Source: Streptomyces sp. V3I7
GTDB lineage: Bacteria > Actinomycetota > Actinomycetes > Streptomycetales > Streptomycetaceae
DNA: 64,000 bases
Reading direction: 5' to 3'
NCBI RefSeq assembly: GCF_030817495.1
Contig: NZ_JAUSZK010000001.1
Span: 1,901,001-1,965,000, forward strand
Shown: positions 1 to 64,000 of the stretch, piece after piece
Layout: every line of letters begins with the position of its first letter
How positions within the stretch are numbered: position 1 is the stretch's first letter
Translations under genes and position numbers: made by a program
Notes under the pieces: generated by a model
Told to the model about the DNA's origin: nothing
Database searches by the model: none
What the model saw: only the letters and a program-made list of their open reading frames with translations

Positions 1-1400
1 AGCCCGGGGCAGCGCTCCAGGAGCCGCTCCACCAGACGGGCCGCGGCGTCCACGACGTGCTCGCAGTTGTCGAGGATGATCAGCATGCGGCGCCGGCCGC
101 AGTGCTCGACGAGCCGCTCGACGGGATCGTCGTACCGATCGGCGACCGCCCGCATGCCCTCGGCGCCGGCGCCGTGCAGCAGCGTCTCGCGGGCGCCGAT
201 CGCGGTGAGCACGGCCTCCGGTACGGCCTCGGGGTCGTCGACCGGCGCCAGCTCGGCCAGCCACACCCCGTGCCGGCCGGCGTCCCGCACGGTCTCGGCG
301 GCCTCCTGCGACAGCCGGGTCTTGCCGGCCCCGCCGGGCCCGAGCAGCGTGACGAGCCGGGCCGACGCGAGGTCGCCCCGGATGGTCTCGATGTCCGCCT
401 CGCGGCCCACGAAGGAGGTGAGGCGCGCGGGGAGGTTGCCGTGGAGGGCTCCGTCAGGACGGCTCGGGTGGGCCGTGCCCACGGAAGGATCCGGCGCCCG
501 CACATCGGCATCCGGCGGACCGTATCCGGCCGAAGGCACGCCCGCGACATCAACAGCGCCCCGGCCGCCGCCATTGCCGTACGTCCCGTACGTGCCGGCC
601 CCGGCCGGGTACCCGGCACGCGGCGCGCCGCCCCCGTCGCCGTTCCCGTGGGCAGGGCCTCCGGCCGTATGTCCGCCCCGCAGCAACTCCCCGTGCAGAG
701 CGCGCAGTTCCGGACCCGGGTCCGAGCCGAGCCGCTCCGCGAGCAGCCGTCGTACGTCCTCGTAGGCGGCGAGCGCCTCGGCGGTGCGGCCGGTGTCGCG
801 CAGGGCGCGCAGGCGCAGCGCCTGGAGGGGTTCGTCCAGTGGGTGGCCGTCACACAGGGCGGTGAGCCCGGGCAGCGCCTGTGCGGCGTGGCCGAGGGCG
901 AGGGCGGCGGTGTGCCGGGCGCGCAGGGCGTCGAGGCGGCGGGCCTGGAGCCGGGCCGCCTCGGCGGTGCGGTCGGGCAGGTCGGCGAGGGCGGGTCCGC
1001 CCCACAGGGCGAGGGCGTCGTCGAGGGCGACGGCGGCCTTGGCCGGATCGTCGTCGTCCAGCGCGCGCAGCCCCTCCCCGACGAGCCGCTCGAACCGGTG
1101 CAGGTCGATGTCGTCGGGGGCGGCGGCGAGCCGGTAGCCACCGTCCGCCGAGGCCACGGCGTCGGCGCCGAGCGCCCGCCGGAGCCGGCCGACCAGCGCC
1201 TGGAGCGCCCCGGTGGCGTCGGCGGGCGGCTCGGCGCTCCAGACCTCGTCGACGAGCAGCCCCACCGGGACGGTCCGCCCGGCCCGCAGGGCGAGCACGG
1301 TCAGCAGGGCACGCAGCCGAGCTCCGCCCACGGGAACGGCCGTGCCGTCGGGGCGGAGCGCCTGGGTGGTGCCGAGGATGCGATAGCGCACGGGGTCCAT
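1..1400 (-). CDS. SARP/AfsR-type transcriptional regulator (3' end outside window)
   Basis: The reading frame opens at ATG 1400 and stays open to the window edge, so only the N-terminal ~466 residues are visible. The order is an OmpR-like winged helix (about residues 1-90), a bacterial transcriptional activation domain (about 95-240), a Gly/Pro-rich linker, then an NTPase domain with a P-loop GPGGAGKTRL and a Walker B RMLIILDNCEHV. This is the AfsR/SARP plan with an ATPase domain, as in regulators of secondary metabolism or development. No biosynthetic cluster is visible beside it, so the target is unknown. The C-terminal part, often TPR repeats, lies outside the window. Confidence 0.85.
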   Translation of the reverse strand, partial: MDPVRYRILGTTQALRPDGTAVPVGGARLRALLTVLALRAGRTVPVGLLVDEVWSAEPPADATGALQALVGRLRRALGADAVASADGGYRLAAAPDDIDLHRFERLVGEGLRALDDDDPAKAAVALDDALALWGGPALADLPDRTAEAARLQARRLDALRARHTAALALGHAAQALPGLTALCDGHPLDEPLQALRLRALRDTGRTAEALAAYEDVRRLLAERLGSDPGPELRALHGELLRGGHTAGGPAHGNGDGGGAPRAGYPAGAGTYGTYGNGGGRGAVDVAGVPSAGYGPPDADVRAPDPSVGTAHPSRPDGALHGNLPARLTSFVGREADIETIRGDLASARLVTLLGPGGAGKTRLSQEAAETVRDAGRHGVWLAELAPVDDPEAVPEAVLTAIGARETLLHGAGAEGMRAVADRYDDPVERLVEHCGRRRMLIILDNCEHVVDAAARLVERLLERCPG

Positions 1401-1619
1401 TGTCCCTGGGGACGCCGGTCCGCCGCCTCCGGGTTTCACACACCCGTGAAACGGGGAGCGGCTCCGGTCACGGCACGACCGCGGCGAGGAACCTCCGGCC
1501 GAGCGCGGAACGTTCTCCCCTCACCGTCGGTACGGTCGATCCCCGCCGCCGGTACGGTCGACCCTCACCCCCGTATACGGTCGACCGGACGGCCGCCACC
1601 GACCCGACTCAGGAGATCC

Positions 1620-2420
1620 ATGACCACCGCCACCACCCGCCCCGCCGACCGCCGGATCAGTCCCGTCTTCGTGGGGATCCTGGCCGTCACGGCGGTCACC
1701 GGATGGGCCACCTGGACCGGGTTCGCGGCGCAGCCGGGGCTCGCCGTGTTCCTCTTCGTGACGGCGGCCTGGGTCGTCTCGCTCTGTCTGCACGAGTACG
1801 CGCACGCGCGCACGGCGCTGCACGGCGGGGACATCTCCATCGGCGCGAAGGGCTATCTCACGCTGAACCCGCTGAAGTACACGCACGCCCTGCTGAGCAT
1901 CGTGCTGCCGGTCGTGTTCGTGATCATGGGCGGGATCGGTCTGCCCGGCGGGGCCGTCTTCATCGAGCGCGGGCGGATCCGGGGCCGCTGGCGGCACAGT
2001 CTGATCTCGGCGGCGGGCCCGCTGACGAACGTGCTGTTCGCGATCGTGTGCACGGCCCCGTTCTGGCTGCACGCCGTGGACGGTGTGCCCCTCGGCTTCC
2101 GGTACGCGCTGGCGTTCCTGGCACTGCTCCAGGTCACGGCCGCGATCCTGAACTTCCTGCCGGTGCCGGGCCTGGACGGCTACGGGGTGATCGAGCCGTG
2201 GCTGCCGTACGGCGTCAAGCGCCAGGTGGAGCCGTTCGCGCCGTTCGGTCTGCTGCTCGTGTTCGCGCTGCTGTGGGTGCCCTCGGTCAACGCCGTGTTC
2301 TTCGACGTGGTCGACGTGGTCCTGCGCGGGCTGGGGATCGACCTCAGGGACTGGTACTGCGGCCAGGAGCTGTACCGCTTCTGGCTGGGCACGAACGAGC
2401 TGTGCGCGGTCAGCCCGTGA
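1620..2420 (+). CDS. M50-family (site-2-type) membrane metalloprotease
   Basis: 266 residues with about six hydrophobic segments. The zinc motif HEYAH is at residues 58-62 and the second M50 motif NFLPVPGLDG is near 178-187, supplying the third ligand Asp. Both sit in membrane segments, as in Rip/SpoIVFB-type intramembrane proteases. The ATG at 1620 is preceded by AGGAGA at good spacing. The frame is open far upstream, but that part reads antisense to the SARP gene and has no support. There is no PDZ or CBS domain, so this is the short form. The substrate is unknown. Its 3' end overlaps the convergent small gene by 11 bp. Confidence 0.85.
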   Translation: MTTATTRPADRRISPVFVGILAVTAVTGWATWTGFAAQPGLAVFLFVTAAWVVSLCLHEYAHARTALHGGDISIGAKGYLTLNPLKYTHALLSIVLPVVFVIMGGIGLPGGAVFIERGRIRGRWRHSLISAAGPLTNVLFAIVCTAPFWLHAVDGVPLGFRYALAFLALLQVTAAILNFLPVPGLDGYGVIEPWLPYGVKRQVEPFAPFGLLLVFALLWVPSVNAVFFDVVDVVLRGLGIDLRDWYCGQELYRFWLGTNELCAVSP

Positions 2421-2601
2421 CGGACGTCGCGTCGCCCTTCGCGGCCCGGCCGCGCTTGACGTAGTACCAGGCCATGTTGGACGAGACGCCCGCGAGCAGC
2501 ACCCAGACGATCCCCAGCCAGCTGCCCTGGACGAAGGAGACGGCTGCCGCGACGACGGAGAGGACGCAGACGGCGAGGGCGTAGAGGGCGAGGCGGGACA
2601 T
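2410..2601 (-). CDS. small hydrophobic membrane protein
   Basis: 63 residues. ATG 2601 is chosen because AGGAG lies about 8 bases upstream; a longer frame from 2694 has no ribosome site. Two hydrophobic stretches (about residues 4-20 and 24-42) suggest a two-helix membrane protein with a basic C-terminal tail (WYYVKRGRAAKG). No family is recognised. It converges on the M50 gene and overlaps its last 11 bases. Confidence 0.6.
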   Translation of the reverse strand: MSRLALYALAVCVLSVVAAAVSFVQGSWLGIVWVLLAGVSSNMAWYYVKRGRAAKGDATSVTG

Positions 2602-2690
2602 GGGGTGGGCTCCTGTCGGGGGACACTGCTTCGCCGACCAGTGTCCCCCATGCCTGTGGGCCTCCCGGAGCCGGGAGTGCCCGGCCCGGC

Positions 2691-3404
2691 TCACACGTCG
2701 GTGACGCGGAGCCCGGCGTGCGCCTTGTAGCGGCGGTTGACGGAGATCAGGTTGGCGACGAGAGCCTCCACCTGGTGGGCGCCCCGCAGCCGGCCCGCGT
2801 AGACGCCGCGCATGCCGGGGATGCGTCCGGCGAGCGCCTGCACGATGTCGGTGTCGGCCCGCTTGTCGCCGAGGACCATCACGTCGGTGTCGATCCGGTC
2901 GACCTCCGGGTCCTCGAGCAGGACGGCCGACAGGTGGTGGAAGGCGGCGGTGACCCGGGAGTCGGGCAGCAGGGCGGCGGCCTGCTGGGCGGCGCTGCCC
3001 TCCTCCGGCGTCAGGGCGTAGGCGCCCTGCTTGTCGAAGCCGAGCGGGTTGACGCAGTCCACGACGAGCTTGCCGGCCAGCTCCTCGCGCAGTGACTGAA
3101 GCGTCTTGCCGTGGCCCTCCCAGGGCACGGCGACGATCACGATGTCGCTGCGGCGGGCGGTCTCGGCGTTGTCGTAGCCCTCGACGCCGTGTCCGATCTC
3201 CTCGGCGGCGGCCTGTGCGCGCTCGGCCGCGCGGGAGCCGATGATCACCTTCTGGCCGGCCCGGGCGAGCCGGTATGCGAGGCCCTTGCCCTGCGGTCCG
3301 GTGCCGCCGAGCACGCCGACGACCAGCCCGGAGACGTCGGGCAGGTCCCAGGGGTCCTTGGCGGGGGCCTTCGCGGGCTGCTGTGCACTGTCGGTAGAGG
3401 TCAT
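2691..3404 (-). CDS. npdG: NADPH-dependent F420 reductase (F420:NADP oxidoreductase)
   Basis: 237 residues. It moves hydride between NADP(H) and coenzyme F420 in the cytosol, supplying reduced F420 to F420-dependent enzymes. A dinucleotide fold begins at about residue 28 with GVLGGTGPQGKGLAYRLA, followed by the NADP phosphate-binding stretch IIGSRAAERA. VIVAVPWEGH and DCVNPLGF are typical of the NpdG/Fno family, and length is normal. The first ~24 residues are a Lys/Ala/Pro-rich extension. It is monocistronic and divergent from the gene at 3532. Family assignment is firm; direction in vivo is inferred. Confidence 0.9.
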   Translation of the reverse strand: MTSTDSAQQPAKAPAKDPWDLPDVSGLVVGVLGGTGPQGKGLAYRLARAGQKVIIGSRAAERAQAAAEEIGHGVEGYDNAETARRSDIVIVAVPWEGHGKTLQSLREELAGKLVVDCVNPLGFDKQGAYALTPEEGSAAQQAAALLPDSRVTAAFHHLSAVLLEDPEVDRIDTDVMVLGDKRADTDIVQALAGRIPGMRGVYAGRLRGAHQVEALVANLISVNRRYKAHAGLRVTDV

Positions 3405-3531
3405 GCGGCCGACTCTACGTCCGCCGCCCGCCGCACCGGATCATGCGGCCGGGGGCCCCGTCCTCCCCGGTCGGGCGAATCCCGCCCGAACCCCGCGCCC
3501 GGCAGGCGTGGTTGGGGCAGGATGCGGTCGC

Positions 3532-4131
3532 ATGGACGCCGTACGGGTCGCGCTCCTTCGCGAAGTGCTCGCCGGAACCGAGTGGTTGGGGGCCACGCGG
3601 CGGTTCGCCGGAGTGCTGCGCGGCTCCGTGGTGACGCACGGCGGCGGGCTGCTGCTGGTGGGCACCCCGGAGTACGAACCGTGGCACCTGGCGGCGCATC
3701 TGGTGGACGAGGCCGCCTGGTCGGGCACGCCGGAGCTGGCCCCGACGCTCGTACGCCATGGCGCGCGCCCCTCGGACCCCGCGCACCTGGCCGTCGGTCC
3801 GGGCCGGATCGCGGCGGCCCGGCGCGGCGAGACGCTGCTGGTGGTCGCCCCCGGGGAACCCGCCCCGCTGCTGGAACGGGTGCATGACGCGCGCCGGGCC
3901 GGGGCGACCGTGCTGGCGCTCGGCTCGACCGACGGTGACCTGGGCGCGATGGCCCACGAGACGCTGGCCGTCCCGGACGGGGCCGAGCTGGACCTGGACA
4001 CCGTGCAGCACCTGGTGAGCGCGGCGGCCGGCGAGAACCCGCTGCCCGTCCCGCGGGGCCGCGGCCGCTTCCGCGACCGGCTGTCGCGGATCGCCGACCA
4101 TCTGACCTCGCCGCCGCCGGGCGTCTGGTAG
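3532..4131 (+). CDS. conserved hypothetical protein (SIS-like C-terminal half)
   Basis: 199 residues from ATG 3532. It is soluble, with no signal peptide or membrane segment. The middle part (about residues 90-160) contains ETLLVVAPGEPAPLL and later GATVLALGS, a Rossmann-like alternation resembling sugar-isomerase (SIS) domains, but ligand-binding residues could not be confirmed. I recognise it only as a Streptomyces-type conserved hypothetical. It lies between npdG (divergent) and an MFS gene 82 bp downstream on the same strand, so co-transcription with the MFS gene is possible. Confidence 0.6.
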   Translation: MDAVRVALLREVLAGTEWLGATRRFAGVLRGSVVTHGGGLLLVGTPEYEPWHLAAHLVDEAAWSGTPELAPTLVRHGARPSDPAHLAVGPGRIAAARRGETLLVVAPGEPAPLLERVHDARRAGATVLALGSTDGDLGAMAHETLAVPDGAELDLDTVQHLVSAAAGENPLPVPRGRGRFRDRLSRIADHLTSPPPGVW

Positions 4132-4213
4132 CCCGCGAACGGCCCCCGCCCGCGCGGAAACCCGCGCGGAAATCGGTTGCCCGCGGCTTTCCCGCGGCGG
4201 ACGATGACCCCTC

Positions 4214-5509
4214 GTGACCGATGCCGACGGCCTGCGCGGCCTGCTCCCCGACCTGTCTCCCTGGCGGGCGTCCGCCGACTTCCGCCGGCTCTGGCTGTCC
4301 GGGCTGATCAGCAACTTCGGCAGCTTCCTCACCCTCGTCGCGCTGCCGGTGCAGCTCAAGGACCTCACCGGGTCGGCCGCGGCGGTGGGCGCGATCGGCG
4401 CGGTGGAACTTCTCCCGCTGATCGTGTTCGGGCTGTACGGCGGCGCGCTCGCCGACGCCCTGGACAAGCGCGGGCTGATCGTGTCGTCGGAGGCCGGACA
4501 GGGGCTGCTCAGCGCGGCGCTCCTGCTCAACGCCCTGCTCCCGCACCCCGCCGTCTGGCCGCTGTACGTCGTCGCGGCCCTCTCCTCCGCGCTGTTCGCC
4601 ATCCAGCGCCCGGCGCTCGACTCACTGTGGCCGCGGATCGTCGCCCACGCCGACCTCCCGGCCGCCGCCGCGCTCAACTCCCTGCGCTGGACGGTCAGCG
4701 GGGTGGCCGGCCCGGCCGTGGCGGGCGTGGTCGTGGCGTACGCGGGGCTCGCGTGGGCGTACGCGGCGGACGCGCTGACCTTCGTCGTCTCCCTCGCCCT
4801 GGTCCTCGGCATCGCCGCCTCGCCCGCGTCCCACGAGGCCGTCAAGCCGTCCCTGAAGGCGATCGGCGAGGGCGCCCGCTACGCCTGGAGCCGCAAGGAG
4901 CTCCTCGGCACCTACACCGTCGACCTCGCGGCGATGTTCCTCGCGATGCCGCTCGCGGTGCTGCCGTTCCTCGCGGACGAACTGCACGCGAAGTGGGCGC
5001 TGGGGCTGATGTACGCGGCCATCCCGGCGGGGTCGCTGCTGGTGAGCCTGACCAGCGGCTGGACCTCGCGGATCCACCGGCACGGCCGGATGGTGGTGCT
5101 GTCGGCCACCCTGTGGGGCCTGGCCGTCGCCGCCGCCGGCGTGGTGGGGAACGTCTGGCTGGTGCTGCTGTTCCTCACCGTGGCCGGCGGCTGCGACATG
5201 GTCAGCGGGATCTTCCGCTCCGCCATGTGGAACCAGACGATCCCGGACGAGCTGCGCGGGCGGCTCGCCGGGATCGAACTGCTGTCGTACTCGGTGGGCC
5301 CGCAGCTGGGCCAGGTCCGCGCGGGCGGCATGGCGGCCTGGCTCGGCGTGCGGACGTCCGTGGGGGCGGGCGGGCTGCTGTGCGTGGGCGTTCTCGGCCT
5401 GCTGGCCCTGTGCCTGCCGGGGCTGATGACCTACGACGCGCGGACGAACGAGCACGCGGTCCGGCTGCGCGAGCGGCGGGCGGCCGCGGCCGAGCCCGTG
5501 GCGGGCTGA
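4214..5509 (+). CDS. MFS transporter, EntS/MFS_3-type
   Basis: 431 residues with about 12 hydrophobic segments. The N-terminal motif DFRRLWLSGLISNFGSFLT and the loop YGGALADALDKRGLIV match the enterobactin-exporter-like (MFS_3) branch of the major facilitator superfamily. GTG 4214 is used; no ATG fits the conserved N-terminus better. The substrate cannot be read from the sequence. The family exports siderophores or drugs, and no siderophore synthesis gene is adjacent. The stop codon abuts the stop of the convergent gene (TGATCA). Confidence 0.8.
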   Translation: MTDADGLRGLLPDLSPWRASADFRRLWLSGLISNFGSFLTLVALPVQLKDLTGSAAAVGAIGAVELLPLIVFGLYGGALADALDKRGLIVSSEAGQGLLSAALLLNALLPHPAVWPLYVVAALSSALFAIQRPALDSLWPRIVAHADLPAAAALNSLRWTVSGVAGPAVAGVVVAYAGLAWAYAADALTFVVSLALVLGIAASPASHEAVKPSLKAIGEGARYAWSRKELLGTYTVDLAAMFLAMPLAVLPFLADELHAKWALGLMYAAIPAGSLLVSLTSGWTSRIHRHGRMVVLSATLWGLAVAAAGVVGNVWLVLLFLTVAGGCDMVSGIFRSAMWNQTIPDELRGRLAGIELLSYSVGPQLGQVRAGGMAAWLGVRTSVGAGGLLCVGVLGLLALCLPGLMTYDARTNEHAVRLRERRAAAAEPVAG

Positions 5510-5743
5510 TCAGCCCTCGTCCTTGCCCTCGCCCGAGGGGGCGTCGTGCCAGCGCGGGTCGTTCTCCCACTGCAGGTCGCGCTCCCGGGCGGTCTCCAGG
5601 GCGTGCTGGGCCTCGGCGGGGGTGGCGTACGGACCGAAGCGGTCCTTGGCCGGGCACTCGGGGCCCTCCTCCACCTTCTTGTGCTCCAGGCAGTAGTACC
5701 ACTCGCCCGGCTTCCCGGACGTCCGCTTCTTGAACACCGTCAT
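5510..5743 (-). CDS. small conserved hypothetical protein
   Basis: 77 residues, charged, soluble. ATG 5743 is chosen because AAAGGAG lies just upstream; the longer frame to 5890 overlaps the start of map on the other strand. The core [22 protein letters not shown] contains two cysteines that could form a small metal or disulfide site (two only, so weak). It is followed by a helical stretch, [17 protein letters not shown]. Divergent from map, with 58 bp between the starts. Function unknown. Confidence 0.6.
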
Positions 5744-5801
5744 GACCGGCTCCTTTCGCCACGGACATGGTCCCCCATGCCCGCTGGTTAGACTCGCTGG
5801 C

Positions 5802-6659
5802 ATGTCTGGCCAGTCGCTGCTCGTACCAGGGGAGCTCTCTCCCACCCGTTCGGTACCCGGAAACATCCGCCGCCCCGAGTACGTCGGCAAGCCCGCGCCG
5901 ACGCCCTACACCGGACCGGAGGTGCAGACCCCCGAGACCGTCGAGGCGATGCGCGTCGCCGGGCGGATCGCCGCGCGGGCCATGGAAGAGGCCGCGAGGA
6001 TCATCGCGCCCGGCGTGACCACCGACGAACTGGACCGGGTCGCCCATGAGTACATGTGCGACCACGGCGCCTACCCGTCCACGCTCGGCTACCGCGGTTT
6101 CCCCAAGTCGCTGTGCACCAGCGTCAACGAGGTCATCTGCCACGGCATCCCGGACTCGACGGTGCTGCGGGACGGCGACATCGTCAACCTGGACGTCACC
6201 GCGTACATCGGCGGGGTGCACGGCGACAACAACGCCACGTATCTCGTGGGGGACGTCGACGAGGAGTCGAAGCTGCTCGTCGAGCGGACCCGGGAGTCCC
6301 TCAACCGCGCGATCAAGGCGGTCAGGCCGGGCCGCCAGATCAACGTCATCGGCCGCGTCATCGAGTCCTACGCCAAGCGCTTCGGGTACGGCGTGGTCCG
6401 GGACTTCACCGGGCACGGGATCAGCACGTCCTTCCACTCCGGACTGATCATCCCGCACTACGACAGCCCGCACGCGACGACGGTCATGCAGCCCGGGATG
6501 ACCTTCACGATCGAGCCGATGCTGACGCTGGGCACACACGAGTACGACATGTGGGACGACGGCTGGACCGTCGTCACCAAGGACCGCAGGCGCACGGCCC
6601 AGTTCGAGCACACGCTGGTCGTGACGGACACCGGGGCGGACATCCTCACCCTGCCGTGA
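5802..6659 (+). CDS. map: methionine aminopeptidase type I
   Basis: 285 residues. It removes the initiator methionine from nascent proteins in the cytosol. The pita-bread fold has all five metal ligands: D131, D142, H205 (in TGHGI), E238 (in TIEPM) and E269 (in FEHTL), plus the conserved H114. An N-terminal extension of about 40 residues ([16 protein letters not shown]) is typical of the actinobacterial MapA-like form. ATG 5802 fits this extension; the longer frame from 5730 runs into the divergent gene. Actinomycetes usually carry more than one map gene, so this may be a paralogue. Confidence 0.93.
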
Positions 6660-6686
6660 CCGGCTCGGAGAAGTCCAAGACACCCC

Positions 6687-7349
6687 CTAGCGCTCCAGGA
6701 TCACGCGGCCGCCGATCTCCACCCAGCCCTCGGGCTGGGGCGCGGTCAGGATCTGGGAGCCCGCGCCCTGGCGGATGTTGAGCGCGCGGCCCAGCTGACG
6801 GGTGAGCAGCAGGGCCGCCGCGCCGGTGGCCTCGTCCTCGTCGATGCCGTCGTCGCGTCCCGGGAAGGCGCGGGCGCGGATACGCCCGGCCGCCTCGTCC
6901 TCCCACGCCCAGGCGTAGATCCACTCACCGGGCGGCGGCACGGGCAGCGCGTCGACCTCGGCGGCGCCCGCGTACTGGCGCAGGGTGCGCGGCGGCGCCC
7001 ACTCGGGGCGGGCCTCGATCCAGCTGAACTCCCCGTCCAGGCGCGCGCCGACGGCCCCGGCGGGGGTGAGGAGTTCGGGCACGTCCAGCAGCCAGGCCGT
7101 GCCGACGCAGGGGTGGCCGGCGAAGGGCAGGCGCAGGGTCGGGGTGTAGATGTCGATGACACCGCGCTCGGGGTCGTCGACGAACACGGTCTCGCTGAAG
7201 CCGAGTTTCCCGGCGAGCGCCTGCCGGTCAGCCCGCTCGGGAAGCCGGGAGCCGTCGCGGACGACGCCGAGCTCGTTGCCGTACCCGCCGCCCGCCGCGC
7301 AGAAGACGCGCAGCACGTCGTAATCAGTCACCCCTGCATATTCGTCCAC
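6687..7349 (-). CDS. PhzF-family protein (phenazine biosynthesis isomerase-like)
   Basis: 220 residues, shorter than the ~270-290 of typical PhzF/YddE proteins. Conserved pieces are GGYGNELGVV near the N-terminus (GNPxAVV in most members), GFSETVFV with the catalytic-type Glu, LPFAGHPCVGTAWLL, and DEDEATGAAALLL near the C-terminus. This is the diaminopimelate-epimerase-like fold. No phenazine genes are nearby, so the substrate is unknown. GTG 7349 starts the frame; an internal GTG at 7331 is an alternative. Divergent from the YihY gene. Confidence 0.8.
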   Translation of the reverse strand: MDEYAGVTDYDVLRVFCAAGGGYGNELGVVRDGSRLPERADRQALAGKLGFSETVFVDDPERGVIDIYTPTLRLPFAGHPCVGTAWLLDVPELLTPAGAVGARLDGEFSWIEARPEWAPPRTLRQYAGAAEVDALPVPPPGEWIYAWAWEDEAAGRIRARAFPGRDDGIDEDEATGAAALLLTRQLGRALNIRQGAGSQILTAPQPEGWVEIGGRVILER

Positions 7350-7442
7350 GCCCGCGCGAGCTGTCCACGCGCCTCCGACCGGCCGCGCCGTACACTGCCC
7401 ACACCCGTCTCCGCTTCAGCGCCGTGACCCATCGCAGGCCTC

Positions 7443-8360
7443 ATGCCCACTGATTCCGCCCAGTCCGCCGCCCCCCGTCCCGTCGTCAACTCCCGGCGCC
7501 GCGCCGCCTGGTGGCCCGCGTTGCGGCGTACGCCCGTGTCGTTGTGGCACGACGACATCTCCGACTACGCGGCCGCCCTGACGTACTACGCGGTCCTCGC
7601 GGTGCTGCCCGCGATGCTGGTCGCGGTCCTCGCGTTCGGTCTGATCAGTCCGGACACGGCGAAGGAGTTCGTCAGCCACGTCACCGCGTACGCGCCCGCC
7701 GAGTCCGCCGCGGACCTGCACGCCGTCCTGACGCGGATGCTGGACACGGACGGGAGCGCGTGGCCGCTGCTGGTCGCCGGTACCGTCAGCGCGCTGTGGT
7801 CCGCCTGCAGTTACCTCGCCGTCTTCCGCCGGGCCCTGCACTTCATGCACCGGGTCGAGGACCGGCGCTCGCCGTGGCGGAAGGCGCATCGGCTCGTCCT
7901 CACCGCGCTCGCGCTGCTCGTGCTGCTCCTGGCCGGTTCGCTCGCCCTGCTGCTCACCGGGCCGCTGGCCGAGGACGCGGGCCGGCTGCTCGGGCTGGGC
8001 GCCACGGCGGCCTGGGGCTGGAGCGTGCTGCGCTGGCCGTTGCTGCTGTGCCTGGTGGCGCTGCTGGTCGCGGTCGTCTTCCGCACCGGTCCGGTCCCGG
8101 CGCGCCGGAGCGGACACAGCGTGACCGGCGGTGTCGTGGCCGCCGTCCTGTGGCTGGCCGTCTCCACCGGCTTCGAGGTGTACGCCTCCACCCTGAGCAC
8201 GTACAGCAGGCTCTACGGCTCCCTCGCCGGCGTCGTCGTCTTCCTCGTCTGGCTGTGGCTGTCCAACCTCGCGTTGCTCGCCGGCGCGCAGTTCACCGCG
8301 GAGTTGGCGAAGGACGGCGCGAAGGACGGCACCCCCAGCGCCGCCGCCACCGCGACTTGA
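7443..8360 (+). CDS. YihY/BrkB family inner-membrane protein
   Basis: 305 residues with six hydrophobic segments. It opens with a basic segment and then DDISDYAAALTYYAVLAVLPAML, the characteristic start of the YihY/virulence factor BrkB family (once mis-called RNase BN). LYGSLAGVVVFLVWLWLSN near the C-terminus is the other family signature. Function is not established for the family. A transport or envelope role is usually inferred. It stands alone, 162 bp upstream of the iron-uptake operon. Confidence 0.88.
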   Translation: MPTDSAQSAAPRPVVNSRRRAAWWPALRRTPVSLWHDDISDYAAALTYYAVLAVLPAMLVAVLAFGLISPDTAKEFVSHVTAYAPAESAADLHAVLTRMLDTDGSAWPLLVAGTVSALWSACSYLAVFRRALHFMHRVEDRRSPWRKAHRLVLTALALLVLLLAGSLALLLTGPLAEDAGRLLGLGATAAWGWSVLRWPLLLCLVALLVAVVFRTGPVPARRSGHSVTGGVVAAVLWLAVSTGFEVYASTLSTYSRLYGSLAGVVVFLVWLWLSNLALLAGAQFTAELAKDGAKDGTPSAAATAT

Positions 8361-8461
8361 CCTACGCATGACTCGCCATTGACGTGGCTTTTGGGACGTC
8401 GAGATCAAGCCGTGTCTGTGATTTTCGCCCTGCCCGGGAGTCCCGGATTGATGGGTGCCAC

Positions 8462-8500
8462 TGAGGTTAGCCTCAGGTAAGTTAGGTGAGCCTCACCAAC
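8462..8500 (+). promoter_or_regulatory. two tandem iron boxes (IdeR/DmdR-type) upstream of efeO
   Basis: Positions 8482-8500 (TTAGGTGAGCCTCACCAAC) closely match the actinobacterial iron-regulator box TTAGGTTAGGCTAACCTAA and contain the palindrome GGTGAG-CCTCACC. Immediately upstream, 8462-8480 (TGAGGTTAGCCTCAGGTAA) is a weaker second match 20 bp away, about two helical turns. They end 23 bp before the efeO start. By family knowledge an Fe2+-loaded DmdR/IdeR repressor would bind here and shut the operon off when iron is plentiful. Confidence 0.8.
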
Positions 8501-8522
8501 CCGTCCTCTGCTGGGAGCCCGC

Positions 8523-9662
8523 ATGCGAGCCGTCCGACTTTCCGTCATCGCCGCCGCCACCGTGGTCGGTCTGACCGCCGTCACGGCCTGCACGGCGAAA
8601 AGCGACGCCAAGAGCGACAGCGACGCGATCCGGGTGACCGCCGCCGACTCCACGTGCGACACCTCGGCCAAGTCGGTCCCGGCCGGCCAGGTCACACTGG
8701 ACATCGAGAACAAGGGCTCGAAGGCCACCGAGGTCGAGATCCTCTTCCCGGACGACCGGATCGTCTCCGAGAAGGAGAACATCGGCCCCGGCACCAAGTA
8801 CACGCTGACCGCCGAGATGAAGGCCGGTTCGTACGAGATCGCCTGCGTCCCGGGCATGAAGGGCCACGGCGTACGGCAGAAGCTCACCGTCGACGGCGGC
8901 GGGTCCGCCGCCAAGCGGGACCCGAAGCTGGACAAGGCCGTCGCCGAGTACCGCGCCTACGCCCAGGAGCAGGCCGACGCCACGCTGCCGCTCGTCGAGA
9001 AGTTCGCGAAGGCCGTCAAGGACGGTGACGTCAAGGCGGCTCAGAAGGCCTACGCGCCCTCGCGCCTCGGCTGGGAGCGCACCGAGCCGGTCGCCGAGTC
9101 CTTCGGCGACATCGACCCGAAGGTCGACGCCCGCGCGGACGGCCTGGAGGACGGTCAGAAGTGGACGGGCTGGCACCGGCTGGAGAAGGCGCTCTGGAAG
9201 GACAAGAAGATCGGCGCCGAGGAGAAGGCCCTGGCCGGCCAGTTGGTGACCGACCTGAAGGAGTGGCAGGAGCGGGTCGGCGAGGCCGAGATCACCCCGA
9301 CCTCCATGGCCAACGGCGCCAAGGAGCTGCTCGACGAGGTCGCCACCGGCAAGGTCACCGGCGAGGAGGACCGCTACTCGCACACCGACCTGGCCGACTT
9401 CAAGGGCAACGTCGAGGGCGCCGAGAAGGCGTACGAGCTGCTCAAGCCGGTCGCGTCGAAGAACGACCCGGCGCTGGCCAAGGAGCTCGACCGGCAGTTC
9501 GCGGCCCTGAACACCCTGCTCGACAAGTACCGCTCGGGCAAGGACTCGTACGACTTCGTCTCCTACGACAAGGTCACGGAAAAGCAGCGCAAGGAGCTGT
9601 CGGACGCGGTGAACGCGCTCGCCGAGCCGCTGTCCAAGCTCGCCGCCTCCGTCGTCAAGTAA
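8523..9662 (+). CDS. efeO: iron uptake lipoprotein EfeO (M75-type)
   Basis: 379 residues. N-terminal signal peptide ending in a lipobox (TAVTAC, Cys23), so it is probably a membrane-anchored lipoprotein. An N-terminal cupredoxin-like domain (about 35-130) is followed by a helical M75 peptidase-like domain with GWHRLEKALW, the HxxE-type motif thought to bind metal in EfeO/EfeM. It would capture ferrous iron and pass it to EfeU. First gene of efeO-efeB-efeU, behind two iron boxes. Confidence 0.92.
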   Translation: MRAVRLSVIAAATVVGLTAVTACTAKSDAKSDSDAIRVTAADSTCDTSAKSVPAGQVTLDIENKGSKATEVEILFPDDRIVSEKENIGPGTKYTLTAEMKAGSYEIACVPGMKGHGVRQKLTVDGGGSAAKRDPKLDKAVAEYRAYAQEQADATLPLVEKFAKAVKDGDVKAAQKAYAPSRLGWERTEPVAESFGDIDPKVDARADGLEDGQKWTGWHRLEKALWKDKKIGAEEKALAGQLVTDLKEWQERVGEAEITPTSMANGAKELLDEVATGKVTGEEDRYSHTDLADFKGNVEGAEKAYELLKPVASKNDPALAKELDRQFAALNTLLDKYRSGKDSYDFVSYDKVTEKQRKELSDAVNALAEPLSKLAASVVK

Positions 9663-9675
9663 GGAAGTCCTGACC

Positions 9676-10935
9676 ATGACGACCGAGACGACGCAGCAGT
9701 GCCCCGCCTCCCCCTCCCGCAGGGCGGTCATCGGCTGGGGCGGGGCCGGGCTCGCGCTCGGTGCCGCCGCGACCGGCGGCGCGGTGGCGATGACCCGCAC
9801 CGGCGACGACGTCGCCCCGGTGGCCGCGGACGCGGGCGCCGCGGTGGACTTCCACGGCCCTCACCAGGCGGGCATCGCCACGCCGGTGCAGGACCGGCTG
9901 CACTTCGCCGCCTTCGACGTGAAGACCGAGGACCGCGCGGAGTTCGTGCGGTTGCTGAAGGACTGGACCCGGGCCGCCGCGCGGATGACCGCCGGACAGC
10001 CGGTCGGTGACGCCTTCGGCGGTCTGCCCGAGGCGCCGCCGGAGGACACCGGCGAGGCGATGGGCCTCAAGCCGTCACGGCTGACGCTGACGATCGGCTT
10101 CGGCCCCTCCCTGTTCGAGAAGTTCGGCCTGAAGGACCGGCGCCCGGAAGCCCTCGTCGACCTTCCCAAGTTCCCCGGCGACAACCTGGAGAAGGCGCGC
10201 AGCGGCGGCGATCTGTGCGTCCAGGCCTGCGCCGACGACCCGCAGGTAGCGGTGCACGCCATCCGCAACCTGGCCCGTATCGGCATGGGCAAGGTCGTCG
10301 TCCGCTACTCGCAGCTCGGCTTCGGCAAGACGTCGTCGACGACGCCGGACGCGCAGACTCCGCGCAACCTGCTGGGCTTCAAGGACGGCACCCGCAACAT
10401 CGCGGGAACCGAGACGGACCGGCTGAAGAAGTTCGTGTGGGTGGGCGAGAAGGACGGTCCCGACTGGATGACCGGCGGCTCGTACCTGGTCGCCCGGCGC
10501 ATCCGCATGAACATCGAGACCTGGGACCGGACTTCGCTCCAGGAGCAGGAGGACGTCTTCGGGCGGGACAAGCGCGAGGGCGCGCCGGTCGGCAAGGCCA
10601 AGGAGCACGACGAGCCGTTCCTGAAGGCGATGAAGCCCGACGCGCACGTGCGCCTCGCGCACCCCGACGCCAACAACGGGGTGACGATCCTGCGCCGCAG
10701 CTACTCCTACACCGACGGCACGGACGGTCTCGGCCGCCTCGACGCGGGCCTGCTCTTCCTCGCCTACCAGCGCGACGTACGCGAGGGTTTCATCCCGCTG
10801 CAGCGCAAGCTGTCGCGTCACGACGCGCTCAACGAGTACATCCAGCACGTGAGTTCGGCGGTCTTCGCGATCCCGCCCGGCGTCCGCGACAAGGACGACT
10901 GGTGGGGCCGGGCGCTGTTCTCCGAGGAGGCGTAG
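9676..10935 (+). CDS. efeB: EfeB, Tat-exported DyP-type haem peroxidase/deferrochelatase
   Basis: 419 residues. The N-terminus has SRRAVIGWGG followed by a hydrophobic stretch, a twin-arginine signal. The DyP hallmark GFKDGTRN (GxxDG) and the downstream haem-pocket region are present, and length is normal for EfeB. In Efe systems EfeB is a secreted haem peroxidase that may oxidise Fe2+ or release iron from haem. It follows efeO by 13 bp with AAGGAAG as ribosome site and precedes efeU by 4 bp, a clear operon. Confidence 0.93.
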   Translation: MTTETTQQCPASPSRRAVIGWGGAGLALGAAATGGAVAMTRTGDDVAPVAADAGAAVDFHGPHQAGIATPVQDRLHFAAFDVKTEDRAEFVRLLKDWTRAAARMTAGQPVGDAFGGLPEAPPEDTGEAMGLKPSRLTLTIGFGPSLFEKFGLKDRRPEALVDLPKFPGDNLEKARSGGDLCVQACADDPQVAVHAIRNLARIGMGKVVVRYSQLGFGKTSSTTPDAQTPRNLLGFKDGTRNIAGTETDRLKKFVWVGEKDGPDWMTGGSYLVARRIRMNIETWDRTSLQEQEDVFGRDKREGAPVGKAKEHDEPFLKAMKPDAHVRLAHPDANNGVTILRRSYSYTDGTDGLGRLDAGLLFLAYQRDVREGFIPLQRKLSRHDALNEYIQHVSSAVFAIPPGVRDKDDWWGRALFSEEA

Positions 10936-11771
10936 TCACTTGTTCTCCAACTACCTGATCGGTCTGCGCGAGGGCCTGGAGGCCAGCCTCGTCGTCTGCA
11001 TCCTGATCGCCTATCTGGTCAAGACCGGCCGCAGGGACGCCCTGAGGCCGATCTGGACCGGCATCGCGGTCGCCATCGCCATCGCCATGGGCTTCGGCTG
11101 CGCGCTCGAATTCGGCTCCCAGGAGCTGACGTTCGCGGCGCAGGAGGGTCTCGGCGGCACGCTGTCCATCGTCGCGGTGTGCCTGGTGACGTGGATGGTC
11201 TTCTGGATGCGGCGCACCGCGCGGCACCTGAGGTCCGAGCTGCACGGCAAGCTGGACGCCGCCCTCGCGATGGGCACCGGCGCGCTGGTCGCCACCGCCT
11301 TCCTGGCCGTCGGCCGGGAGGGCCTGGAGACCGCGCTGTTCGTGTGGGCGTCCGTGCACGCGGCCAGCGACGGCACCCCGCGCCCGCTGATCGGCGTGGC
11401 GCTGGGCCTGGCCACCGCGGTGTTCCTGGGCTGGCTGTTCTACCGGGGCGCGCTGCGGATCAATCTGGCCAAGTTCTTCACCTGGACCGGCGGGATGCTG
11501 GTCGTCGTGGCGGCGGGCGTGCTGGCGTACGGCTTCCACGACCTGCAGGAGGCCGGCTGGGTCCCGGGCCTGCGTGACCTGGCCTTCGACATCAGCGACA
11601 CGATCGAACCGGACAGCTGGTACGGCACGCTCCTGAAGGGCGTGTTCAACTTCCAGCCGGATCCGACCGTCGTCCAGGTCACGGTGTGGCTGCTCTACCT
11701 GGTCCCGACACTCACGGTTTTCCTCGCCCCGGTAGGGTTCGCCTCCGGGAAGGGGAAGGTGAAGGCACCTC

Positions 11772-12878
<1,107 letters not shown>

Positions 12879-12923
12879 CCCCTGCCCTCGCGGGGGCGTC
12901 TCAGTGTCGCCGCGGGGCGGCCC

Positions 12924-13646
12924 TCAGTGCCGCCGGGGCCAGGCCGGGCGCTCGTCCGCGTGGCGGGTGCAGGCGTCGGTGAGGGACTCGAGGAGCGTCA
13001 GCGGGTCGGGCAGCGGATGCTCCGGACCGCGCAGCCAGCTGACGCCGCGGTCACCGTCGCCGGGGAGCCGGGCCGGCGGGACGAGGACGTACGAGCCGCG
13101 GCAGTGCCAGCGCAGGCCGGGGTGCTCGTCCATCGTCTCGGGGCGGCAGTCCAGCTCGCACGGCCACCACTCGTCCTCGTCCTCGGGGGTGCCGCGGGTG
13201 AGGGTGAAGAACAGCATGCGGCCGTCGCCGCTCTCGGCGACCGGGCCGACCTCGACGCCGGAGGCGAGCAGCCGCTCCAGCGCCTCGCGCCCGGCCTCCA
13301 GGGGCACGTCGAGCACGTCGTGGACCATGCCGGTCGCGGTGATGAAGTTGGCCTCGGGCTGCTGGCGGATCCAGCGCTCGAGCTGGGCGCGGTCGGTCGT
13401 GGACTGGGTCTGCCACGCGAACGACACCGGGTGCCGGGCCGGGGTGGGACAGCCCACGCGGTCGCAGGAGCAGCGGTAGTCGGGGCCGGGGTGGGCGGCG
13501 GGTGCGAGCGGCAGTCCCGCTCCGGCGGCGTCGAGCAGCAGGGCCTCACGGCCGCCGTCGTCGGCGGGCTGCTGCGGGCGGCGTCCACGCAGCCACCGGG
13601 AGAGCCTGCCCTGCCGGTCGGACCGACCGCCGAACGTCCCGCTCAT
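12924..13646 (-). CDS. bifunctional DNA primase/polymerase (Prim-Pol) domain-like protein
   Basis: 240 residues from ATG 13646; a TTG one codon upstream is also possible. YRCSCDRVGCPTPARHPVS is the Cys/His-containing N-terminal motif of the actinobacterial Prim-Pol-domain family. It is followed by helical (QLERWIRQQPEANF) and strand segments (GRMLFFTLTRG). The short Streptomyces members lack the acidic polymerase residues of true primase-polymerases, and I could not identify them here, so catalysis is doubtful. It is not next to a replicon, so it is not evidence of a plasmid. Confidence 0.65.
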   Translation of the reverse strand: MSGTFGGRSDRQGRLSRWLRGRRPQQPADDGGREALLLDAAGAGLPLAPAAHPGPDYRCSCDRVGCPTPARHPVSFAWQTQSTTDRAQLERWIRQQPEANFITATGMVHDVLDVPLEAGREALERLLASGVEVGPVAESGDGRMLFFTLTRGTPEDEDEWWPCELDCRPETMDEHPGLRWHCRGSYVLVPPARLPGDGDRGVSWLRGPEHPLPDPLTLLESLTDACTRHADERPAWPRRH

Positions 13647-13733
13647 CAATCCCCTCGCCTCGCTGGTGTGCGGACAACATGCCCTATGGTCCCACCCTTC
13701 GAGGCATCCGGTGACCGGGGCCCTTTCCGGCGG

Positions 13734-14735
13734 TCACGGCTCCTGGGTGCCGGGCGGCGGCCAGGCGTCGCCCCACTGCGTGTCCCGGGCGGCCCTGTAC
13801 AGCTCGCCGTGGCGCTTGGTGACCGTCGTGCGGCGCAGCTGGTCGTCGGCCTCGCACAGGTCCAGCAGCACCTGTCCCTTGCGGATCTGCGGCCGCCGGA
13901 TCACGCGGGCGGCGGCCGGGTCGACGGGGAAGCGGGCGGCGGCGACGTAGCTGAACTTCTCGTCCTCGTACGCCAGTGAGCCGCCCTTGACCTGCCGGTG
14001 CAGCGAGGAGCGGCTGACCCGGGCGGAGAAGTGGCACCAGTCGGTGCCGGGCACGATCGGGCAGGGCGCGCTGTGCGGGCAGGGCGCGGCGACGTGGAAC
14101 CCGGCGTCGATCAGCCGCTGCCGGGCCTCGATGACGCGGGCGTACCCGGCGGGGGTGCCGGCCTCGACGATCACGACGGCCTGTGCGGCGGCCGCGGCGG
14201 CGTCGACCAGGGCGGCGCGGTCGGCCTCGGAGAGTTCGTTGAGGACGTAGGAGACGGTGACGAGGTCGGCGCTGCCGAGCGCGAGGCCGGCGCCGATGCG
14301 GGCGCGCTGCCAGCGGGCGCCGGCCAGGGCCGGGTTCGCGGCGGCGATCTCCCGGCCGAGGGCGAGCGCGGGCTCGGCCCAGTCGAGCACGGTCACCGGC
14401 CGCTCCCCGTCCCAGGTGGCGCTGACCGCCCAGGTCGCCGCCCCGGTCCCGCCGCCGACGTCGACATGGCTGCCGGGCGCCCAGCCGGGCACGGCGGCGG
14501 CGAACGCCTCCAGCGCCGCCCGTACGGCCTCGAAGGTCGCGGGCATCCGGTACGCGGCGTACGCGGCCACGTCGGCGCGGTCCCGCAGGATGGGCGCGTC
14601 GGTCGGGGTCTGCCCCCGGTAGTTGGCGATCAGCCGGTCCACGGCTCCGGCGGCCTGTTTGGGCGGCAGCCCGTCGAGCAGGCCGGCGAGGGCGGCGCGG
14701 AGGGTCTCGGCGGTCGGCAGTGCGGGGTCGTTCAC
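13734..14735 (-). CDS. Rsm22-like SAM-dependent methyltransferase (small ribosomal subunit)
   Basis: 333 residues from GTG 14735. The SAM-binding motif HVDVGGGTGAATWAV lies near residue 90, followed by VTVLDWAEPALALG. The C-terminal half has the cysteine pattern CPHSAPCP and DWCHFSARVSR typical of Rsm22/METTL17 proteins, which in several lineages bind an Fe-S cluster. The family acts on or assembles the small ribosomal subunit. The exact bacterial role is not settled. Separated from the next gene upstream by 117 bp. Confidence 0.82.
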   Translation of the reverse strand: MNDPALPTAETLRAALAGLLDGLPPKQAAGAVDRLIANYRGQTPTDAPILRDRADVAAYAAYRMPATFEAVRAALEAFAAAVPGWAPGSHVDVGGGTGAATWAVSATWDGERPVTVLDWAEPALALGREIAAANPALAGARWQRARIGAGLALGSADLVTVSYVLNELSEADRAALVDAAAAAAQAVVIVEAGTPAGYARVIEARQRLIDAGFHVAAPCPHSAPCPIVPGTDWCHFSARVSRSSLHRQVKGGSLAYEDEKFSYVAAARFPVDPAAARVIRRPQIRKGQVLLDLCEADDQLRRTTVTKRHGELYRAARDTQWGDAWPPPGTQEP

Positions 14736-14852
14736 CCGGCGATTCTATGGGCGCCCTGCGTTGGCCCGGCGCGACCACCGCGTTGCCATGGCCGTCGTCC
14801 GGAGGCTGCCGCCCTCAGCCCTCCCCCGCTGTCGGCCTGAACGGCCTCGTCC

Positions 14853-15995
14853 TCAAGCGCCGGACGGGCTGGGATGCACCGCCCGCGCCAGCCGGGTGGC
14901 CGCCGCCGCGCGGGGCCGGCTGTCCGGCGTTTGCCGCCGGGGGTGGACGGTGTTGGCGAGCAGCACGAGGAAGGTGTCCGTCGCCCGGTCCAGCACCAGC
15001 GAGGTCCCGGTGAACCCGGTGTGCCCGGCCGCTCCGCCGCCCGCCAGCTCCCCCATGAACCAGGGCTCGTCCACGCGGAAGCCCAGTCCCGGCGGGGCCA
15101 GCAGCAGGTCGGTGAAGTCCGGGCCGAGGATGCGGGCGGGACCGTACGCGCCGCCCGCCAGCAGTGTCCGGCACAGGATTGCCAGGTCGGGGCCGGTGGA
15201 GAACAGTCCCGCGTGGCCCGCGACGCCGCCCAGCGCCCAGGCGTTCTCGTCGTGGACGACGCCCCGCAGCATCCCGCGCTCGGCCTTGGCCCACGGCCGC
15301 CGCTGGTCCTCGGTGGCCGCCGCGCCCGGGCACGGCCCGAAGCCGGTCGCGGTCATCCCGAGCGGCCGGGTGATCCCCTCGTGGACGAGGACGTCGAGGG
15401 TGCGGCCGGTGACCCGCTCCAGGACGTACTGGAGCAGCAGCATGTTCAGGTCCGAGTAGAGGTACGTCCCCGGGGCGCCCGTCGGTTCCTCGGCGCGCAG
15501 CATCGCCATCCGCTCCTCGTCGTCCGCGCAGTCGTACAGCGGGAGTTCGGGGCGCAGTCCGGAGGTGTGGGTGAGCAGCTGGCGTACGGTGACCCCGTGC
15601 CGGGCGGCCGCGTGGAACCCGGGGAGACAGGCGCCGACGCGCGCGTCGATGCCGAGGGTGCCCCGCTCGATCTGCTGCATGGCGGCGATGGCCGTGCACA
15701 GCTTGGTCAGGGAGGCCAGGTCGAAGGGGGTGTCGACGGTCATCGGCACCCGTGCGGCGGGCGGCAGTTCGACGCCCGTGCCGGTCCCGGCGTCGTACGC
15801 GGCGTACCGCACGGCCCAGCCGGCCGCTTCCTGTACGGCGATGACCGGTCCGCGTCCGGCGACCACGACGACGCCGGGCGCCCAGGGGCGCGGCCCGGCG
15901 GTGAGGTCGCGCACCTCGCGGACGAGGCGGTCCGTTTCCACCGGGTCGAGTCCGGCCCGCCGGGGGGTGTCGACGCGCAGTCTCGGTGCCCTCAG
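14853..15995 (-). CDS. serine hydrolase, class C beta-lactamase-like
   Basis: About 380 residues. The active-site set is complete: SxxK as SLTK (in DLASLTKLCTA), YxN-type YSDLN, and HTG (in GHTGFTG). The fold is that of class C beta-lactamases, D,D-peptidases and esterases. No signal peptide is visible, so it may be cytoplasmic. The start is uncertain. GGAGGGAGA precedes a CTG at 15995 that overlaps the stop of the upstream MFS remnant (CTGA); the frame extends to a GTG at 16040. The CTG choice is inferred from ribosome-site spacing. Confidence 0.8.
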   Translation of the reverse strand: MRAPRLRVDTPRRAGLDPVETDRLVREVRDLTAGPRPWAPGVVVVAGRGPVIAVQEAAGWAVRYAAYDAGTGTGVELPPAARVPMTVDTPFDLASLTKLCTAIAAMQQIERGTLGIDARVGACLPGFHAAARHGVTVRQLLTHTSGLRPELPLYDCADDEERMAMLRAEEPTGAPGTYLYSDLNMLLLQYVLERVTGRTLDVLVHEGITRPLGMTATGFGPCPGAAATEDQRRPWAKAERGMLRGVVHDENAWALGGVAGHAGLFSTGPDLAILCRTLLAGGAYGPARILGPDFTDLLLAPPGLGFRVDEPWFMGELAGGGAAGHTGFTGTSLVLDRATDTFLVLLANTVHPRRQTPDSRPRAAAATRLARAVHPSPSGA

Positions 15996-16201
15996 TTGCC
16001 GTCTCCCTCCGTCGGCGCGCTTGCGTTCCAGGGACGGCACAGTCCCACGAAGCAGGCCGTCGCGACCAGCGCTCCGGCCAGTTGGACCACGGCCATGGGC
16101 ACGGCGGTGTGCTCCCCGGCGACCCCGACGAGGGGGGAGGCGACCGCGCCGATCAGGAAGGCGGAGGTGCCGAGCAGCGCCGAGGCGCTCCCGTACGCTG
16201 C
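15992..16201 (-). pseudogene. C-terminal fragment of a Bcr/CflA-type MFS drug transporter
   Basis: Only the last ~70 residues of the transporter are coded. GSASALLGTSAFLIGAVASP and a final helix (AVVQLAGALVATACFVGLC) are the last helices of a 12-helix Bcr/CflA exporter. Upstream of about 16201 the homology stops, and the sequence runs within 60 bp into the 3' end of the carboxypeptidase gene. No other part of the transporter is in the window. A deletion removed the 5' three-quarters of the gene. The retained 3' end carries the ribosome site of the serine hydrolase. Confidence 0.75.
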
Positions 16202-16259
16202 CGGATCACTGGACGGGCGGACGTACAACCTCGCTCTCGCTGTCGGGCAGATCGTCCCG

Positions 16260-17480
16260 TCAACGCCGGTGCTGGCCACCCGCGTTGCCGCCGTCCGCCT
16301 CCGCCGTGTCCGTACCGGCCGCCGTCCGGCGCCGCCGTAGCAGCCAGGCGCCCGCGCCCGCCAGCGCGACGGCTCCCGCGCCGCCTTCCAGCGCGGTCCA
16401 CGAGGTGCCGCCGGACCGCGAGCCCGCCGCCGCGGCGGCCCGGACTGCCTTGCGCGCGTCCTTGCGCGGGGCGCTGCCGCCCGCGGCGCCCCGGCTGCCG
16501 CCCTCGCTGACGGGCGGGACGAGCTGACCGATCGCCCGTGCCGAACTCCCCTTGCCGAAGCCCCAGTCGAGCAGCGCGGCGGTCTCCTCGTAGACGGCGT
16601 TGCCGCCGCTGGAGGGGTGCATCACGGTGACCAGCAGGGTGCGCCCGCGCCGGACGGCCGCACCGGTGAAGGTGTTGCCGGCGTGGCTGGTGTAGCCGTT
16701 CTTGACGCCGAGCAGGCCCTCGTACGTCCCGAGGCCCCACGCGCCCGTCAGCAGGCGGTCGGTGTTCTGGATCTGGAAGGTCTTCTTGCCGCCCGCCGGG
16801 AAGTCGGCGATCCGCGTGCCGCAGTGCCGGCGGAAGTCGGCGTCCTTCAGCCCGTGCCGGGCGAACAGCGTCAGGTCGTACGCCGACGACAGCTGCCCCT
16901 TGTGGTCGAAGCCGTCGGGGCTGACGACGTGGGTGTCCAGCGCCTGGAGGTCGGCGGCCTTGTCCTGCATCTCGGCGACCGTCTTGGCGACGCCGCCGTT
17001 CATATGGGCCAGCACATGCACCGCGTCGTTGCCCGAGCGCAGGAACACGCCCTGCCACAACTGCTCGACGGTGTAGGTGATCCCGGGCTTGACCCCGACG
17101 AGGCTGGAGCCGAGGGGGACGTCGGCCAGGTCGGCCTCGGTGACCGTGTGCCGCTCGGTCGGCGCGAACTTCTTCAGCAGCGTGTCCGCGAACAGCATCT
17201 TCAGCGTCGACGCGGGCGCGAGTCGCCGGTGCGCGTGGTACGAGCCGAGCACCTCCCCCGTCTCCGCGTCGGCCACGAGCCAGGCGCGGGCGGTCAGCTT
17301 CTTGGGGAGGCCGACGGCGTCCCGCGCCTGGATCCCGCCCCGGGCCAGCCGCTCACCGCCGATCACCGTGGTGGCGGAGGCCACGGAGGCCGCGGAGGCA
17401 GGGGTGGCCGCGGAGAGCGGCAGGGCGCCGAACGCCAGACCGAGAGCGGCACGCCGGGTGTGCCGAGAGGAGTCGCGCAT
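16260..17480 (-). CDS. D-alanyl-D-alanine carboxypeptidase (peptidase S11)
   Basis: 406 residues from ATG 17480; an in-frame GTG at 17504 would add 8 residues. A signal-like N-terminus (LGLAFGALPLSAATPASA) precedes the S11 domain with SxxK as STLK (S91, K94), SGN (149-151) and KNG in place of KTG. The C-terminus has a Ser/Gly/Arg-rich linker, a membrane segment (GGAGAVALAGAGAWLLRRRR) and a basic tail. It trims peptidoglycan stem peptides outside the membrane. The 3' end lies right at the deletion that truncated the MFS gene but reads to a proper stop. Confidence 0.88.
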   Translation of the reverse strand: MRDSSRHTRRAALGLAFGALPLSAATPASAASVASATTVIGGERLARGGIQARDAVGLPKKLTARAWLVADAETGEVLGSYHAHRRLAPASTLKMLFADTLLKKFAPTERHTVTEADLADVPLGSSLVGVKPGITYTVEQLWQGVFLRSGNDAVHVLAHMNGGVAKTVAEMQDKAADLQALDTHVVSPDGFDHKGQLSSAYDLTLFARHGLKDADFRRHCGTRIADFPAGGKKTFQIQNTDRLLTGAWGLGTYEGLLGVKNGYTSHAGNTFTGAAVRRGRTLLVTVMHPSSGGNAVYEETAALLDWGFGKGSSARAIGQLVPPVSEGGSRGAAGGSAPRKDARKAVRAAAAAGSRSGGTSWTALEGGAGAVALAGAGAWLLRRRRTAAGTDTAEADGGNAGGQHRR

Positions 17481-17665
17481 CCCGGGACCGTACACCGCGC
17501 CCACCAGGCATTTCGGGGCCGCCTGCCCCTGGGGCGCAGAAATTTACCGTCTTATGAAATTCGCTGACGCGTTCGGACACGCCACCCTAACGGGGGGCTG
17601 GAAAGAGCCGTCGGGATGTCCCGGGCGGAAAGGGGTGCAACGGAGCGGTCACTGGGACCGTCGGG

Positions 17666-17860
17666 TCAGCGCACGACGGCGTAGCGCAGGAAGGCGGTCC
17701 ACTCCGTGGGGTGGAAGGCGAGTTGGGCGCGGGTGGGGTTTTTGGAGTCGCGGATGTGGACGGCGCCGGGTGCCACGGCGGCTTCGACGCAGGCGCCGCC
17801 TTCGTTGCCGCTGTAGCTGCTCTTGAACCATGCGAGGGGCGCGGGTTCCGCGGTGCTCAT
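17666..17860 (-). CDS. DUF397 domain protein
   Basis: 64 residues. WFKSSYSGNEGGACVEAA and VHIRDSKNP are the DUF397 signature. The start ATG (17860) overlaps the stop of the upstream HTH gene as ATGA, so the two are translationally coupled. DUF397 proteins in Streptomyces are encoded with a Scr1/WhiJ-type HTH protein and an anti-sigma-like ATPase, all three of which are here. The protein is inferred to partner the regulator. Confidence 0.92.
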   Translation of the reverse strand: MSTAEPAPLAWFKSSYSGNEGGACVEAAVAPGAVHIRDSKNPTRAQLAFHPTEWTAFLRYAVVR

Positions 17861-18702
17861 AGTTCTCCCAGCATCTTTTCGATCAAGGCGAGCGACTCCT
17901 GCATCGTAAGCGCCTGGGCCCTGATGCTCCCGTACTGTGCGGCCACGATACGTACTTCCTCGGGGTCCATGACCAGTCGGCTTGAGTTCTGTGCCTCGGT
18001 GTATCCCAGCTGGGGTTTCCCCTTGGGTGTCAGCAGGATGAAGGAGCCGCCCATTCCCGCGTGTTCGGTACGGGCCATCGGCATCACCTGAAGTTCGACG
18101 TTGCGCAACGCGCCCAGACGACACAGCTGTTGCAGCTGTTCCTGGTGGACGTCCCGCCCTCCGAGGGGGCGCCGCAGCACCGACTCCTCGATCACCGCGG
18201 TGATCATCGGCGGGGGCCAGCCGGTGAGGATCTCCTGCCGCGCCAGCCGGGAGACCACCCTCTGCTCGATCGTCTCCTCGTCGAGAAGCGGTTTCCGCAT
18301 CTCGTACAGGGCCCGGATCCTCCGCACGGTTTGGAACAGCCCAGGGATGTCATGGCAGTTGTAGTCATTGATCTCTACCGCCTCCCGCTCCAGCCGGGCA
18401 TAGTCCCTGAACCACGCCGGATGCCGGACCCGCGCCCTCGCCTTGGCCTTCTCGACGTCCTCGGCGGTGGCCTTCAACAGCCCTCCCGCGTCGAAGAATT
18501 CATCCGCCGCCTCCAGGAACTCCCGTTGCGGCGTCCGCCTCCCCCGCTCCAGCGAGGAAACGAGGTCCTCGCTGTAGCCGAGCCGGTCGGCCAGCTCCCG
18601 CTGGGTGAACCCGGCCCGCTCCCGCAGGAGTTTGATCTGCTTGCCGACGGCCCGGTTCAGGTCGCCGGCCTGCTCGCTCTCGTCGTACGTGTCCGTGTCC
18701 AT
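17857..18702 (-). CDS. XRE-family HTH regulator with DUF5753/Scr1-type C-terminal domain
   Basis: 281 residues. The N-terminal helix-turn-helix QIKLLRERAGFTQRELADRL (about 20-75) is followed by the DUF5753 effector domain, beginning near DYNCHDIPGLFQT and ending in the conserved QALTMQESLALI. ATG 18702 is chosen for the purine-rich ribosome site GGCGGGCGG. This is the WhiJ-like class of developmental regulators, inhibited by small acidic DUF397 partners. It lies divergent from the ATPase at 18830. Confidence 0.88.
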   Translation of the reverse strand: MDTDTYDESEQAGDLNRAVGKQIKLLRERAGFTQRELADRLGYSEDLVSSLERGRRTPQREFLEAADEFFDAGGLLKATAEDVEKAKARARVRHPAWFRDYARLEREAVEINDYNCHDIPGLFQTVRRIRALYEMRKPLLDEETIEQRVVSRLARQEILTGWPPPMITAVIEESVLRRPLGGRDVHQEQLQQLCRLGALRNVELQVMPMARTEHAGMGGSFILLTPKGKPQLGYTEAQNSSRLVMDPEEVRIVAAQYGSIRAQALTMQESLALIEKMLGEL

Positions 18703-18829
18703 CCGCCCGCCCGCCTTGCCGTCGGTCACGGCCGACGTCCCGTACAGGACACCGCCCGTACCGGTACGCACCCCCGCGTACCGTGAGACTTCCTGTTCAG
18801 CGTAGAGCGGAGCGACCACGCTCTGTGAC

Positions 18830-19270
18830 ATGAAGTCACAAATCTCCACCCGCCGGTTCACGCAGTTGTTCAGCGCCACGCCGCGCGGTGCCCGGCTCGC
18901 GCGGCTGCTGGCCGAGCGGCAGATCGAGGAGTGGGGCTGGCCTCCGAGCTGCGAGGCGAGCGAGTCGGCGGTGCTGGTGGTGGCGGAGCTGGCGGCGAAC
19001 GCGGTGGTGCACGGGCGGGTGCCGGGGCGCGGGTTCCGCCTCACGCTGACGGCCGGGGCGGGCGAGACGCTCCGTATCGAGGTGGTCGATCCGCGCGGGG
19101 AACGCGGGCTGCCGGCCGCCGCCCGCCGTCCGGACGCCCTGGCCGAGCACGGTCGCGGGCTGCTGCTCGTGGAGCGGCTGACGGACCGGTGGGGCAGCGG
19201 GCCCTGGCCGCCGTCGGGCAAGCTCGTGTGGGCGGAGATCGACTGCCCACACGAGCATGCGCGTTGGTGA
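18830..19270 (+). CDS. ATP-binding anti-sigma-factor-like protein (HATPase_c_2)
   Basis: 146 residues. N-box VAELAANAVVHG (about 50-61), G1-like VVDPRGERGLP and G2-like AEHGRGLLLVERL are the GHKL ATPase motifs of RsbW/SpoIIAB-type serine kinases. With the divergent HTH and DUF397 genes it makes a typical Streptomyces three-gene regulatory module (abaA/whiJ-like). Its partner sigma or anti-sigma antagonist is not in the window. Confidence 0.88.
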   Translation: MKSQISTRRFTQLFSATPRGARLARLLAERQIEEWGWPPSCEASESAVLVVAELAANAVVHGRVPGRGFRLTLTAGAGETLRIEVVDPRGERGLPAAARRPDALAEHGRGLLLVERLTDRWGSGPWPPSGKLVWAEIDCPHEHARW

Positions 19271-19281
19271 TCTACGGCGAC

Positions 19282-20154
19282 CTACGGCAGCTTCACGAAG
19301 GGCGAGAGGAAGGCGCGGGCGCCGGGGGTGTCCAGCCGGTAGACGACGTTCGTGGCGTAGCAGGGGGTGTCGCCGGTGATGGTGGTGGCCGCGAGGACGT
19401 TCCGGCCGCCGACGACGGCGAAGTTGGGGCCGCCCGAATCGCCGTAACAGGCACCGCCGTTGCCCTGGGGGGCGGTCATCGCCAGGCGCAGCCAGGCGTC
19501 GTTGAGGGCGTCGAAGGTCACGGGTGCCTTCATGCGGACGCCGCCGCCGGGGTGGGTCTGTCCGCCCGGGCCCCTCTCCGCTTCCTGAGTTCCGTACCCG
19601 GCGACGAACCAGTCGGTGGAGTTGAGTCCCTGGGGGCCGAGTTCGCCCCACTGGTTCGCGGTGGGCAGCGTGGCCGGGGTGAAGGACCACCTGGACTTGA
19701 CCTGGGCGGCGGGCAGTTGGACCACGGCGATGTCGTGCGGGTCCGAGGCCGGGCCGGGGTAGTCGGGGTGGGTGCGGGCGGTGCCCTCGACGGCGACGTC
19801 CCGCGCCTGGGCGGCCGGGTCGCCGGGGTGTCTCTTGGCGGCGGCGTCGAGCCCGGCCTGGACGTCCTGGTCGAGGGAGACGTAGAAGCGCACGTCGTCC
19901 GGCCAGTCGGTGGTGCAGTGGGCGGCGGTCAGGAACGTGTCCGCGTCGACCATCGTGCCCGAGCAGACCCAGTCGACCCGGTCGGGCGTCGCGGGGTCGC
20001 CGTCGTTGTCCCAGGTGGCCACGAGGGCGCCGACCTCGGTGCGTTCGGGCGCGGGCGTCGCGTTGTAGGAGTTGATCGCGGAGGAGGGCAGCGCGGCGGC
20101 GAGCACGGCGGCGCAGGCCGCTGCGGTGATGGCGGAGGCGCGTACGGCAGTCAA
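19282..20154 (-). CDS. secreted trypsin-like serine protease (S1 family)
   Basis: 290 residues from TTG 20154 with AAGGGG 6-7 bases upstream. A signal peptide (residues 1-26) ends near LPSSA. The catalytic triad is visible: H79 in TAAHC, D141 in DPHDIAVV and S240 in GDSGGP. The residue region that sets primary specificity was not assigned. It is expected to be an extracellular endopeptidase. Convergent with the ATPase gene, 11 bp between stops. Confidence 0.88.
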   Translation of the reverse strand: MTAVRASAITAAACAAVLAAALPSSAINSYNATPAPERTEVGALVATWDNDGDPATPDRVDWVCSGTMVDADTFLTAAHCTTDWPDDVRFYVSLDQDVQAGLDAAAKRHPGDPAAQARDVAVEGTARTHPDYPGPASDPHDIAVVQLPAAQVKSRWSFTPATLPTANQWGELGPQGLNSTDWFVAGYGTQEAERGPGGQTHPGGGVRMKAPVTFDALNDAWLRLAMTAPQGNGGACYGDSGGPNFAVVGGRNVLAATTITGDTPCYATNVVYRLDTPGARAFLSPFVKLP

Positions 20155-20361
20155 GTGGAACCCCTTCGGCGACGGGAGTGGAACGGGCGATGCGATCTCC
20201 TGTGGGGGACGCGGAAATTGAAACGTCTTGAGGGGCGCGCGACAAGATGGCCGGGGCCGGGGCGGCGGAGTTGTGTGATCACGCGCCGAGCGCCCGGCTC
20301 AGCACCGCCGACGAGAACGACGGCCGGGTAGCATGCCAGGCCGGATGGGAGCACTCTATGG

Positions 20362-21591
20362 TTGATCATGGTTGATCGCATCAATACAGACCAAGTCGGC
20401 CGGGTACGGGAGGCCGCGCTGGCCGAACTGATCACGTGGGCCGGGCAGCAGCTGCCCCGGTTGATCGACGACGTGTGCGCGGCCGTGTGCGAGCGCATCT
20501 CCTTGTACCGCGGGGACGATGTCGTACCGCGCGAGGACCTGCATCGCTCGATCGCGCTCAACCTGGGGTTCATGGTCAGCGGTCTCGGCGATCCCGGGGT
20601 CTCGCCCGACCTGGCCGCACCGTCCGAGACCGGTCGGCGCCGGGCGCGGCAGCGGGCGCCGCTGCCCGAGGTGCTGCAGGTCTACCGGATCGGGTGCTCG
20701 ATGCTGTTCGACGCGCTGATGGCTCATGCCCGCCGCGACGACTGGCCCGGCACCACGGACGCGCTGCTCGACGCGGCGAGCACGCTGTGGCGGCTGGCCG
20801 ACGAGCACGCGTTGGTGCTCACGGAGGCGTACCGGGCGGCGACCGCGGAGCTCGTGGCCGTCCAGCAACGGCGGCGCTCGGCGTTGGTGGAGGCCTTGTT
20901 CACCGGTCGGCCGGTGCGTGACGCCGGACCGTGGGAAGTGGGCAAGCTGCTCGGCCTGCCACTCGACACGAAGCTGGTGGTGGTGGCCGCGGAGACGTGT
21001 GGTCTGGCCGAGGAGAGCCTGATCGGGGTGGAGCGGGCTCTCGCCGAGCAGGGCATCGTGTCGGCGTGGCAGCTCACCCCCGCCATGCAGGCCGGTGTGG
21101 TGGCGATGCGCGACGGGCAGAGCGCCACGGTGCTCACGACCTTGCGTGCCACGGCTGGTGCGCGTACCGGGGTGAGCCCCTCTTACGTCTCCCTCGCCGA
21201 TACGCCGCGTGCACTGCACCTGGCCCGGACGGCGCTCGCCGAGATCCCGGCCGGAGAGACCGGCGTACGCGTGTTCAGCAACAGCCCGCTCGCCGCGCTG
21301 GTCGCCCTGGACCCGGACGAGGGGCGGAGGCTGGCGGAGGAGGTGCTCGGCCCGGTGGTCAGCCTGCCGCAGGAGGACCGCGACGCGCTCCTGGACACCC
21401 TTCACGCGTTCCTGCATCAGGGCGGATCGGCGGACCGGGCCGCCCGGGTCCTGCACTGCCACCCCAACACCGTCCGGTACCGGCTGAACCGGATCCGCGA
21501 GCTGACCGGCCGGTCACTGAGCGAGCCGCTCGCCCTCGCCGAACTGGCGACCGCGGCGCAGGCGATACGCATGACCACCGACCGCTCGTGA
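20362..21591 (+). CDS. PucR/CdaR-type helix-turn-helix regulator
   Basis: About 409 residues. N-terminal helical sensor part, a middle GGDEF-like domain (about 180-310), and the C-terminal PucR HTH with HPNTVRYRLNRIRELTG. The start is either TTG 20362 (GGGAG 10 bases upstream) or ATG 20368. The start lies in a direct repeat of ATGGTTGATC (20358 and 20368). PucR proteins usually activate catabolic genes. The convergent DyP gene is the nearest neighbour, but no target is proven. Confidence 0.82.
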   Translation: MIMVDRINTDQVGRVREAALAELITWAGQQLPRLIDDVCAAVCERISLYRGDDVVPREDLHRSIALNLGFMVSGLGDPGVSPDLAAPSETGRRRARQRAPLPEVLQVYRIGCSMLFDALMAHARRDDWPGTTDALLDAASTLWRLADEHALVLTEAYRAATAELVAVQQRRRSALVEALFTGRPVRDAGPWEVGKLLGLPLDTKLVVVAAETCGLAEESLIGVERALAEQGIVSAWQLTPAMQAGVVAMRDGQSATVLTTLRATAGARTGVSPSYVSLADTPRALHLARTALAEIPAGETGVRVFSNSPLAALVALDPDEGRRLAEEVLGPVVSLPQEDRDALLDTLHAFLHQGGSADRAARVLHCHPNTVRYRLNRIRELTGRSLSEPLALAELATAAQAIRMTTDRS

Positions 21592-21640
21592 CCCAACGAT
21601 CCCGGAGGCCGTGAGGGTTGCGGGCGGGGTGGCCGGGTGA

Positions 21641-22624
21641 TCAGGCTCCTTGGAGACTGCCGGTGCCCGGGGAATCTCCGTTCGCGGTGACGCTCGCGGG
21701 CGGGGCGGGCGGATCGTCGAGGAAGTCGGCGGTCGGAACGTGGAAGAGGCATCCGGTGACCGCGGTGGAGAAGTCGAGGATCCGGTCGTGCACGTTCGGG
21801 CGGTCTCCCAGGAACATGTGCCGCAGCATCTGTTCGGTCACGTCGGGAGTGCGTGCGTAGCCGATGAAGTAGGTGCCGAACTCCCTTTCTCCGATACGGC
21901 CGAACGGCATGTTGTCGCGCACGATCTTGCGCTCGTTGCCGTCCTCGTCGGTGATCGTGTTCAGCGCCACGTGGGAGTCCGCGGGTTTGACGTCGTCGGA
22001 CAGCTCGATGTTGTTCAGCTTTGTCCGGCCGATGACCTTCTCCTGCTCTTCGGTCGAGAGCGTGTTCCAGGCCGTGAGGTCATGCAGGTACTTCTGGACG
22101 ATGACGTAGCTGCCGCCCGCGAAGTCCCGGTCCTCGTCACCGATGAACACCGCGTCGTCCGCGAGCCGGCCGTCCGGGTTCTCGGTGCCGTCGACGAAGC
22201 CGAGGTGGTCCCGCTCGTCGAAGAACTTGAAACCGTGCACCTCGTCCACCACGGTGACCGCCCCGTGAAGCCGTTCACCGATCAGCCGGGCCAGCTCGAA
22301 ACAAAGGTCCATACGACGGGCCCGCAGGTGGAAGAGGAGGTCACCCGGGGTGGACGGAGCGTGGTGACGGTCGCCGGTCAGCGGCACGAAGGGATGCAGA
22401 TCGCGGGGACGCGGCCCGTCGAAGAGCCGGTCCCACGCGGTGGAACCTATGCCGACGACGCAGGTGAGCCCGGCGTCCGGATCCCGGAAACCCACCGACC
22501 GCTTCAACCCGGCCAGATCCGGGAGCAGTTCGCGGACAACGGCCTCGCGCCCGGACGCGATGGTGCACACGAGGAACACGGCGGCTTCGGCCGGCGGGGC
22601 GATCACGGACTGGGACTCGGCCAC
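21641..22624 (-). CDS. DyP-type peroxidase (class B/P-like)
   Basis: 327 residues from GTG 22624, preceded by AGGAGG. The DyP motif GFVDGTENPDG is at about 142-152 with catalytic-type D145; the proximal His lies in ADSHVALN and the distal Arg in KIVRDNMPFG. There is no signal peptide, unlike EfeB, so it is cytoplasmic. The C-terminal tail (NGDSPGTGSLQGA) follows a Pro/Ala linker and resembles encapsulin cargo-loading tails on DyPs, though no encapsulin gene is in the window. Convergent with the PucR gene. Confidence 0.88.
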   Translation of the reverse strand: MAESQSVIAPPAEAAVFLVCTIASGREAVVRELLPDLAGLKRSVGFRDPDAGLTCVVGIGSTAWDRLFDGPRPRDLHPFVPLTGDRHHAPSTPGDLLFHLRARRMDLCFELARLIGERLHGAVTVVDEVHGFKFFDERDHLGFVDGTENPDGRLADDAVFIGDEDRDFAGGSYVIVQKYLHDLTAWNTLSTEEQEKVIGRTKLNNIELSDDVKPADSHVALNTITDEDGNERKIVRDNMPFGRIGEREFGTYFIGYARTPDVTEQMLRHMFLGDRPNVHDRILDFSTAVTGCLFHVPTADFLDDPPAPPASVTANGDSPGTGSLQGA

Positions 22625-23261
22625 AGAGCCTGCCTCCTGTTTGTTGCGGCTTCGGTACGGTGCTCGTCGGCTCGGTCTCGACGCGGCCGGATCGGTCAAA
22701 ATTACGACACTGTCGTGCAGTTGCGCCGCCCAGCCCCGATGTGGGGCCGCTTCCCATCGTGATCAGACCCTAACCCCGGGCGCCACCCGCAGCGGCCCCG
22801 GGGGCGACACTGGTAGATGCCACAACGGCCCTTGTGGCACAGCCCAAAGCCGGTTCCCTGACGCAGAACCAGGGGATGCCATGTCGTAGGTTCGGGGCAG
22901 TCGGCCGGCCGCGTGGAGGGAGGTCGAGGCCGGTGCCGACGCGGCCAGGGACGCGCAGGCCGACGCGGCCTCCGGACTCCGGGCTCCGGACTCCGGACTC
23001 CGCACCCACAAGCGCGCCGAACACCGCGAGGAGTTCCACGAGCGGTGGGAGCGGGTCAAGGACGAGCTTCACCACTGAGCGTGCTCGCCGCGGCAGTTGA
23101 AGGCAGAGACGCTCTGGTGAACGACCTTCCGCCCGGCCCGCTGACAGGGAAGCCACGGACATGGACGAGCGACTCGGGCTGTGGAACCGTTACGGCCCCG
23201 CAGGCAGTTCCACCGTGTGGCCGCAAGTCGCCCCGGAGAACCTGGAGAACAGAGAGTACCC
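22625..23261. other. 637-bp divergent intergenic region with an inverted repeat and a possible gene remnant
   Basis: The region separates dyp and the FdhF/YdeP gene. At 22704-22716 there is a perfect inverted repeat ACGACA-C-TGTCGT about 80 bp upstream of the dyp start, a candidate operator. From 22890 to 23078 a frame with strong coding-like composition reads to a TGA (EVEAGADAARDAQADA, later HREEFHERWERVKDELHH) but has no start codon, with TAG just upstream. It may be the tail of a lost gene. A short run of GGACTCC/GGGCTCC repeats sits inside it. No RNA gene recognised. Confidence 0.5.
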
Positions 23262-25616
23262 ATGACTGATCAAGACACCTCGACGCAGTCCGCGAAGGGC
23301 ACCCGGGAGCAGGAGGGCGCCGGGGAGCAGGTGGGCGCCAGGAAGCAGCGGGCTCCGGAGTTCCGCCCGTACCACCATCCCGCGGCCGGCTGGGGCGCGG
23401 CCACGAGCGTGTCCCGCTTCCTGCTGCGCGAACGCGAACCGGTCGACGGGCCGCGGGCCATGCTGAAGATGAACCATGAGGACAAGGGCTTCGACTGCCC
23501 CGGATGCGCTTGGCCGGACGATCAGAAGGGTCTCCGGCTCGACCTCTGCGAGAACGGGGTCAAGCACGTCACCTGGGAGATGACCCACAAGCGGGTGGGG
23601 CCGGAGTTCTTCGCGACGCACACGGTCGCCGAACTGTCCACCTGGAGTGAGGAGGCCCTGGAGCGCCAGGGCCGGTTGACGCATCCGATGGTCTACGACC
23701 AGGCCACGGACAAGTACGTGCCCATATCGTGGGGAGACGCCTTCGCGTTGGTGGGCCGGACGCTGCGCGAGCTGGACAGCCCTCACCAGGCCTCGTTCTA
23801 CACCTCGGGGCGGCTCGGAAACGAGGCGACGTTCCTGTACCAGCTCATGGCACGGGAGTTGGGGACGAACAACCTGCCCGACTGCTCCAACATGTGTCAC
23901 GAGGCCAGCGGTCGCGCCCTCCAGGCCGCGCTCGGCACGGGCAAGGGCACGGCCGACCTCAAGGACTGGGAGGCCACCGACGCACTGTTCGTCCTCGGGG
24001 TCAACGCGGCCTCCAACGCTCCCCGGATGCTGACCTCGCTGGCCGAGGCGTACAAGCGCGGCGCGCAGGTCGTGCACATCAACCCGATCGTCGAGGCCGC
24101 CGCGACCCGGACCATCATTCCCCATGACTTCGTCGACATGGCGTTGTTCCGGTCCACTCCCACCAGCACCCTGAATCTTCAGCCGCGGATCGGCGGCGAC
24201 ATGGCCCTGCTGCGCGGAATGGCGAAGACGGTCCTCGCCGCGGCGGAGACCGACCCGAAGGCGCTCGACCAGGAGTTCATCGACCGTCACACGACCGGCT
24301 TCGAGGCGTACCGGGCCAAGGTCGAGGCCACTCCGTGGGACGAGATCGAGCGGCAGAGCGGCGTCGGCCGGGCCGACATCGAGAAGGCGGCGCGGGTCTA
24401 CCTCGAAGCCGACCGGAGCATCTTCAGCTGGTGCCTGGGGATCACGCAGCACGAACACGGGGTCGACACCGTCCGGGAGATCGTCAACCTGCTGCTCCTG
24501 AGGGGCAACATCGGCAGGGAGGGAACAGGGCCCTCGCCGGTGCGCGGCCACAGCAACGTGCAGGGCAACCGCACCTGCGGCATCGACCACCGGCCGGCTC
24601 CGGAGTTTCTCGACCGTCTGGCCGAGGCCTGCAAGATCGACCCGCCCCGGGAGCACGGGCTGGACACGGTGGCCACCATCGAGGCGATGCACCGTGGTGA
24701 GGTCAAGGTGTTCGTCGGCATGGGCGGCAACTTCGCCCTCGCCGCCCCGGACACGCCGTACACCGCCGAGGCGCTGCGCACGTGCGAGCTGACCGTGCAG
24801 GTCAGCACCAAGCTGAATCGCAGCCACCTGGTTCACGGGCGTCAGGCGCTCATCCTGCCCTGCCTCGGCCGGACCGAGAAGGACCTCCAGCAGGCCGGTG
24901 AGCAGTCCACTTCCGTGGAAGACGCGATGAGCATGGTCCACCTCTCCAAGGGCATGAAGCGACCGGCCTCGCAGCATCTGCTCTCCGAGCCGGCGATCAT
25001 CGCCGGGATGGCGCGAGCCGCGCTGCCCGACAGCGACACGCCCTGGGAGTGGTACGTCGAGGACTACGACCGTATCCGCGACACCATGGCCGAGGCCCTG
25101 GAGGGGTTCGAGGACTTCAACCGCCGCGTACGGCTTCCCCTGGGGTTCCGGATCGAGCAGCCCGCCCGGGAACTCGTGTTCCTCACGCCGTCCGAGCGCG
25201 CGGAGTTCTCCGCGGCGGACCTCACCGACGTGGTGCCGGAGAGCGGGATGCTCAAGCTGGGCACGATGCGTTCCCACGACCAGTGGAACACCACGATCTA
25301 CTCGGACAACGACCGCTACCGTGGCATCAAGAACCTGCGCACGCTGATCTTCATGAACGAGGACGACATGCGCGAGCGCGGGCTGAAGCTTTTCGACGAG
25401 GTCGACATCACCAGCGTCGCCAAGGACGGCAGCACTCGAAGTGTGCACGCCTACAAGGTCGTTCCGTACGACATCCCGCAGGGCTGTGCGGCCGGTTACA
25501 TGCCGGAGATGAACGTGCTGTGCGCCATCGGCGACTACAGCACGCAAAGCGACCAGCCGCTGATGAAGAACGTCAACGTCAGGGTGCGTCCGACGGCTTC
25601 CGCAGAGAGCGCCTGA
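23262..25616 (+). CDS. FdhF/YdeP-family molybdopterin oxidoreductase
   Basis: 784 residues. The N-terminus has a Gln/Glu-rich extension, then FDCPGCAWPD, the motif typical of YdeP rather than the four-cysteine Fe-S motif of classical formate dehydrogenases. It has molybdopterin-binding segments such as NMCHEASGRALQ, FVLGVNAASNAPRM and RGHSNVQGNRT, and a C-terminal dinucleotide-binding domain (GTMRSHDQWNTTIYSDNDRY). ATG 23262 is used. The family is annotated as formate dehydrogenase-like, but the substrate is not established. No fdhD is adjacent. Confidence 0.88.
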   Translation: MTDQDTSTQSAKGTREQEGAGEQVGARKQRAPEFRPYHHPAAGWGAATSVSRFLLREREPVDGPRAMLKMNHEDKGFDCPGCAWPDDQKGLRLDLCENGVKHVTWEMTHKRVGPEFFATHTVAELSTWSEEALERQGRLTHPMVYDQATDKYVPISWGDAFALVGRTLRELDSPHQASFYTSGRLGNEATFLYQLMARELGTNNLPDCSNMCHEASGRALQAALGTGKGTADLKDWEATDALFVLGVNAASNAPRMLTSLAEAYKRGAQVVHINPIVEAAATRTIIPHDFVDMALFRSTPTSTLNLQPRIGGDMALLRGMAKTVLAAAETDPKALDQEFIDRHTTGFEAYRAKVEATPWDEIERQSGVGRADIEKAARVYLEADRSIFSWCLGITQHEHGVDTVREIVNLLLLRGNIGREGTGPSPVRGHSNVQGNRTCGIDHRPAPEFLDRLAEACKIDPPREHGLDTVATIEAMHRGEVKVFVGMGGNFALAAPDTPYTAEALRTCELTVQVSTKLNRSHLVHGRQALILPCLGRTEKDLQQAGEQSTSVEDAMSMVHLSKGMKRPASQHLLSEPAIIAGMARAALPDSDTPWEWYVEDYDRIRDTMAEALEGFEDFNRRVRLPLGFRIEQPARELVFLTPSERAEFSAADLTDVVPESGMLKLGTMRSHDQWNTTIYSDNDRYRGIKNLRTLIFMNEDDMRERGLKLFDEVDITSVAKDGSTRSVHAYKVVPYDIPQGCAAGYMPEMNVLCAIGDYSTQSDQPLMKNVNVRVRPTASAESA

Positions 25617-25665
25617 CGCGTACGGGCCCTGCCCCCGGGTAGAGGCGGTTGTGCCGCGGGTAGCG

Positions 25666-26076
25666 GCAGACGAGTCGGGCTGTACGCCGGGTTCTGTCCT
25701 CCCAGGTCCTCGCGGGCCTGGGAGCGACGGCCATCCATCTAGGGCCGGCGTTGCCACCGGCCTCGTGCGGTCTACCCGCGGACTCGGGCGGGCAGCCCTC
25801 GATCGTCCGCGCAGAGCACTTTTTACGGTGCTCCTTTTGACCTTGCTCCGGGTGGGGTTTACCTAGCTGCCCAGGTCACCCTGGGCACTGGTGGTCTCTT
25901 ACACCACCGTTTCACCCTTACCGAGGACCGAGGTCCCCGGCGGTCTGTTCTCTGTGGCACTGTCCCGCGGGTCACCCCGGGTGGCCGTTAGCCACCACCC
26001 TGCCCTTCGGAGCCCGGACGTTCCTCGGGAAGCCTCCGAAGAGACTCCACGCGGCCGCCCGCCCGGCTCGTCTGCC
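25666..26076 (-). ncRNA. rnpB: RNase P RNA (class A)
   Basis: On the minus strand, the ends pair as the P1 helix: GCCCGGCTCG (26061-26070) with CGAGTCGGGC (25671-25680), extended by TCTGC/GCAGA. On the plus strand the 3' region reads GCCGGGTTCTGTC, and further in comes GTGGTCTCTTACACCACCG and TTTCACCCTTACC. These are the complements of universally conserved RNase P RNA segments. The size of about 410 nt fits actinobacterial type A. It is the catalytic RNA that matures tRNA 5' ends. Confidence 0.93.
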
Positions 26077-26143
26077 GTATCGACCATGGTACCGGGCGCT
26101 GGGCCGGGGCGGACCCCACGGACGGCTCGGCTCCTCGGCCTCC

Positions 26144-26722
26144 TCAGAGGAAGTCGGCGGTGTCCAGTTCGAAGGCGAAGGGTTCGGGGAGGGCCAGCGG
26201 TTTCCCCAGGGGGCGGGTGCACTGCCCGCGGTACTCGTCCTGCTCCGGTTCGCTGAACAACGTGATCGAGGAGGTTTCACGATCGACGAGCAGGTAGAGA
26301 GGGATCCCGCCGCGGGCGTAGCAGCGGCGCTTGGCCTCGCGGTCGGCCTGAGGCTTGGTGGATGTCACCTCAAGGACCAGGGCGACGCCCTCGCAGGGCA
26401 TCCAGGAGTCGGCGCCTCGGTAGAGCCGCAGTTCCGTCGGCGCGAAGGTGCCGTCCGGAATCGCGTGGTCCTTCGGGCAGGCGAACCCGCTCTTGAGTTT
26501 CAAGCCCTTGTTCCCGGAGAAATCCATGTCGGTACGGGACCGCCTGATCACCTGTTTCATGATCAGGTTGATGTAGTCCTCGTGATCCCCGTCCGGCGGC
26601 GGCGTCACAACGATCTCCCCCTCGATCAGCTCCGCCCGGAAGCCCTCTGGGGTGTCCAGGGCGAGGAACCCCTCCAGCAGGACTTCCGCCTGCGTAAGCG
26701 GCTCATGGGCCATGGCAGTCAT
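26144..26722 (-). CDS. Uma2-family PD-(D/E)xK nuclease-like protein (DUF820)
   Basis: 192 residues from ATG 26722, with GGAGGGG just upstream. The DUF820/Uma2 core is visible: FRAELIEGEIVVTPPP, then AIPDGTFAP supplying Asp, and VALVLEVTSTKPQADREAKR supplying the Glu. The canonical Lys of ExK is replaced by Ser (EVTS), as in many Uma2 members. The fold is restriction-endonuclease-like, but Streptomyces genomes carry many copies with unknown role. Divergent from yaaA. Confidence 0.85.
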   Translation of the reverse strand: MTAMAHEPLTQAEVLLEGFLALDTPEGFRAELIEGEIVVTPPPDGDHEDYINLIMKQVIRRSRTDMDFSGNKGLKLKSGFACPKDHAIPDGTFAPTELRLYRGADSWMPCEGVALVLEVTSTKPQADREAKRRCYARGGIPLYLLVDRETSSITLFSEPEQDEYRGQCTRPLGKPLALPEPFAFELDTADFL

Positions 26723-26988
26723 GTCACGCCCCTCCTTCGGTCGCTCGCCAGACTGGGACATCGGCTGACCACCTGTCCGAGAGATCGGGAACCCGTCCCT
26801 CGATCGTGGCACACGATCAGGGGAACGGTCAGTCACCGAGCCATGGGCCCCGGCCCACGCGATCGGTCCCGGCTGGCGGGTCGCGGCCGTCTCGTACGCT
26901 GTCGCAGGGGGTTCAGGGATCCATGCGCTCCATGCGCTGCATGCGTTCCGAGAGATCCAACGGTTGTACGTTCCAAGAAGGAGTCCGT

Positions 26989-27771
26989 GTGCTTGTCCTG
27001 CTGCCGCCCTCCGAAGGCAAGGCGTCCTCGGGGCGTGGTGCCCCGCTCGACCTCGGGGCGCTGTCGCTGCCGGGGCTCGCCGGCGCTCGCGAGGCCGTGC
27101 TGAGCGAGCTCGTCGAGCTGTGTGCGGGGGACGAGGAGAAGGCGCGCGAGGTGCTCGGGCTGAGCGAGGGGCTGCGCGGCGAGGTCGGCAAGAACGCGGA
27201 GCTGCGGACGGCCGGGGCACGCCCCGCCGGGGAGATCTACACCGGGGTCCTGTACGACGCCCTCGACCTGGCCTCCCTCGACGCCGGCGCCAAGAGGCGT
27301 GCCGCCCGCTCGCTGCTGGTGTTCTCGGGGCTGTGGGGCGCGGTCCGGGTGACGGACCGGATCCCGTCGTACCGCTGCTCGATGGGGGTGCGCTTGCCCG
27401 GGCTCGGGGCGCTGGGCGCGCACTGGCGCGCGCCTATGGCCGACGTCCTGCCCGAGGCGGCCGGCGACGGGCTCGTCCTCGACCTGCGCTCCTCCGCGTA
27501 CGCCACCGCCTGGAAGCCGAAGGGCGAGGTGGCCGGACGTACCGCGACCGTGCGGGTCCTGCACGCGCCGACGCGGAAGGTCGTCAGCCACTTCAACAAG
27601 GCGACGAAGGGGCGGATCGTGCGGAGTCTGCTGGCGGACGGTGCCGCGCCGAAGGATCCGGCCGGGCTGGTGGAGGCGCTGCGGGATCTCGGGTACGTCG
27701 TGGAGTCCGCGGCGCCGTCGAAGGCCGGGCAGGCCTGGGCGCTGGACGTGCTGGTGACCGAGGTCCACTGA
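26989..27771 (+). CDS. yaaA: peroxide stress protein YaaA
   Basis: 260 residues from GTG 26989, with AAGGAG at 26978-26983. It opens with the family signature LVLLPPSEGK and contains ARPAGEIYTGVLYDAL, GLWGAVRVTDRIPSYRCSMG and VVSHFNKATKGRIVR, all typical of the YaaA (DUF328) family. In E. coli YaaA limits free iron and DNA damage during peroxide stress. A frame extending upstream has no ribosome site. Confidence 0.92.
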   Translation: MLVLLPPSEGKASSGRGAPLDLGALSLPGLAGAREAVLSELVELCAGDEEKAREVLGLSEGLRGEVGKNAELRTAGARPAGEIYTGVLYDALDLASLDAGAKRRAARSLLVFSGLWGAVRVTDRIPSYRCSMGVRLPGLGALGAHWRAPMADVLPEAAGDGLVLDLRSSAYATAWKPKGEVAGRTATVRVLHAPTRKVVSHFNKATKGRIVRSLLADGAAPKDPAGLVEALRDLGYVVESAAPSKAGQAWALDVLVTEVH

Positions 27772-27787
27772 GCCGGCCCCGGGGCGC

Positions 27788-29002
27788 TCAGGGACGCAGG
27801 TGAGCCGTGTCGTTGAGCAGCCGTACGCTCGCGTTGCCGTCCGCGTAGTACGCCACCGCCGACAGCGACGCCGCCGACAGTTCCATGCGGAACAGCGACT
27901 CGGGCGGGGCGCCCAGGGCGAGACGCACGAACGTCTTGATCGGGGTGACGTGCGTGACGAGGAGCACGGTGCGGCCCGCGTACGCCGCGGTCAGCTTGTC
28001 GCGGGTGGCCGCGATCCGGGTCGCGGTCTCGGCGAAGCTCTCGCCGCCGCCGGTGGGCCGCGCCTCGGGGTCGGCGAGCCAGGCGTTCAGGTCGTCCGGG
28101 TGGCGCTCGCGTACCTCCCCGAAGGTGAGGCCCTCCCAGGCGCCGAAGTCCGTCTCCCGCAGTCCCTCGTCGATCGTGACGTCGAGCCCGAGACGGGCGG
28201 CGACGATCTCGGCCGTCTCGCGGGTACGGGCCAGGGGCGAGGCGACGATCGCCTGGATCGTGCCGCGCCGGGCGAGCGCCGCCGCGACCCGCTCGGCCTG
28301 CTCGCGGCCGATCTCCGACAGCGCCGGATCACTGCCGCCGCTGCCCGAGAACCGCTTCTGCGGCGTCAGCGGCGTCTCGCCGTGCCGCAGCAGGACGAAG
28401 GTGGCGGGCGCCCCGAGATCGGCGGGGGCGGCCCAGCCGACGGTGGGGGTGGTGGCCGTGGCGTCGGAAGTGGCGACCGTAGCGTCGGGGGTGGTGGCGG
28501 TGGTACGGAGGCCGGTCGCGGTGGTCGCCTCACCGGCGGGTGCCGCCGCCGCGTCCAGCTCCGCCGTCGACGCCGACGGCGACCACCGCTCGCCCCGGCC
28601 CCCGGCGTCCATCGCCTCGTTGGCCAGGCGGTCGGCGTGCTTGTTGCGTTCGCGCGGGATCCACTCGTACGTCACCCGGCCTGGCGGGAAGACCCGCGCG
28701 GCCTGGGTCGCCAGCGGCTTGAGGTCGGGGTGCTTGATCTTCCAGCGGCCCGACATCTGCTCGACGACGAGCTTGGAGTCCATCCGGACGTGGACCTCGG
28801 CGGACGGGTCCAGGGCGTGGGCGGCGCGCAGGCCGGCCACGAGGCCCTGGTACTCGGCGACGTTGTTGGTGACGGTGCCGAGGTACTCGGCGGCCTCCGC
28901 CAGCGTCTGCCCCGTCGCCGCGTCGAGCACGACGGCGCCGTAACCGGCCGGCCCCGGGTTGCCCCGTGAGCCGCCGTCCGCCTCGACGATGAACTCCCGC
29001 AC
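27788..29002 (-). CDS. bifunctional RNase H / acid phosphatase
   Basis: 404 residues from GTG 29002. The N-terminal RNase HI domain (about 1-140) has catalytic Asp in EADGGSRGNPGPAGYG, the Glu in NVAEYQGL and Asp in RMDSKLVVEQ. A Thr/Ala-rich linker of ~60 residues leads to a histidine phosphatase domain with LLRHGETPLTPQKRF and a second His in VLLVTHVTP. This fusion is typical of actinobacteria (Rv2228c-like, where the phosphatase acts in cobamide synthesis as CobC). Operon with the zinc-ribbon and Nif3 genes upstream. Confidence 0.93.
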   Translation of the reverse strand: MREFIVEADGGSRGNPGPAGYGAVVLDAATGQTLAEAAEYLGTVTNNVAEYQGLVAGLRAAHALDPSAEVHVRMDSKLVVEQMSGRWKIKHPDLKPLATQAARVFPPGRVTYEWIPRERNKHADRLANEAMDAGGRGERWSPSASTAELDAAAAPAGEATTATGLRTTATTPDATVATSDATATTPTVGWAAPADLGAPATFVLLRHGETPLTPQKRFSGSGGSDPALSEIGREQAERVAAALARRGTIQAIVASPLARTRETAEIVAARLGLDVTIDEGLRETDFGAWEGLTFGEVRERHPDDLNAWLADPEARPTGGGESFAETATRIAATRDKLTAAYAGRTVLLVTHVTPIKTFVRLALGAPPESLFRMELSAASLSAVAYYADGNASVRLLNDTAHLRP

Positions 29003-29014
29003 GCCGTAAGCCCC

Positions 29015-29758
29015 TTACAGCCCCGACTCGGCCGTACGCACCAGGATGCGGCCGCAGTTCTCGCAGCGCAGGACCTTGTCGGCGGCGGCCTGGCGGACCT
29101 CGTTCAGCTCGGTGATGGCGAGCTCCTGGCGGCAGCCCTGGCAGGTGCGCTGGTACAGCTTGGCCGCGCCGACGCCGCCCTGCTGGGTGCGCAGCTTGTC
29201 GTACAGCTTGAGCAGGTCGGCCGGGACCGAACCGGCCACGACCTCGCGCTCCTTGGTGATCGAGGCGGTCTCGCCGTCGATCTCCTCGCACGCGGCGTCG
29301 CGGCGGGCGGTCGCCTCGTCGGTCTTGCCCTGCACCGAGGCCACCCGCTCGGTCAGCTCCCGCACCCGCTCCAGTGCGGACTCGCGGCGCTCCATGACCT
29401 CCAGGACGACCTCCTCGAGGTCACCCTGGCGCTTGGCCAGCGAGACGATCTCGTGCTGGAGGTTCTCCAGGTCCTTCGGGGAGGTGACCGCGCCGGAGTC
29501 GAGGCGCTGCTGGTCGCGGGCGGAGCGCTGGCGCACCTGGTCCACGTCCTGCTCGGCCTTGGTCTGCTCCCGGGCGCAGTCGCTCTCCTCGGTCTGCGCG
29601 GCGACGAGCAGGTCGCGCAGCTGGGTCAGATCCTTGGTCAGCGAGGCGATCTCGGCGTGCTCGGGCAGCGACTTCCGCCTGTGCGCCAGTTGCTGGAGGC
29701 GGGCGTCGATGGCCTGGACGTCGAGAAGTCGGATCTGGTCGGCGGGCGCGGCGTTCAG
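29015..29758 (-). CDS. C4-type zinc-ribbon, coiled-coil protein
   Basis: 247 residues. A long helical coiled coil (about 10-180, many Glu/Gln/Arg heptads) ends in a zinc ribbon with two pairs, CQGC and CENC, near the C-terminus. It matches the actinobacterial Rv2229c-like family. The best start is CTG at 29758, overlapping the nif3 stop as CTGA with GGGAG about 8 bases upstream. No ATG, GTG or TTG lies near the conserved N-terminus AADQIRLLDVQ-like region. It is coupled to nif3 upstream and the RNase H gene downstream. Confidence 0.85.
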   Translation of the reverse strand: MNAAPADQIRLLDVQAIDARLQQLAHRRKSLPEHAEIASLTKDLTQLRDLLVAAQTEESDCAREQTKAEQDVDQVRQRSARDQQRLDSGAVTSPKDLENLQHEIVSLAKRQGDLEEVVLEVMERRESALERVRELTERVASVQGKTDEATARRDAACEEIDGETASITKEREVVAGSVPADLLKLYDKLRTQQGGVGAAKLYQRTCQGCRQELAITELNEVRQAAADKVLRCENCGRILVRTAESGL

Positions 29759-30648
29759 TTGGGGGCTCCCAAGGTGTTGGAGGAGGCGGGCTCGGAGTTC
29801 GGCCCGGAGGTCGTGCTGGAGGCCGCGTGTGCGGTCCAGGGGTCGGTGACCGTCTTCGAGACGTGGACGCGAAGTCCCCATCCGTGCCGGTCGGAGATCT
29901 GGTCGAGCTGGGCTGCGGCCAGCTCGCACCAGGGCCATTCGGTGGCCCAGTGCGCCGCGTCGAGCAGCGCGATCGGACGCTGCGCCACGGCCGCCGAGAA
30001 CTCAGCGGCGGGGTGGTGGCGCAGGTCCGCCGTGAGGAAGGCGTCGACGCCGGCCGCGCGGACCTGGTCGAAGAGGCTGTCGCCGGAGCCGCCGCTCACC
30101 GCGACCGTGCGGACGACCGCGTCCGGGTCGCCGGCGACGCGGATGCCCTGCGCTGTGGCGGGCAGCCGCTCGGCGGCGCGGGCGGCGAGCTCGCGGACGG
30201 TCAGGGGGTGATCCAGTTCGCAGACGCGGCCGAGGCCGCGGCACCCGGACGGGTCGGACGTGTCCGGCACCAGCGGGCGTACGACCCTCAGGTCCAGCGC
30301 CCCGGCCAGCGCGTCACTGACGCCCGGGTCGGCCGTGTCGGCGTTGGTGTGGGCGACGTGCAGCGCGATGTCGTTCTTGATCAGCGCGTGCACGACGCGG
30401 CCCTTGAAGGTGGAGGCCGCGACCGTGGTCGTCCCGCGCAGATAGAGCGGGTGGTGCGTGACCAGCAGGTCGGCGCCCAGCTTCACGGCCTCGTCGACGA
30501 CCTCCTGCACGGGGTCCACGGCGAACAGGACCCGGGTGACCTCCTGGTCGGGGTCGCCCACGACGGTGCCGACCGCGTCCCAGGACTCGGCCCACTCGGC
30601 GGGCCACAGGTTCTCCAGCGCGGCGATGACTTCAGACAGACGGGGCAC
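29755..30648 (-). CDS. Nif3-like dinuclear metal-centre protein (GTP cyclohydrolase I type 2-like)
   Basis: 297 residues from GTG 30648. Metal-ligand motifs are LLVTHHPLYLRG (two His, about 63-68), NADTADPGVSDALA, and near the C-terminus LLDAAHWATEWP. NIF3 proteins form hexamers with two metal ions. The cellular role is unclear despite the GTP cyclohydrolase label. First gene of the nif3 / zinc-ribbon / RNase H-phosphatase operon, an order conserved in actinobacteria. Confidence 0.9.
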   Translation of the reverse strand: MPRLSEVIAALENLWPAEWAESWDAVGTVVGDPDQEVTRVLFAVDPVQEVVDEAVKLGADLLVTHHPLYLRGTTTVAASTFKGRVVHALIKNDIALHVAHTNADTADPGVSDALAGALDLRVVRPLVPDTSDPSGCRGLGRVCELDHPLTVRELAARAAERLPATAQGIRVAGDPDAVVRTVAVSGGSGDSLFDQVRAAGVDAFLTADLRHHPAAEFSAAVAQRPIALLDAAHWATEWPWCELAAAQLDQISDRHGWGLRVHVSKTVTDPWTAHAASSTTSGPNSEPASSNTLGAPN

Positions 30649-30892
30649 AGGGCAAGGCTACCTGCCTGCTCTGCGGGGGCGTACCGGCTTCCGTCCGGAC
30701 TCCCGCCGCCCCGGCGCTCCCCCGGCTCGCCGCCCCGGCGCTCCCCCGGCTCCGGAGGGCCTCGCTCAGCACATTCGTCCCCGTTTCCTCAGGCGAACCG
30801 CGGCCCGGCCACCCTTATGTGTGAAGCGGCCGCTTGCCGGTCTCACGCCCGTGCGTACGAAAACTAGCTTCGTCGCCGGAGGTGACCGAACG

Positions 30893-32119
30893 ATGACAGT
30901 CTGTGCGATCGAACCCTCGGCTGCCGACGAGTCCGCGACGGCCGAGCGGCCCGCGACCGACGGCCCGGACGGCGGCGGTACGCCGGGAGCGGGGTGCGCC
31001 GTCACGGCGGACGGCGCCTACGCCGCGCGGCTCGCGTCGGCCGGTGGCTGTCTGCTCCCGGAGCGCTGGACGCTGGACGGCCCAGAGCCGTACGTCGTGC
31101 CGCTGCCCGGCAACCAGCCGGAGGAGCCCGGCACCGAGGTGCAGCCGATGGGCGACGGCCGGGTCCTCATCCACCGGCTGGTGGAGCGGCGGCACGCCTT
31201 CTCCCTGCTGTACCCGACCGGCCCCGGCACCGGTGAGCTGCCGCTGGGCGGGGTCGAGTGCCCCGAGCCCGGCACCCGGCTGCGGCTGCTGCCTCCCGCG
31301 CCGGGCGGCGTACGGGCGTACGCGCTCGCGGTCGGCCCGCGTTCCACGGCGGTGTGGCAGGTGGCGGGCGGCGCCTTCGGGCCCGAGCACCTCGCCGAGA
31401 TCCCGGGACGATGCTCGGGCGGGGTGTGGCTGGACCGCACCGGCCGCATGCTGGCCCTGGACCGGGAGACCGGCGGCCGGACCAAGGCGGTCGTGGTGGA
31501 CCTGGAGCGGGAGGGCGAGGTCTCCCCGCTGCTCCAGATCGCGGCCGACAGCGACGACCGGCTGCTGCTAGCAGACCCCGAGAGCGGACTCCTCCTCATC
31601 GGTTCGGACGCGCCCTCGCCGGGGCAGGAGCGGCTGGGCTGGGGTGTGCTCGGCAGCATGCTGCCGGTGCGCTTCCCGGAGTGCCTGCGGGTGCCGGACT
31701 GCACCGTGACGCCGTTCGCGATCCAGCCCGGTCAGGCGCTGATGCCGGAGAACTGCGCGGTGGCGCTGCGCGTCGACGGCCCGTTCGGCAGCTGGGTGGC
31801 GGTGTGGCGGCCGGCGAGCAGGACGGTGCATCATCTCGCGGCGCCGAAGGGCTGGTTGGCGGGGACGGGCCTGTGGACCGCCGACGGTGTGCTGCGGTTG
31901 CCGTACGCGACGGAGGAAGTGCCGTGCGGGGTGGCCCGGTTGACCGCACCCGACCGGGCGCGGGCCGCGAGCTGGACGCAGGACGCACGCGAGGCGGAGG
32001 CGGAGGACGCGTCCGGTGAACCGGCGGAGGCCGGGCCGGAGCCGGAGCCCGCGGCGCCCGTCACCCCGCGTCCGGTCCCCCTGCAGCAGGCGCCACTTGG
32101 GCGACTTGTAACGAAGTAA
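30893..32119 (+). CDS. conserved hypothetical protein, possibly beta-propeller-like
   Basis: 408 residues from ATG 30893 with GGAGGTGA upstream. No signal or membrane segment. The body is mainly beta strand, with repeated strand-turn segments such as GGVWLDRTGRMLALDRETGG and DDRLLLADPESGLLLIG. These resemble propeller blades, but no family repeat count could be fixed. The C-terminal ~45 residues are Glu/Pro/Ala-rich. Function unknown. The 5' flank holds a 24-bp tandem repeat near 30705-30752. Confidence 0.6.
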   Translation: MTVCAIEPSAADESATAERPATDGPDGGGTPGAGCAVTADGAYAARLASAGGCLLPERWTLDGPEPYVVPLPGNQPEEPGTEVQPMGDGRVLIHRLVERRHAFSLLYPTGPGTGELPLGGVECPEPGTRLRLLPPAPGGVRAYALAVGPRSTAVWQVAGGAFGPEHLAEIPGRCSGGVWLDRTGRMLALDRETGGRTKAVVVDLEREGEVSPLLQIAADSDDRLLLADPESGLLLIGSDAPSPGQERLGWGVLGSMLPVRFPECLRVPDCTVTPFAIQPGQALMPENCAVALRVDGPFGSWVAVWRPASRTVHHLAAPKGWLAGTGLWTADGVLRLPYATEEVPCGVARLTAPDRARAASWTQDAREAEAEDASGEPAEAGPEPEPAAPVTPRPVPLQQAPLGRLVTK

Positions 32120-32235
32120 TGACGATGTAACGAAGGAGTGCCGGATGGCGTGGAGGACACGATCTGGCGCGAGTCGGCCCGGTTAGACTCGCCTGGCCGT
32201 ACGAAAGATGATGCTGACGGGGTGAATTCCTTCCC

Positions 32236-32385
32236 ATGAGCGACGCCACTACGTCCCAGCCGGCCACCGACGTCCAGGAGGCCGCCGGTCACGGCAGGCA
32301 CCGTGGGCCGGTCTCGGTGCAGGACAGCGAGTCGGGCCCGCGCGGGCGCCACCGCAAGGAGGAACAGGCCGAGACCTCGGCCTGA
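32236..32385 (+). CDS. small hydrophilic conserved protein
   Basis: 49 residues from ATG 32236 to TGA 32385. It is rich in Gln, Gly, His, Arg and Glu (AAGHGRHRGPVSVQDSESG) with no hydrophobic core, so probably disordered. It is followed after 10 bp by a strong intrinsic terminator, which supports it as a real monocistronic gene. Function unknown. Confidence 0.65.
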   Translation: MSDATTSQPATDVQEAAGHGRHRGPVSVQDSESGPRGRHRKEEQAETSA

Positions 32386-32395
32386 CGGAACGTCG

Positions 32396-32431
32396 AAGGG
32401 GGTTGCCCGCCGAGCGCGGGCAACCCCCTTT
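32396..32431 (+). terminator. intrinsic terminator
   Basis: A perfect 15-bp stem: AAGGGGGTTGCCCGC (32396-32410) with its complement at 32416-32430, loop CGAGC, ending in TTT. It lies between the small gene and the convergent MaoC gene and may serve both strands. Confidence 0.88.
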
Positions 32432-32445
32432 CACCTGCCCGCGGT

Positions 32446-33324
32446 TCAACCGGCGTCGCGGGCCCGTACGACCGCGCCCGCGAGGACGAGCGCGTCGTCC
32501 CGCTCGACGACGCTCACCGCGACGCGTACCACGCCCGGATCCGGGGCCTCCTGCCGCCACATGCGGATGCGCAGGGTCTCCCCCGGATACACGACCCCGG
32601 CGAACCGCGCCTCGTACGACCGCACCTGGGTCACGTCCCCGCCGAGCAGGGTGTCCACGACGGCCTTGAGCGTCATGCCGTACGTGCACAGCCCGTGCAG
32701 GACGGGCCGGTCGAAGCCGGCGCGCACGGCGAACCCGGGGTCGGCGTGCAGGGGGTTGTCGTCGCCGGTGAGGCGGTAGAGCAGGGCCTGGTCCTCGCGG
32801 ACGGGCCGCTCGACGATGTGATCGGGCTTTCCGGCCGGCGGTTCCGGGGCGCCGGACGGACCGCGGTCGCCGCCCCAGCCGCCCTCGCCGCTGACGAAGA
32901 CCCGGGCCTCCTCCGTCCACAACGGCCCCTCGGCGTCGGTGACTTCGGTGCGCAGGACGAGGACGGCCGCGCGGCCCTTGTCGTGGACGGCGACGACACG
33001 GTCGGCGGCGGTCGCAGTGCCACGGACCGGAATCGGGCGGTGCACGGTGAGCGTCTGGCCGCCGTGCAGGACGCGGGCGAGGTCGACGTCGACGCCGGGC
33101 ATCGACAGCACGCGGATCACCCCGGGCACTCCGCCGCCCGCGACGGTGGCGAAGCCCGGCAGCACATGGAGGCGGGACTCCAGGGTGTAGCGCAGCTCGC
33201 CGGGGTCGGTCGCCGGGACGCCCGCGCCGATGCCGAGGTGGTAGAGCCGGACGTCCCGGTCGTCCCAGGCGATCTCCCGGGTACGGGGTCCGGCGGCGAG
33301 GGCCTCGGTTGCGTCGATCGGCAT
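32446..33324 (-). CDS. MaoC-type enoyl-CoA/3-hydroxyacyl-CoA dehydratase
   Basis: 292 residues from ATG 33324, with AGGAG just upstream. Two hot-dog halves. The C-terminal half carries the hydratase-2 motif YRLTGDDNPLHADPGFA, with catalytic Asp and His, and PVLHGLCTYG. The N-terminal half begins DDRDVRLYHLGIGAG, as in MFE-2-like dehydratases. It would hydrate trans-2-enoyl-CoA to (R)-3-hydroxyacyl-CoA. It stands alone, with short direct repeats (CTGACACT) in its 5' flank at about 33327-33354. Confidence 0.88.
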   Translation of the reverse strand: MPIDATEALAAGPRTREIAWDDRDVRLYHLGIGAGVPATDPGELRYTLESRLHVLPGFATVAGGGVPGVIRVLSMPGVDVDLARVLHGGQTLTVHRPIPVRGTATAADRVVAVHDKGRAAVLVLRTEVTDAEGPLWTEEARVFVSGEGGWGGDRGPSGAPEPPAGKPDHIVERPVREDQALLYRLTGDDNPLHADPGFAVRAGFDRPVLHGLCTYGMTLKAVVDTLLGGDVTQVRSYEARFAGVVYPGETLRIRMWRQEAPDPGVVRVAVSVVERDDALVLAGAVVRARDAG

Positions 33325-33490
33325 GCGACTCCTGACACTCCTGACACTTCTGATGGGACGGGGCGCTCGGTGTCCCCGGCGTCCCGGCTGGACGTGACAC
33401 CCGGCCCGGGGGCGGCATGACATTTGTCCTGCCCGGATCCGTACAACACGCATCTGCCCAACCGGACCCCGGGCCAATACCGTCGACGCC

Positions 33491-33900
33491 ATGACACAGA
33501 CGCAACGCGCCGTGTCCTTCACGGGGGCGGTCAGAACATTCGGTGAGGTCCGTGCCGTCGACGGCATCGACCTGGAGATCAACCGCGGCGAGACGGTCGC
33601 GCTGCTCGGCCGCAACGGGGCCGGGAAGTCGACGACGATCTCGCTGCTGCTCGGGCTCGCCGAGCCGGACGAGGGCAGCGTCGAGCTCTTCGGCGCGGCT
33701 CCGGAGCGGTCCGTGCGGGCGGGGCTGGTGGGCGCCATGCTCCAGGAGGCGCGCCCGGTGCCCCGGGTCACCGTCGGGGAGCTGGTCTCCTTCGTGGCCT
33801 CGCGCTATCCGGAGCCCATGCCGGTGGCGCGGGCGCTGGAGCTGGCCGGGATCGGCGAGCTGGTGGGGCGCCGGGTGGACCGGCTGTCGGGCGGGCAGGG
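33491..33900 (+). pseudogene. truncated ABC transporter ATPase (cut after LSGGQ)
   Basis: ATG 33491 begins a normal ABC-2-type ATPase: Walker A GRNGAGKST, Q-loop MLQEARPV, and signature LSGGQ at the very end. Right after LSGGQ (about 33900) the homology stops. Walker B, the H-loop and the partner permease are absent. The frame continues through unrelated sequence to 34300. Without Walker B the product cannot hydrolyse ATP, so I call a pseudogene. The break lies at a dispersed repeat followed by a histidine-kinase fragment. Confidence 0.82.
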
Positions 33901-33943
33901 CTGGGGGCGGCCCCGCTCGAGCGAAGCCGAGAGTGGGGGAGGG
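33901..33943. repeat. short Streptomyces-type interspersed repeat at a deletion junction
   Basis: A 43-bp GC-rich segment containing CCCCGCTCGAGCGAAGCCGA and GAGAGTGGGGGAGGG. From memory, very similar segments occur at many intergenic sites in Streptomyces genomes; this cannot be checked here. It separates the ABC fragment from the kinase fragment. Confidence 0.55.
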
Positions 33944-34112
33944 TGCGGTTCGCGGTGGCCTCACCGGCCTGACCGAGCGCCTCGCGACGGCGGGCGGATC
34001 ACTACGGGCCTGTCCTGCGCCGCGCGGGGGGTTCACGGTGGCCGCCGAACTCCCGCTGGAGCCGGTGGGGTTGCCGCCCGATGGCACGGTCACGACGCCT
34101 GCGGCGACCTGA
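33944..34112 (+). pseudogene. C-terminal remnant of a sensor histidine kinase
   Basis: In a frame different from the ABC remnant, GLTGLTERLATAGGSL continues to GGFTVAAELPLEP and a stop at 34112. This is the end of the HATPase domain of a NarX/DesK-type kinase (G2-box GNGLxGLxER...GG). N-box, dimerisation and sensor parts are missing. There is no start codon at the junction. Confidence 0.78.
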
Positions 34113-34116
34113 CAGC

Positions 34117-34143
34117 GGGCCGGCTCCCGCTCGGAGCCGGCCC
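34117..34143 (+). terminator. intrinsic terminator-like hairpin
   Basis: An 11-bp perfect stem, GGGCCGGCTCC (34117-34127) with GGAGCCGGCCC (34133-34143), loop CGCTC, 4 bp after the kinase remnant stop and between it and the convergent collagen-like gene. No T-run follows, as is common in Streptomyces. Confidence 0.65.
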
Positions 34144-34185
34144 ACAGGCGCAGCGGGGGGCGTGCCGCCGCGTGTCAGCAGGCGA

Positions 34186-34872
34186 TCACCCCTGCGTGGC
34201 GGTGCCGGGTGAGCAGTACGCGATGGCGTACAGGAGTCCGTCGCTCGGGCTGTTGTTCTGTACCGCGACGTCCCAGCCCGTGCCGCCGTCGCTCTGGTAG
34301 GAGAACACCGGTGAGGTCGGGACGACGGTCCCTTCGTCATCGATCACGAGCCAGCCTCCCGAGATGGCGATCTGGCCCGTCGGGCACTCGGCGTGGGCGC
34401 CAAGTGTGTTCCCGACCGGGACGTACGTCGGCTCCGAGAGAACTTCCTTGGTGTTGACGATCCCGGTTCCCGCCGGTCCGGTGTCTCCCTTGGGACCCGT
34501 GTCGCCCCTCGGACCGGTGTCCCCCTTGGGACCCGTGTCGCCCTTCGGACCGGGATCGCCCTTCGGGCCGGGGTCGCCCTGGGGGCCCGTGTCACCCTTC
34601 GGTCCCGCCGGCCCCGTGTCGCCCTTCGGCCCGGGCGGACCGGGGGTGCCGGTCGTGCCGTCGTGGCAGGGATCGTTCTTGCAGCCCTCGCCGTGGGAGA
34701 GGCTTGTCGCGCTCGCATGGACGGCCGCGCCGCGACCGGCGACCGCCGCCGCCGGACCCGCGACACCCGTCACCGCCGCCAGGGCGAGCAAGGCGATCGC
34801 GCCGGCGGCCTTCCTCGTGTCACGCCGGGGCAGCGGACCCCACGGGGATCTTGTCCTGCTGTCAGGACGCAT
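34186..34872 (-). CDS. secreted collagen-like Gly-X-Y repeat protein
   Basis: 228 residues from ATG 34872 with GAGGAG upstream. A basic start and hydrophobic segment ([20 protein letters not shown]) act as signal. A Cys pair (CKNDPC) precedes about 20 uninterrupted Gly-X-Y triplets ([12 protein letters not shown], rich in Pro, Lys and Asp, including KGD triplets that stabilise bacterial collagen helices). A C-terminal ~85-residue globular domain ([13 protein letters not shown] ... YAIAYCSPG) follows. It probably trimerises outside the cell. It sits between fragments of a broken two-component operon, on the opposite strand. Confidence 0.85.
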
Positions 34873-35065
34873 GTGTGCTCCTCGGTGAATTCGGTTCGCA
34901 GGGCTTCACGACGGAAACCCGAGGCGAGCTTGGCCTCTGAGCAGCTGGTTCCTCACCGCCCCCGCTCGGAACGCGCCGACAAGTCAGCACCCTGGAGCAT
35001 GCGGCTCGTCTGCACGGATCAACGGCCTCGCCCCAGACGGCCGGCGGAGCACCGGAGCCGATTCG

Positions 35066-35308
35066 CGATACGCCGCGGCCGCGCTGAGCGCCGGTCCCAG
35101 TCCGCTGACCGCCCGCGAGTGCGACGTACTGAAGGCGTCGGTGGACGGCGCGACCGCCGCCGACATCGCGGCGAAGCTCCATCTGTCGGAGTCCACGGTC
35201 CGCAACTACCTCTCCGCCGCGATCGGTAAGACGGGCACCCGCAACCGCACCGAGGCCGTGCGCGAGGCCAGGCCCGGCCCGCCGGCCCGCCGGCAGGGCT
35301 GGTTTTGA
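35066..35308 (+). pseudogene. C-terminal LuxR/NarL-type response-regulator remnant
   Basis: The frame ending at TGA 35306-35308 encodes LSAGPSPLTARECDVLKA, then AADIAAKLHLSESTVRNYLS, the full HTH_LUXR domain, and ends GWF, normal for these proteins. The receiver domain (~130 residues) is absent, and there is no start codon with ribosome site. The last codons touch the IS200/IS605 end: the stop TGA lies within the element's terminal TTGACGTG. It probably partnered the kinase remnant at 33944. Confidence 0.78.
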
Positions 35309-35321
35309 CGTGCTCCCTGGC

Positions 35322-36572
35322 CTAAAGGCCGGGGATTCCGGCCTGGGTCGTCTGACCCTTCCGGGGGCTTCCTGCTTCACCGCGCTGGGCGGGCACGGGT
35401 GCCCGTCTTACCGGCGCTCCACAGGCGTTTAGCGTCTCCGCCCGTCCGGCGGCGACGATACGGCGTCCCTCGAAGAGGACGTTGCGGGCTGCGTTGTGGT
35501 CGCGGTCGTGCACGATCCCGCACGCCCCGCATGTCCATTCACGGACGTGCAGGGGCTTGGGTCCGTCCCTGAATCCGCAGGCCGAGCAGACCTGAGAGGA
35601 TGGGAAAGCACGGCCCACCTTGGCGAAGACGTGGCCGTGCCGAGCCGCCTTGTACTCCAGCATGCCGACGAACGCGGACCATCCCGCGTCGTGCACGGAC
35701 TTGGCGAGCCGGGTACGGGCCAGGCCCAACACCCCGAGGTCCTCCACGTACACCGCTTGGTTGTCGCGAATGATCTGTGTGGATGCCTTGTGGTGCCAGT
35801 CCCGGCGCCGGCTGGCCACCCTGGCGTGCTGGCGTGCGACCTTGATGCGGGCCTTGGCCCGGTTCTTCGATCCCTTGGCCTTGCGGGACAGCTCCCGCTG
35901 AAGGCGTTTGAGTTTCTTCTCCGCCCGGCGCAGGAAGCGCGGGCTGTCGATCTTCGTCCCGTCGGACAGGACGGCGAAGGCGGACAGACCGAGGTCGATA
36001 CCGGCGTCGGTCTCCGACTCGGGGAGGGTGTCCGGCTCGGTGTCCACGACGAAGCTGAGGAAGTACCGGCCGGAGCTGTCCTTGGTGACGGTCAGAGACG
36101 TGGGTGCGGCCGGGAGCCGGCGGGACCACTTGACCTTGAGGCTGCCGACCTTGGCCACGTACACCGTGCCGTCGTCCTTCAGGGAGAAGGCGTTGGTGTT
36201 GAGGCGGAGCGACTGCCGGGTGTCCTTCTTCGACTTGTAGCGGGGAGGGCCGACCTTGCGGCCCTGCCGCTTACCCTTGACCGAGTCGAAGAAGTTCTTG
36301 TAGGCGGTGTCCAGGTCCCGCAGAGACTGCTGCAGCACGACCGCCGACACATCCGCGAGCCAGGCCCGTTCCTCGGTGTGCTTGGCCTGGGTGATGCGAA
36401 GCCGCGACAACTCCGCCGACTTCACGTACGGCAGTCCCGCCGCGTGCGCCTCCTTGCGGTCGCGCAGGCAGTCGTTCCACACCACGCGGGCGCACCCGAA
36501 CGCCTGCGCCAGCGCACGGCGCTGGGTGCCGTCCGGATAGGCCCGGTAGTTGTAGCGGAGCTGCACAGCCAA
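35322..36572 (-). CDS. tnpB: TnpB, RNA-guided endonuclease of IS200/IS605 element
   Basis: About 416 residues from TTG 36572 (GTG 36566 also possible). RuvC residues are intact: D193 in GIDLGLSAFA, E277 in YVEDLGVLGL, and D358 in DRDHNAARN. The zinc ribbon has Cys329/332 (CSACG) and Cys348/351 (CGACG). The N-terminal domain starts RYNYRAYPDGTQRRAL, the usual TnpB opening. It would cut DNA guided by an RNA from the element's right end, and no break is visible. Divergent from tnpA, 21 bp between starts. Confidence 0.92.
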   Translation of the reverse strand: MAVQLRYNYRAYPDGTQRRALAQAFGCARVVWNDCLRDRKEAHAAGLPYVKSAELSRLRITQAKHTEERAWLADVSAVVLQQSLRDLDTAYKNFFDSVKGKRQGRKVGPPRYKSKKDTRQSLRLNTNAFSLKDDGTVYVAKVGSLKVKWSRRLPAAPTSLTVTKDSSGRYFLSFVVDTEPDTLPESETDAGIDLGLSAFAVLSDGTKIDSPRFLRRAEKKLKRLQRELSRKAKGSKNRAKARIKVARQHARVASRRRDWHHKASTQIIRDNQAVYVEDLGVLGLARTRLAKSVHDAGWSAFVGMLEYKAARHGHVFAKVGRAFPSSQVCSACGFRDGPKPLHVREWTCGACGIVHDRDHNAARNVLFEGRRIVAAGRAETLNACGAPVRRAPVPAQRGEAGSPRKGQTTQAGIPGL

Positions 36573-36593
36573 GATCCTAATACGATTGGTCTC

Positions 36594-37010
36594 ATGGATG
36601 GGCAGAATGACTACAGGCGGGGCAGACATGTTGTTTCGGCGATGCATGTGCACTTGGTCTTCGTGACGAAGTACCGGCGTGGAGTGTTCAACGACGAGAT
36701 GCTGACACGCTGCGAAGAGATCATGCGCAAGGTCTGCGAGGACTTCGAGGCGGAGCTGAAGGAGTTCAACGGCGAACGCGACCACGTACACCTCCTGGTC
36801 CACTACCCGCCCAAGGTCGCCGTCTCCAAGCTGGTCAACAGCCTCAAAGGCGTCTCCGCCCGCCGGATACGGCAGGAGTTCACCGGCCGGATCAACCACG
36901 CCATCATGCACGGACACCTGTGGTCGCCCTCGTACTTCACCGCATCATGCGGAGGAGCACCGTTGGCAATCGTCCGCCAGTACATCGAGCAGCAAAAACG
37001 CCCGCTCTAA
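36594..37010 (+). CDS. tnpA: TnpA, IS200-type Y1 HUH transposase
   Basis: 138 residues from ATG 36594. The HUH motif is HVH (H64, H66, in DHVHLLVHYPPK), and the catalytic Tyr130 lies in IVRQYIEQQ. VHLVFVTKYRRGVF is the family opening. Full length, so the element may be mobile. TnpA cuts and joins single-stranded ends by peel-and-paste transposition. Confidence 0.92.
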   Translation: MDGQNDYRRGRHVVSAMHVHLVFVTKYRRGVFNDEMLTRCEEIMRKVCEDFEAELKEFNGERDHVHLLVHYPPKVAVSKLVNSLKGVSARRIRQEFTGRINHAIMHGHLWSPSYFTASCGGAPLAIVRQYIEQQKRPL

Positions 37011-37292
37011 GGTGCACGTCAGAGCAGCCTTGAGATGCATCCATCCCCGGCGTGAACGCCGGGGCCTTCCGCAAGAGCCCCGGTAAACGAGTCTGTGCTG
37101 ACGGTACGTCAGATTCCCATGAGCGGGTCAAGGATTCGTTAGAGGCCCGAAGCAACGGAATAGTTGCCTGTGCATACGGCGTTGGCACCAGCATGTCCGG
37201 CGCGGATCCCACGGATCACACCGCGGACGTCCGTCCCGCTCCCTCTCCCTTCCTCTTCTCCTCCCTCTTCGCCGGCCCGGAGGCCTCATTCA

Positions 37293-39032
37293 ATGACGCG
37301 TACGACGACCGATCAGCCCACCCGCGAGGCGAGTGGGGTCCTGGTCCCCGTGCTCGCCTTCGCCGGCATCGTGGTCGCGGTGATGCAGACCCTGCTCGTC
37401 CCGGTGATCAAGGATCTGCCGCAGCTGCTGGGCACCGCGCCCAGCAACGCCACCTGGGTCCTGACCTCGACCCTCCTGTCGGGCGCCGTCGCCACCCCGA
37501 TCATGGGCCGCCTCGGCGACCTGTACGGCAAGCGGCGCATGCTGGTCCTCAGCCTCGCCGTGATGGTGGCGGGCGCGCTGCTCAGCGCGTTGACCAGCGC
37601 CCTGCTCCCCATGATCGTCGGCCGTACGCTCCAGGGCTTCGCGATGGGCGCGATACCCCTCGGCATCGGCCTGATGCGGGACATGCTGCCGCGTGAGCGG
37701 CTCGGCTCGGCGATGGCCCTGATGAGCTCCTCGATCGGCGTCGGCGGCGGCCTCGCGCTGCCCGCCGCGGCCCTGGTCGCCCAGCACGCCGACTGGCACG
37801 TCCTCTTCTACGGCGCCGCCGGACTCGGCGCCCTCGCCATCGCCCTCACCCTCCTCGTCGTACCGGAGTCCCGGACGCGCGCGAAGGGCTCCTTCGACCT
37901 GCTCGGGGCGATCGGCCTGTCCGCGGGCCTCGTCCTCTTCCTGCTGCCGATCACCAAGGGCAGCGACTGGGGCTGGACCTCGCCCACCACGCTCGGCCTG
38001 TTCGGCGCTGCGGCCGCCGTGCTGCTGTTGTGGGGCGTGCTGGAGCTGCGCCTGAAGGCGCCGCTGGTGGACCTGCGCACCACGGCCCGCCCCGCGGTGC
38101 TCTTCACCAACCTCGCCTCGATCATGGTGGGCGTCGCGTTCTACGTCGTCTCCCTCGTCCTGCCGCAGCTGCTCCAGCTGCCGAAGGCCACCGGGTACGG
38201 TCTCGGCCAGTCGATGGTCGTCTCGGGTCTGCTCGTGGCGCCGCTCGGCCTGACGATGATGTTCACCGCGCCCGTCTACGCCCGCCTGTCGGCCAAGTAC
38301 GGCCCCAAGGTCACGCTGATCATCGGCATGCTGATCATCGGGGTCGGCTACGGCGCCGGCCTCGGCCTGATGAGCGCCGCCTGGCAGAGCCTGGTCATCG
38401 CGGTGGTCCTGGGCGCGGGCATCGGCCTCGCGTACTCCTCGCTGCCCGCGCTGATCGTCGGCGCGGTCCCGGCCTCCGAGACGGGCGCGGCCAACGGCCT
38501 GAACACCCTGATGCGGTCCATCGGTACGTCCGTCTCCAGCGCCGTCATCGGCATGGTGCTGGCCAACACGGCGAACAACGTGGGCGGCGTCGCGGTCCCG
38601 ACCATGCACGGCTTCCGGGTCTCCTTCCTGATCGCGACGGGTGCGGTGGCGCTCGGCCTGCTGATGGCGCTGCTGCTGCCCGGCCGTCGCCCGGCGCCGG
38701 GTCCGCAACTGCGCGCGAGCAGCGAGGAGGACGCCGGCCTGGCGCGCGCCGAGGAGGTGCTGCGCGGCTTCCGCGGCCGGGTGCTCGCCGCCGACGGTGC
38801 CCCGGTCGCCCGTGCCAAGGTCACCCTGATCGACCGCCGGGGCCGCCAGGCGGGCGCCACGCTCTCCGCGGAGGACGGCAGCTACACCCTCACCGTCCCG
38901 GCCGAGGGCCCCTACGTCCTGGCCGCCCGCGCCACGGGCCACGGCCCCCACGCCTCGTCCGCGACCCACACGGGCGACGACCGCCCGGTCGACCTGGACC
39001 TCTCCCTCCCGGCCGAGACCATCAACGCCTGA
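37293..39032 (+). CDS. DHA2-type MFS drug exporter with C-terminal carboxypeptidase-regulatory-like domain
   Basis: 579 residues. About 14 helices (residues 15-475) with the motif A loop GRLGDLYGKRRMLV and motif C-like GVGGGLALPAAALV mark an EmrB/QacA-type proton antiporter. Residues about 495-579 form a soluble Ig-like domain (GFRGRVLAADGAPVARAKVTLID ... DGSYTLTVPAEGPYVL) of the carboxypeptidase-regulatory/CarboxypepD_reg type. The ATG at 37293 follows a GGAGG. A decayed copy of its 3' end lies 100 bp downstream. The substrate is unknown. Confidence 0.88.
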   Translation: MTRTTTDQPTREASGVLVPVLAFAGIVVAVMQTLLVPVIKDLPQLLGTAPSNATWVLTSTLLSGAVATPIMGRLGDLYGKRRMLVLSLAVMVAGALLSALTSALLPMIVGRTLQGFAMGAIPLGIGLMRDMLPRERLGSAMALMSSSIGVGGGLALPAAALVAQHADWHVLFYGAAGLGALAIALTLLVVPESRTRAKGSFDLLGAIGLSAGLVLFLLPITKGSDWGWTSPTTLGLFGAAAAVLLLWGVLELRLKAPLVDLRTTARPAVLFTNLASIMVGVAFYVVSLVLPQLLQLPKATGYGLGQSMVVSGLLVAPLGLTMMFTAPVYARLSAKYGPKVTLIIGMLIIGVGYGAGLGLMSAAWQSLVIAVVLGAGIGLAYSSLPALIVGAVPASETGAANGLNTLMRSIGTSVSSAVIGMVLANTANNVGGVAVPTMHGFRVSFLIATGAVALGLLMALLLPGRRPAPGPQLRASSEEDAGLARAEEVLRGFRGRVLAADGAPVARAKVTLIDRRGRQAGATLSAEDGSYTLTVPAEGPYVLAARATGHGPHASSATHTGDDRPVDLDLSLPAETINA

Positions 39033-39127
39033 CCGCCACCTCGCGCCTCCCCTCCGCACCCCCGTCACTTGACCGACGGGGGTGCGGCGGCATGGGCACC
39101 CTGCCGCCACGCACGGCGAAGGGCTCC

Positions 39128-39268
39128 CTCGCCGCCCCGGCCGAGAGCCCCACGTCCCGGCCGCCCGCGCCGCCGGCCACGGCCCGCACGCCTCCACCGC
39201 GACCCACGCGGGCGATGGCCGTCCCTCGACCTGGACCTCTCCCTCCCCGCCGAGACCGTCACACCGCC
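39128..39268 (+). repeat. decayed tandem copy of the 3' end of the MFS gene
   Basis: This stretch aligns with 38894-39034, the last ~45 codons of the MFS gene. Shared blocks include CCCGGCCGAG, GGCCACGGCCC, CGACCCAC.CGGGCGA and GACCTGGACCTCTCCCTCCC. Indels break the frame, so it is not translated as the original. It looks like an old partial duplication in the spacer before the methyltransferase. Confidence 0.75.
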
Positions 39269-39342
39269 TGCCCCCGCCCGAGACCCCCACCGCACCCCCC
39301 GTCACCTGCCCCACAGGAGGTGCGGCAGCATGGGCGGCCTGA

Positions 39343-40017
<675 letters not shown>

Positions 40018-40039
40018 GCGCGAGGTTAGAGTCACAGTC

Positions 40040-41035
40040 GTGTCGTACACAGGCCCGGACTTCGATGCCCCCCAGCAGCGGCGCCGCCCCCGGCGGGTGC
40101 CGCTGACCGTCGCCTTCGCCGGACTGCTGTCCGGCTCCCTGCTCGGCTGGTTCGTCTACGAGGCGGTGGCCGACCCCGGTGCGCCGGGCGGCCCGGGCCA
40201 CCTGGACCGGGCGGGCGCCGCGTCGGCCTCCGCACCCGCCTCCCCGTCGCCCGCCGCCCCGGGCGACGACGCGAAGAAGCCGGACGGGAAGAAGACGGAC
40301 GCGAAGAAGACGGACGCGAAGAAGACGGGCACGACGGCCTCCGCTCCCGCCGCGACCGACGCCCTCAAGGGAAAGGTCATCGTGATCGACCCGGGGCACA
40401 ATCCCGGCAACGTCCGGCACACAGCCGAGATCAACCGCCAGGTGGACATCGGCACCAACCGCAAGGAGTGCGACACGACGGGGACGTCCACCAACGCCGG
40501 TTACGCGGAAGCCCAGTTCGCCCTGGACGTCTCCCACCGGCTGCGCACGCTCCTGGAGAAGGAGGGCGCCACGGTGAAGCTGACGCACGACGGCGACGAG
40601 CCGCCGTGGGGCCCGTGCGTGGACGAGCGGGCGCGGATCGGCAATACCGCCCGCGCCGACGCGGCGATCTCCATCCACGCGGACGGCTCGGCGCAGGGCG
40701 ACCGCGGCTTCCACGTCATCCTGCCCGGCTCCGTGCACGCCGGCGCCGCCGACACCCGCCCGATCGTCGGCCCCTCCCGCGACCTCGGCGAGCGCATCGC
40801 CGGCAACTTCGTGCGCGTGACGGGCAGTTCGCCGTCCAATTACGTCGGCGGCGGCAGTGGCCTGGTCACCCGGACCGACCTGGGCGGGCTCAACCTGTCG
40901 ACGGTCCCGAAGGTCTTCATCGAGTGCGGCAACATGCGCGACAGCAAGGACTCGGCCCTGCTGACGAGCGGCACCTGGCGGCAGAAGGCGGCCCAGGGAA
41001 TCTCCGACGGAATCGTGAGTTTCCTGCGCGGGTAG
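40040..41035 (+). CDS. N-acetylmuramoyl-L-alanine amidase (Amidase_3)
   Basis: 331 residues from GTG 40040. One N-terminal membrane anchor (VPLTVAFAGLLSGSLLGWFV), a Lys/Asp/Thr repeat linker (KKTDAKKTDAKKTG), then the zinc amidase domain. It has VIDPGHNPGN (first His), AEAQFALDVSHRLR, AAISIHADGS (His) and VFIECGNMRD (catalytic Glu). It cleaves the lactyl-peptide bond of peptidoglycan at the outer face of the membrane. A GTG start fits the anchor; the frame upstream overlaps the methyltransferase. Confidence 0.9.
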   Translation: MSYTGPDFDAPQQRRRPRRVPLTVAFAGLLSGSLLGWFVYEAVADPGAPGGPGHLDRAGAASASAPASPSPAAPGDDAKKPDGKKTDAKKTDAKKTGTTASAPAATDALKGKVIVIDPGHNPGNVRHTAEINRQVDIGTNRKECDTTGTSTNAGYAEAQFALDVSHRLRTLLEKEGATVKLTHDGDEPPWGPCVDERARIGNTARADAAISIHADGSAQGDRGFHVILPGSVHAGAADTRPIVGPSRDLGERIAGNFVRVTGSSPSNYVGGGSGLVTRTDLGGLNLSTVPKVFIECGNMRDSKDSALLTSGTWRQKAAQGISDGIVSFLRG

Positions 41036-41198
41036 TACGGGACGTGTGATCTCTGCGGACGCCGTGATCGTACGGGCGATAGGGTGGACGTTCCTGACAT
41101 GAGGGGCCACCCCCGAACACCGCGCCGGGCCCGAGGCCGACACGGTGACGGCGCCTCTCCCGACGACCGACGACGAGACGACCTGCGAAGGACCTGAA

Positions 41199-42020
41199 GT
41201 GAATATCCGCTCCCTCAATCGAGGCGACGGCGTGGTGCTCGGAGCAGCGGTGTTGCTGTTCATCGCGTCGTTCCTCGACACGTTCGACAAGTCCGGCGAC
41301 AAGGCCCCGAACGCGTGGGACAACCTCGGTCTGGTGATGAGCGCCTACATCGGCGGTGTCATCGGCGCGGCCCTGATCATCGTCGCCCGTACGCTGCCGC
41401 AGCCGCGCAAGGTGGTCGGTCTCGACCTCGGTCAGTTCGGCGTCGCGCTCACGATCTTCGCGGCGTGGACCTCGTTCTGGGCGATCGTCGACCCGCTGGG
41501 CTCGTTCAGCGACGCCTTCGACAGCGCCGACGTCGGTCCCGGTACCGGCCTGATCCTCGGTCTCATCGCCGCCCTGGTCCTGGCCGCCGCGGCCGTGGCG
41601 ACCCCGCTCGTCCCCGCGCTGAAGGGCGGCCTGATCCCGGCCCCCAAGCCGGCCGCCCCGCAGCCCTACGGCGCCCAGCAGCCCACGGGCTACGGCTACC
41701 CCGGTGCCCAGCAGCAGACGTACGGCGCGCAGCAGCCGGGCCAGCCGTACGGTGCCCAGCAGCCGCAGCCGGCACAGGCTCAGGCGCAGCCCGCGCCGCA
41801 GCAGCAGGCGGCTCCGGCCGCGGAGTTCTCGCCGTTCTGGTTCGCCGTTCCGGTGCCGCGGCCGCTGTTCTCCGAGGACGGCTCGCAGGCGCCGGTCGCC
41901 GAACTGGCGCCGGGCACCTGGTACTTGGCGGTCGACCAGCGCGGTGGCGCGCTGGTGGCGCAGACCCAGGACGGCCGTCGCGGCGTGCTCCAGGACACCT
42001 CGGGCATCCAGCGCGGCTGA
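41199..42020 (+). CDS. membrane protein with four helices and a Gln/Pro/Tyr-rich tail (DUF5336-like)
   Basis: 273 residues from GTG 41199 with GAAGGA upstream. Four hydrophobic helices (about 10-145) are followed by a low-complexity stretch of Tyr-Gly-Ala-Gln-Gln units (YGAQQP repeated about four times). The C-terminal ~75 residues have PFWFAVPVPRPLF and TWYLAVDQRGGALVAQTQDG, a small beta domain. The layout resembles actinobacterial DUF5336 proteins (34-kDa antigen-like). Function unknown. Confidence 0.65.
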   Translation: MNIRSLNRGDGVVLGAAVLLFIASFLDTFDKSGDKAPNAWDNLGLVMSAYIGGVIGAALIIVARTLPQPRKVVGLDLGQFGVALTIFAAWTSFWAIVDPLGSFSDAFDSADVGPGTGLILGLIAALVLAAAAVATPLVPALKGGLIPAPKPAAPQPYGAQQPTGYGYPGAQQQTYGAQQPGQPYGAQQPQPAQAQAQPAPQQQAAPAAEFSPFWFAVPVPRPLFSEDGSQAPVAELAPGTWYLAVDQRGGALVAQTQDGRRGVLQDTSGIQRG

Positions 42021-42043
42021 GCCCCCGACGCCCGTCGCCTCCG

Positions 42044-42071
42044 GGCCCCTCGCCCTCACGGGTGGGGGGCC
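42044..42071. terminator. terminator hairpin between convergent genes
   Basis: GGCCCCTCGCCC (42044-42055) pairs with GGGTGGGGGGCC (42060-42071) through 12 bp including two G-U pairs, loop TCAC. It lies 24 bp after the membrane protein stop and 54 bp from the convergent gene end. Confidence 0.65.
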
Positions 42072-42124
42072 GTTGCCGTAAGGGAGGGCCCGACTCTCAT
42101 GCGCGAGGCCGGAGTTGGGTTGTC

Positions 42125-42703
42125 CTACCCCTGTCGCAGCTCGGAGGCCGAGGGCACCTTGTCCTTGACGGGGGCTCCGGCGCTCTTGCCGGCGTCCTTC
42201 ACGTTGTTGATGACGTCGTTGAAGGAGTCGGCCGCGTTGCCGTCGCCCTTGCGCAGCTTGGAGGGGAGGTCCTTGAGGCCGTCGATGGCCGCGGTGAGCG
42301 GCGCGAGGGCCTTGGAGAGGGTCGGGTCGCCCTTGGCGTTGCGCACCGCCGCCTTGAGCCGGTTGTACGTGAACGCTCCGGCGAGCGCCGCCTTGACGAG
42401 CGCGAGCCGGCGCCCGTGCGCGCCCTTCTTGAACTTGCCCGCCTTCCAGGGCTTCACGATCCACTGGTAGGTCGCGCCGGCTGCGAGTGCGGCGTTGGCG
42501 ACGAAGCGGGTCTTGGCGAACTTCTGTTTCTCGGCGGAGGTACTGGGGCTGGGTGTGGGGTCGGCGATCGCCGCCGCGACCGCCGCGACCGCCGCGCTGT
42601 CCCGGGTGGTGGTGGTCTCGCCGCCCGCGTAGGCGGTGGAACCCGCGAGCAGGGCACAGCACAGCGTGAACGCCACGACGAGGCGCCGTATGGGTACGGG
42701 CAC
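42125..42703 (-). CDS. secreted conserved hypothetical protein
   Basis: 192 residues from ATG 42703 with GGAGGA upstream. A signal peptide (residues 1-26, LVVAFTLCCALLAGSTAYA) is followed by a Thr/Ser/Pro segment and a helical, Lys-rich domain (WKAGKFKKGAHGRRLALVKA). No enzyme motif. Its upstream region has a near-repeat of TTCCCCGAGCAGATG (42722 and ~42765). Function unknown. Confidence 0.65.
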   Translation of the reverse strand: MPVPIRRLVVAFTLCCALLAGSTAYAGGETTTTRDSAAVAAVAAAIADPTPSPSTSAEKQKFAKTRFVANAALAAGATYQWIVKPWKAGKFKKGAHGRRLALVKAALAGAFTYNRLKAAVRNAKGDPTLSKALAPLTAAIDGLKDLPSKLRKGDGNAADSFNDVINNVKDAGKSAGAPVKDKVPSASELRQG

Positions 42704-42843
42704 GAGGTCCTCCGGGCTGTCTTCCCCGAGCAGATGTCGCAGATGTCGTCCCCGAGCGTCTTCCCCCGAGCAGATGCCTCTCCCGGCAGGCTCACCCCGG
42801 GCGGCCGGCTACGCCACTCGGGGGAACCCGCACCCGTCTCACC

Positions 42844-43914
42844 TCAGGCGCAGCAGTCGGGGTCTAGACCACTGGGGAGGTGGTCTCCCGCGAAGACGGC
42901 GCAGGTGGCCTCGTGGCCGCCGAGGGCCGCGACCGCCAGGAGGAGGGCGCCAGCCGTCCAGGTGGTGAGCTCGCGGGGCCATACGGCGTCGTCGTCGAAG
43001 ACGTACCCGGTCCAGTAGAGGCCGGACTCGGCGTCGCGCAGGTGCTGGATGGACTTGAGGATGTCCAGCGCCCGGTCGGACTCGCCCATCACCCAGAGCG
43101 CCAGGGCGAGTTCGGCGGACTCGCCGCCGGTGACCCAGGGGTTTGGGGCCACGCACCGGACACCCAGTCCGGGTACGACGAACCGCTCCCAGTCCTGTTC
43201 CATACGGGACTTGGCCGCGGTGCCGGTCAACGCGCCACCCAGGATGGGGTAGTACCAGTCCATCGAGTAGCGGTCCTTGTCGAGGAACCGCTCGGGGTGG
43301 CCGCTGATCGCGTGCCGCAGGGCGCCGAGCGCCAACTCCCAGTCGGGCTGGGGTTCTTCGCGCTGCTCGGCGATCGCGAGGGCGCAGCGCAGCGCCTGGT
43401 GGATGGAGGAGCTGCCGGTGAGCAGGGCGTCCGTCGTGGGGGTGCCGTCGGCGTCGCGCCGCCAGCCGATCTCGCCGCCGGGCCGCTGGAGCCGCAGGAC
43501 CCACTCGATGGCCGCGACGACCGAGGGCCACATGCGGTCGAGGAAGGTGTCGTCGCCGGTCGACAGGTAGTGGTGCCAGACGCCGACGGCTATGTACGCG
43601 ACGAAGTTCGACTCGCGGGAGGGGTCGGTGACGTCGTCGAAGGCGCCGTCCGCGTAGGCCGCGTACCAGGAGCCGTCCTCGTTCTGGTGCCGGGCGAGCC
43701 ACAGGTAGGCGCGCTCGGCGGCCTCGTGCTCGCCGGCCGCGTCCAGGGCCATGGCGGCCTCGGTGTGGTCCCACGGGTCGAGGTGGTGCCCGCGGAACCA
43801 GGGGATCGCGCCGTCCTCCCGCTGCACGGCGAGGATGCCGCGGACGGTCTCGGCGGCCTGCTCGGCGGTCAGGACCCCGGGCAGGACGAGGTGTTCTGTC
43901 CGGGGGGTCGTCAC
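42844..43914 (-). CDS. alpha/alpha-toroid protein, annotated family prenyltransferase-like
   Basis: 356 residues from GTG 43914, overlapping the methyltransferase stop (GTGA). Repeated helix-pair segments rich in Trp, Asp and Gly (GILAVQREDGAIPWF, WLARHQNEDGSWYAAY, WVLRLQRPGGEIGW, IQHLRDAESGLYW) mark the alpha/alpha-barrel fold shared by terpene cyclases, prenyltransferases and GH15-like hydrolases. No DDxxD or DxDD motif was seen, so a sugar-active or binding role is as likely as prenyl chemistry. Last gene of a three-gene operon. Confidence 0.72.
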   Translation of the reverse strand: MTTPRTEHLVLPGVLTAEQAAETVRGILAVQREDGAIPWFRGHHLDPWDHTEAAMALDAAGEHEAAERAYLWLARHQNEDGSWYAAYADGAFDDVTDPSRESNFVAYIAVGVWHHYLSTGDDTFLDRMWPSVVAAIEWVLRLQRPGGEIGWRRDADGTPTTDALLTGSSSIHQALRCALAIAEQREEPQPDWELALGALRHAISGHPERFLDKDRYSMDWYYPILGGALTGTAAKSRMEQDWERFVVPGLGVRCVAPNPWVTGGESAELALALWVMGESDRALDILKSIQHLRDAESGLYWTGYVFDDDAVWPRELTTWTAGALLLAVAALGGHEATCAVFAGDHLPSGLDPDCCA

Positions 43915-44654
43915 TTGGCGTCCGCCTCGGAGAGCCGGGGCAGGTGGGGCTTGGTCGCGTACGCCACGAAGCTCTTGCCGATCAGCGGGTTCAGCGCCTG
44001 TTCGGCGACCCGGGTGGCCAGCGGCTTCTTCATGATGTCCCAGACCAGGAGCTTGTGGTACGCCCGCACCGGCAGCACCTTGTCGTTGTCGACGCCGAAG
44101 GCGCACTTCAGCCACCAGTACGGCGAGTGCAGCGCGTGCGCGTGATGCGTGCCGTACGGCCGCAGACCCGCCCCACGCATCTTGGCGAGGAGTTCGTCCG
44201 CCTTGTAGATGCGGATGTGCCCGCCCTCGACCTCGTGGTAGGCGTCGGACAGCGCCCAGCAGACCTTCTCGGGGCCGTAGCGCGGGACGGTGACGGCGAT
44301 GCGGCCGCCGGGCTTGAGCACCCTCACCATCTCGGCGAGGACGCCCTTGTCGTCGGGGATGTGCTCCATGACCTCGGAGATGATGACGACGTCGAAGGAC
44401 TCGTCGGGGAAGGGCAGGGCGAGGGCGTCGCCCTCCATGGCGGTCGCGGTGGCACCGGCCGGGGCCTCACCGGCCTCCTTCATCGCCGCGAACCACTTGG
44501 CGACCTCGCGGATCTCCTCGGCGTTCTGGTCGAGGGCCACGACCTGGGCGCCGCGCCGGTAGCACTCGAAGGCGTGCCGTCCGGCCCCGCAGCCGAGGTC
44601 CAGGACGCGGTCGCCCGGGGCGAGCGGGAACCGGGTGAAGTCGACGGTCAGCAC
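43911..44654 (-). CDS. class I SAM-dependent methyltransferase
   Basis: 247 residues from GTG 44654. SAM motif VLDLGCGAGRHAFE at about residue 18 and acidic motif VVALDQNAEEI; motif VVIISEVMEHIPDD and VLKPGGRIAVTVPR complete the UbiE/Methyltransf_11 pattern. Its start overlaps the glycosyltransferase stop by 7 bp, and its stop overlaps the toroid gene start, so the three are co-translated. The substrate is unknown. A glycolipid or polysaccharide intermediate is suggested by context only. Confidence 0.82.
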   Translation of the reverse strand: MLTVDFTRFPLAPGDRVLDLGCGAGRHAFECYRRGAQVVALDQNAEEIREVAKWFAAMKEAGEAPAGATATAMEGDALALPFPDESFDVVIISEVMEHIPDDKGVLAEMVRVLKPGGRIAVTVPRYGPEKVCWALSDAYHEVEGGHIRIYKADELLAKMRGAGLRPYGTHHAHALHSPYWWLKCAFGVDNDKVLPVRAYHKLLVWDIMKKPLATRVAEQALNPLIGKSFVAYATKPHLPRLSEADAK

Positions 44655-46684
44655 GTGGCCCTGCTTTCGGGATAGACACCGGTGTCAGTCGTCGAGGCCG
44701 CCCCCGCGGCACTCGCTGCGGCCGCACGGCGGCCGGTCTTCGTCTCCCCCGAGAACACCGGACCGCCACCGCGAGAAGGCTCCGGCACGGCGACGACGGC
44801 AGCGTCCTGCGCTGCGCCGACGGGAGAACGGTCGTGCGTCGCGCCGGTGGCCGAGTGATCCCGCGGTACGTCGGCTGGAAAACGCTCGTGCGCCGCGCCC
44901 GCAGGCTCGTGCGCCGGGACCTCGTCCTGCGCCGCACGCACCCCGCTCCCGGCAGGGCTCGCCGGAACCGCGGGCGCGGGCGACCCGCCCGGCAGCGCGC
45001 CGACGGCGGCGTGGTCCTGCACCGCGCCGACGAGAGAGCGGTCCTGGACCGCGGCAGCGGGTTCGTGGGCTGAAGCCGCGCCAACGGCTGCGGCCGGGAG
45101 TTCGTCCTGCGCCGCGGCAGCGGCCTGGTCCTCCCGCACCGCGTTCGTGGCAGGGCTCGCCGGAACCGCGGGCGCGGGCGACCCGCCCGGCAGCGCGCCG
45201 ACGGCTGCGGCGTCCCGCACGGCAGCGGCCTGGTCGTCCCGGACCGCGATCGCGCTCGTGGCGAGGTCCGACGAACCGGCGTGCGCGGCCGAGCCGGTCG
45301 GCATCGGGGCTCCGGAACCGGCCGGGCGGCCCGAGGGCACGCCTCCCGAGCGGCTCGCCGGGCGGCTCGGGGCGGCGGCTCGGGCGATCGCTTCGCGGTA
45401 GCGGGCCGCCGTTCCTTCGGCGGCTCGGGCCCAGGTGAAGTTCTTCAGGACTCGGTCGCGGCCCGCGGCGCCGAGGCGGGCTCGGAGTTCGGGGTCGGCC
45501 AGGAGGCGGTTCAGGCCCGCGGCCAGGGCGTCCGCGTCGCCGGTCGGCACCGCCAGGCAGGTCTCGCCGTCGGGGCCCGCGACCTCGGGGATCGCGCCGC
45601 CGGTCGTGGCGAGGAGCGGGGTGCCGGTGGCCATGGCCTCGGCGGCGGGCAGGGAGAAGCCCTCGTACAGCGACGGCACGCAGGCGACCTCGGCCGAGCG
45701 GACCAGGTCGACGAGTTCGGCGTCGGAGATGCCCTTGACGAACTCGACGGCGCCTTCCAGGCCGTAGCGCTCGATGGCCTGGGCGACCGGCCCGTCCTCG
45801 GCGCGCTTGCCGACGACGACGAGGTGGGCGGCGGGGTGCTCGGTGCGCACCTTCGCCAGCGCCTCGACGAGGAAGACCAGGCCCTTGAGCGGCACGTCGG
45901 CGCTGGAGGTGGTCACGATCCGGCCCGGCACTCGCGCGATCGACGGGTCGGGCGAGAACAGGTCGGTGTCGGCGCCGATGTGGACGACGTGGATGCGGTC
46001 GTCCCGCACGCCGAGGTGGTCCACGATCTCCTGGCGCGAGGTCCCGGAGACGGTGAGGACGGACGGCAGCCGGCGCGAGACGCGCTTCTGCATGCGCGTG
46101 AAGGCGTACCACCGGCGTACGGAGTAGCGGCGCTTCCAGTCACCGGCGGCGTCGAGTTCCAACTGCCGGTCCACGGTGATGGGGTGGTGGATCGTGGTGA
46201 CGAGCGGCGCGCCGATGTCGCCCAACAGGCCGTAGCCGAGCGTCTGGTTGTCGTGCACGACGTCGAACTCCCCGCGCCGGGCGCGCAGATGACGGCGCGC
46301 CCGCAGGGAGAACGTCAGCGGCTCGGGAAACCCGCCGGTCCACATCGTGCCGACCTCGAGCGCGTCGATCCAGTCGCGGTACTCGTCGCGCTTCGGGGTG
46401 CGGAAGGGGTCGGGCTGGCGGTAGAGGTCGAGGCTGGGCAGTTCGGTCAGGCTCAGGCGCCCGGAATAGTCCTCGTGTTCGTCGAGCACGGGGTACGGCT
46501 GCGAGCCGATGACCTCCACCCGGTGGCCGAGCCGGGCCAGCTCACGGGAGAGGTGCCGTACGTAGACGCCCTGGCCGCCGCAGAACGGGTTGCCCTTGTA
46601 GGTGAGGAGGGCGATGTTGAGCGGTCGCCCCCCATCGGCCGCGGGGCCGTCACCGGCACCCGCATCGCTGGCCTCAGCGGTCAC
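44648..46684 (-). CDS. GT4-family glycosyltransferase with a long low-complexity C-terminal tail
   Basis: 678 residues from GTG 46684. A GT-B core (about 20-435): NIALLTYKGNPFCGGQGVYV at the start, DVPLKGLVFLVEAL, and CVPSLYEGFSLPAAEAMATG with GGAIPEV near the donor site. It is a retaining glycosyltransferase. Residues ~440-678 are an Ala/Pro/Asp/Gln-rich tail with repeated VGALPGGSPAPAVPASPA, encoded in part by an exact 57-bp duplication. Typical family members end near 440, so the tail is an addition. First gene of the operon. Confidence 0.85.
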   Translation of the reverse strand: MTAEASDAGAGDGPAADGGRPLNIALLTYKGNPFCGGQGVYVRHLSRELARLGHRVEVIGSQPYPVLDEHEDYSGRLSLTELPSLDLYRQPDPFRTPKRDEYRDWIDALEVGTMWTGGFPEPLTFSLRARRHLRARRGEFDVVHDNQTLGYGLLGDIGAPLVTTIHHPITVDRQLELDAAGDWKRRYSVRRWYAFTRMQKRVSRRLPSVLTVSGTSRQEIVDHLGVRDDRIHVVHIGADTDLFSPDPSIARVPGRIVTTSSADVPLKGLVFLVEALAKVRTEHPAAHLVVVGKRAEDGPVAQAIERYGLEGAVEFVKGISDAELVDLVRSAEVACVPSLYEGFSLPAAEAMATGTPLLATTGGAIPEVAGPDGETCLAVPTGDADALAAGLNRLLADPELRARLGAAGRDRVLKNFTWARAAEGTAARYREAIARAAAPSRPASRSGGVPSGRPAGSGAPMPTGSAAHAGSSDLATSAIAVRDDQAAAVRDAAAVGALPGGSPAPAVPASPATNAVREDQAAAAAQDELPAAAVGAASAHEPAAAVQDRSLVGAVQDHAAVGALPGGSPAPAVPASPAGSGVRAAQDEVPAHEPAGAAHERFPADVPRDHSATGATHDRSPVGAAQDAAVVAVPEPSRGGGPVFSGETKTGRRAAAASAAGAASTTDTGVYPESRATC
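44951..45205. repeat. exact 57-bp direct repeats in the glycosyltransferase tail
   Basis: 44951-45007 and 45149-45205 are identical over 57 bp and lie 198 bp apart, a multiple of three, so the protein repeat VGALPGGSPAPAVPASPA is in frame in both copies. They point to an in-frame duplication of a ~66-codon unit, with the parts between now diverged. Confidence 0.9.
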
Positions 46685-46737
46685 CCTGGGCCCCCTTCTC
46701 CCTGCACCATTCCGCGAGATTACGCGTGGCGTTAATC

Positions 46738-46751
46738 TAGAACAAGTTACA
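46738..46751. promoter_or_regulatory. KstR-like operator candidate
   Basis: TAGAACAAGTTACA differs at one base in the right half-site, plus the central spacer, from the KstR motif TAGAACnnGTTCTA. It lies between the divergent glycosyltransferase operon (start 46684) and the KstR-like regulator (46894). This placement suggests autoregulation and possibly control of the operon. Confidence 0.45.
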
Positions 46752-46893
46752 GACTTGATCGTTCAAGAGGCTCTGAATCTACCGGCAGGTAGGGGCGCTG
46801 CGAGCTGTGGATCAGGTGATTCACGCCACGGCCGGAGCCCCCTGCCCTGCGGTCCGGTCACACGTACTCACCGACCGTCACGGAACGGGACCC

Positions 46894-47511
46894 ATGCCTG
46901 CGGAAGCCAAGGTCGCACCGAGAGCCGTACCGCCGACGCGGCAGTCCGCGCCGCCCCTGACGGCGCGGCAGGAGGCGCGCCGGCGCCGGATCCTGGAGAC
47001 GAGCGCGCGGCTGGCCGCTCGGGGCGGCTTCGACGCGGTGCAGATGCGGGAGGTCGCCGAGGACTCGCAGGTGGCGCTCGGCACGCTCTACCGCTACTTC
47101 CCGTCCAAGGTGCACCTGTTGGTGGCCACGATGCAGGACCAGTTGGAGCGCCTGCACGCCACCCTGGGCGGGCGGCCCCCGAAGGGGGACACGGCGAGCG
47201 AGCGGGTGGCGCGGACGCTGATGCGGGCCTTCCGCTCACTGCAGCGCGAGCCGCAGCTCGCCGGCGCCATGGTGCGCGCCCTGAGCTTCGCGGACCGCGG
47301 TGTGTCGGCGGAGGTCGACCGGGTCTCGCGGCAGACCACGGCGATCATCCTGGACGCGACGGGACTGAAGGACCCCACCCCGGAGCAGCTCTCCGCGGTC
47401 CGCGTCATCGAGCACACCTGGCACTCGGCGCTGATCACCTGGGTGTCGGGGCGCGCGTCCATCGAGCAGGTCAGGACCGACATCGAGACGGTGTGCCGGC
47501 TCATCGACTAG
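46894..47511 (+). CDS. TetR-family regulator, KstR-like
   Basis: 205 residues from ATG 46894; a longer frame from 46807 lacks support. The HTH is ARRRRILETSARLAARGGFD, followed by VALGTLYRYFPSKVHLLVA, nearly the KstR sequence of mycobacteria. The C-terminal region (LSFADRGVSAEVDRVSRQT, TWHSALITWVSGRAS) also follows KstR. In mycobacteria KstR represses sterol catabolism and binds 3-oxo-steroid CoA esters. Here no sterol genes are adjacent, so ligand and regulon are open. Confidence 0.82.
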   Translation: MPAEAKVAPRAVPPTRQSAPPLTARQEARRRRILETSARLAARGGFDAVQMREVAEDSQVALGTLYRYFPSKVHLLVATMQDQLERLHATLGGRPPKGDTASERVARTLMRAFRSLQREPQLAGAMVRALSFADRGVSAEVDRVSRQTTAIILDATGLKDPTPEQLSAVRVIEHTWHSALITWVSGRASIEQVRTDIETVCRLID

Positions 47512-47573
47512 AGCCGCATCAGGGCACAGAAAATCAGGGGCACATAGTCAGGGCACACAAAAAACCTACGAAA

Positions 47574-47772
47574 CGGGTTCCCTTCGCCGGTATTACCCGG
47601 ATCAGGTACTAGGGGTCGCCTTCCAGCCTTACTGCTGCTTTCAGGCCTCTCAGTTACGACCGTCGACGTCGGCCTCAATGGATGCTTTACGCGTCCATCA
47701 AAGTCGGCTACTCCGGTCGAACTCCCTCACTCGTTCCGTAGGCCACTTACAGGATAGAACACCCCATACCCG
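47574..47772 (-). promoter_or_regulatory. TPP riboswitch with an unusually long P3 arm, orphan
   Basis: Read on the minus strand: P1 CGGGT (47772-47768) and ACCCG (47578-47574); P2 GGGGT with ACCCC; CTGAGAG; then ACCTGATCCGGGTAATACC and GGCGAAGGGA, the thi-box core. Between GGGGTG and CTGAGA about 105 nt replace the usual short P3; inside, CGACCG (47719-47714) pairs with CGGTCG (47662-47657) and ATGGA with TCCAT. A U6 run follows at 47564-47559. Downstream on this strand there is only the antisense of the TetR gene, no thiamine gene. Confidence 0.8.
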
Positions 47773-47851
47773 ATGCAACACCCCGAACGGGAAGATTTTT
47801 TCACCCTTTCACGGGACCGCCGCCACCCCTCAGCATTACGGCTACGGGCCG

Positions 47852-47966
47852 GTAGAGTGTGCGCGTCGTCATCACACCCGTACGGGGGGAAGCCGGTGCA
47901 ATTCCGGCGCTGACCCGCAACCGTGAGCCGCTCCGCGAGGACCGGTGAGCCGGACTGCCCCGCCCG
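47852..47966 (+). promoter_or_regulatory. cobalamin riboswitch
   Basis: Contains GGAAGCCGGTGCAATTCCGG then CGCTGACCCGCAACCGTGAG (47888-47927), the core of cobalamin riboswitches, and AGCCGGACTGCC (47948-47959), the closing B12-box-like end. It lies about 130 bp upstream of the first gene of the ECF operon. Binding of a cobalamin is expected to lower expression. Confidence 0.9.
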
Positions 47967-48094
47967 GACGTGACCGGCTCACGTGCGCCGGCACCCGCCC
48001 GCGTACGGCACCGTCGAGGTTTACGGAGCCGAGCCGCCCGGGGTTCTCCCGTGTGCTGCCCGGCTCCCCCGCAGGGAGAGGCACCCGCCCGACC

Positions 48095-49339
48095 ATGAAC
48101 GTCCTCCGCAGCGCTGCTGCCCTGGCCGCAGTCGGCGTGCTCGCCGCCGCCACGCCCGCCATAGCCGACGGCGCTTCGCCGTCCGCGTCCCCGAAGCCGC
48201 CGGCGCTCCCGTCCGGTCTGTACGGGAAGACGGACCCGAAGTACGACGGCGTCTGGCGCCAGTCGCTGGCACTGCTCGCCCAGCGCACCGTGCACGTGAC
48301 CCCCGCCCCCAAGGCCGTGGACTGGCTGACCGGGCAGCAGTGCGCGAGCGGCGCCTTCCCGGCCTTCCGCGCCGAGCCCCGCAAGGCGTGCGACGCCAAG
48401 GTCATGGTCGACACCAACAGCACGGCCGCCGCCGTCCAGGCCCTGGCGGCGACCGGCGGCCACAGCGACGTCACCAAGTCGGCGATCGCCTGGCTGAAGT
48501 CCGCGCAGAACAAGGACGGCGGCTGGGGCTACACGGCCGGCGGCCCCAGCGACGCGAACTCCACCGCCGTCGTCATCGGCGCCCTCGCGGCCACCGGGAC
48601 GAAGCCCGCGGACGTCGTCAAGGACGGCAAGTCCCCCTACGACGCGCTCCTGACGTTCGCCCTGCCCTGCTCCGGCGACGACGCGGGCGCCTTCGCCTAC
48701 CAGCCCGACAAGAAGGGGAAGCTGGCCGCCAACGCGGACGCGACCGCGGCGGCCGTGCTGGGCGCGCTCGGCCAGGGCATGGCCGCGGGCGCGGGCAAGG
48801 ACGCCGCGAAGGAGGACGGCAAGAAGGCCGGCGCCGGCTGCACCGACTCCGGCAAGGCCACCCCCGAGCGGGCCGCGGCCAACGGCGCCGCCTACCTCGC
48901 CGACGCCGTCGCGAAGACCGGTCACCTCACGTCCGTGATGCCCGGCGCCGACGCCCAGCCCGACTTCGGCAACACCGCGGACGCGGTCGTCGCGCTCGCC
49001 GCCCAGGGCGGCACCGAGCGCACCGGCAAGCCGCTGAAGTGGCTGGAGAAGAACGCCTCCGCCTGGGCCGGGCAGAGCGGCCCGGCCGCCTACGCCCAGC
49101 TGATCTTCGCGGCCCACGCCGCCGGCACCGACCCGCACGACTTCGGCGGCATGGACCTCGTGCGCGCACTGAACGCGACCGGCCCTGCGCCGGCGGTCCA
49201 GCCCAAGCCCAAGCCCGCCGTGGAGGACGAGCAGAAGTCGGGCGGCCGCGGCTGGTGGATCGGCGGTGCCGGTCTCGTCGCGGGCATCGGCGTCGGCCTC
49301 CTGTACAGCGGTCGCAAGAAGAAGCAGCAGCAGGCGTGA
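48095..49339 (+). CDS. surface alpha-toroid protein (prenyltransferase/squalene-oxidase repeats), intrinsic-factor-like
   Basis: 414 residues from ATG 48095. Signal peptide (1-24, VGVLAAATPAIA); alpha-hairpin repeats with STAAAVQALAATGG, WLKSAQNKDGGWGYT and NTADAVVALAAQGG (about 60-350); a Lys/Pro linker; then one membrane helix (WWIGGAGLVAGIGVGLLYSG) and a KKK tail. It is anchored with the toroid outside. Human intrinsic factor and transcobalamin bind B12 with an alpha6/alpha6 toroid of this superfamily. With the cobalamin riboswitch and ECF genes, B12 capture is inferred. Confidence 0.85.
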   Translation: MNVLRSAAALAAVGVLAAATPAIADGASPSASPKPPALPSGLYGKTDPKYDGVWRQSLALLAQRTVHVTPAPKAVDWLTGQQCASGAFPAFRAEPRKACDAKVMVDTNSTAAAVQALAATGGHSDVTKSAIAWLKSAQNKDGGWGYTAGGPSDANSTAVVIGALAATGTKPADVVKDGKSPYDALLTFALPCSGDDAGAFAYQPDKKGKLAANADATAAAVLGALGQGMAAGAGKDAAKEDGKKAGAGCTDSGKATPERAAANGAAYLADAVAKTGHLTSVMPGADAQPDFGNTADAVVALAAQGGTERTGKPLKWLEKNASAWAGQSGPAAYAQLIFAAHAAGTDPHDFGGMDLVRALNATGPAPAVQPKPKPAVEDEQKSGGRGWWIGGAGLVAGIGVGLLYSGRKKKQQQA

Positions 49340-49989
49340 CCACCGTCCGCCGTGCCGCGCTCCTGCTCCTGGCCGGGTTCCTCCTGTGGGGGACCGCCGG
49401 CCAGGCGCAGGCCGCGGGCTACCGCTACTGGTCCTTCTGGGAGCGCGGCGGCGACCACTGGACGTACGCCACCGAGGGCCCGGCGACCGCCCGCCCCGCC
49501 GACGGCGCCGTCCAGGGCTTCCGCTTCTCCGTGAGCGAGGACTCGGCCGACGCCACGCGCCCGCGCGGCGACGCGGACTTCGGCTCGATCTGTGGGAAGA
49601 CCCCCGCCCGCGAGCACCGCAAGCGGGTGGCACTGGTCCTCGACTTCGGTACGGCGGCCGACGCCCCGTCGGGCGAGGGGCCCCCGAAGTCCCGGACCGC
49701 CTGCGCGGTGGTCTCCCCTGACGCGACCACGGCCGAGGCCCTGGCCGCCGTCGCCAAGCCGCTGCGCTATGACACCAACGCCCTGCTGTGCGCCATCGCG
49801 GGGTATCCGCGGCAGGGCTGCGGCGAGCAGGTGGCGGCGCGGCCCGGCGGCGCGAAGCCCGCGACCGCTCCGCAGAAGCCGGCCGCCGCTGATCACGGCC
49901 CGTCCGTCGGGCTGCTGGCGGGGGCGGGTGCGGTGGCGCTGCTGGGCGTGGCCGCGGTGTGGCAGGCACGGCGGCGCCGGGATGCGTGA
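49336..49989 (+). CDS. SCO2322-family surface protein
   Basis: 217 residues from GTG 49336, overlapping the toroid stop (GTGA). Signal peptide ends near AQA/AGY; the exposed domain (about 27-150) opens GYRYWSFWERGGDHWTYA and has Cys-bearing segments (GSICGKTP, RTACAVV, CAIAGYPRQGC). A Pro/Ala linker, membrane helix (GLLAGAGAVALLGVAAVW) and RRRR tail follow. The start resembles the beta domain (DUF4430-type) of cobalamin-binding proteins, by eye only. It is always seen here between toroid and EcfT, so a capture role is inferred. Confidence 0.82.
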   Translation: MTTVRRAALLLLAGFLLWGTAGQAQAAGYRYWSFWERGGDHWTYATEGPATARPADGAVQGFRFSVSEDSADATRPRGDADFGSICGKTPAREHRKRVALVLDFGTAADAPSGEGPPKSRTACAVVSPDATTAEALAAVAKPLRYDTNALLCAIAGYPRQGCGEQVAARPGGAKPATAPQKPAAADHGPSVGLLAGAGAVALLGVAAVWQARRRRDA

Positions 49990-51058
49990 GCGCCGCGGCC
50001 CTGCCTCCGTGCACCCCGGCGCGTGGTGGCTGTGGTCCCTCGGACTGGGGACCGCGGCCACCCGCACCACCAACCCCCTCCTGCTCGCCCTTCTCATAGC
50101 CGCGGCGGGGTATGTGGTGGCCACCCACCGCACCGCCGCCCCCTGGTCCCGCTCCTACGCGGCCTTCGCCAAGCTCGCCCTCGCCGTCCTGCTCATCCGC
50201 CTGGTGTTCGCGGTGGTCCTCGGCTCCCCGATCCCCGGCACGCACGTGATCGCCACTCTGCCCGAAGTCCCGCTGCCCCACTGGGCGCAGGGCATCCGGC
50301 TCGGCGGCCGGGTCACGGCCGAGGCGATGGTCTTCGCCCTGTACGACGGCCTCAAGCTGGCCACGCTCCTCATCTGCGTCGGCGCCGCCAACGCCCTCGC
50401 CAACCCGGCCCGGCTCCTCAAGTCCCTGCCGGGCGCCCTGTACGAGACGGGCGTGGCCGTGGTCGTCGCCCTCACCTTCGCGCCGAACCTCATCGCCGAC
50501 GTCCAGCGGCTGCGTGCCGCCCGCCGGCTGCGCGGCCGTCCGGACAGCGGGCTGCGCGGACTGCTCCAGGTGGGGCTGCCGGTGCTGGAGGGCGCCCTGG
50601 AGCGCTCGGTGGCGCTCGCCGCCTCGATGGACGCCCGCGGCTACGGACGTACCGCCGACGTGCCCGCCCCCGTCCGCCGTACGACCGCCGTCCTCACCCT
50701 CGGTGGGCTGCTCGGCGTCTGCGCGGGGACGTACGGGCTGCTCACCGCGGAGGGCGGCGCCTACGGGCTGCCGGTGCTGGCCGTCTCGGCCGCCGCCGCG
50801 CTCGCGGGGCTGCGCCTCGGCGGCCGCCGTTCGCCGCGCACCCGCTACCGGCCGGACCCCTGGAACGCGCGCGCCTGGCTGGTCGCCGGGTCCGGCACCG
50901 CCGTCGCCGCGCTGCTCTCCCTCGCGGCGGTCCGCGATCCCGCCGCCCTGCACCCCGGAGTCGTCCCGCTCGCCGCGCCCGCGCTGCCGCTGTGGCCGGC
51001 GGCGGCCGTACTCCTCGCCCTGACACCGGCCTTCGTCGCCCCCAAGGAGCCGTCGTGA
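49982..51058 (+). CDS. ecfT: ECF transporter transmembrane component EcfT
   Basis: 358 residues from ATG 49982, overlapping the preceding gene by 8 bp. About six to eight helices. The coupling helix has ASMDARGYGR, the ARG motif by which EcfT contacts the ATPases; LADVQRLRAARRLRGRP-type basic segment precedes it. At 358 residues it is longer than the usual ~260, with extra C-terminal helices. It couples the ATPase pair to the S component. Confidence 0.88.
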   Translation: MRERRGPASVHPGAWWLWSLGLGTAATRTTNPLLLALLIAAAGYVVATHRTAAPWSRSYAAFAKLALAVLLIRLVFAVVLGSPIPGTHVIATLPEVPLPHWAQGIRLGGRVTAEAMVFALYDGLKLATLLICVGAANALANPARLLKSLPGALYETGVAVVVALTFAPNLIADVQRLRAARRLRGRPDSGLRGLLQVGLPVLEGALERSVALAASMDARGYGRTADVPAPVRRTTAVLTLGGLLGVCAGTYGLLTAEGGAYGLPVLAVSAAAALAGLRLGGRRSPRTRYRPDPWNARAWLVAGSGTAVAALLSLAAVRDPAALHPGVVPLAAPALPLWPAAAVLLALTPAFVAPKEPS

Positions 51059-53262
51059 TCCGCTTCGAGGACGTCAGCGTCACCTACGACGGTGCGGCCG
51101 AACCCACCGTGCGCGGCGTGGACTTCGAGGTCCCGGAGGGTGAACTCGTCCTGCTGGTCGGCCCGTCGGGCGTGGGCAAGTCCACGGTCCTCGGCGCGGT
51201 CAGCGGGCTCGTCCCGCACTTCACCGGCGGCACCCTGCGCGGCCGGGTCACGGTCGCCGGCCGCGACACCCGCACCCACAAGCCCCGCGAACTGGCCGAC
51301 GTCGTCGGCACGGTGGGCCAGGATCCGCTCGCCCACTTCGTGACGGACACGGTCGAGGACGAACTCGCGTACGGGATGGAGTCGTTGGGACTCGCGCCCG
51401 CCGTGATGCGGCGCCGGGTGGAGGAGACCCTCGACCTCCTCGGCCTCGCCGCCCTGCGCGACCGTCCCATCGCCACCCTCTCCGGCGGCCAGCAGCAGCG
51501 CGTCGCGATCGGCTCGGTCCTCACCCCGCACCCCGAGGTGCTCGTCCTCGACGAGCCGACCTCGGCGCTCGACCCGGCGGCCGCGGAGGAGGTCCTCGCC
51601 GTCCTCCAGCGCCTGGTCCACGACCTCGGCACGACGGTCCTGATGGCCGAGCACCGCCTGGAGCGGGTGATCCAGTACGCCGACCGGGTCGCCCTGCTGC
51701 CCGCGCCGGGCGCGGCCCCGGTCCTCGGCACCCCGGCCGAGGTGATGGCCGTCGCCCCGGTGTACCCGCCGGTGGTGGACCTGGGCCGGCTGGCGGGCTG
51801 GTCTCCGCTGCCCCTGACGGTGCGCGACGCCCGCCGCCGGGCGGGCGACCTCCGCGAACGCCTCGCCGCCCACTGCCCGGCCCCGCACCCGGGGCTCCCT
51901 GGCATGCGCGAGCCGAGCGCCCCCGCGCGCGAGGAGCCACGGCCCCCCGCCCCCGCCACGCCACGATCCGCGGCCCGCGAGCCGGGCCGACCCGAGGAGC
52001 CACGGCCCTCCGTCCCCACCGCGCCACGATCCGCGATCCGCGAGCCGGGCCGACCCACGTCCCACGCTCCGTCCGCAGCCGCCGCCACCACGGAAACGCC
52101 CCTGCCCGCAGCGCACAGCCCCGAGGCACCCGAACCCCCCACCTACGAAGCCACCCAAGCCGCGCCTTCCGAGACAGGCCGACCCCCGGCCCACGCCCCG
52201 TCCGCAGCCGCCGCCACGAAAACGCCCCCGCCCGCAGCGCACAGGCCCGAGACACCCGAACCCCCCACCCACGAAGCCACCCAAGCCGCGCCTTCCGAGG
52301 CAGGCCGACCCCCGGCCCACACTCCCTCCGCAGCCGCCGCCACGAAAACGCCCCCGCCCGCAGCGCACAGGCCCGAGACACCCGAGCCCCCCACCCACGG
52401 CGCCACCCAAGCCGGGCCTTCCAGCGAGCCCGAGCCCGCCCCCCGCTCCTTCCTCTCCCTCCTCCGCCGCCTCCGCAAGCGCACTCCCGACGCCACGGCC
52501 CCCACCTCCGCGCCGGTCGCCGAGGTGCGCGGGCTCGCCGTGCGCCGGGCCCGCGTCCAGGCGCTGCGGCACGTCGACCTCACCGTCACCCCGGGCGAGA
52601 CCATCGCCCTCATGGGCCGTAACGGCGCCGGCAAGTCCACGCTGCTGGGATCGCTCGTCGGGCTCGTCGAGCCGACGTCCGGTTCCGTGCGGGTCGGCGG
52701 GGCGGTCCCCCATCGCACCGCGCCGCGCGAACTGGTGCGCCGCGTCGGCCTCGTACCGCAGGAGCCCCGCGATCTGCTGTACGCCGACACGGTCGCCGCC
52801 GAGTGCGCGGCCGCCGACCGGGACGCGCAGGCCGAGCCCGGCACCTGCCGCGCGCTGGTCGGCGAACTGCTCCCGGGGATCGCCGACGACACGCACCCGC
52901 GCGACCTGTCCGAGGGCCAGCGGCTGGCGCTCGCCCTGGCCGTCGTGCTGACCGCCCGCCCTCCCCTGCTCCTGCTGGACGAGCCGACCCGCGGCCTGGA
53001 CTACGCGGCGAAGGCCCGCCTGGTCGCCGTGCTTCGTGGCCTCGCCGCGCAGGGGCACGCGATCGTGCTGGCCACCCACGACGTGGAGCTGGCCGCCGAA
53101 CTCGCCCACCGGGTCGTGCTGCTGGCCGAGGGCGAGGTGATCGCGGACGGGCCGACGGCGGACATCGTGGTCTCCTCCCCCTCCTTCGCCCCGCAGGTCA
53201 CCAAGATCCTCGCCCCGCAGAAGTGGCTCACGGTCGCCCAGGTACGAAAGGCACTCGCGTGA
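51055..53262 (+). CDS. fused ECF ATPase (EcfA-EcfA'), two ABC domains
   Basis: 735 residues from GTG 51055, overlapping the ecfT stop. Domain 1 (about 1-235): GPSGVGKST, LSGGQQQR, VLVLDEPTSALDP. Domain 2 (about 485-720): GRNGAGKST, LSEGQRLALA, LLLLDEPTRGLDY. Both Walker sets are complete. Signature 2 is LSEGQ. Between them lies a ~190-residue Pro/Ala/Thr/Glu linker with 42-residue repeats. Most ECF systems use two separate or closely fused ATPases; the long repeat linker is unusual. Confidence 0.9.
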   Translation: MIRFEDVSVTYDGAAEPTVRGVDFEVPEGELVLLVGPSGVGKSTVLGAVSGLVPHFTGGTLRGRVTVAGRDTRTHKPRELADVVGTVGQDPLAHFVTDTVEDELAYGMESLGLAPAVMRRRVEETLDLLGLAALRDRPIATLSGGQQQRVAIGSVLTPHPEVLVLDEPTSALDPAAAEEVLAVLQRLVHDLGTTVLMAEHRLERVIQYADRVALLPAPGAAPVLGTPAEVMAVAPVYPPVVDLGRLAGWSPLPLTVRDARRRAGDLRERLAAHCPAPHPGLPGMREPSAPAREEPRPPAPATPRSAAREPGRPEEPRPSVPTAPRSAIREPGRPTSHAPSAAAATTETPLPAAHSPEAPEPPTYEATQAAPSETGRPPAHAPSAAAATKTPPPAAHRPETPEPPTHEATQAAPSEAGRPPAHTPSAAAATKTPPPAAHRPETPEPPTHGATQAGPSSEPEPAPRSFLSLLRRLRKRTPDATAPTSAPVAEVRGLAVRRARVQALRHVDLTVTPGETIALMGRNGAGKSTLLGSLVGLVEPTSGSVRVGGAVPHRTAPRELVRRVGLVPQEPRDLLYADTVAAECAAADRDAQAEPGTCRALVGELLPGIADDTHPRDLSEGQRLALALAVVLTARPPLLLLDEPTRGLDYAAKARLVAVLRGLAAQGHAIVLATHDVELAAELAHRVVLLAEGEVIADGPTADIVVSSPSFAPQVTKILAPQKWLTVAQVRKALA
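52141..52392 (+). repeat. 126-bp tandem repeats in the ATPase linker
   Basis: Two nearly identical 126-bp units (52141-52266, 52267-52392). A more diverged, incomplete unit lies before (from about 52040), and the start of another after (52393 on). Each encodes 42 residues, beginning near THEATQAAPSEAGRPPAH. The period is a multiple of three, so copy-number change keeps the frame. Confidence 0.92.
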
Positions 53263-54089
53263 GCACGACCACCCGCACCACCACTCGCCAGTCCCGCCCC
53301 ATCCGCCTCGGCCCGCGCTCCACCGCCGCCCTGATCCTGGTCAGCGCGGTCGGGCTCGTCGCCTTCGGGTGGCCCTTCCTCGCCCCGCCCGGCTCGCAGC
53401 TGAGCGCCCACGCGCAGGACGCGCCCTGGCTCTTCGCGGGGCTGCTGGTGCTCCTCGTCGCCGTCGTCGCCGCGACGATCTCCGAGTCGGGGCTCGGCCC
53501 GAAGGCCGTGGCCATGCTGGGCGTGCTGGCCGCGACCGGGGCGGCCCTGCGCCCGATCGGCGCGGGCACCGCCGGGATCGAGCCCATGTTCTTCCTCATG
53601 GTGCTCAGCGGCCGCGTCCTCGGTCCGGGCTTCGGCTTCGTCCTCGGCTCCCTCACCATGTTCGCGTCCGCGCTGCTCACCGGCGGGGTGGGGCCCTGGA
53701 TGCCGTTCCAGATGCTGGCGATGGGCTGGTTCTCGATGGGCGCGGGGCTGCTCCCCGGCGCCGACCGGCTGCGCGGCCGGGGGGAGCTGCTGCTGCTCGC
53801 GGGCTACGGCTTCCTCGCCGCCTTCGCCTACGGCACGGTCATGAACCTCGCGGGCTGGCCGTTCATGGGCGCGCTGGCCTCGAACATCGCCTTCGACGCG
53901 CACGCCGCGGTCCCCGCCAACCTGGCCCGCTTCGTCGCGTACTGCCTGGCCACCTCGCTCGGCTGGGACCTGGGCCGGGCCGTCTGCACCGTCGCCTTGA
54001 CCCTGGCGCTCGGCCCGACGCTCCTGCGCGCCCTGCGCCGGGCCACACGCCGGGCGGCCTTCGAGACGGCGGCCGCCTTCGAGCGGTGA
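53259..54089 (+). CDS. ECF transporter S component (substrate-binding membrane protein)
   Basis: 276 residues from GTG 53259, overlapping the ATPase stop (GTGA). About six to seven helices. Features of S components: SGRVLGPGFGFVLGSLTMFASALLTGG and VGPWMPFQMLAMGWFSMGAGLLPG. By context it should bind cobalamin or a precursor (CbrT-like) or cobalt. The riboswitch favours a corrinoid. It is the last gene of the five-gene operon. Confidence 0.87.
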   Translation: MSTTTRTTTRQSRPIRLGPRSTAALILVSAVGLVAFGWPFLAPPGSQLSAHAQDAPWLFAGLLVLLVAVVAATISESGLGPKAVAMLGVLAATGAALRPIGAGTAGIEPMFFLMVLSGRVLGPGFGFVLGSLTMFASALLTGGVGPWMPFQMLAMGWFSMGAGLLPGADRLRGRGELLLLAGYGFLAAFAYGTVMNLAGWPFMGALASNIAFDAHAAVPANLARFVAYCLATSLGWDLGRAVCTVALTLALGPTLLRALRRATRRAAFETAAAFER

Positions 54090-54397
54090 CCGGCCCCACA
54101 TGACGCACCTCACGTACGAGGCGCGATCGTAGACCTTTTCAACCGAATTGCAGCTATTTGCACGCCGCCTGACCTGCGGTTTGCGGCGCAGGTCACACAC
54201 CTCCCCCCGCTCCCCAATTCGGCCGGAAATAGTAAAAGGGGGCATTGCGGGCACTTCTCGCAGCTGCTTCTCTGGACGAGTCGCCAGGCGCCACGAGCCC
54301 TCCCGGGCCGCGGCGCCGACGTATGCCCCCCGCCACGCGGCGGGCGCGCGTGGCTCCGTTCACGGCGACTCCCTGTCCCCCGCAGAAGAGGTTGTCC
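54090..54397. other. 308-bp region between the ECF operon and the lysozyme-like gene, with alternative hairpins
   Basis: TGACCTGC (54170-54177) can pair with GCAGGTCA (54188-54195), while CGCCGC just before it can pair with GCGGCG (54183-54188), so two overlapping hairpins exclude each other. This may be the operon terminator or part of a leader. The rest, including an A/T-richer stretch at 54130-54165 and AGTAAAAGGGGG near 54231, holds no ORF or known RNA element I can support. Confidence 0.4.
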
Positions 54398-54817
54398 GTG
54401 TCTGTTTCGTCCGTCCGTCGTCTTGTCACCCCGAAGAAGGCCCTTGCCGGCGCCGCCATGGCAGCCGCCGCGACGGGCATGATCCTCTCCTCCGCGCCCG
54501 CACAGGCCGACACCGGATCCGCCTCCTCCGCCTCCGCTCAGGCGGTCGCGCACCGGATGATCCCGGACGCCGCGCAGTACCGGGCGTTCGACAAGATCGT
54601 CTCGCACGAGAGCGGCTGGAACATCCACGCCACCAACAGCTCCTCCGGTGCCTACGGCCTGGTCCAGGCGCTGCCCGCCTCGAAGATGTCGAGCGCCGGC
54701 ACCGACTGGAAGGAGAACCCGGCCACGCAGATCAAGTGGGGCCTGGACTACATGAACTCCCGATACGGCAGCCCCGTCGACGCCTGGAACTTCTGGCAGG
54801 CCCACGGCTGGTACTGA
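54398..54817 (+). CDS. small secreted lysozyme-like (transglycosylase SLT-type) protein
   Basis: 139 residues from GTG 54398 with AGAGG 6 bases upstream. Signal peptide (about 1-36, GAAMAAAATGMILSSAPAQA). The domain opens FDKIVSHESGWNIHATN, where E of HESGW matches the catalytic Glu of transglycosylases, and continues SSGAYGLVQALPASKM, WGLDYMNSRYGSP and WNFWQAHGWY. These are typical of Streptomyces small resuscitation/lysozyme-like secreted proteins. Expected to cleave peptidoglycan. Runs in the same direction as the ECF operon but has its own long leader. Confidence 0.87.
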   Translation: MSVSSVRRLVTPKKALAGAAMAAAATGMILSSAPAQADTGSASSASAQAVAHRMIPDAAQYRAFDKIVSHESGWNIHATNSSSGAYGLVQALPASKMSSAGTDWKENPATQIKWGLDYMNSRYGSPVDAWNFWQAHGWY

Positions 54818-55080
54818 GCCGGCCCGGACCCGCGCGGTCCGGACCTTAGTGCGCAACGGGCCCGGTTGCGCCGATCGAGAGCGATATGGATCACAAAAGA
54901 GTGTGGACATCCAGACCCCGGGCAGGTGCAGCGTGCCTGCATATACGACGTTTCGGCGCACTGTGTGACGACAGACGCACGACACGTGAGGGATGGATGT
55001 CCCCCTATGGTCGCTTTTCGACTTGCCGTAGCTGCGGGTCGACTGTCCCTGTCCCCGTCGAAAGGTAGGCGAGCTCCGTT

Positions 55081-56475
55081 TTGCCGGCCGCCACTGTCAT
55101 CACTCAGCCCACCCGGACCGCATCGACGTCTCAGGCCCCACAGGCGTCCTCATCCCAGAAGGTCACCGTCACCGACCCGGCGCTCGTCAAGCGTGCCGTC
55201 CGGGCCGCCGCGCTGGGCAACGCGATGGAGTGGTTCGACTTCGGTGTCTACAGCTACATCGCTGTGACGCTGGGCAAGGTCTTCTTCCCGTCGGGCAACC
55301 CGACCGTCCAGCTGCTCTCCACCTTCGGCGCCTTCGCCGCGGCCTTCCTGGTCCGCCCCATCGGCGGCATGGTCTTCGGCCCGCTGGGCGACCGTGTGGG
55401 CCGGCAGAAGGTCCTCGCCCTCACGATGATCCTGATGGCGGCGGGCACGTTCGCCATCGGTCTGATCCCGTCCTACTCGCTGATCGGTGTCGGCGCTCCG
55501 ATCCTGCTGCTGGTCGCGCGCATGCTCCAGGGCTTCTCGACCGGTGGTGAGTACGCGGGCGCCACGACGTTCATCGCCGAGTACGCGCCCGACAAGAAGC
55601 GCGGCTTCCTCGGCAGCTGGCTGGAGTTCGGCACGCTGGCGGGCTACATCGGCGGTGCCGGTATCGTCGCCGCGTTGACGGCCTTCCTGAGCGAGGGCGA
55701 CCTGCTCTCCTGGGGCTGGCGCGTCCCGTTCCTGATCGCCGGTCCGATGGGTCTGATCGGCCTGTACCTGCGGATGAAGCTCGAGGAGACGCCGGCGTTC
55801 GCCGCGGAGCTGGAGAAGGCGGAGACCAACCGTCCCAAGGTTCCGCTGCGCGAGATGGTCATGGGTCAGTGGAAGACGCTGATCGTGTGCATGGCCCTGG
55901 TGCTCGTCTACAACGTCACCGACTACATGCTGCTGTCGTACATGCCGACGTACATGTCCAGTGAGCTCAAGTACGACGAGACGCACAGCCTGGTCGTGTC
56001 GCTGATCGTGATGGCGGGCATGATGATCGTCCAGCCGTTCGCGGGTGCCCTGACCGACCGGGTCGGCATGCGTCCGGTGATCGGTGCGGGCTGTGTGGGC
56101 TTCCTGGCCCTGTCCATCCCCGCCCTGATGCTGATCCGTGAGGGCAGCATGCTCGGCGTCAGCCTCGGTATGGGTGCCTTCGGTCTGCTGCTGGTCTGCT
56201 TCACCGCGTCGATGCCCTCGGCCCTGCCGGCCCTGTTCCCGACCCGGGTCCGCTACGGCTCGCTGTCGATCGGCTTCAACTTCTCGGTGTCGCTGTTCGG
56301 TGGTACGACCCCGCTGGTCACCACCGCCCTGATCAGCGCCACCGGCAACATGATGATGCCCGCCTACTACATGATGGCGGCGGCGGTCATCGGTGGCTTC
56401 GCCGTCTGGCGCATGGCCGAGTCCGCGGGCCGTCCGCTCCCGGGCTCCCCGCCGGCCGTGGAGGCGACCCGCTAG
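55081..56475 (+). CDS. MFS metabolite:H+ symporter (MHS family, proline/betaine ProP-like)
   Basis: 464 residues, TTG 55081 start. About 12 helices. AALGNAMEWFDFGVYSYIAV and FLVRPIGGMVFGPLGDRVGRQKVL are the MHS family signature, then GFSTGGEYAGATTFIAEYAP. Family members take up betaine, proline, citrate or shikimate with protons. The first ~35 residues are Ser/Thr/Gln-rich, not membrane. A strong terminator follows. Confidence 0.87.
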   Translation: MPAATVITQPTRTASTSQAPQASSSQKVTVTDPALVKRAVRAAALGNAMEWFDFGVYSYIAVTLGKVFFPSGNPTVQLLSTFGAFAAAFLVRPIGGMVFGPLGDRVGRQKVLALTMILMAAGTFAIGLIPSYSLIGVGAPILLLVARMLQGFSTGGEYAGATTFIAEYAPDKKRGFLGSWLEFGTLAGYIGGAGIVAALTAFLSEGDLLSWGWRVPFLIAGPMGLIGLYLRMKLEETPAFAAELEKAETNRPKVPLREMVMGQWKTLIVCMALVLVYNVTDYMLLSYMPTYMSSELKYDETHSLVVSLIVMAGMMIVQPFAGALTDRVGMRPVIGAGCVGFLALSIPALMLIREGSMLGVSLGMGAFGLLLVCFTASMPSALPALFPTRVRYGSLSIGFNFSVSLFGGTTPLVTTALISATGNMMMPAYYMMAAAVIGGFAVWRMAESAGRPLPGSPPAVEATR

Positions 56476-56500
56476 TCGCCTCGCGCCCTCTTCGCACCCC

Positions 56501-56543
56501 CGCACTGCGGCGGGCCGGGCACTGCCCGGCCCGCCGCAGTGCG
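56501..56543 (+). terminator. long-stem terminator
   Basis: A perfect 20-bp stem, CGCACTGCGGCGGGCCGGGC (56501-56520) with its complement at 56524-56543, loop ACT, 26 bp after the symporter stop. No T-run, as is frequent in Streptomyces. Confidence 0.85.
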
Positions 56544-56638
56544 TTGTGCCCGGTGCCGCCCGCCGGTCAGGGGCACACTGGCGGTGGCGGAAAAAGCGGG
56601 TACTCGACCCGTACGGGACACGGAAAGGCAAGGGGCCA

Positions 56639-57310
56639 ATGAGCGGCTCGCAGCTCTGGGACGACGTCGACTTCTACTTCACCACCCATCTCGCGCCGGA
56701 CGACGAGGCGCTTCAGGCGTGCCTGCGCGAGAGCGAGGCCGCCGGGCTGCCGCACGTCAACGTGACCGCGAACCAGGGCAAGTTCCTCCATCTCCTCGCC
56801 CAGATCCAGGACGTCCGCCACATCCTGGAGATCGGCACGCTGGGGGGCTACAGCACCATCTGGCTCGGCCGCGCGCTGCCCGCCGACGGCCGGCTGATCT
56901 CGCTGGAGTACAGCCCGCGGCACGCCGAGGTCGCCACCCGCAACATCGCCCGGGCGGGGCTGGACAAGATCACCGAGGTGCGGGTCGGCCCGGCCCTGGA
57001 GTCGCTGCCCAAGCTGGCCGACGAGAACCCGGCCCCCTTCGACCTGGTCTTCATCGACGCCGACAAGGCCAACAACGCGCGCTACGTGGAGTGGGCGCTG
57101 AAGCTCGCGCGCACCGGCAGCCTGATCATCATCGACAACGTCGTACGCGGTGGCCGGGTGATCGACGCCGAGAGCGCGGAGCAAGACGTGCGCGGCACCC
57201 GCGCCGCGATCGAGCTGATCGCCTCCCACCCGAGGCTGAGCGGCACGGCGATCCAGACGGTGGGCAGCAAGGGGTACGACGGCTTCGCGCTGGCGCGGGT
57301 GCTGGCCTGA
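56639..57310 (+). CDS. O-methyltransferase (class I, catechol/caffeoyl-CoA type)
   Basis: 223 residues from ATG 56639. SAM motif ILEIGTLGGYSTIWLGRAL and metal-site motif FDLVFIDADKANN, then LIIIDNVVRGG, are the Methyltransf_3 signature with the Asp and Asn metal ligands. Probably a Mg2+-dependent O-methyltransferase. The substrate is unknown. The DUF1992 gene starts 25 bp downstream. Confidence 0.9.
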   Translation: MSGSQLWDDVDFYFTTHLAPDDEALQACLRESEAAGLPHVNVTANQGKFLHLLAQIQDVRHILEIGTLGGYSTIWLGRALPADGRLISLEYSPRHAEVATRNIARAGLDKITEVRVGPALESLPKLADENPAPFDLVFIDADKANNARYVEWALKLARTGSLIIIDNVVRGGRVIDAESAEQDVRGTRAAIELIASHPRLSGTAIQTVGSKGYDGFALARVLA

Positions 57311-57335
57311 CGCCGGCCGTGGGCACAATGGGGGC

Positions 57336-57761
57336 ATGACCGAGCGCAAGCCTCCCGGCGTCCCGTTCGAGTCCTGGGTCGACCGGCAGATCCGCACCGC
57401 GCAGGCGCGCGGCGAGTTCGACGGGCTCCCGGGCGAGGGCGAACCGCTGCCGCCGGGCACCGACACCTCGTACGACGAACTGTGGTGGATCAAGCGCAAG
57501 ATGGCCCGCGAGGGCCTGTCGGTGCTGCCTCCGTCCCTGGCCCTGCGCAAGGAGGCGGAGGACGCGCTGGCCGCGGCGTACGCGGCGCCCTCGGAGCAGC
57601 TAGCGCGGAGGATCATCACCGACATCAACGTCAGGATCCGCGACATGATGTTCAGGCCGCCGCCCGGCCCTCCGCTGGGCATGAAGCCGTACGACGTCGA
57701 GGAGGTCGCGCGCGAGTGGCGCGAGCTGCGGAAACCGCCTCGCGGAGCGGCCGGCGTCTAG
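57336..57761 (+). CDS. DUF1992 (DnaJ-homologue subfamily C28-like) protein
   Basis: 141 residues from ATG 57336. ESWVDRQIRTAQARGEFDGLPGEG is split here only by quoting its core QARGEFDGLPGEGEPLP, the DUF1992 hallmark; DELWWIKRKMAREGLSVLPP and ININVRIRD-like DINVRIRDMMF follow. There is no J domain. Function unknown. Its TAG stop is directly followed by a MITE. Confidence 0.88.
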   Translation: MTERKPPGVPFESWVDRQIRTAQARGEFDGLPGEGEPLPPGTDTSYDELWWIKRKMAREGLSVLPPSLALRKEAEDALAAAYAAPSEQLARRIITDINVRIRDMMFRPPPGPPLGMKPYDVEEVAREWRELRKPPRGAAGV

Positions 57762-57950
57762 TAGGGCCTGTCCGGCGGATCATGCCGCAGACGCGGGGTC
57801 TGGCACGCCCATCTGCGGCGTTGTCGTCGGTTGCCGACGCTCCGCGTCGACGCCCTCCTCCGCCTTGCAGCTGAACGCACCAGACCCCGCTCACCTACAC
57901 TGATCAGGCACCGTAGCTTTCCTGCGACCTTATCCGCCGGACAGGCCCTA
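57762..57950. mobile_element. MITE-like element with perfect 19-bp inverted repeats
   Basis: TAGGGCCTGTCCGGCGGAT (57762-57780) and its exact complement (57932-57950) bound 189 bp with no transposase. TA at both ends may be the duplicated target, giving 17-bp inverted repeats. Inside, GGGGTCTGG near 57795 and CCAGACCCC near 57882 can also pair. It lies between the DUF1992 stop and the GNAT start, 7 bp from the latter. Confidence 0.85.
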
Positions 57951-57957
57951 GCCGACA

Positions 57958-58467
57958 ATGCCCCGCATGACCCACGCGTCCTGGACCATCGCCCCCGAAC
58001 CCTTCGGCTCCCCCGTCGCCGCCGCGCTCTGGCGGGCGTACTTCACCGAGGTCAGCGATCGCTGGTACCTGCGATTCGAGGGGCGCCGTACGGCCCCGGA
58101 CGAGCTGGAGAAGGGGCTCGTCTCGCACGCCGGACGCGATCTGACGCCACCAGGCGGGCAGTTGATGGTCGCTCGGTACGGTGGTGAGCCCGTCGGCTGT
58201 GCGGGCGTACGACTACTGGAGCGGGGCACGGCCGAGTTGACCCGTGTCTTCGTGCACAAGGAGCTGCGTGGCAAGGGCGGCGCCGCACTGCTGGTGCGCG
58301 CCGCCGAGGACGCCGCCCGTGCGCTCGGAGCCACGCGGATGATCCTCGACACCCGCGGCGACCTGGTGGAGGCCCGCGCGCTGTACGCCCGCCTCGGCTA
58401 CACGGAGACCGAGCCGCACAACGACGACAAGTACGCCGAGCACTGGTTCCGCAAGGACCTCGGCTGA
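57958..58467 (+). CDS. GNAT N-acetyltransferase
   Basis: 169 residues. The acetyl-CoA motif is VHKELRGKGGAALLVRAAED (RxxGxG/A form RGKGGA), followed by LDTRGDLVEARALYARLGY, a classical GNAT C-terminus. ATG 57958 or ATG 57967. Only 7 bp separate ATG 57958 from the MITE, and no good ribosome site is visible, so the insertion seems to have replaced the native leader. The substrate is unknown. Convergent with the MFS gene, 2 bp between stops. Confidence 0.87.
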   Translation: MPRMTHASWTIAPEPFGSPVAAALWRAYFTEVSDRWYLRFEGRRTAPDELEKGLVSHAGRDLTPPGGQLMVARYGGEPVGCAGVRLLERGTAELTRVFVHKELRGKGGAALLVRAAEDAARALGATRMILDTRGDLVEARALYARLGYTETEPHNDDKYAEHWFRKDLG

Positions 58468-58469
58468 CC

Positions 58470-60981
<2,512 letters not shown>

Positions 60982-61083
60982 ACCGCAATGCTACGCCTGT
61001 TCGATTTTGGACGGCGAGCCTGTTCCCGGAGCTTCACGCGAACGTGTGTCTTGTGCTGTCGAACACGCATCGGGTTCGACGGT

Positions 61084-61128
61084 AACCGCCCCCGCGTCGG
61101 GAAGGTGCTCCACGACGCGGGGGCGGTT
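61084..61128. terminator. strong hairpin terminator
   Basis: AACCGCCCCCGCGTCG (61084-61099) pairs perfectly with CGACGCGGGGGCGGTT (61113-61128), 13-nt loop. It lies 72 bp after the formaldehyde dehydrogenase-like gene stop, read on the minus strand. Between them (61138-61175) sits a 19-bp tandem repeat CTCACCCGGCCGTCAGGGC. Confidence 0.8.
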
Positions 61129-61199
61129 CTGGTCTTCCTCACCCGGCCGTCAGGGCCTCACCCGGCCGTCAGGGCCGTGCGGGCCGTGCGGGCGGTGAG

Positions 61200-62351
61200 T
61201 CAGGCGGCGAGGTCGTGACCGGGATGCAGCACCACCTTGGTGTAGCCCTCGACCCGCTTGTCGAACTTCTCGTACGCCAGCGGGGCCTCGTCCAACGGGA
61301 GTTCGTGGGACACGACGAAGCTGGGCCGGGCGCGGCCGGAGATGATCATGTCGCGCAACTGGCGGTTGTACCGCTTGACGTTGCACTGGCCGGTGCCCAT
61401 CTTCTGCCCCTTCTCGAACATCTTGCCGATCGAGACCAGGAGCTGGCCGTGCTTGGCGTGCTCGTCGGGTCCTCCCGGGTCGGACGGGACGTACAGCCCC
61501 GGAATGCCGAGCCTGCCGGTCGGCCGTACGGTCTCGACAAGCGAGTTGAGGACGATGGCGGGTTCCTCGTGGCTGGCGTCGGGGGCCTGGGCCTGGTAGC
61601 CGACGGCGTCGATGCCCTTGTCGGTGCCCTCTCCGTCCGTCAACTCCTTGATCTGCTCGGCCGGATCTCCCTGCGTGAAGTCGATGGGGATGGCCCCGAT
61701 CTCCGCGGCCTTGGCCAGCCGCTCGGGCACCCGGTCCACCACGAACACCTTCGACGCGCCGCGCAGCAGCGCCGAGTAGGCGGCCATCAGGCCCACGGGA
61801 CCGGCACCGTAGACGGCGACGGTCTCACCGGGCGACACCTGGGCGAGTTCACACCCGTGGTACCCGGTCGGGAAGATGTCGGCGAGCAGTACGAAGTCGG
61901 TCTCGAACTCGTCGCCCTCCGGCAGCTTCAGACAGTTGAAGTCGGCGAAGGGCACCCGCAGCCGCTCCGCCTGGCCTCCGGTGTACGGCCCCATGGCCAC
62001 GTATCCATAGGCACCGCCCGCGAAGCCGGGGTTGACCGTGAGACAGAACCCGGTCTCACCGGCCAGGCAGTTCTTGCAGAACCCGCAGGCGACGTTGAAC
62101 GGCATCACGACACGGTCCCCGACGGACAGGGAGGTCACACCGCTGCCGACCTCCTCGATCACGCCCAGGTTCTCGTGCCCGAAGACGATGCCGGGCTCGG
62201 CCGCCGTGCGGCCCTCGTACATGTGCAGGTCGGAGCCGCAGATCGCCGACGACGTGACCCGCACGATCACGTCGTTGGGGTGCAGGATGCTCGGGTCCTC
62301 GACGTCCTTCACCGCGACGCTGAAAGGCTCTTCGTAGACGACGGCCTTCAC
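61200..62351 (-). CDS. zinc-dependent dehydrogenase, glutathione-independent formaldehyde dehydrogenase-like
   Basis: 383 residues from GTG 62351, which has GGAGG at ideal spacing; a GTG three codons earlier overlaps that site. Catalytic zinc Cys in SAICGSDLHMYEGR and His in FGHEN; structural zinc Cys cluster CGFCKNCLAGETGFC; NAD fold VAVYGAGPVGLMAAYSALL. The length and YGYVAMGPYTGGQAE loop fit the Pseudomonas formaldehyde dismutase/dehydrogenase branch. It oxidises formaldehyde or related aldehydes with NAD+. The substrate is inferred from family. Confidence 0.87.
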   Translation of the reverse strand: MKAVVYEEPFSVAVKDVEDPSILHPNDVIVRVTSSAICGSDLHMYEGRTAAEPGIVFGHENLGVIEEVGSGVTSLSVGDRVVMPFNVACGFCKNCLAGETGFCLTVNPGFAGGAYGYVAMGPYTGGQAERLRVPFADFNCLKLPEGDEFETDFVLLADIFPTGYHGCELAQVSPGETVAVYGAGPVGLMAAYSALLRGASKVFVVDRVPERLAKAAEIGAIPIDFTQGDPAEQIKELTDGEGTDKGIDAVGYQAQAPDASHEEPAIVLNSLVETVRPTGRLGIPGLYVPSDPGGPDEHAKHGQLLVSIGKMFEKGQKMGTGQCNVKRYNRQLRDMIISGRARPSFVVSHELPLDEAPLAYEKFDKRVEGYTKVVLHPGHDLAA

Positions 62352-62565
62352 CTCTGTCACCTCCGTGTCCGGTACGGATCACGGCGGTGACGGGACCGCG
62401 GACGGGGACGCGCAGCAGCACGCGCTCCTGGACCACGTTCGAACCGCGGCCCGGCGCTCTCGCTGTCACCGCCGGTACTTCCAGGTAACGCCCGTACGGC
62501 AGCCGATGCAAGCCCCTCCCCCGGCGGGACCCTCGGTGTCAGACCCCTGCCCTACGGTGACCGGC

Positions 62566-63093
62566 ATGGAGAACACACGCGAACGGCACGTGCTCTTGGT
62601 GCCCTGGGCCGAGGACGACTTCTGGCTGCTGCGGCGGACCAACAGCCCGGAGATGACCCGGTTCCTGGGCGGCCCCGAGACCGAGGAGCAGCTCGCCGGG
62701 CGGCACCGCAGATACGTCGAGCCGTCGGCGGGGCGGATGTACCGGGTGACGCTGGGGGACGGCGGTGAGACGGTCGGCTCCATCGGGTTCTGGGAGCAGT
62801 CCTGGCAGGACGGGACGGTGTGGGAGACCGGCTGGGGCGTGCTGCCCGGGTTCCAGGGGCGGGGGCTGGCGGTGGCGGCCGCGCGCGCCCTCGTCGAGGA
62901 GGCCCGGGCGGCCGGGCGGCACCGGTATCTGCACGCGTTCCCGAAGGTGTCGCACGCCGCGTCGAACGCGGTCTGCCGCAGCGCCGGGTTCACCCTGCGC
63001 GGACAGGCCGACTTCGAGTACCCGAAGGGCAACCCGATCCGGTCCAACGACTGGCGGTACGACCTCGCGGCGGGCGCGGAGGACGGGGACTGA
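62566..63093 (+). CDS. GNAT N-acetyltransferase
   Basis: 175 residues from ATG 62566. Motif A GVLPGFQGRGLAVAAARALV (Q/RxxGxG/A as QGRGLA), then SHAASNAVCRSAGFTLRGQ near the end. This layout is that of RimJ/RimL-type GNATs. The substrate is unknown. An upstream frame from 62365 has no ribosome site. Confidence 0.87.
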   Translation: MENTRERHVLLVPWAEDDFWLLRRTNSPEMTRFLGGPETEEQLAGRHRRYVEPSAGRMYRVTLGDGGETVGSIGFWEQSWQDGTVWETGWGVLPGFQGRGLAVAAARALVEEARAAGRHRYLHAFPKVSHAASNAVCRSAGFTLRGQADFEYPKGNPIRSNDWRYDLAAGAEDGD

Positions 63094-63131
63094 GTGCCGT
63101 AGCTCCCGTGGCCCGCCCCCGCGCCCACGGC

Positions 63132-64000
63132 TCAGTGACCGGCTTGCCTCAGCTCCCGCACCAGGCGGGCGGTGACCGGGACCAGCACGTTGTGCCGGTC
63201 GGCAGCGCGCAGCAACGCGCCGCCGATAGTGTCGAGTTCGAGCGGTCGGCCGGACTCGGCGTCGCGCTGCATCGAGGACTTCGTACGGTCGGGGAAGGTG
63301 TCGTACCGGGCGAGTGCCTGCGCCGGGTCGGCGGGGGCTCCGCAGGCGCGGCTCACGGCCGCCGTCTCCTGGACGAGGGCCGTCAGCTCCTCGCGGTACC
63401 GGGTCCGGGCCTCGCCGATGGGCACGCCGTAGCGCGTGGTCAGCAGGGCGAACGGGGCGAGGAACGCCATCTTCGCCCACAGCGCCGACGCCTCGTCCTC
63501 CAGGACGCGGGTGGCCGGTCCGGCGTCCGCGAGCGCCGCCGCGAGGGCGTCGAGGCGGGGCCGGGGGACCCCGGTACCGGTCAGGTCGATCTCGGCGAAG
63601 GGGCTGCCGTGTTCGATCACGCCCGGGGCGACGCGTGTGGACTCGCAGCGGATGACGGCCGGGGCGACCCGGTCGGCGCGGTAGCGGGCGCGCAGGGCCT
63701 CGGGGTGTTCGACGCCGTTGAGGAACGGTACGAGGAGACCGTCGCCGAGGATCTCGGGCGGGACGCGGGTGAGGGCCGCGTCGAGGCTGGTGTGCTTGAC
63801 GGCGACCAGGCAGGCGTCGACCGGCTCGCGCAGCTCCGTTTCGGCCTCGACAGGGGCGGTGAAGTCGCCGAACCGGGCGCTGCGCAGCTGGATCCCGCCG
63901 GTGCGCAGCGCGTGGGCGGTGTCCTCGCCGGCCAGGCAGATCACCCGGTGCCCGGCCCGGGCGAGCAGGGCGGCCAGCAGGCCGCCGATCCCGCCGGGGC
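63132..64000 (-). CDS. 2-dehydropantoate 2-reductase-like (5' end outside window)
   Basis: At least 289 residues; the N-terminus runs off the right edge. The dinucleotide motif GGIGGLLAALLARAGH is at the edge, followed by ACLVAVKHTSLDAAL, VPFLNGVEHPEAL and, C-terminal, LWAKMAFLAPFALL, RTKSSMQRDAESGRPLELD and GGALLRAADRHNV, the PanE/ApbA signature including the catalytic Lys and Glu region. It reduces ketopantoate with NADPH in pantothenate synthesis, or is a paralogue. Confidence 0.88.
   Translation of the reverse strand, partial: PGGIGGLLAALLARAGHRVICLAGEDTAHALRTGGIQLRSARFGDFTAPVEAETELREPVDACLVAVKHTSLDAALTRVPPEILGDGLLVPFLNGVEHPEALRARYRADRVAPAVIRCESTRVAPGVIEHGSPFAEIDLTGTGVPRPRLDALAAALADAGPATRVLEDEASALWAKMAFLAPFALLTTRYGVPIGEARTRYREELTALVQETAAVSRACGAPADPAQALARYDTFPDRTKSSMQRDAESGRPLELDTIGGALLRAADRHNVLVPVTARLVRELRQAGH

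Follow-up and report, generated by a model that had tools for sequence, protein, structure and literature searches.

The DNA analysed here, a 64,000 nt window of the Streptomyces sp. V3I7 genome (assembly GCF_030817495.1, contig NZ_JAUSZK010000001.1, positions 1,901,001-1,965,000; coordinates below are those of the window, and all features lie on its + strand), harbours a five-gene operon behind a cobalamin riboswitch. The riboswitch aptamer, at 47833..47981, matches RF00174 with 36.0 bits (E 1.7e-05) against a gathering score of 31.5, and again with 36 bits in a search of the whole genome, where it is one of five cobalamin riboswitches; the stretch, initially taken to start at 47852, is therefore extended upstream to 47833. 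The genes encode, in order, a toroid protein of the SCO2321 family, a protein of the SCO2322 family, EcfT, a fused EcfA-EcfA' and EcfS. Gene ends read from the sequence bear out the overlaps described in the initial annotation: the motif GTGA is shared by the toroid and SCO2322 genes, by those of EcfT and EcfA-A', and by those of EcfA-A' and EcfS, while the SCO2322 and EcfT genes overlap by 8 bp. This association of five genes and a riboswitch is more than chance, because the gene set recurs across the phylum with a riboswitch match upstream.

The last three genes supply the parts of an ECF transporter, namely EcfT, two EcfA ATPase domains and an S component, each scoring above its family cut-off. 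EcfT (49982..51058) is a transmembrane coupling protein of the CbiQ family (PF02361, 31.1 bits, cut-off 25). EcfA and EcfA' are joined in one chain (51055..53262) by a long, repetitive Ala/Pro-rich linker evident in the sequence, with two stretches matching PF00005 (187.6 bits). The substrate-binding membrane component EcfS (53259..54089) matches PF12822 (ECF_trnsprt) with 31.3 bits against a cut-off of 30.7; a sequence search of the PDB gave no meaningful match to this protein and hence no relative among solved structures.

The first gene (48095..49339) encodes a member of the SCO2321 family (NF053823, SCO2321_fam; 593.1 bits, cut-off 300) consisting of a signal peptide, an alpha-alpha toroid, a C-terminal hydrophobic helix and a basic tail. 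The helix and tail (49253..49336) were recognised by eye in the sequence, the helix spanning approximately residues 387-406. Besides NF053823, the family-profile scan returned weak squalene-cyclase and prenyltransferase matches, squalene-hopene cyclases and their relatives come out best by both sequence and rigid-fold comparison, and the database name is prenyltransferase/squalene oxidase repeat protein, as might be expected of a terpene cyclase or prenyltransferase-type enzyme present in the operon by chance. Such an identity is nevertheless extremely improbable. DxDD(T) is the catalytic motif of type II terpene cyclases; DxDDT occurs in none of the 120 listed toroid homologues, and DxDD in 17, of which 14 have it, by position, in a linker or tail and only three inside the toroid, such that the listed homologues are not classed with these enzymes. 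The toroid protein is also secreted and anchored, relatives of it carry a fused beta domain in other lineages and, in P0282, an S-component-like segment, and riboswitch matches precede most related regions.

The second gene (49336..49989) encodes a member of the SCO2322 family (NF040672, SCO2322_fam; 231 bits, cut-off 85), comprising a signal peptide, a permuted beta domain delimited by profile alignment, a C-terminal helix and a basic tail. The helix (residues 192-216, 49909..49983) was located in a structure model with a pLDDT of 86.3, and the GPS-CTERM sorting domain (NF040681) scores below its cut-off (24.7 bits against 28); a terminal helix and basic tail are thus present on both of the first two products, as originally described. 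Within the beta domain, the segment GYRYW...GFRF (residues 28-64, 49417..49527) is N-terminal in SCO2322, yet aligns to columns 84-120 of the canonical-order domain, in its C-terminal half. Conversely, the segment KRVAL...GCGEQV (residues 96-166, 49621..49833) is C-terminal in SCO2322, yet corresponds to the N-terminal half, aligning from canonical column 16 onward and becoming colinear when the order is swapped. In native order SCO2322 matches the canonical beta profile over 37 columns (score 91), as against 99 columns (score 154, E 2e-27) with its halves swapped back, and a duplicated profile gives a single run of 104 columns across the junction; the best of 20 shuffles scored 21.7. These alignments indicate that the SCO2322 protein of the window is a circular permutation of a canonical-order beta domain. 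This would account for the absence of matches when SCO2322 alone was put through sequential fold searches. The original designation of the protein as the beta-type half of an intrinsic-factor-like pair is supported.

A lack of any relation between SCO2322 and DUF4430, combined with a toroid that does not bind corrinoids, had been named as grounds for abandoning the intrinsic-factor-like proposal. The Pfam DUF4430 family (PF14478) matches neither SCO2322 nor any of the nine beta relatives scanned; a relation through the canonical-order relatives does exist, and is weak by sequence. The canonical beta profile aligns with 29 DUF4430 rows over 104 colinear columns with a score of 29.7, the best of 50 shuffles reaching 15.4. 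A stricter DUF4430 profile, from which nine of the 29 rows were dropped, scored higher (35.4), the 29-row result being the one relied upon.

The toroid appears to be circularly permuted as well. Its profile aligns with fused intrinsic-factor-like proteins over 159 columns, compared to 270 when duplicated, and the longer alignment supports the initial reading of this protein as the alpha-type half. A rotation scan placed the best starts at approximately residues 229-253, and a charged, flexible stretch at approximately residues 228-258 (48776..48868, limits approximate, from the same scan) would be the site at which the termini are joined in the other chain order. Judged by profile matches, the order of the toroid halves is that of the window in 14 cases, rotated in 33 and undecided in nine; a regular-expression test of half order was left unused as too insensitive, with 176 of 190 yielding no motif pair. 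The permutation of SCO2322, and apparently of the toroid, is an addition to the initial annotation.

The operon recurs in other lineages of the phylum, where the SCO2322-like domain has a different chain order and is in some cases fused to the toroid. When the model of one such natural fusion, P0254 (pLDDT 86.9, pTM 0.84), was compared with the PDB using Foldseek, each of ranks 1-11 was a transcobalamin or an intrinsic factor (417-467 columns, E 2.6e-08 to 2.6e-07), although the relative placement of the two domains in the model differs from that in the animal carriers (rmsd 21-22 Å). This fold match covers P0254, to which the window proteins are tied by profiles only. No transcobalamin emerged when the PDB was searched by sequence, whether with the toroid, SCO2322, P0254 or the fused profile; these searches yielded cyclases, complement proteins, cell-wall repeats or no match at all. 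Tandem forms are also found, arranged as toroid-beta-beta in Euzebya tangerina (P0244) and as toroid-beta-toroid-beta in L084. The toroid-beta fusions point to joint work of the two domains where both are present. In animal intrinsic factor, transcobalamin and haptocorrin, as in P0254, a beta domain comes after an alpha-alpha toroid; the window instead encodes each half as a separate membrane-anchored protein, with a permuted beta domain and a toroid that is probably permuted too. As members of the animal family are single chains with alpha then beta in canonical order, and the window has two genes, a permuted beta domain and an apparently permuted toroid, the pair is described as working like intrinsic factor and is not classed as a member.

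Toroid, beta domain and EcfT-A-S occur together in 43 of 60 related regions, drawn from 55 genomes, and in 43 of 80 named loci; in another 24 of these loci the region encodes beta and EcfTAS but no toroid. Of the 60 regions, 50 have a riboswitch match on the right strand no more than 900 bp upstream; 25 of these matches exceed the gathering score, and the other 25 fall short of it at E <= 0.001. Among 19 named loci, 17 have a match directly before the first gene, eight of them over the gathering score and nine below. Counted as misses were the Streptomyces loci L108, L109 and L113, where Rfam reports no riboswitch, and L100, where an AdoCbl match is sub-threshold (29 bits, E 0.2). In the upstream sequences of L108, L109 and L113, the core GGGGGAAGCCGG or a near form is visible by eye. 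Together with the aptamer of the window and the DUF4430 operons described below (9/9), these matches uphold the proposed B12 control; a wide occurrence of homologous operons lacking a B12 riboswitch, which would have counted against the initial proposal, was not encountered.

The distribution of the toroid bears on whether both halves are always needed. A riboswitch-beta-T-A-S arrangement without the toroid is kept in Kribbella, Intrasporangiaceae, Raineyella and two small MAGs (L166 and L176), a SCO2321-family match is absent from 11 of the 19 named genomes, and in four genomes the toroid sits elsewhere behind a riboswitch match of its own. This would suit a beta protein acting alone as the essential corrinoid-handling partner of EcfS, with the toroid an optional lid, affinity booster or scavenger for other cobamides, and no obligate split receptor. 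That account is unlikely in view of the toroid-beta fusions and of the five canonical-beta regions without a toroid: four of these genomes encode one elsewhere (L068/L069, L071/L072, L078/L079, L085/L086), and the fifth region, L089, stops 57 bases upstream of the beta domain, with no toroid match in its genome. The original proposal of an intrinsic-factor-like receptor split over two anchored proteins is well supported as regards the homology of the halves, but an obligate two-half receptor is unsupported as a general rule because the beta gene also occurs in a set of operons that lack the toroid.

The cargo might also be cobalt or a building block of cobalamin, such as cobinamide or a lower-ligand base, instead of complete cobamides. 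The riboswitch would fit this too, as extracts of one study place cobalamin riboswitches before Streptomyces cobalt transport genes (PMC8079986); the V3I7 genome has a CbiC homologue, so that it probably makes its own corrin ring, and the Pfam label of EcfT is CbiQ. Nonetheless, this is a quite improbable cargo, given that EcfS falls in PF12822 with no CbiM match in Pfam, and that two large surface domains sharing their fold with the cobalamin carriers of animals would be difficult to account for if the cargo were a bare metal ion.

The operon is likely to encode an ECF-type corrinoid importer, repressed by cobalamin, with a split, permuted, intrinsic-factor-like surface capture module. In such a system, the alpha toroid and beta domain would constitute a capture module made as two separately anchored proteins, and may associate to sandwich a cobamide on the outer side of the membrane, much as the animal carriers do. 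The captured cobamide would be kept near the membrane and then passed to EcfS, whereupon EcfT and EcfA-A' would use ATP to drive it inward. High internal cobalamin would be expected to shut the operon through the riboswitch.

No paper on SCO2321, SCO2322 or an intrinsic-factor-like ECF partner appeared in ranked searches of the open-licence PMC literature, one of which gave nothing but an unrelated article on a cell-penetrating peptide. Rodionov et al. reportedly listed B12-riboswitch ECF systems in 2009. The ECF-CbrT system of Lactobacillus delbrueckii is a vitamin B12 ECF transporter in which both cobalamin (Kd 9.2 nM) and cobinamide are ligands of CbrT, the S component being described as the substrate-binding protein (PMC5997447). 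As far as extracts of that account go, it is, like the system in the window, an ECF-type importer; unlike it, the window has dedicated surface proteins beside the S component, and the ECF module in its own operon. BtuH of gut Bacteroidetes is a B12-binding protein with Ig-like domains and a globular C-terminal binding domain, and a toroid is absent from this description in extracts of the source (PMC8941943). ECF transporters are usually described, as in extracts on ECF-CbrT, as dependent on the S component to catch substrate (PMC5997447), a picture that an extracellular corrinoid receptor would change for actinobacterial B12. It would also give SCO2321 and SCO2322, families for which no described function was found, a concrete and testable role, and would stand as the bacterial equivalent of the B12 carriers found in animals.

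The chances are about even that a true two-domain intrinsic-factor relative supplies the ECF transporter in actinobacterial B12 uptake, its halves having been split and each permuted in Streptomyces and its kin, with tandem-duplicated stages surviving; the animal carriers would in that case derive from a bacterial ECF capture module or have a common ancestor with one. The capture module represents a clear natural case of circular permutation, certain for the beta domain and very probable for the toroid, of which canonical, tandem and permuted forms are all extant. A parallel operon, DUF4430-T-A-A-S-toroid, is found in other families and carries a genuine DUF4430. These actinobacterial operons resemble that of the window in their EcfT-A-A-S genes, toroid, upstream riboswitch and weak colinear profile match, but the toroid gene comes last, and SCO2322-like domains, unlike theirs, have no Pfam DUF4430 match. 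They form a separate branch in a tree of EcfA and EcfS. The riboswitch lies approximately 1.1-3.3 kb before the DUF4430 gene, and in both operons checked (L256 and L257) a beta-propeller gene is situated between the two.

The initial annotation had placed five overlapping genes behind a cobalamin riboswitch, and this arrangement was borne out: the riboswitch, one of five in the genome, was matched by Rfam at 47833-47981 (36.0 bits against a threshold of 31.5), and the five genes downstream, each overlapping the next, span 48095-54089. These encode the toroid (48095-49339; NCBIfam SCO2321_fam, 593 bits), the SCO2322 protein (49336-49989; NCBIfam SCO2322_fam, 231 bits; its next match after itself, P0121, being the 79% identical Streptomyces protein P0122, which makes a Streptomyces the most probable source of the window) and, by family search, the ECF transporter parts EcfT (49982-51058), a fused EcfA-A' (51055-53262) and EcfS (53259-54089). 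Between the aptamer and the start codon (47980-48094) lies a conserved stretch common to Streptomyces operons, GGCACCGTCGAGG..TACGGAGCCGAGCC ... CTGCCCGGCTCCC..GGGAGAGGCA, which may be the riboswitch expression platform masking the ribosome site. Reading by eye revealed a long Ala/Pro-rich linker with near-repeats between the two EcfA domains (51892-52480). The ORF downstream of EcfS (54245-54817) is apparently outside the operon; its end, containing ESGWNIHATNSSSGAYGLVQALPASKM, presumably resembles a transglycosylase domain. A bacterial class A RNase P RNA is also present in the window (25667-26070, reverse strand; 291.8 bits).

On sequence comparison, the operon is conserved and linked to B12 across the phylum. 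Among 396 genomes searched at E <= 0.001, the SCO2322 model matched 54 (13 exceeding the family cut-off) and the SCO2321 model 125 (12 exceeding it). Sixty regions from 55 genomes, part of all matching places, were retrieved on a beta or toroid match, such that these two components were selected and the ECF genes were not; toroid, beta, EcfT, EcfA and EcfS were all present in 43. A cobalamin riboswitch match (within 900 bp upstream, right strand, E <= 0.001) accompanied 50 of the 60, half (25) over the gathering score and 25 under. The ten regions lacking such an upstream match comprised four with just 57-313 bases to the region edge, five plain misses and L075, in which the match sits downstream of the first toroid gene. 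In a sample of 19 named genomes from the best 80 named loci, with contigs paired by position, 17 had a match directly upstream of the first gene (eight over and nine under the gathering score). Where the toroid gene is apart from the beta gene (L069, L072, L079 and L086, from four genomes), it has its own upstream riboswitch match.

The SCO2322 model matched many lineages partially or as two pieces. When 27 such matches were read, the opening segment of SCO2322 (GYRYWSFW...W.Y...GP...DG.V.G.RF) came last in the domain and its closing segment (VALV.DFG...C....LLC.I.GYP..GCG) first, except in the G062 protein, whose order is the permuted one of SCO2322; a profile of the 26 canonical domains matched SCO2322 proteins as columns ~84-126 followed by ~8-83. 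When 61 SCO2322 rows were aligned with the 26 canonical rows using hhalign, the native order gave 37 columns (score 91), the order swapped back gave 99 (score 154, E 2e-27), and a duplicated profile gave an unbroken 104-column alignment, the old C-terminus running into the old N-terminus; the top of 20 column shuffles scored 21.7. By these profile alignments, SCO2322 is a circular permutation of the canonical beta domain. Carriers of the permuted form include Streptomycetaceae, Kribbella, Intrasporangiaceae, Raineyella and others. A tree of EcfA and EcfS (85 rows, built with a quick method after manual thinning of the permuted ones) places this form among canonical rows and requires two changes, one of them forced by starred branches. 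One genome of the genus Streptomyces, G171, carries a permuted operon, L116, alongside a canonical one, L104; the latter (L104:6134-13128) is a single locus with a canonical beta, EcfT-A-S, a toroid and, at 36.4 bits against a cut-off of 23.8, a DUF4430 gene.

Profile comparison strongly suggests that the toroid is also circularly permuted, although less certainly than for the beta domain, as its repeats resemble one another. A SCO2321 profile, built from 41 rows by adding every third protein of P0001-P0120 to that of the window, aligned with the fused toroid-beta family over 159 columns (score 114.8), and when duplicated over 270 columns across the junction (score 148.8). In a rotation scan with 12-column steps, the score was maximal with the chain start in the charged stretch at residues ~229-253, where the termini of the other chain order would join; the top of 20 shuffles was 21.3. 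Profile matches assigned 14 toroids to the window order (11 Streptomyces and three of family f16) and 33 to the rotated order, with nine undecided. At L084:6182-10453, toroid-beta-toroid-beta occurs in tandem, plausibly an intermediate stage toward circular permutation.

The initial annotation also proposed a split capture module that loads corrinoid onto the S component. A fused relative gave a two-domain fold match, and in the mechanism put forward here the anchored toroid and beta domains would close over a cobamide, hold it near the membrane and hand it to EcfS. A strict two-part receptor is counted against by 24 of the best 80 named loci, in which beta and EcfTAS occur but the region lacks a toroid; one of these (L168) starts at a contig edge. 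Of the 19 named genomes, a set that includes MAGs, 11 gave no SCO2321-family match. The beta protein can therefore do without this toroid, or a different protein takes its place. As the host genome contains a CbiC homologue, the system probably serves salvage. No description of it was found in the library literature searched.

DUF4430 (PF14478), located by PMC4350170 at the C-terminus of animal carriers, was matched in 42 of the 246 phylum genomes searched. Nine of ten DUF4430 regions retrieved have the order DUF4430-EcfT-EcfA-EcfA-EcfS-toroid, and in these a cobalamin riboswitch with a strong score of 71.8-115.7 bits precedes the DUF4430 domain by ~1.1-3.3 kb on the same strand. The tenth, L264, has the DUF4430 match alone, with no riboswitch over the threshold and one match below it. 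Directly ahead of EcfT in a like transporter, SCO2322-like domains thus occupy the place that DUF4430 has in other families, and the DUF4430 operon is an independent counterpart of the SCO2322-type operon. In L265, the ORF between riboswitch and DUF4430 had no family match. In the two of the nine regions inspected for this gene (L256:1574-4255 and L257:1448-3994), a large PQQ-type beta-propeller gene (PF13360, 98.7 and 75.8 bits, with DUF5719) adjoins the riboswitch and is followed by DUF4430. BtuG, a B12 binder of Bacteroides, is a beta-propeller, and by analogy the propeller of these operons could be a further capture part.
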